Shown here: positions 1 through 17,012 of the stretch, piece after piece
Layout: each line of letters starts with the position of its first letter
How positions within the stretch are numbered: position 1 is the first letter of the stretch
NCBI GenBank assembly: GCA_030628225.1
Contig: DAOVRJ010000017.1
Coordinates: 1 to 17,012, forward strand
Direction: 5' to 3'
Length of the DNA stretch: 17,012 bases
Source: Candidatus Zixiibacteriota bacterium
Lineage (GTDB): Bacteria > SM23-81
Notes under the pieces: model-generated
Seen by the model: the letters and a program-made list of their open reading frames with translations, nothing else
Told to the model about the DNA's origin: nothing
Database searches by the model: none
Program-made: the position numbers and the translations under genes

Positions 1-1
1 G

Positions 2-151
2 AGGGTAGCAGGTATTCCTTTCAATTGGATCGTGAGCTATTACGGAGAGTTCCCGGCGGAAGTATCCTACAGTGGCCCCAGGGCACGCTGGCTGCAGCGA
101 GGGGGAGACATCCCCCTTCCAACCCCAACCCAACCAGGGTTTAGGGGTTAG
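2..151 (+). CDS. Possible C-terminal end of a gene entering from the left edge
   Basis: Plus-strand frame 2 is open from the left edge to a TAG at 149-151, giving about 49 residues. The translation looks protein-like (AGIPFNWIVSYYGEF, then YSGPRARWLQRGGDIP), with clustered aromatic residues and mixed charge. Its last dozen residues run into the heptamer-rich noncoding DNA. I recognise no family. Plus-strand frame 1 is also open over this stretch, so chance is a real alternative. A 7-bp stem with a 4-nt loop (100-117, AGGGGGA/TCCCCCT) lies inside the frame. If the gene is real, it is the only plus-strand gene here and converges on hutH. Confidence 0.25.
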   Translation, partial: RVAGIPFNWIVSYYGEFPAEVSYSGPRARWLQRGGDIPLPTPTQPGFRG

Positions 152-172
152 GTGTTTAGGGGTTAGGGAAAA
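138..172 (+). repeat. G-rich telomere-like heptamers (left arm of a large imperfect inverted repeat)
   Basis: The plus strand carries successive units GGGTTTA, GGGGTTA, GGTGTTTA and GGGGTTA, which are 7-mers with one 8-mer. They are roughly complementary to the C-rich units at 236-415. A further three G-runs lie at 219-233 (GGGGG CA GGG TA GGG). Together with the array to the right they form a long, imperfect inverted repeat around an AT-rich spacer (173-218). No gene is visible here. Confidence 0.7.
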
Positions 173-235
173 GAATAGAACCAAAAAACTCATGTTATCT
201 CAACAAGTTGAAAAGAATGGGGGCAGGGTAGGGTC

Positions 236-415
236 CCTAACCCCTGATCCCTAATCCCTATCTTTCCGGGGTCACTAACCCCTAACCCCTGATCCCTAAT
301 CCCTATCTTTCCGGGTTCACTAACCCCTAACCCCTGATCCCTAATCCCTATCTTTCCGGGTTCACTAACCCCTAATCCCCAACCCCTAACCCCTGTCTTT
401 CCGGGGTCTCTGATC
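236..415. repeat. Four copies of a 45-bp tandem repeat built from C-rich heptamers
   Basis: Copies lie at 236-280, 281-325, 326-370 and 371-415. Copies 2 and 3 are identical, copy 1 differs from them by one base, and copy 4 has diverged but keeps the register. The word TCTTTCCGGG recurs at 261, 306, 351 and 396, exactly 45 bp apart. Inside each good copy the sequence is made of 7-mers of the type CTAACCC, CTGATCC and CTAATCC. The minus strand has four G-runs per copy (for example across 235-258) separated by 3-4 nt loops, which fits the canonical G-quadruplex pattern. The array lies just downstream of the hutH stop and would be in its transcript unless transcription ends first. Confidence 0.92.
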
Positions 416-440
416 TCCGGTGTTGAAGGGCCGGGAGCGG

Positions 441-1967
441 CTACTCCTCCAGACTGCCCACCTCTTTCTCCACCTCCTCCAGGATCTCACACGACTTGAC
501 CAGTTCCTTCATCCTGGTATGATCGGGATACAGCGGCCGGTCGATCTCCAGGAACTCGACATGTCTGCGGACAACCTCTTTGGCCTTGGTCACCCCCCGG
601 CCGAATTTGTAATCGCGGAAATCGAGCGCCTGGGCGGCGGCCATGAACTCGATGCCCAGCACGCCGTAGGCATTATCCATGATCTGCCAGTTTTTAATGG
701 CCGTGTTCATTCCCATGGAGACGAAATCCTCCTGGTCGGCTGCCGCCGGAATTGATTGAATAGAGGCCGGCATGCAGAGTATTCGCTGTTCGACGATCTG
801 CATGTCGGCGGTATACTGGCTTAACATCAGACCGGAGAACATCCCGGCCCCCTTGGTCAGAAATGCCGGCAGGCCCACGCTCAGCGCCGGATTGTTCAAT
901 CTATTCATTCTACGCTCGGACATGACGCTGATCATGGTGATGGCGGCGCCGATCATATCCATGGGCAGGCATACCGGACTTCCCTGGAAGTTGGCTCCAG
1001 ACAAGGTTAGTTTTCTGTCCGGGAAGAAAACCGGGTTATCTCCCACGCCGTTGAGCTCGATCTCCACCTGCGAGCGGGCGTATACGACGGCATCATGGAC
1101 GGCGCCGATCACCTGGGGAGTGGAACGCATGGAGTAGGCGTCCTGTACCTTGCACTTCACTTTGCCCTCTGCCAGATCGCCGCCGGCAATTAATTTTTGG
1201 ATGGCATTGGCACAACGTATGGCACCCTTAAAGCCGCGCACCTGATGAAGCAGAGGCGCATATGGTTTCATGTTGGCCTTTAGCGCCTCCAGTGACATGG
1301 CGGCAGCGATCTCGGCCTGTTTTAGCCATCTGTTCGTATCATATAGCAACAAAGCGCTCATGGCAGTTAGCAGATTGGACCCGTTAATCGCGGCCAGTCC
1401 GTCTCTGGCCTCCAGACCGGGGATCGGTATGCCCGCCTTGTCCATGGCTTTTTTACCGTCGAGCAGCTCGCCTTTGTAATAGGCCTGGCCTTCGCCCATC
1501 AACAGCAAAGCGATCTGGGACATTGGTGCCAGGTCGCCGGAAGCGCCCACGGAGCCTTTTTGACAGACGAAGGGGGTGACCCCTTTGTTCAGCATCTCAG
1601 CCAGGGTATTGGCGATGACCGGCCTGTTGCCGGAGTTTCCGTTGGAAAGCACATTGATCCTGCCGGCCATTGCTCCCCTAACATATTCTATCGGTGCCGG
1701 ATCACCGATGCCGGCGGCATGATTGTAGATCAAATATTTTTGAAAATCTTTTATCTGATCATCATTCAGCACCACTTCGGAAAATTCACCAATGCCGGTA
1801 TTGACCCCGTACATGATCTCGTGGGCGACGATCTTCTCCTCCAGCATGGCCCGGCAGGCCTTCATCCGCTCGATGGCATCCGGGTGGATCTCCACCTTCT
1901 CGTTGTGCCGCGCGATGCGGACCAGTTTCTCGATGGTAAATTCTTTGCCTTTCAGAACTACAGCCAT
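441..1967 (-). CDS. hutH: Histidine ammonia-lyase (aromatic amino acid lyase, MIO family)
   Basis: A cytosolic enzyme of 508 residues, normal for the family, that removes ammonia from L-histidine to give urocanate. The MIO prosthetic group forms from Ala142-Ser143-Gly144 in the motif GSVGASGDLAPMSQ. Catalytic residues known from the Pseudomonas putida enzyme are in place: Tyr53 (YGVNTG), His83 (NHAAGIG), Asn195 (INGSN), then Gln275, Tyr278 and Arg281 (VQDAYSMR), and Phe327 (GANF). Glu413 in DQEDFVSM matches the Glu414 that distinguishes histidine lyases from phenylalanine and tyrosine lyases. The His that usually follows QED is Phe here, so a modified specificity or an aminomutase cannot be excluded. 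AGGAG lies 6 nt before the ATG. The stop is TAG. No hutU, hutI or hutG is nearby, so the pathway would be completed elsewhere. Confidence 0.88.
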   Translation of the reverse strand: MAVVLKGKEFTIEKLVRIARHNEKVEIHPDAIERMKACRAMLEEKIVAHEIMYGVNTGIGEFSEVVLNDDQIKDFQKYLIYNHAAGIGDPAPIEYVRGAMAGRINVLSNGNSGNRPVIANTLAEMLNKGVTPFVCQKGSVGASGDLAPMSQIALLLMGEGQAYYKGELLDGKKAMDKAGIPIPGLEARDGLAAINGSNLLTAMSALLLYDTNRWLKQAEIAAAMSLEALKANMKPYAPLLHQVRGFKGAIRCANAIQKLIAGGDLAEGKVKCKVQDAYSMRSTPQVIGAVHDAVVYARSQVEIELNGVGDNPVFFPDRKLTLSGANFQGSPVCLPMDMIGAAITMISVMSERRMNRLNNPALSVGLPAFLTKGAGMFSGLMLSQYTADMQIVEQRILCMPASIQSIPAAADQEDFVSMGMNTAIKNWQIMDNAYGVLGIEFMAAAQALDFRDYKFGRGVTKAKEVVRRHVEFLEIDRPLYPDHTRMKELVKSCEILEEVEKEVGSLEE

Positions 1968-2055
1968 GTTAATCTCCTGTGTTGAAAATGAAATGAATTG
2001 ATAGATCCGATTTGCCTAAAAATCGACACACCTGCCATCACCGGCCGGTCCTGCA

Positions 2056-2568
2056 TTACCTCTGTCTGTTCGGTTGCCGGATCCAGAGCCGGAAGAAACG
2101 GTCACTGATAATGAAGGAACCGTTATCCCGATCTATGATGTCACGCTCCAGAAGCGTCTTGACGATCCGTTGGGCAGCGGATGCCGAGCGCAGTTTGTTG
2201 TGCTGGATGAAGTCGGCGGCGAAGACCTTGACGCCCATGGGAGCACTGGCCAGGCCGGTCAGGAAACGGCGCTGATTCAGGCCGAAGGACTCCCACAGGG
2301 CGGTGTAGGCGTAACTCTCACGATCCAGGAGTAATCCCGTGGCGCGTCCCAGCTTCGCGGGAGTTATCTTGGCACCAGGCTCGCAGAGCTCCCAAAGTAC
2401 ATGGCACAGGTGCTGCGTGTAGAACGGATGGCCGCCGGTCAGGTCACAGACAGAGAGGATCAGCTCATCGCTGATGGCCTTGTCCGATTTGAGAAATCGT
2501 CTGCGGTTGCAGAAGGCTCCTTTGCTGACTATGCCACCATATCTGAAGAGGTTGGTCATGTTACGCAT
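2056..2568 (-). pseudogene. C-terminal remnant of an AAA ATPase (archaeal-type ATPase/COG1672-like)
   Basis: A 170-residue open frame that resembles only the back half of the archaeal-type AAA ATPase family. TGGHPFYTQHLCHVLWEL (about residues 45-62) matches the helical lid typical of these proteins. It is followed by a probable winged-helix region and a C-terminal FIISDRFFRLWIRQ, close to the family's 'Y.i.DpffrlW' ending. Walker A and Walker B motifs are absent, so it cannot hydrolyse ATP alone. The frame is closed by TAA two codons before the first ATG, and no ribosome-binding site is visible. The break coincides with a cluster of GTTACGC heptamers (2560-2601), which suggests a rearrangement or decay point. 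It is most likely a dead gene fragment. A small stand-alone protein starting at Met4 is possible but less likely. Confidence 0.55.
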
Positions 2569-2601
2569 CTCGCGTTACGCAATATGCGTAACGCCGCATC
2601 C
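2560..2601. repeat. GTTACGC heptamer cluster with a palindrome
   Basis: GTTACGCA occurs at 2560-2567 and 2574-2581, and its reverse complement TGCGTAAC at 2585-2592. The last two form an 8-bp inverted repeat around ATA. Read in sevens from 2560, each of the first five units ends in GC (GTTACGC, ATCTCGC, GTTACGC, AATATGC, GTAACGC), so the spacing is exactly 7 bp. The cluster overlaps the broken 5' end of the ATPase remnant. Confidence 0.75.
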
Positions 2602-2720
2602 GAGGTCAAGAACATTCTCTGGGCAGTGAAGTCACCTGGAAAGGCCCGGTCATTCGATCCCCTCAGCTCAAGGCGCACAGCAAATGGCTGGATAGTTGAC
2701 TGCCGTCAAGCATCATCGAC

Positions 2721-3203
2721 TCAAGCCTTGTCCGACTCCTGTCTGCTCCCTTGCTTAGAGTGGACTTTGGTCAAAAATCGATCTAATTGATTGGCGAAGG
2801 TTTTCCGGTCACTTTTACTAAAAGATGATGGTCCCCCAGTATCAACTCCGCTGCTGCGCAACTCAGCCATGAAATTGCGTATCGTCAGGCGTTGCTTAAT
2901 ATTGTCTTTTGTGTACATCTCACCCCTGGGGTCAAGAGCATGGCCGCCTTTATCGATAACTTCTGAAGCAAGCGGAATATCCGCAGTGATCACCAGATCA
3001 CCATCATGGACATGTTGGGCTATATACTCATCTGCCTCATCGAACCCGGCGAGCACTTGGACCATCCTGATATAGGTTGAAGAAGGTATTCTCAGCGGCT
3101 TATTCGCCACCAAGGTGATGAGGACCCGCATCCTCTCTGCCGCCCGAAACAGGATTTGCTTTATGACCTGGGGGCAGGCATCAGCATCAACCCAGATTTG
3201 CAT
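2721..3203 (-). CDS. yaiI: UPF0178 family protein YaiI/YqxD (DUF188)
   Basis: A 160-residue cytosolic protein of the widespread YaiI/YqxD family, whose fold is related to NYN/PIN-type nucleases and whose role is not established. Diagnostic signs are the N-terminal [16 protein letters not shown], the segment [25 protein letters not shown] (about residues 75-99), the typical [14 protein letters not shown], and the late [19 protein letters not shown]. The acidic residues of DADACP, DEAD and TADIPLA are the likely metal-binding set by analogy to PIN-like domains. Length is normal. AGGGA lies about 8 nt upstream of the ATG. It ends in TGA. The gene stands alone, with an ATPase remnant downstream and a 457-bp gap upstream, so the context says nothing about its role. 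Confidence 0.93.
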
Positions 3204-3660
3204 CTATATCGTCCCTGATGACAACACTTAGCTTCCATGTATTCGATCCGCCACTTCCCCACATACTCATTCTTCACCATTCATACCCTATACCATGTCG
3301 TTCTGATTATGGTTTTTTCCGTGTAAGATATCAGCTCTTCCTCGTATCACAACGTGTTGGCCGGGCTGCGTTTCAAGATGCGGGCGGAGAACTTTGTGGT
3401 TTTGAAGTCGTTGATGAAGGTGAGGTTTGTGTTTTTGCATAATAGCATCCATCATCAAGATAGTCAAGATGAAATTGGGAGGTATCAAATTGATGGCAAC
3501 TCATGCGCTTTAGTGATCCTCCGGGAGAGCTCAACTGCCTGTGCAAGAAAAAACCCGGCCAGGATTTGGAACCTTAGCCAGGTTGTAAGTTTTTGCTGCG
3601 CAGGGGCTCTTGACCCCTGGAATCCTCGAATCCTGGAGGGGTGTGGTCGGTAAGGGGAAG
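3204..3660. other. Gap without a recognisable gene
   Basis: About 457 bp between yaiI and the end of the FG-GAP gene. Short open frames exist on both strands (for example 3288-3488 minus, 66 residues rich in His and Gln), but none has a convincing ribosome-binding site or a recognisable family. The only clear structure is near the right end. CAGGGG/CCCCTG form a 6-bp stem with a 7-nt loop (3601-3619), and four octamers run through 3610-3641. Decayed coding DNA around 3290-3450 is possible but cannot be shown. Confidence 0.6.
3610..3641. repeat. Four octamer units downstream of the FG-GAP gene
   Basis: Read in eights from 3610 the plus strand gives TTGACCCC and TGGAATCC, then TCGAATCC and TGGAGGGG. 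The units keep an exact 8-bp register and share the pattern T-N-GA-N-N-CC, except for the last. The word GAATCCTCGA (3620-3629) also occurs on the minus strand at 7233-7242, inside another octamer array. Confidence 0.65.
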
Positions 3661-3753
3661 CTACTTCAAATAAAGGATCTTCCCGGTATCGCGGAAACCC
3701 TCATTCCGGCCGGCAAAACTGACCACGTGATGATACACGCCCGTGGCCAGATG
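3661..3753 (-). other. In-frame C-terminal tail of the FG-GAP gene, beyond a TAG codon
   Basis: The codons after the TAG at 3754-3756 stay in frame for 30 residues, beginning HLATGVYHHVVSF and ending FRDTGKILYLK, then stop with TAG at 3661-3663. This looks like the end of FlgD-like Ig domains and related sorting tails found on secreted proteins of FCB bacteria (pattern LA-S/T-GVY, then a basic turn, then DTGK-hydrophobic-LK). It is therefore probably the original C-terminus of the gene, cut off by a nonsense codon. CAG or CAA to TAG would need one substitution. Confidence 0.7.
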
Positions 3754-5796
3754 CTACTTGAATGTGTTCTTCAATTTACCTTTCAGCGGCAACAGCTCCC
3801 GGTCGAACTCTCCCACTCTGGCCGATTCCGCCGATTTGTTGTCTGCGGCGTCAACCGCCTTGAGCAGATAAAAGAAATTGACCACTGGGCTAAAGGAGAC
3901 GCTGCTGTCGGGAAAGTCGATGCCGGAAGTCGACCCGAGGGACTCCGAGACCGTGGGCACGAAATCTGCCATCTGGCCCCGATAGACGACATAGTATGGG
4001 ACCGCTTCCGGCCCTCCTGCTGTGTCGGTTGTCACCGCCGACCATTGGAGGAGGAGCACATCCCCGGCCAGAGAAACCGTCAGGTCCGTCACCGCCTCGG
4101 GCGGTGTCGAATCCAGGACGGACAGGTTCTGGTAATAGTTGAACGTGCCGTCATAATTTCCGATGGCCAGATCCAGATCGCCGTCGTCATCCAGATCGCC
4201 AAACGCCGGAGCAGCATTCTGTCCGACGGTGATGCCGGCGACCACAGAGGGGTTTTCCACCCAGGTGCCGCCGACGTTCTCGAAGAATTGGATCTCGTGA
4301 AAAAGATCGCCGGTGATGATGTCCATATCTCCGTCATCGTCGAGGTCGCCGACGGTGGGAACACAATGGCTGCCGACATCGATCCCACCGAAGAATCCCG
4401 GTACCTCGACCCAGGCGGCGGAATCGCTGGTGCCTTCATTCTGAAAGTAAAACAGGTTGCCGTCCTCGTTGCCGGCCACGATGTCCAGGTCTCCGTCGAT
4501 GTCCATATCGACCAATCTTGGCACGGAGGAGTAGCCCAGATCGATGCCGGCGAAAACCGAGCTCTCGTAGTTGAAGCTGGTGCCTGTGTTTCTGTGAAAG
4601 AACAGCTGACCGTTCATGTCGCCGGCCACCGCATCTGCCAGCCCATCCCCATCCGTATCGCCGGTGGTGATAGCAGAGTAGATGGAATGATCGATAGCAG
4701 CAAATCGGTCATGATCAGGCTCCCAGGCCGGCGCCGATGGCAAGCCAACGTTTTCATAATACTTGATATCGCCCAGCTGGCTGCCGCTGACCAGGTCCAG
4801 GTCGCCGTCGTCATCGAAATCGAACAGAAACGGTGAGCTGGCCCCGCCCACATCCAGCACGCCGCCAAACAGACTGCTGTTGGCCGTCCAGATGGGGGAG
4901 GAAAGGCTGCCGGTATTCACATAATAGTTCAAGGGCCCGGCAGCGGTGCCGTAGATCAGGTCCTTTTTGCCGTCTCCGGACAGATCGACTAGGCAGGGCG
5001 AGTTCCAGTAGGTCGTCTGGGCCAGGTCGGCGAAAATGGAATTGGCCGACTGCCACAGCCAGCTGGTGGAGTCTCCAACGTTGCGATAGTAATAGAACCC
5101 GGTCGCATCGCGGCCGACCAACAGATCGAAATCAGCATCGTTGTCCAGATCGGCGAACCAGGGGTAAGCGTATAATCCAACATCATACCAGGTTTGGGAT
5201 TGCGCTTCGAGAAAGACAGCCGAATCGGGTGTGCCGCTGTTGGGATAGAACTTCAGTTGACCGTCCTCGCTGAGCCCGACCAGCAGATCATAATCACCGT
5301 CGGCGTCAAGATCGGCAAAGGTGGGCACCGGGTTGGAGCCGACGGACAATCCGTCGAAGAATCCCTCGATCTCATTAAATTCGGGTTGCGTGGAATCGCC
5401 CACATTCTCGAAGAAATGCAGGCCGGTGTAGCCTCCGGTGATCAGATCCAGGTCGCCGTCGTCGTCCAGGTCGACACAGACGCCCATCTCGGCGTCCAGG
5501 GCGGAGACGGGAGCGAAGAGATCCGGGCCGGCCTGAAATGCGGGCGTGGTTGGAGTGCCGCTATTCTCAAAATAGAGAGGAGCCTGGTCGATACTGCCCA
5601 GGATCAGGTCGTGGTCGCCATCGGCATCCAGATCGCCGAAGCGGGGCTGGGAGAAGGACACCGAGGGAACCCCGCTGGGGTTGAAGATCAGGTCGTTCTG
5701 CTGCCAGGGCTGGGCAGAGGTCCCGGAGGTGAGGGGAAAAGAGAGAGATAGAGCGCTCAGAAGGCATAAAGCGGGTTTAGGGAATATTTTGCTCAT
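3754..5796 (-). CDS. Secreted FG-GAP/VCBS-repeat protein with a fibronectin type III domain
   Basis: A 680-residue exported protein. It has a signal peptide (MSKIFPKPALCLLSALSLSF, cleavage probably near the TSAQ at about 28). Ten repeats of about 48 residues follow, each with a calcium-binding-like D-x-D-x-D-G-D-x-D-L core (for example DLDADGDHDLILG) and a Y-F-E-N-x-G element. These are FG-GAP/VCBS repeats, which fold as beta-propeller blades. One core is degenerate (DLSGDGKKDL). A fibronectin type III domain covers about 562-662, starting DSTPPEAVTDL. Such proteins sit on the surface or are secreted, often in adhesion; the ligand is unknown. AAGGTGA lies 6 nt before the ATG. The frame stops at TAG, but a tail-like sequence continues in frame to 3661, so the annotated end may be a mutation. 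The vapC end lies 57 bp upstream; shared transcription is possible. Confidence 0.88.
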   Translation of the reverse strand: MSKIFPKPALCLLSALSLSFPLTSGTSAQPWQQNDLIFNPSGVPSVSFSQPRFGDLDADGDHDLILGSIDQAPLYFENSGTPTTPAFQAGPDLFAPVSALDAEMGVCVDLDDDGDLDLITGGYTGLHFFENVGDSTQPEFNEIEGFFDGLSVGSNPVPTFADLDADGDYDLLVGLSEDGQLKFYPNSGTPDSAVFLEAQSQTWYDVGLYAYPWFADLDNDADFDLLVGRDATGFYYYRNVGDSTSWLWQSANSIFADLAQTTYWNSPCLVDLSGDGKKDLIYGTAAGPLNYYVNTGSLSSPIWTANSSLFGGVLDVGGASSPFLFDFDDDGDLDLVSGSQLGDIKYYENVGLPSAPAWEPDHDRFAAIDHSIYSAITTGDTDGDGLADAVAGDMNGQLFFHRNTGTSFNYESSVFAGIDLGYSSVPRLVDMDIDGDLDIVAGNEDGNLFYFQNEGTSDSAAWVEVPGFFGGIDVGSHCVPTVGDLDDDGDMDIITGDLFHEIQFFENVGGTWVENPSVVAGITVGQNAAPAFGDLDDDGDLDLAIGNYDGTFNYYQNLSVLDSTPPEAVTDLTVSLAGDVLLLQWSAVTTDTAGGPEAVPYYVVYRGQMADFVPTVSESLGSTSGIDFPDSSVSFSPVVNFFYLLKAVDAADNKSAESARVGEFDRELLPLKGKLKNTFK

Positions 5797-5853
5797 ATGG
5801 ATTCACCTTCGATCTTTTTACGGACGACAATATCCTCATGGAACGGTAGACAG

Positions 5854-6229
5854 TTACTTTCTGGCCACATAGCGCACACCTTTTATTCCTTTGAAATCCG
5901 CGTCCTGTGTCCACAGGGTGGCGCCGTAGGCCCTGGCTGTGGCCAGCATGATGCTTGTCGGCCAGGGGAAGTTTCTCCTGCAGGCTGATCCTGGCGGCGC
6001 TGAGGGCCACAGAGGAAGTCAGCTCGATCACCCGGCCCTGCTGCATGGTGGCAATGGCCTGAAGGGCCCAGCTTTCTTCCCGTTGTTGGAGAACGCGCCT
6101 GAAGACCTCATATAAGCTCAAAGTTGGGATAAGAAGCTTTGCGGTTTTTTCGATGGCCGGGGCGAAGAAGCTCGCGTTGGGACCGTCGGCGAAATACTCC
6201 AGCCAGCCGGATGAATCGACGATGTTCAT
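5854..6229 (-). pseudogene. vapC: VapC-type PIN-domain toxin, frameshifted
   Basis: The frame from 6229 encodes a PIN-domain ribonuclease toxin: MNIVDSSGWLEYF with Asp5, then LSLYEVFRR with Glu41, then LPLAD with Asp91. Immediately after Asp91 the frame is lost. Skipping one base in the TT at 5955-5956 restores SIMLATARAYGATLW, then TQDADF with the fourth acidic site (Asp109/Asp111), and a natural stop TAA at 5854-5856. The repaired protein is 124 residues, usual for VapC. As it stands, the shifted frame runs on to about 150 residues with an unrelated tail, so the nuclease site is incomplete. It starts inside the antitoxin stop (ATGA overlap), typical of vapBC operons. The indel may be a real inactivation or an assembly/sequencing error. 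Confidence 0.88.
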
Positions 6230-6432
6230 TCCCGGTTCTCCTCCCGTGGCACGCTGGTGTCGATTCCCTGTAGATAGCCACGCAGAGTGCGGATCGGCTG
6301 TAAGGGTATGAGCTCGATCCGCCCATCGTAGACCATGGCCTGTACTTTTTGTCCGGGCCGCAGGCCCAGTTTTTCGCGGACATCTTTTGGGATCACCACT
6401 TGGTATTTCGTTGATATGGTCACGGTAGCCAT
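6226..6432 (-). CDS. vapB: AbrB/SpoVT-type antitoxin VapB
   Basis: A 68-residue protein with an N-terminal swapped-hairpin AbrB DNA-binding domain: ISTKYQVVIPKDVREKLGL, then PGQKVQAMVYDGRIELIPL. The C-terminal part (RGYLQGIDTSVPREENRE) is the usual disordered, acidic toxin-binding tail. It would neutralise the PIN-domain toxin encoded next and, with it, repress the operon. GAGGT lies 6 nt before the ATG. Its TGA overlaps the toxin ATG by four bases, so the two are translationally coupled. The toxin frame is broken downstream, but the antitoxin itself looks intact. Confidence 0.92.
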   Translation of the reverse strand: MATVTISTKYQVVIPKDVREKLGLRPGQKVQAMVYDGRIELIPLQPIRTLRGYLQGIDTSVPREENRE

Positions 6433-6472
6433 GTTTACCTCTATTGATAATGGTGTTGCTTTACATATAAGG

Positions 6473-6490
6473 TATCGATAACGATATCGT
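6473..6490. promoter_or_regulatory. Candidate vapBC operator (adjacent palindromes)
   Basis: TATCGATA (6473-6480) and ACGATATCGT (6481-6490) are two abutting perfect palindromes, 41 bp upstream of the vapB start on the minus strand, in AT-rich DNA. AbrB-type antitoxins bind such sites for autoregulation. No clear -10/-35 pair with normal spacing was found (TTGATA at 6492-6497 and TTATAT at 6465-6470 are 21 bp apart). Confidence 0.45.
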
Positions 6491-6518
6491 ATATCAAGCG
6501 GAATTTAATGTGTTATGA

Positions 6519-6556
6519 AAAAACCTCCCGGTATTTTCAAATCGCGGGAGGTTTTT
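6519..6556. terminator. Bidirectional intrinsic terminator
   Basis: AAAAACCTCCCG (6519-6530) and CGGGAGGTTTTT (6545-6556) are perfect 12-bp inverted repeats around a 14-nt loop, with a run of T at the stem base on either strand. It would stop minus-strand transcription from the YbaK-like gene before the vapBC promoter region. Confidence 0.9.
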
Positions 6557-6584
6557 GAGTAAAAGAACTCGAAGCTCGATACTC

Positions 6585-6709
6585 GGTTGGCGGTATCGAA
6601 GGGCGTTACGGTTTTCGGTTGTCGAAGTTCGTCTGTCGTCGGCCCGTCCTCAGGCAGTTACGATTCACGAATCTCGAGTCTCGATTCCCGATACCCGGAT
6701 CCCGGCTCT
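6585..6709. repeat. Degenerate heptad element A, directly after the YbaK-like gene
   Basis: CG dinucleotides fall exactly 7 bp apart in two arrays: 6609, 6616, 6623, 6630 and 6637 in a G-rich left half, and 6661, 6668, 6675, 6682, 6689, 6696 and 6703 in a C-rich right half. Unit sequences vary (for example CGGTTTT versus CGAAGTT on the left, TCGAGTC versus CCGGATC on the right) while the register stays fixed. The two halves are roughly complementary and flank a 17-nt spacer. The 17-mer CGAATCTCGAGTCTCGA (6668-6684) is repeated exactly at 7534-7550 in element B. Confidence 0.85.
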
Positions 6710-6724
6710 TCCACGAACACGTAT

Positions 6725-7192
6725 TTATTCCTTCTGCCCAAAATCTGCCACCACAGGTTCCACCAGCCGCTGGAAATCGGCATAGTGCAGCCGGATGAGC
6801 TCCGTGTGCGAGCCGGCGTTGAAGGCGATCTCATCATCATCGGGCAGGGGGTTGGCCACGTAGACAGCCATGTCGTAGAGGTTCCCGAAGGGCGGCATGG
6901 CCCCGATCTCGCACTCCGGGAACAGCCGCTGGAACTCATCCTCCGAGGCCAGCTCCACCTTCTTGGCTCCGGTCAGCTTCTTGAGACCCTTGAAGTCGAC
7001 CCGGTAAGAGGCCGGCAGAACGGCCATTGCCATGGTGCCGTCGAGCTTGACCATGACGGTCTTGGCCAGCTCTTTGCCGGGGATATGCGCCGAGGCGGCG
7101 ATCTCCTGGGCGGTGAAGGCCGTCGAGTGCTTGACCATGACATACTTGACCTTGTGGTTGTCGAGGAACTGGGCGACTTTCTTGGCGGGCAT
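6725..7192 (-). CDS. YbaK/EbsC-family aminoacyl-tRNA deacylase
   Basis: A 155-residue cytosolic protein of the YbaK/ProXp/EbsC editing family, which hydrolyses mischarged aminoacyl-tRNAs (for YbaK, Cys-tRNAPro). Family features are the N-terminal VAQFLDNHKVKYVMVKHS, TAQEIAASAHIPGKELAKTV, the strand MAVLPASYRVDF, and the substrate-pocket loop CEIGAMPPFGNLY followed by FNAGSHTELIRLHYADF. Which tRNA it edits cannot be told from sequence alone. An upstream ATG at 7228 extends the frame by 12 codons. I prefer 7192 because AGGAGG lies 5 nt before it and the conserved domain begins there. The stop is TAA, followed at once by heptad element A and then a strong terminator, so it is probably transcribed alone. 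Confidence 0.87.
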   Translation of the reverse strand: MPAKKVAQFLDNHKVKYVMVKHSTAFTAQEIAASAHIPGKELAKTVMVKLDGTMAMAVLPASYRVDFKGLKKLTGAKKVELASEDEFQRLFPECEIGAMPPFGNLYDMAVYVANPLPDDDEIAFNAGSHTELIRLHYADFQRLVEPVVADFGQKE

Positions 7193-7220
7193 GATGGCCT
7201 CCTTTTTGAGTGATAGAAAA

Positions 7221-7260
7221 GGGTTCAAGGGGTCGAGGATTCAAGGATTCGAGGGGTAGG
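7221..7260. repeat. Five exact-register octamers upstream of the YbaK-like gene
   Basis: Read in eights from 7221 the plus strand gives GGGTTCAA and GGGGTCGA, then GGATTCAA and GGATTCGA, then GGGGTAGG. All five share the frame GG-N-N-T and no base is lost between them. They occupy the stretch between the chosen start and a possible promoter. The minus strand shares GAATCCTCGA with the octamer array at 3610-3641. Confidence 0.8.
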
Positions 7261-7324
7261 AGAGGCGTGATGCGTGAGAGGAGTATCTAGCGCTTGACCC
7301 CAAAGCGAGGCAGCCCCGGTATCC

Positions 7325-7355
7325 ATAATGAGCAAGATAAAATGGAAATTGTCAA
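7325..7355 (-). promoter_or_regulatory. Possible promoter for the YbaK-like gene
   Basis: The minus strand has a perfect TTGACA (7350-7355) preceded by an A-rich tract, and CATTAT (7325-7330) 19 bp further on. The -10 match is only 4 of 6 and the spacing is long. The same TTGACAA after an A-tract recurs upstream of the DUF5916 gene, which supports it slightly. Confidence 0.35.
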
Positions 7356-7387
7356 GAGGTTTTTTTAGGGGGATGGCAATTAATAGG

Positions 7388-7603
7388 GGATCGGAGATCG
7401 AATGGGGGATTGGTGGTGGGTTGGATGATCGTTAGTCGGTTCTCGGTTGGCAGGTCGACGGTCGTTACGGCTGTCAGAAGTCGGAGTTCGGTTGTCTTGA
7501 GCCTCTTCCAGCTTCTAGTGTTTTCCCGAGTTTCGAATCTCGAGTCTCGAAAGCCGAGCTTCGAGCTCCTTACCGATCCCCGGTCACCGAACCTCGATCC
7601 CCA
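7388..7603. repeat. Degenerate heptad element B, directly after the DUF5916 gene
   Basis: This is the same design as element A. CG dinucleotides lie 7 bp apart at 7527, 7534, 7541, 7548, 7555 and 7562, then resume at 7574, 7581, 7588 and 7595 after a 12-bp step. The G-rich left half has CG at 7392 and 7399, at 7430, 7437 and 7444, and at 7468, 7482 and 7489 (with CA in register at 7475). Shared words with element A include CTCGGTTGGC, CGTTACGG and the 17-mer CGAATCTCGAGTCTCGA. The left half is G-rich, the right half C-rich, with a spacer near 7500-7520. The rest of the 7229-7604 gap holds the octamers and the possible promoter. Confidence 0.85.
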
Positions 7604-7604
7604 T

Positions 7605-9779
7605 CTATATTCCCATAAAAAGACTGATCTTCATCAGTGCCCTCTGGGTCGTCTCGCGCTGGTGATTGAGATCATCCCATCCTTCATCGTGATTGAAGGC
7701 GAGGTACAGGGTGTTCCTTCGGGTGAGCTCCCAGGCCAACAGGAGGTTGATATCCTTGAGCAGATCCCAACCAGAGGTGTCGTTTGTTTGCAGAAAGGTC
7801 CTCAGGTAGATATCTTGGGTCACATCGAGACGGGTCTTGAGGATGCTAACCCATTGGTCGGGCCAGCCGATCTGGTTCTGATGGCCGGCGAAGGCCACCT
7901 TGTTGGTGAACAGATCGAGGGAGAGACGTCCGAAAAGCTTACATCGCAGCCAGGCCTCCATGATGTCCGTTGTGGCCCCGAAAGTCCGGCCTCTTTTTAT
8001 GCGCAACCCCGCGTTCTCGAAACTGGCGTAATTATAGATCAGCGAGACATAGGCCTGCCAGTTGTCATAGGTCTCATCTGCCACCCTCTCCCGTGACCAC
8101 TGCCCGTCGAAGCCGTTGGCGAACCAGCAGCCCAGAAATTTATAGAAAATGCTGATGTTCTCTCGAAAATACTGGAAGTTCAGCTTGCCACTGTCCTTTT
8201 CTTCATAGGAGCCGAAGAAGGAGTTGAAATGCGCATCGTGAAGGTGCAGAGACGGCGTGGGCCTCATATAAGTGATGACGCCGTGGAAGCCCCTGACGTC
8301 GTTGCGGCCGCCAAAGTAGCCGGTGTTCAGATGAAAATCCGGATCCCGATCGACGTAGGTCAAATAGCCCTCGAAATGTTGACTGTTGTGGCTTAGGTCC
8401 ACTCTCTTTTCCCAACCTTGTGTCTTCTCTAAGTTGAGAATCTCGTCTTTCTCCACCGAAAGGCTGGCCTGTGTGTTCAGGATGAAGCCCAGGGGCAAAG
8501 TCAATCCGGCATCCAGACCGGCTGCCCGGCTGTAACCCGTCCCATTGGCCCAGTTCACTCCCGTGAGGCCGAGGAAGGAGGAGCCCAGGATGTTCCCCTT
8601 CAGCCGGGCAGCCAAGAAATTGGCCTCTTGGTCTCGAAAGGATTCAGGGTCGCCCTCTTCCCCGGGGGTTTGCGCGTCCACGATGGCCAGGTTGAACCGG
8701 TGAACTTTTCCGGTCAGCTTCCCCCCGGCAGTGATCTCGCCGATGCGGCGGGAATAGAACAGGGTGGTGGCCGTGCCGAACAGCTCGCACCCCTCCAGAA
8801 AGAAGGGCCGCTTTTCGGGCAGGCGGAGCTCCTCGGTGGACAGGTTGATCTGGTCCGGGTCGGCCTCGATCTGGGCGAAATCCGGGTTGAGGGTCAGATT
8901 TGCGCAGAATGTGGAGGTGAGATTGTACTTCAGATCAAGCCCTGCGTCGCCGGTGAGCTTCTCATCGGGATTCTGGCTCCTTCGCAGGCTGGTGAAGGGC
9001 ATGACCTCCAGGGCCCGCCCCTTTTTCAGATCCCGCAATCCCACCAGATGGCCATAATCGGACACCCGGAAGAAGTGCTTTGCCAGCTGCCAGAGATGAT
9101 CTTGCCCTGTCCGTCTGTGCATGCGCATGAAGTTGATGCCCCAGATCTGCTCCTTTCGGGCATCGAAAGGCAGATTGAAGAAAGGAATGGCCAGCTCGGC
9201 ACACCAACCCCATGATGTGATCCTCGTTTTCACATGCCAGTCGCCGTCCCAGATAGTCTCCGCGGTGGCGCCATTGCCCGTGCAGCGGCCGTCCGTCTGG
9301 GTGCCCAGGGGATTGGTCAGAAAAAATGTGCAGGACTGGTGGTCGTGGAAGGAGTCGATGAAGATCTCGATGGCGTCGTCGTTCCACAGCTCGTCGTCCC
9401 GCTGGGTCATGTTGGCCTCGATCCGCCCTGGCTGGCTGTCGTAACAGCGGATGCCCAGGTACAGATTCTCAGCATCGTACAGGACGATCACGACCGTCGA
9501 TTCCGAGGGCTGAGCCCCATAGTTGGGCTTGCTCTGCAGAAAAGAGGTGGTCGTCTCACCCCGCTGCCAGGCGGGCTCATCCAGGAAACCGTCGATGTCG
9601 ATCTCGGAGGAGGTGCGAACGGCTCGAATTTCCTTCATGCCACCGCCCTCCACAGGCGACAGCGGACTTTGTTCGCTCTCGGAATGTCCTACCCCGGCCC
9701 AGAGAGGGATTGTCAGCAGGGCGAATATGGCGACGATCAGCGAATGGAATCGTCTCTTGGAGAGGGTCTTCGATGCCAT
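7605..9779 (-). CDS. CBM9-like/DUF5916 outer-membrane beta-barrel protein
   Basis: A 724-residue exported protein. A signal peptide (basic MASKTLSKRR, then the core LIVAIFALLTIPLW) is followed by a carbohydrate-binding family 9-like domain at about 48-225 (IDGFLDEPAWQRGE, LYLGIRCYDSQPGRI, DDAIEIFIDSFHD, WCAELAIPFFNL). A DUF5916 region follows: NLTLNPDFAQIEADPDQINL and RLPEKRPFFLEGCELF (about 295-335) are its signature. The remainder alternates polar and aromatic residues as in an outer-membrane beta-barrel. Such proteins are common in FCB and Gemmatimonadota genomes; a role in glycan binding or uptake is inferred from the CBM9 fold, not shown. The ribosome-binding site is weak (AGAGAG upstream of the ATG). 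The stop is TAG, directly followed by heptad element B. Confidence 0.88.
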   Translation of the reverse strand: MASKTLSKRRFHSLIVAIFALLTIPLWAGVGHSESEQSPLSPVEGGGMKEIRAVRTSSEIDIDGFLDEPAWQRGETTTSFLQSKPNYGAQPSESTVVIVLYDAENLYLGIRCYDSQPGRIEANMTQRDDELWNDDAIEIFIDSFHDHQSCTFFLTNPLGTQTDGRCTGNGATAETIWDGDWHVKTRITSWGWCAELAIPFFNLPFDARKEQIWGINFMRMHRRTGQDHLWQLAKHFFRVSDYGHLVGLRDLKKGRALEVMPFTSLRRSQNPDEKLTGDAGLDLKYNLTSTFCANLTLNPDFAQIEADPDQINLSTEELRLPEKRPFFLEGCELFGTATTLFYSRRIGEITAGGKLTGKVHRFNLAIVDAQTPGEEGDPESFRDQEANFLAARLKGNILGSSFLGLTGVNWANGTGYSRAAGLDAGLTLPLGFILNTQASLSVEKDEILNLEKTQGWEKRVDLSHNSQHFEGYLTYVDRDPDFHLNTGYFGGRNDVRGFHGVITYMRPTPSLHLHDAHFNSFFGSYEEKDSGKLNFQYFRENISIFYKFLGCWFANGFDGQWSRERVADETYDNWQAYVSLIYNYASFENAGLRIKRGRTFGATTDIMEAWLRCKLFGRLSLDLFTNKVAFAGHQNQIGWPDQWVSILKTRLDVTQDIYLRTFLQTNDTSGWDLLKDINLLLAWELTRRNTLYLAFNHDEGWDDLNHQRETTQRALMKISLFMGI

Positions 9780-10162
9780 CGTGTACTCTCTGAGCAGGTT
9801 GACTAAAAATACTTGGCCATCAAAAGCTGAAACGACCTTCGAATTGTCCTCTATCTTGCTATCTCAACGGATTTTTGTCAAGGATTTTTTTTCGTTTCGC
9901 CGAGTTTTGTGGGGAAGAAGGAAGGGGATAGAGGTGGGGTGACCTTCGGAAGGGTTCATCAAGATCAGGATTGTCAAGCGTGATGTCAGGTAATTTCTAC
10001 TGATAGCTATTTGGCGCTGGGTACGGCGATCAGGCGCTACTGTATAATGAATCGAAAATCGAGGCTGGTTTATGGGTGAGGAAGCTGGTTTAGATGCTGG
10101 AAGCTAGGGATGTCAAGTTACATATTCTCATGGGTCGCGTGCGAATCGGTGACATCGCTATG
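9780..10162. other. Intergenic region upstream of the DUF5916 gene and downstream of pbpC
   Basis: About 383 bp with no supported gene. It holds the likely promoter of the DUF5916 gene (9852-9881). It also holds an imperfect direct repeat, GAGGCTGGTTTA (10061-10072) and GAAGCTGGTTTA (10081-10092), 20 bp apart, with a third partial copy (GATGCTGGAAGCTAG) from 10093. I see no convincing terminator after pbpC. Confidence 0.6.
9852..9881 (-). promoter_or_regulatory. Likely promoter of the DUF5916 gene
   Basis: The minus strand has a perfect TTGACA (9876-9881) preceded by an eight-base A-tract (like an UP element) and followed at 18 bp by AAGATA (9852-9857), a weak -10. It lies about 75 bp before the start codon. 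Confidence 0.45.
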
Positions 10163-12508
10163 TTATTTCACGCGAAATTGAACACGACTCGAGCGCTTTT
10201 CATCTTCCTCGGAGACCACGCTCAATATAAAATCGCCAGGCACGATCTGCCAAAGAAAACTATGATCTTGATGGGTGGTCTGGATTGGTTTCTCGTTGAG
10301 AAACCATGTAATCCGTTGATCCTTCCTTGAGCAATTGAGCTTAAAATTAATAGACTGAAACTCAGAGGCAAGATTGGGTAGTCGGTGATAGACTGCTCCG
10401 TTTTTCGGATTAGCGATCTGAAATTTGTTTTCTTCAACATAATCCGCCAGCTGTGTTTCTATTCCAAGTTCCTCTGCCCAAATTCGATACTTGGCCGGAA
10501 CCACGGTCGCTGTTTCATCTCCTCTCTGGATATGCATGTCACAGCTGCTGATCTCATAGGCAGCTACGTCCCTTGCAGGAATCAACTCTTCAATGCTGGT
10601 CGAGCAATATGTATTACACTTTTTTCCAGAGAGCGGACAAATACGGACTTTAACAAGCCCATCCGGTTGAGGGAACTTCTCCGGCCATCTCTTGTCATGA
10701 TAGAGCATGAGCATGATATCGGCGAACATCGGGCCGGCACCCGACACTCCAGAAACCTTTAGCATGGGCGTATGATCAAAATTCCCTACCCAGATACCCA
10801 AGGTATAGTCTCTGGTGAAACCAACTGTCCAGTTATCACAGAAGCGAAAGGAAGTGCCTGTTTTCACACAGCAGGGAAATGGCAGATTGAGGACAGAATT
10901 GAACCCAAATTCGGCCGTGCGGGCATGAGCATCGCCGAGAATATCGGCGATTAGATAATTAAATTGTGGGGTAGAGATCCCCCTTTTCCCTTCGGCGATT
11001 TCCTGCTCTATACCATTTATCTCCATGATCTCCTTTATTGGGTAAAAAGCTCCCATTCTGGCCAGACACATGTATGCCCGGCTCAATTCATAGAGGGTCA
11101 CTTCACCCCCTCCCAGGGCCAAGCCAATACCATAATGCTCCGCTTCTTTGTCCAAGGAGGTAAAACCATACTCGTGCAATCGATGCAGGAATCCATCGAC
11201 GCCGATTTTCGCCAGAGTCCTCACAGCGGGGATATTTAAGGAGTTCGCCAAGGCCTCCCGCAGCCTTATTGGACCGTGAAAGTCCTCCGAGTAATTCCTC
11301 GGGCTGTAAACTCCTCTGGGCATCCTATAATGGGTGGGGATGTCAGAGATCAATGTGGCAGGGCTAAATCCCTCTTCCATTGCCAAGAGGTAGAGAAATG
11401 GTTTTAGTGCCGAACCTGGCTGTCTCAGGGCCCTGACACCGTTGAAATTACCATCGGTCTCTTCATCGAAGTAGTCTGCAGAACCAAGATAAGCCAGAAC
11501 TTCGCCCGTGTCATTCTCCAGAAGAAGAACAGCCGCGTTGGTTACGTGATACTTGTTCAGCCGAGAGAGAACTTTGTTGATCTGCTCAGAAACCATTTTC
11601 TGCAATTCGACATCGATGGTTGTCTTGACAATTTGGGCGTCCTTGGGCAGGGTGTGCATCAGATGAAAGACGAAATGAGGAGCCAAGAAGGAAGAGCTTT
11701 GCGGTTTAAGCAAGATATCCTCCTTTAAGACTCCCTCGATGCGCTCTCGGGGAATCGATCCTTGCATAACCATCCGTTCCAGGACGATCCTCTGGCGCTT
11801 TTTGATCTTTTTCGAATGGTGATACGGATTGAACCTTTTTGGGGAGTTGGGGATAGAGGCCAAAAAAGTGGCCTGGGTCAGTGTCAGATCTGATGAGGGT
11901 ATCCCAAAGTAAGTCCCGGCTGCACTCTCGATTCCATACAGATTGCCTCCCATGGGAAGTCGATTGATATATTCCTCGAGGATCGCTTCTTTCTCCATTC
12001 CCGCCTCCATCCGGTAGGCGAAGAAGGCCTCCTTGACTTTGTTCAGCAGAGTTCTTTGCCTGGGATGAATCAGCCGTGCCAACTGGAGCGTGATGGTGGA
12101 AGCACCAGATACGACCTGTTTCGATTTGAAATTTTTGTAAAGGGCTCTGAGTACAGCCAGGTAGTCCACTCCGCCATGTCGATAGAAATTTTTATCTTCT
12201 GTGGCGATGATGGCATCGAGAAAATAGGGTGAAACTTGTTCGATGCTTATATGAACAGATCGTGTCGAGCTTTCCGAAAGCACTTCCTGAAGCAGATGGC
12301 CATGCCGGTCGTAGAATGTCACCGAATGAAATCGTTGGCGTGCCACATCTGAAGTTCTGATCGGGAAAAAATAGGGGGTGTAGCGGAAACAGAATGCAAG
12401 AGCGGGAATGCAGAGGAAAATAGATAGCAAAACCCTTTTCAAGTTTGGATCTCTCTTCTTGATGGGTGATTGCCTCATCGATCTTTCCATAGGGACTTTC
12501 AACACCAT
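10163..12508 (-). CDS. pbpC: Penicillin-binding protein 1C (GT51 glycosyltransferase and transpeptidase)
   Basis: A 781-residue inner-membrane protein facing the periplasm that polymerises, and probably cross-links, peptidoglycan. One membrane anchor lies at about 24-45. The GT51 domain has ATEDKNFYRHGGVD (Glu104) and SGASTITLQLARL. The transpeptidase has all three motifs: Ser366-A-L-Lys369 in QPGSALKPF, Ser423-L-Asn425, and Lys549-Thr-Gly in VKTGTSFRFCDNW. A Cys-rich stretch (ICPLSGKKCNTYC) and a C-terminal beta domain after about residue 695 are typical of PBP1C and separate it from PBP1A/1B. The first ATG has no ribosome-binding site. Met11 (12478) follows GGAAAG at 4 nt and is an equally good start. 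An alpha-2-macroglobulin gene lies 122 bp upstream on the same strand, as in E. coli yfhM-pbpC. Confidence 0.95.
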   Translation of the reverse strand: MVLKVPMERSMRQSPIKKRDPNLKRVLLSIFLCIPALAFCFRYTPYFFPIRTSDVARQRFHSVTFYDRHGHLLQEVLSESSTRSVHISIEQVSPYFLDAIIATEDKNFYRHGGVDYLAVLRALYKNFKSKQVVSGASTITLQLARLIHPRQRTLLNKVKEAFFAYRMEAGMEKEAILEEYINRLPMGGNLYGIESAAGTYFGIPSSDLTLTQATFLASIPNSPKRFNPYHHSKKIKKRQRIVLERMVMQGSIPRERIEGVLKEDILLKPQSSSFLAPHFVFHLMHTLPKDAQIVKTTIDVELQKMVSEQINKVLSRLNKYHVTNAAVLLLENDTGEVLAYLGSADYFDEETDGNFNGVRALRQPGSALKPFLYLLAMEEGFSPATLISDIPTHYRMPRGVYSPRNYSEDFHGPIRLREALANSLNIPAVRTLAKIGVDGFLHRLHEYGFTSLDKEAEHYGIGLALGGGEVTLYELSRAYMCLARMGAFYPIKEIMEINGIEQEIAEGKRGISTPQFNYLIADILGDAHARTAEFGFNSVLNLPFPCCVKTGTSFRFCDNWTVGFTRDYTLGIWVGNFDHTPMLKVSGVSGAGPMFADIMLMLYHDKRWPEKFPQPDGLVKVRICPLSGKKCNTYCSTSIEELIPARDVAAYEISSCDMHIQRGDETATVVPAKYRIWAEELGIETQLADYVEENKFQIANPKNGAVYHRLPNLASEFQSINFKLNCSRKDQRITWFLNEKPIQTTHQDHSFLWQIVPGDFILSVVSEEDEKRSSRVQFRVK

Positions 12509-12630
12509 TGGGTTTTCTTTTCGGGCGATAACGCATCATTTTTGACGCAGATGCCGGCATGTGCAGTCATGTTAGCTACCGAGGGGATGTCTATACGGTG
12601 CATGATGCAGAGAGGGCATAACCCCTGTTT

Positions 12631-15600
12631 TTATTCTGTAATGTTCACAAACCCCTCCGCACTGGTCCCGAACTGCTCCGGCTCATACATCAGGAAGATC
12701 TTCGCGCCCGGCCAGAGAAAGGTACCAGAGGTCGTCGCCCGCAGCATGTATCGATATTGGTAGATGTCCGGTCGCACAGCGTCAGCAAAAAGGGCGACGC
12801 GGTCATCCCGCAGTTCCGTGTGATTGATGGGATGTCCCCCATAGCCGTATGATATATCGTGGCCACGAGTTGCTCTTTCCTGTGATGGCGCTTCATATCT
12901 TGTGGAAGTCGTCTTCAGCGAGGCGTCGATGGCCTCCAATCCCGCGGGTATGGGATCGTCGATGACCAGATGATACCCGGTCTGCGGCACAGAGAACTCC
13001 AGTTCGACCTCTAAGACATCGCCAGATCGGATCTCAACTGCTCTTGGCGGCTCATCTTCGTATCTTACGATCTCCTTGCCCGTTTCGGTGTTCCGGACCG
13101 TTCGTTTGATGGAGAATCCCTGATGACGAGCGACCTGAGGTCCTTTCAGTCGGTATGCATAGGAGAGGATGTAATAGAGAAACCCCGGGCCATCTTTGGA
13201 TATTTCGATATCATGCAACCCCTGCGTCAAATCCGACATAGGGATGAATTTCTCACGTGGTATATATTCATAGCCTTTGAACATATGTTTTAAGACCTCA
13301 TCCCCGGCAATGAGGATCTTGGCCACATAGTCGGGCGGTTCAGCTTCTCTCTTCAATGAGATTTCCACCAGTCCGTCGATGGCCTTGGCGTTCTCGTATG
13401 TATTTCTCCAGCGACCGTTCTTTCTGGCATTCAGAATATACCGTGCGAATTTGGCGATGTATTGGCTTTCCGGTTCCATCTCCAGGAACAGTTTAATGGC
13501 TTCGGCTGTGGTGATGGTGGGGGAATACATAAAGCGCCAGGAGAGTGGGAGCTCTCTGGGGCTTTCGAAATGGGCGGTCTGGGCAGTGACGAACATCCCG
13601 TTCTTTATTTCTTCCAGCAATATAGACGCCTCCTTTTTCCAAGATGGCGATTGGAAAAGAAGATAAGCCAAACTGATCTGGGCGCCGTAGCTCAAATCAT
13701 TTCTTCGGTTGAAATACTCTTCGAAATAGGTCTCATCCTTTCTCCCCAAATAGTGGAGCCCCATCAGGATATTAATTCTGTATTCCGCCAGCGCTGGCCA
13801 GCTACGGAAAGAATAGCAGGGTTTCCTCATTGTCTCGTCCAGAAAACCGGTCAATCTCTCGACAACATCATCCGAGATTTCGTAACCCAGCTGGTGGCAT
13901 CGCTTAAAAAGATACGCTACGTAAGGTGAGAGATAGCAATCGGGCTCGTCGCTGGTCGGCCAGAATTTGAATCCTCCATCGCTGTGCTGCATCAAGAGAA
14001 CTTTTCTGATGTTAGCCTCGATGACTCGATCAACGGGTTTGACCGCCTGTAAAGCGAAACCATATTTTTCCGAGAGATATTTCAACTGGATGAGAGCCAA
14101 CAGACGACTCAGAGTTTGCTCTAAACAGCCGTACGGGTAGTTCACCAAGTAATTGGCTCCTTCACCAATATTCGTCAATGCCGTGCTGGAAAGGAGGATG
14201 TTCAAACCCCCTGTATCCATTCTGATGGAATCATCGATCTTGATCTTCTGCAGAAAGGCAGCCTTCGTTTCTCCAACGGCGACCACCGTCTCCGTGGCCA
14301 CAAGGTCCTGAATTTCCAGCGAGATTTGCAAGGCATCCGCTTCTGAAATGTTTGTTCCCTCGTATGTGCCATTGAAGTAGGCAGTGAATTTGAGCACGGA
14401 CTCTCCAATCCCTTTGGCCTTGAAGGCAAAGAGAACCGCCTTGGATTCGCCGGGCTCGATATGCACCCCTGGTCGTTCCGCCAGGTCGTCCTCTGAGACG
14501 ATGGACTGACCTGATATCTCCGGTTTCACAGCCACTACTCCATCGGCTTCTGTCAGATTTGTCACCGCCACGCCGGATAGAAATCGATCGCCGATTCTGG
14601 CAAACCTGGGAAGAACAGCTCTTAGTATGAATGGCTGGGTGACCACTATCTTCTCGTCACCGTATCCAAACAGATGCTCCTCACCCACGGCCACCACCAT
14701 GATCCTCCAGGTGGTCAAATTATCGGGCATTTTGAGATGAAAACTCGCCTGTCCGGTCTCATCGGTGACCAGGCTGGGATTGTAATAGGCCAATTTCACA
14801 AATTCCTTTCGTACCCGAGGACCAATAGCTCCTTCCATCAATCCACCACCATAACCTGTTCCTTTTTGGAGCAACGCTTGCTCGGCGATGACAAAAGGTC
14901 GGTTGTCATTGATACGAGCGGAGAGCCCTCGGTGCTGATAAACCACTTTCACCAGATCCGGCGGTGTATATCCAGTGAGGGACAGGACCGCTTCGTCGAC
15001 AACCATCACGGTCAATTCGCTGCGATGCCCCTGTTGATCTGTACGCTTGACCTGGATGTCCACGCGCAACTCTTCCCCTGGTTTTGTCTTTTCTTGAGCT
15101 GGTTGTACTACGACATCGAGATACCTATCCGAAAGGGAGACCCGGAATCCGGCTACCCCGATTCTTTCCATGTGCTTTCCCACCTCTTCCTGCACAGGCA
15201 CGATGGGGTCTCCCAGCCGGCAAAGGGCCGCTCCCACGTATGCATTAGGCAGCATTTCCTCGGTAACCTGGAAAGTATAAGTATATCCGCCGCCTTTGGT
15301 CTTCTCCGTATCCTGCAAGAAGATTTTCTCTCGGGATACGGTTAGGAAAAGTTCAGCTTCCGGAAAGGGGGATTGGATAAAGACAGTGGCCTCATCGCCC
15401 ACCCCATATTCCTCTTTATCCAGGATAATTTCCAGTTTATCGTCTCCCTTCTCCTCCCAGGGGACGTAATCCTCACCGGCCACCCAGAGAGGTCTCGCTG
15501 CCGCCGTGCCGCTATCGGGTTTATTCTTCAGCTGGGCCAGAATCATATAAGAACCAGCCTCTTGAGGAGAAAAGGCCACCTTGACGGGTTCCGCACCGCT

Positions 15601-17012
15601 CTTTGCCTCTTTGCTATCGACCTCCTTTTTCACCACAGCGTGTTCCATTCTGAACTTGCCATCGGGGGTTTCGGTTTTGACAGAGTGATACTCTCTTTTG
15701 ATCAGTTTCACCCTCAGCGGAATACCCCTTAATAGCTCACCTTCAGGGGAAGAAACGATAAGCGAAACATCCAGGGTATCTTTCTTGGCAACGATCCAGT
15801 TGGACAGTTTCATGCCGATAAGACGACGGTCAGGAAGCAAAGTAAGGCTTTTGTTGGCAGAGATGGTCTGTTTGGAGACATCTTCGACTTCCACGTCGCA
15901 AAGATAGGTCATGGGATAGGGGACATCGTCGGAGCGTAGTTTTATGGTCTTCTTTCCGAGACCCTTCTTGTCCAAGTCGATGGTTTCTTGGAGATATCTT
16001 CCTGAGAGGGAAACTTTCTTCTCTGCCAGATATTCCGGTATTCCAAAGGAGAAACCCTTCCAACCTTTGGGTCGGAAATGAGTTCTTCTTCTGGTGATAT
16101 TGAGGGAGGAACTGGCCTCGGACATGGGCGCGCCAAAATAGTACTTGCCCTCCCAGGAGATATCAATTGGCTCTTTGGGCAAGGCGATTTTCTTGTTGAT
16201 ATCCATGGTCACTTCAAACTCCGGTACCCGGAATTCGGCTAACCTGAACTGGCCGCGAAATTTTAAATCTTCATGAGGGGTTTCCGCTACCACTCGATAC
16301 GTCCCTAAGGGCTGTCCCTCTTTGGTGGGAATGTCGAAGTGGAACGTTCCAAAATCATTTACCTCAACTGTACCGATCTCCCTCTCGGCACCTTGAGGAT
16401 CACGAAGTTTGATGGTATATTCCAGACCTTCCCCACTCAGAAGCTGGCCATAGAGCAGATATCTGGAAACCCCTTTCATCTTTACCGTATCCCCTGGTCG
16501 GTATAGATACTGGTCTGAGAAGATGGTTCCGCGAGAGAGAGGACGTTCCGCCTCCCAGTCGGCCACCTGGCCAAACCGCCATATTGAAGGATTGCCGCCT
16601 TTCGTGGTCTGGAGAAAAGTCCAGTCATCCCCTTTTTCGGCGATGATCAACAATCGAGGCGGTTCTGTGAAGCCGAATCTTTCCTGGTCGTATAGGATAT
16701 CATCGGGATCCGCCTCTGGGGGATAGAGGGCGTTGAGGGTCTTATTTCGTATTCTCCGTTTTGTGCATTGGGCCATCTCTTCGGCTGACAGCCGAAGAAA
16801 GCCATTGGCATCTGTCAGGCCTTCAAAGCATGGGGTTATTTTCGTTTTGTGCCGGTCGGTGATCAGATCCCAGATTTTCTCCAATCGGGGCAGATCGTCT
16901 TCGCGGTACATTCTGATTGTGGCCTCAGAGATGGATTGGCCATCGGTGAGTTGGTTCAATTTAACGATTCCAACGGTGGGATGAAACTGCGTGTACAGGC
17001 CCATATTTGTAC
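12631..17012 (-). CDS. Bacterial alpha-2-macroglobulin (YfhM-like), N-terminus beyond the right edge
   Basis: At least 1457 residues in one open frame with no stop before the window edge; the signal sequence or lipobox and the first domain are outside. It is a large periplasmic protease trap: cleavage of a bait region exposes a thioester that binds the protease. Visible parts, numbered from the Met at 17004, are repeated macroglobulin domains over the first ~650 residues, an ANA-like segment around YYNPSLVTDETGQASFHL and MPDNLTTWRIMVVA (about 740-775), and the thioester domain with YPYGCLEQTLSRL. Cys960 (codon 14125-14127) and Gln963 form the thioester, so it is chemically intact. A helical toroid follows (SDGGFKFWP), then a C-terminal receptor-like domain (GYHLVIDDPIPAGLEAID). 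pbpC lies downstream. Family members usually have 1500-1900 residues, so little is missing. Confidence 0.95.
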   Translation of the reverse strand, partial: TNMGLYTQFHPTVGIVKLNQLTDGQSISEATIRMYREDDLPRLEKIWDLITDRHKTKITPCFEGLTDANGFLRLSAEEMAQCTKRRIRNKTLNALYPPEADPDDILYDQERFGFTEPPRLLIIAEKGDDWTFLQTTKGGNPSIWRFGQVADWEAERPLSRGTIFSDQYLYRPGDTVKMKGVSRYLLYGQLLSGEGLEYTIKLRDPQGAEREIGTVEVNDFGTFHFDIPTKEGQPLGTYRVVAETPHEDLKFRGQFRLAEFRVPEFEVTMDINKKIALPKEPIDISWEGKYYFGAPMSEASSSLNITRRRTHFRPKGWKGFSFGIPEYLAEKKVSLSGRYLQETIDLDKKGLGKKTIKLRSDDVPYPMTYLCDVEVEDVSKQTISANKSLTLLPDRRLIGMKLSNWIVAKKDTLDVSLIVSSPEGELLRGIPLRVKLIKREYHSVKTETPDGKFRMEHAVVKKEVDSKEAKSGAEPVKVAFSPQEAGSYMILAQLKNKPDSGTAAARPLWVAGEDYVPWEEKGDDKLEIILDKEEYGVGDEATVFIQSPFPEAELFLTVSREKIFLQDTEKTKGGGYTYTFQVTEEMLPNAYVGAALCRLGDPIVPVQEEVGKHMERIGVAGFRVSLSDRYLDVVVQPAQEKTKPGEELRVDIQVKRTDQQGHRSELTVMVVDEAVLSLTGYTPPDLVKVVYQHRGLSARINDNRPFVIAEQALLQKGTGYGGGLMEGAIGPRVRKEFVKLAYYNPSLVTDETGQASFHLKMPDNLTTWRIMVVAVGEEHLFGYGDEKIVVTQPFILRAVLPRFARIGDRFLSGVAVTNLTEADGVVAVKPEISGQSIVSEDDLAERPGVHIEPGESKAVLFAFKAKGIGESVLKFTAYFNGTYEGTNISEADALQISLEIQDLVATETVVAVGETKAAFLQKIKIDDSIRMDTGGLNILLSSTALTNIGEGANYLVNYPYGCLEQTLSRLLALIQLKYLSEKYGFALQAVKPVDRVIEANIRKVLLMQHSDGGFKFWPTSDEPDCYLSPYVAYLFKRCHQLGYEISDDVVERLTGFLDETMRKPCYSFRSWPALAEYRINILMGLHYLGRKDETYFEEYFNRRNDLSYGAQISLAYLLFQSPSWKKEASILLEEIKNGMFVTAQTAHFESPRELPLSWRFMYSPTITTAEAIKLFLEMEPESQYIAKFARYILNARKNGRWRNTYENAKAIDGLVEISLKREAEPPDYVAKILIAGDEVLKHMFKGYEYIPREKFIPMSDLTQGLHDIEISKDGPGFLYYILSYAYRLKGPQVARHQGFSIKRTVRNTETGKEIVRYEDEPPRAVEIRSGDVLEVELEFSVPQTGYHLVIDDPIPAGLEAIDASLKTTSTRYEAPSQERATRGHDISYGYGGHPINHTELRDDRVALFADAVRPDIYQYRYMLRATTSGTFLWPGAKIFLMYEPEQFGTSAEGFVNITE

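Follow-up and report, generated by a model that had tools for sequence, protein, structure and literature searches.

In this work, we report that two noncoding elements, A and B, found in a 17,012-nucleotide stretch of a Candidatus Zixiibacteriota draft genome (the window), are diverged members of an intergenic repeat family dispersed in a family-level bacterial lineage. We consider it moderately probable that expansion and decay of 7-bp units gave rise to ERIC- or MITE-like dispersed repeats, and that the A/B family retained its register because each arm is constrained in its own DNA sequence, perhaps by protein binding, rather than by pairing with the other arm.

Among bacterial repeats with units of 5-11 nt, heptanucleotides form the commonest class, and the 7-nt contact of the polymerase has been suggested as the reason (cited in PMC4692102 and PMC4679880), although their cause is not agreed. 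Known heptads include GGGAATC of Xanthomonas and GGGGA(C/T)T of Nostoc (PMC4692102), and TAACTGA of Beggiatoaceae (PMC4679880). The lineage described here carries very many heptad arrays in all states of decay, in two genera and at some orthologous sites, so that slippage, spread and constraint become separable.

Elements A and B and the family of 55-nt arms

The features of the window are listed in Table 1. As first noticed in the original prediction, CG falls on every seventh base at seven sites (six steps) in A, at positions 6661, 6668, 6675, 6682, 6689, 6696 and 6703, and at six and then four sites in B. This phasing is not due to chance: Markov shuffles matched the observed run in 2 of 20,000 cases with A and in 5 of 20,000 with B. 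No CG run longer than two was found in A or B at spacings 4-6 and 8-11. The left half of A, which the original prediction missed, is also phased, with the same CG spacing as the consensus that 40 sister-genus arms give. The two copies of the 17-bp core, CGAATCTCGAGTCTCGA, are identical, as had been claimed; A and B align at ~70% over 109-115 bp (blastn; B part 7436-7550), and adjacent heptad units within them are ~52% identical. The division into a G-rich left and a C-rich right part was also borne out, with GC skews of +0.29/-0.27 in A and +0.50/-0.26 in B, as was the location of each element just downstream of a minus-strand stop codon: the gap to the stop is ~16 bp for A (stop at 6725) and ~4 bp for B (stop at 7605). 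On its left side, A is bounded by a terminator-like hairpin.

Table 1. Features of the window (positions in nucleotides from its first letter)
Feature	Positions	Strand	Description
Third heptad element, other unit family	136-394		GGGTTAG arm, 66-nt loop, four CCCTAAC/CCCTGAT blocks
Terminator-like hairpin, bidirectional	6519-6556		Inverted repeat with A-run and T-run
Element A, left arm	6584-6638	+	55-nt A/B-family arm; CG spacing 7,6,7,5,7,7,7,7; G-rich
Element A, right half	6655-6708	-	C-rich heptads; seven CGs 7 bp apart, 6661-6703; 17-bp core
Aminoacyl-tRNA editing domain gene (PF04073)	6725-7213	-	Pfam E 5.8e-28 and ORF; A follows its stop codon
Element B, left half	7383-7496	+	G-rich heptads, lag-7 segment; A-like arm at ~7444-7496
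Element B, right half	7527-7600	-	C-rich heptads; CGs at 7527-7562 and 7574-7595; 17-bp core
DUF5916/CBM9-like gene	7605-9779	-	Pfam and ORF; B follows its stop codon

Three other features of the window were observed. The third heptad element has a telomere-like unit and the same G-first polarity as A and B, and related copies occur at at least four other loci of the genome. A heptad-like stretch, TTCAAGGGGTCGAGGATTCAAGGATTCGAGG, is found at 7225-7265, upstream of the tRNA-editing gene. To the left of A, a MazE-like antitoxin gene is paired with a PIN-domain gene (5777-6432); this pair is likely a toxin-antitoxin module.

The original prediction described two related copies. Their relationship stood, but the copies are far more than two and form a family common to this 2.34-Mb draft genome (G000) and its sister genus (G001). 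A blastn search with B gave 49 matches in G000; a search with A identified homologous copies in G001 and none in two further genomes, G002 and G003. Alignment of the left arms with the reverse-complemented right arms produced a 55-nt arm, CGTTTAGCGGTnTCGAAGnGCGTTACGTnnGTCGnnnGTCGAAGnTCG, in which TCG/CG recurs on a 7-bp register with the CG spacing 7-6-7-5-7-7-7-7, and the usual layout is two such arms, inverted, around an unconserved loop. A sequence-only model of the arm (R1) yields 44 matches in G000 and 91 in G001; G002 gives none, and G003 and three other searched genomes give weak matches only. The top match in G000 is the left arm of A (E 2.4e-14), A having been in the seed alignment; another lies inside the left half of B (7447-7496, E 1.5e-8).

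Among 26 elements examined in G001 (slightly fewer distinct ones, since some loci were counted twice), 23 have a plus-strand arm followed by a minus-strand arm, three have a single arm, and none has the reverse order. Elements of the family are located mostly between co-directional genes, often 20-80 bp from both, and their edges are fuzzy. The stretch between the arm matches is 26-43 nt long in 19 of 20 fully read elements and ~93 nt in the other one, and no common loop sequence was seen by eye among these 20.

The A/B elements thus resemble ERIC and MITE sequences: they measure ~130-150 bp, have two inverted arms, number in the tens in each genome, occupy spacers of co-directional genes and are common to related genera. 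No parent transposon emerged among the Y1 transposases of G000 and G001, and the fuzzy edges blur any target duplication. The loops of the A/B family are unrelated, which counts against plain MITE copying, as it does not predict unrelated loops unless the copies are old. A further difference from MITEs is the 7-bp CG register of the arms; the word "heptamer" was not found in a MITE review (PMC10969869).

Heptad arrays across the genome and their strand polarity

The original prediction proposed comparing the lag-7 periodicity of CG between intergenic and coding DNA. In ~509 kb of G000, part of which was picked for matching B, noncoding DNA contains 71 runs of at least four CGs at lag 7 and 12 such runs at the doubled lag 14, versus 0-6 at each remaining lag from 3 to 13; coding DNA has 7 lag-7 runs. 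The excess therefore extends to other intergenic DNA of the genome, just as further copies of the elements occur in G000 and in G001, so neither of the refuting outcomes named in the original prediction came about. Self-similar segments were also counted in 354 kb of contigs, mostly chosen by number and blind to the repeat, with ~10 chosen for matching B: 69 were found at lag 7, 5 at lag 8 and 21 at lag 9, and shuffled sequence had 0 at lag 7. The 7-bp period dominates over other periods, as in cyanobacterial STRR.

In total, the genome holds dozens of degenerate 7-bp arrays, almost confined to spacers between genes. They are composed of ~10 unit families, including TCGARTC, ATCCAGN, AATGMAA, TTCCGAG, CCCGAAT, CAGTNGG and CCCTAAY, plus a 9-bp unit, AACTCTCTC. 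The unit families adjoin in non-random preferred orders and in inverted pairs, and in two of them the loops are related between copies. An identical 27-nt junction of two unit families, AGTCTCAAGTCTCAGGTTTCCAGGATC, is common to both genera (L057:4030 and L222:14756). Arrays were found within 200 bp of the contig end at 18 of 73 sampled ends, versus ~0.035 arrays per 200 bp internally; this excess indicates that arrays break the assembly.

STRR had been named as the closest known comparison, which is right about the length of the units and their location between genes but not about the inverted arms and unit mosaics. More generally, the arrays share with the heptanucleotide repeats (STRR and those of Xanthomonas, Nostoc and Beggiatoaceae) a 7-bp unit, intergenic location, genome-wide scatter and the possibility of inverted pairs. 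They differ from these repeats in that the units are strongly degenerate, that ~10 families form ordered mosaics within one genome, and that the A/B family has retained an irregularly spaced arm of 55 nt.

The arrays also follow a strand polarity. In neighbouring pairs, the G-rich array comes first in 24 cases and second in 3 in G000, and in 9 and 0 cases, respectively, in loci from other phyla (29:5 and 13:0 at a looser threshold). For single arrays in G000, the G-richer strand points away from the closer gene in all 11 isolated cases and by 55 to 23 overall; the corresponding ratios are 54:18 for the other-phyla loci and 19:8 for a second set of 36. Array-free spacers have no such skew, which rules out spacer base composition as the cause. 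The other-phyla loci were picked by a CGARTYT array, several of them being from the same genomes, with crude ORFs as gene calls; the pooled p of 2e-6 is thus optimistic owing to these crude ORFs, the array-based choice of loci, shared genomes and related copies within a genome. In the heptanucleotide repeats of Xanthomonas and Nostoc, the G-rich strand likewise runs away from the nearer gene (PMC4692102), and the rule was earlier reported for G4-forming repeats in three genomes. The same polarity is seen in several phyla in arrays of TTTCGAG-type units, which lack enough adjacent Gs to form a quadruplex; this argues against quadruplexes as the general cause of the rule. The degenerate ordered mosaics, the unpaired conservation of the register and the recurrence of the polarity rule across phyla are new here.

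Probable expansion and decay, and retention of the register

According to the explanation that we favor, replication slippage would have duplicated 7-bp units in tandem, and the resulting arrays would have drifted by point mutation. Some composites may then have spread to many spacers by an ERIC- or MITE-like, transposition-like process, and the register of the A/B family would be retained because a putative protein contacts CG/TCG every 7 bp. The known excess of heptanucleotides, the 7-nt polymerase contact and the precedent of the omega protein described below point to slippage and decay as the source, and to protein contact as the probable basis of retention.

Repeat expansion followed by decay, one of the two possibilities raised originally, fits the data. 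Unit identity falls with distance from 0.71 one unit apart through 0.59, 0.49, 0.43 and 0.375 to 0.34 at eight (background 0.25), in a test that was run on segments picked for lag-7 identity and mixes within-array drift with module boundaries. Adjacent units are 71% identical in G000, rather than nearly identical, versus 90% in the other-phyla loci, and near-perfect arrays of these same units are present in other phyla. Exact four-unit CGARTYT arrays occur, among the matches listed, in Vibrio, Alcanivorax, Desulfonema, Planctomycetota, Chloroflexi, Acidobacteriota and others. Horizontal transfer was considered as a reason for this recurrence of unit families, but non-periodic linkers in common with G000 were seen in G001 only. 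The 5' and 3' ends of arrays do not differ in a way that would indicate directional growth. An inverted heptad pair, TTCTCAA/TTGAGAA, was also observed in an unrelated genome (G032, L269:9493-9577).

The content of individual spacers changes over time. Two orthologous spacers have an A-type element in G001 and different heptad families in G000, which at one of them retains what reads as the outermost part of a right arm of the A type, TTTCGATACCGACAAACGA. Similar replacement of unit families was found in further orthologous spacer pairs, so gain and loss recur in these spacers. In 11 comparisons, arrays did not co-occur at orthologous spacers significantly more often than the base rate predicts.

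These observations could also be explained by neutral heptanucleotide repeats only, with slippage and decay in tolerant spacers and a register that reflects shared descent within each array without selection. This reading, which is possible but doubtful in our view, agrees with the top rank of heptanucleotides among repeat classes in most bacterial genomes, with the proposed polymerase-contact slippage (PMC4692102, PMC4679880), with the decay of unit identity over distance and with the fast turnover by which orthologous spacers often contain different unit families in the two genera. However, it leaves unexplained the 55-nt arm with its irregular 7-6-7-5-7 spacing and ~130 matches in two genera, the ordered modules, and the preferential retention of CG at an orthologous site.

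This site is the tRNA-Cys/tRNA-Leu spacer, which carries an element in both G000 and G001, genomes whose orthologous proteins are commonly ~80% identical. Fifteen CGs coincide there versus 2.5 expected, an upper estimate since the pair was found via the arm model, and identity is 72% at CG positions versus 51% elsewhere (p 0.009). In a set of 40 arms, CG is retained in 28-38 at each CG column (18 at the outermost column), a retention partly open to ascertainment because the model that found the copies itself rewards CG. Most of the intervening bases are near random, those separating adjacent CGs of the inner and outer heptads often being 30-45% alike. Selection on spacing itself, the other possibility raised originally, is thus supported for the A/B family.

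A protein that reads consecutive 7-bp units has a precedent: the omega (RHH ParB) protein of plasmid pSM19035 binds contiguous 7-bp units, direct or inverted (PMC9499535). In contrast to its WATCACW operator/parS heptads, which are plasmid partition sites overlapping promoters, A and B are dispersed chromosomal repeats with TCG-centred units of unrelated sequence, and the binding protein is putative. A specific proposal, that tens of intergenic sites are read by a chromosomal protein through CG/TCG contacts spaced 7 bp apart on pairs of inverted arms, with the register rather than the sequence as the conserved signal, seems rather unlikely to us.

Arm pairing and transposases

The original prediction also suggested a long imperfect hairpin and selection on RNA structure. 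Pairing of the G-rich and C-rich halves into a selected stem, which as a structured RNA or cruciform would serve, for example, 3'UTR mRNA stability or termination, would suit the inverted layout with the G-rich arm first and the location after stop codons, and for some elements the fold does surpass that of shuffles, with z -3.5 in one case. Nevertheless, A and B fold little above shuffles as RNA (z -1.7 and -1.2; -0.2 for A as DNA), and an Rfam scan matched no known RNA family. In an arm-swap test within the A/B family, own arms were 0.551 identical versus 0.574 for swapped ones (permutation p 0.994 for a better match of own arms), and they were likewise no better in duplex energy. Since own arms are no more complementary than swapped ones, a selected hairpin is not supported, and we consider this alternative improbable. 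Covariation within elements, as expected of a structured RNA, is absent inside the family; an own-pair test on mixed families gave a weak p of 0.04, which largely reflects family membership. Perfect long palindromes are unstable in bacteria, and the somewhat lower likeness of own arms fits this instability. Conservation tracks the own DNA sequence of each arm, in line with the favored constraint on separate arms.

Mobilization by a Y1 transposase, as in REP/RAYT or IS200-driven elements, is very improbable: no partner was found among the Y1 (IS200-type) transposases of G000 and G001, which are ordinary in number (4 and 3) and not regularly flanked by arrays, the other three genes of G000 and all three of G001 being without two-sided arrays. 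The one of seven with heptads of the AATGAAA type on both sides, in contig C221 of G000 (L433, ~1560-2180), belongs to an IS200-type element with its own hairpin ends, CCCCCGCTCGTGAGCGGGGG, apparently inserted inside a heptad array.
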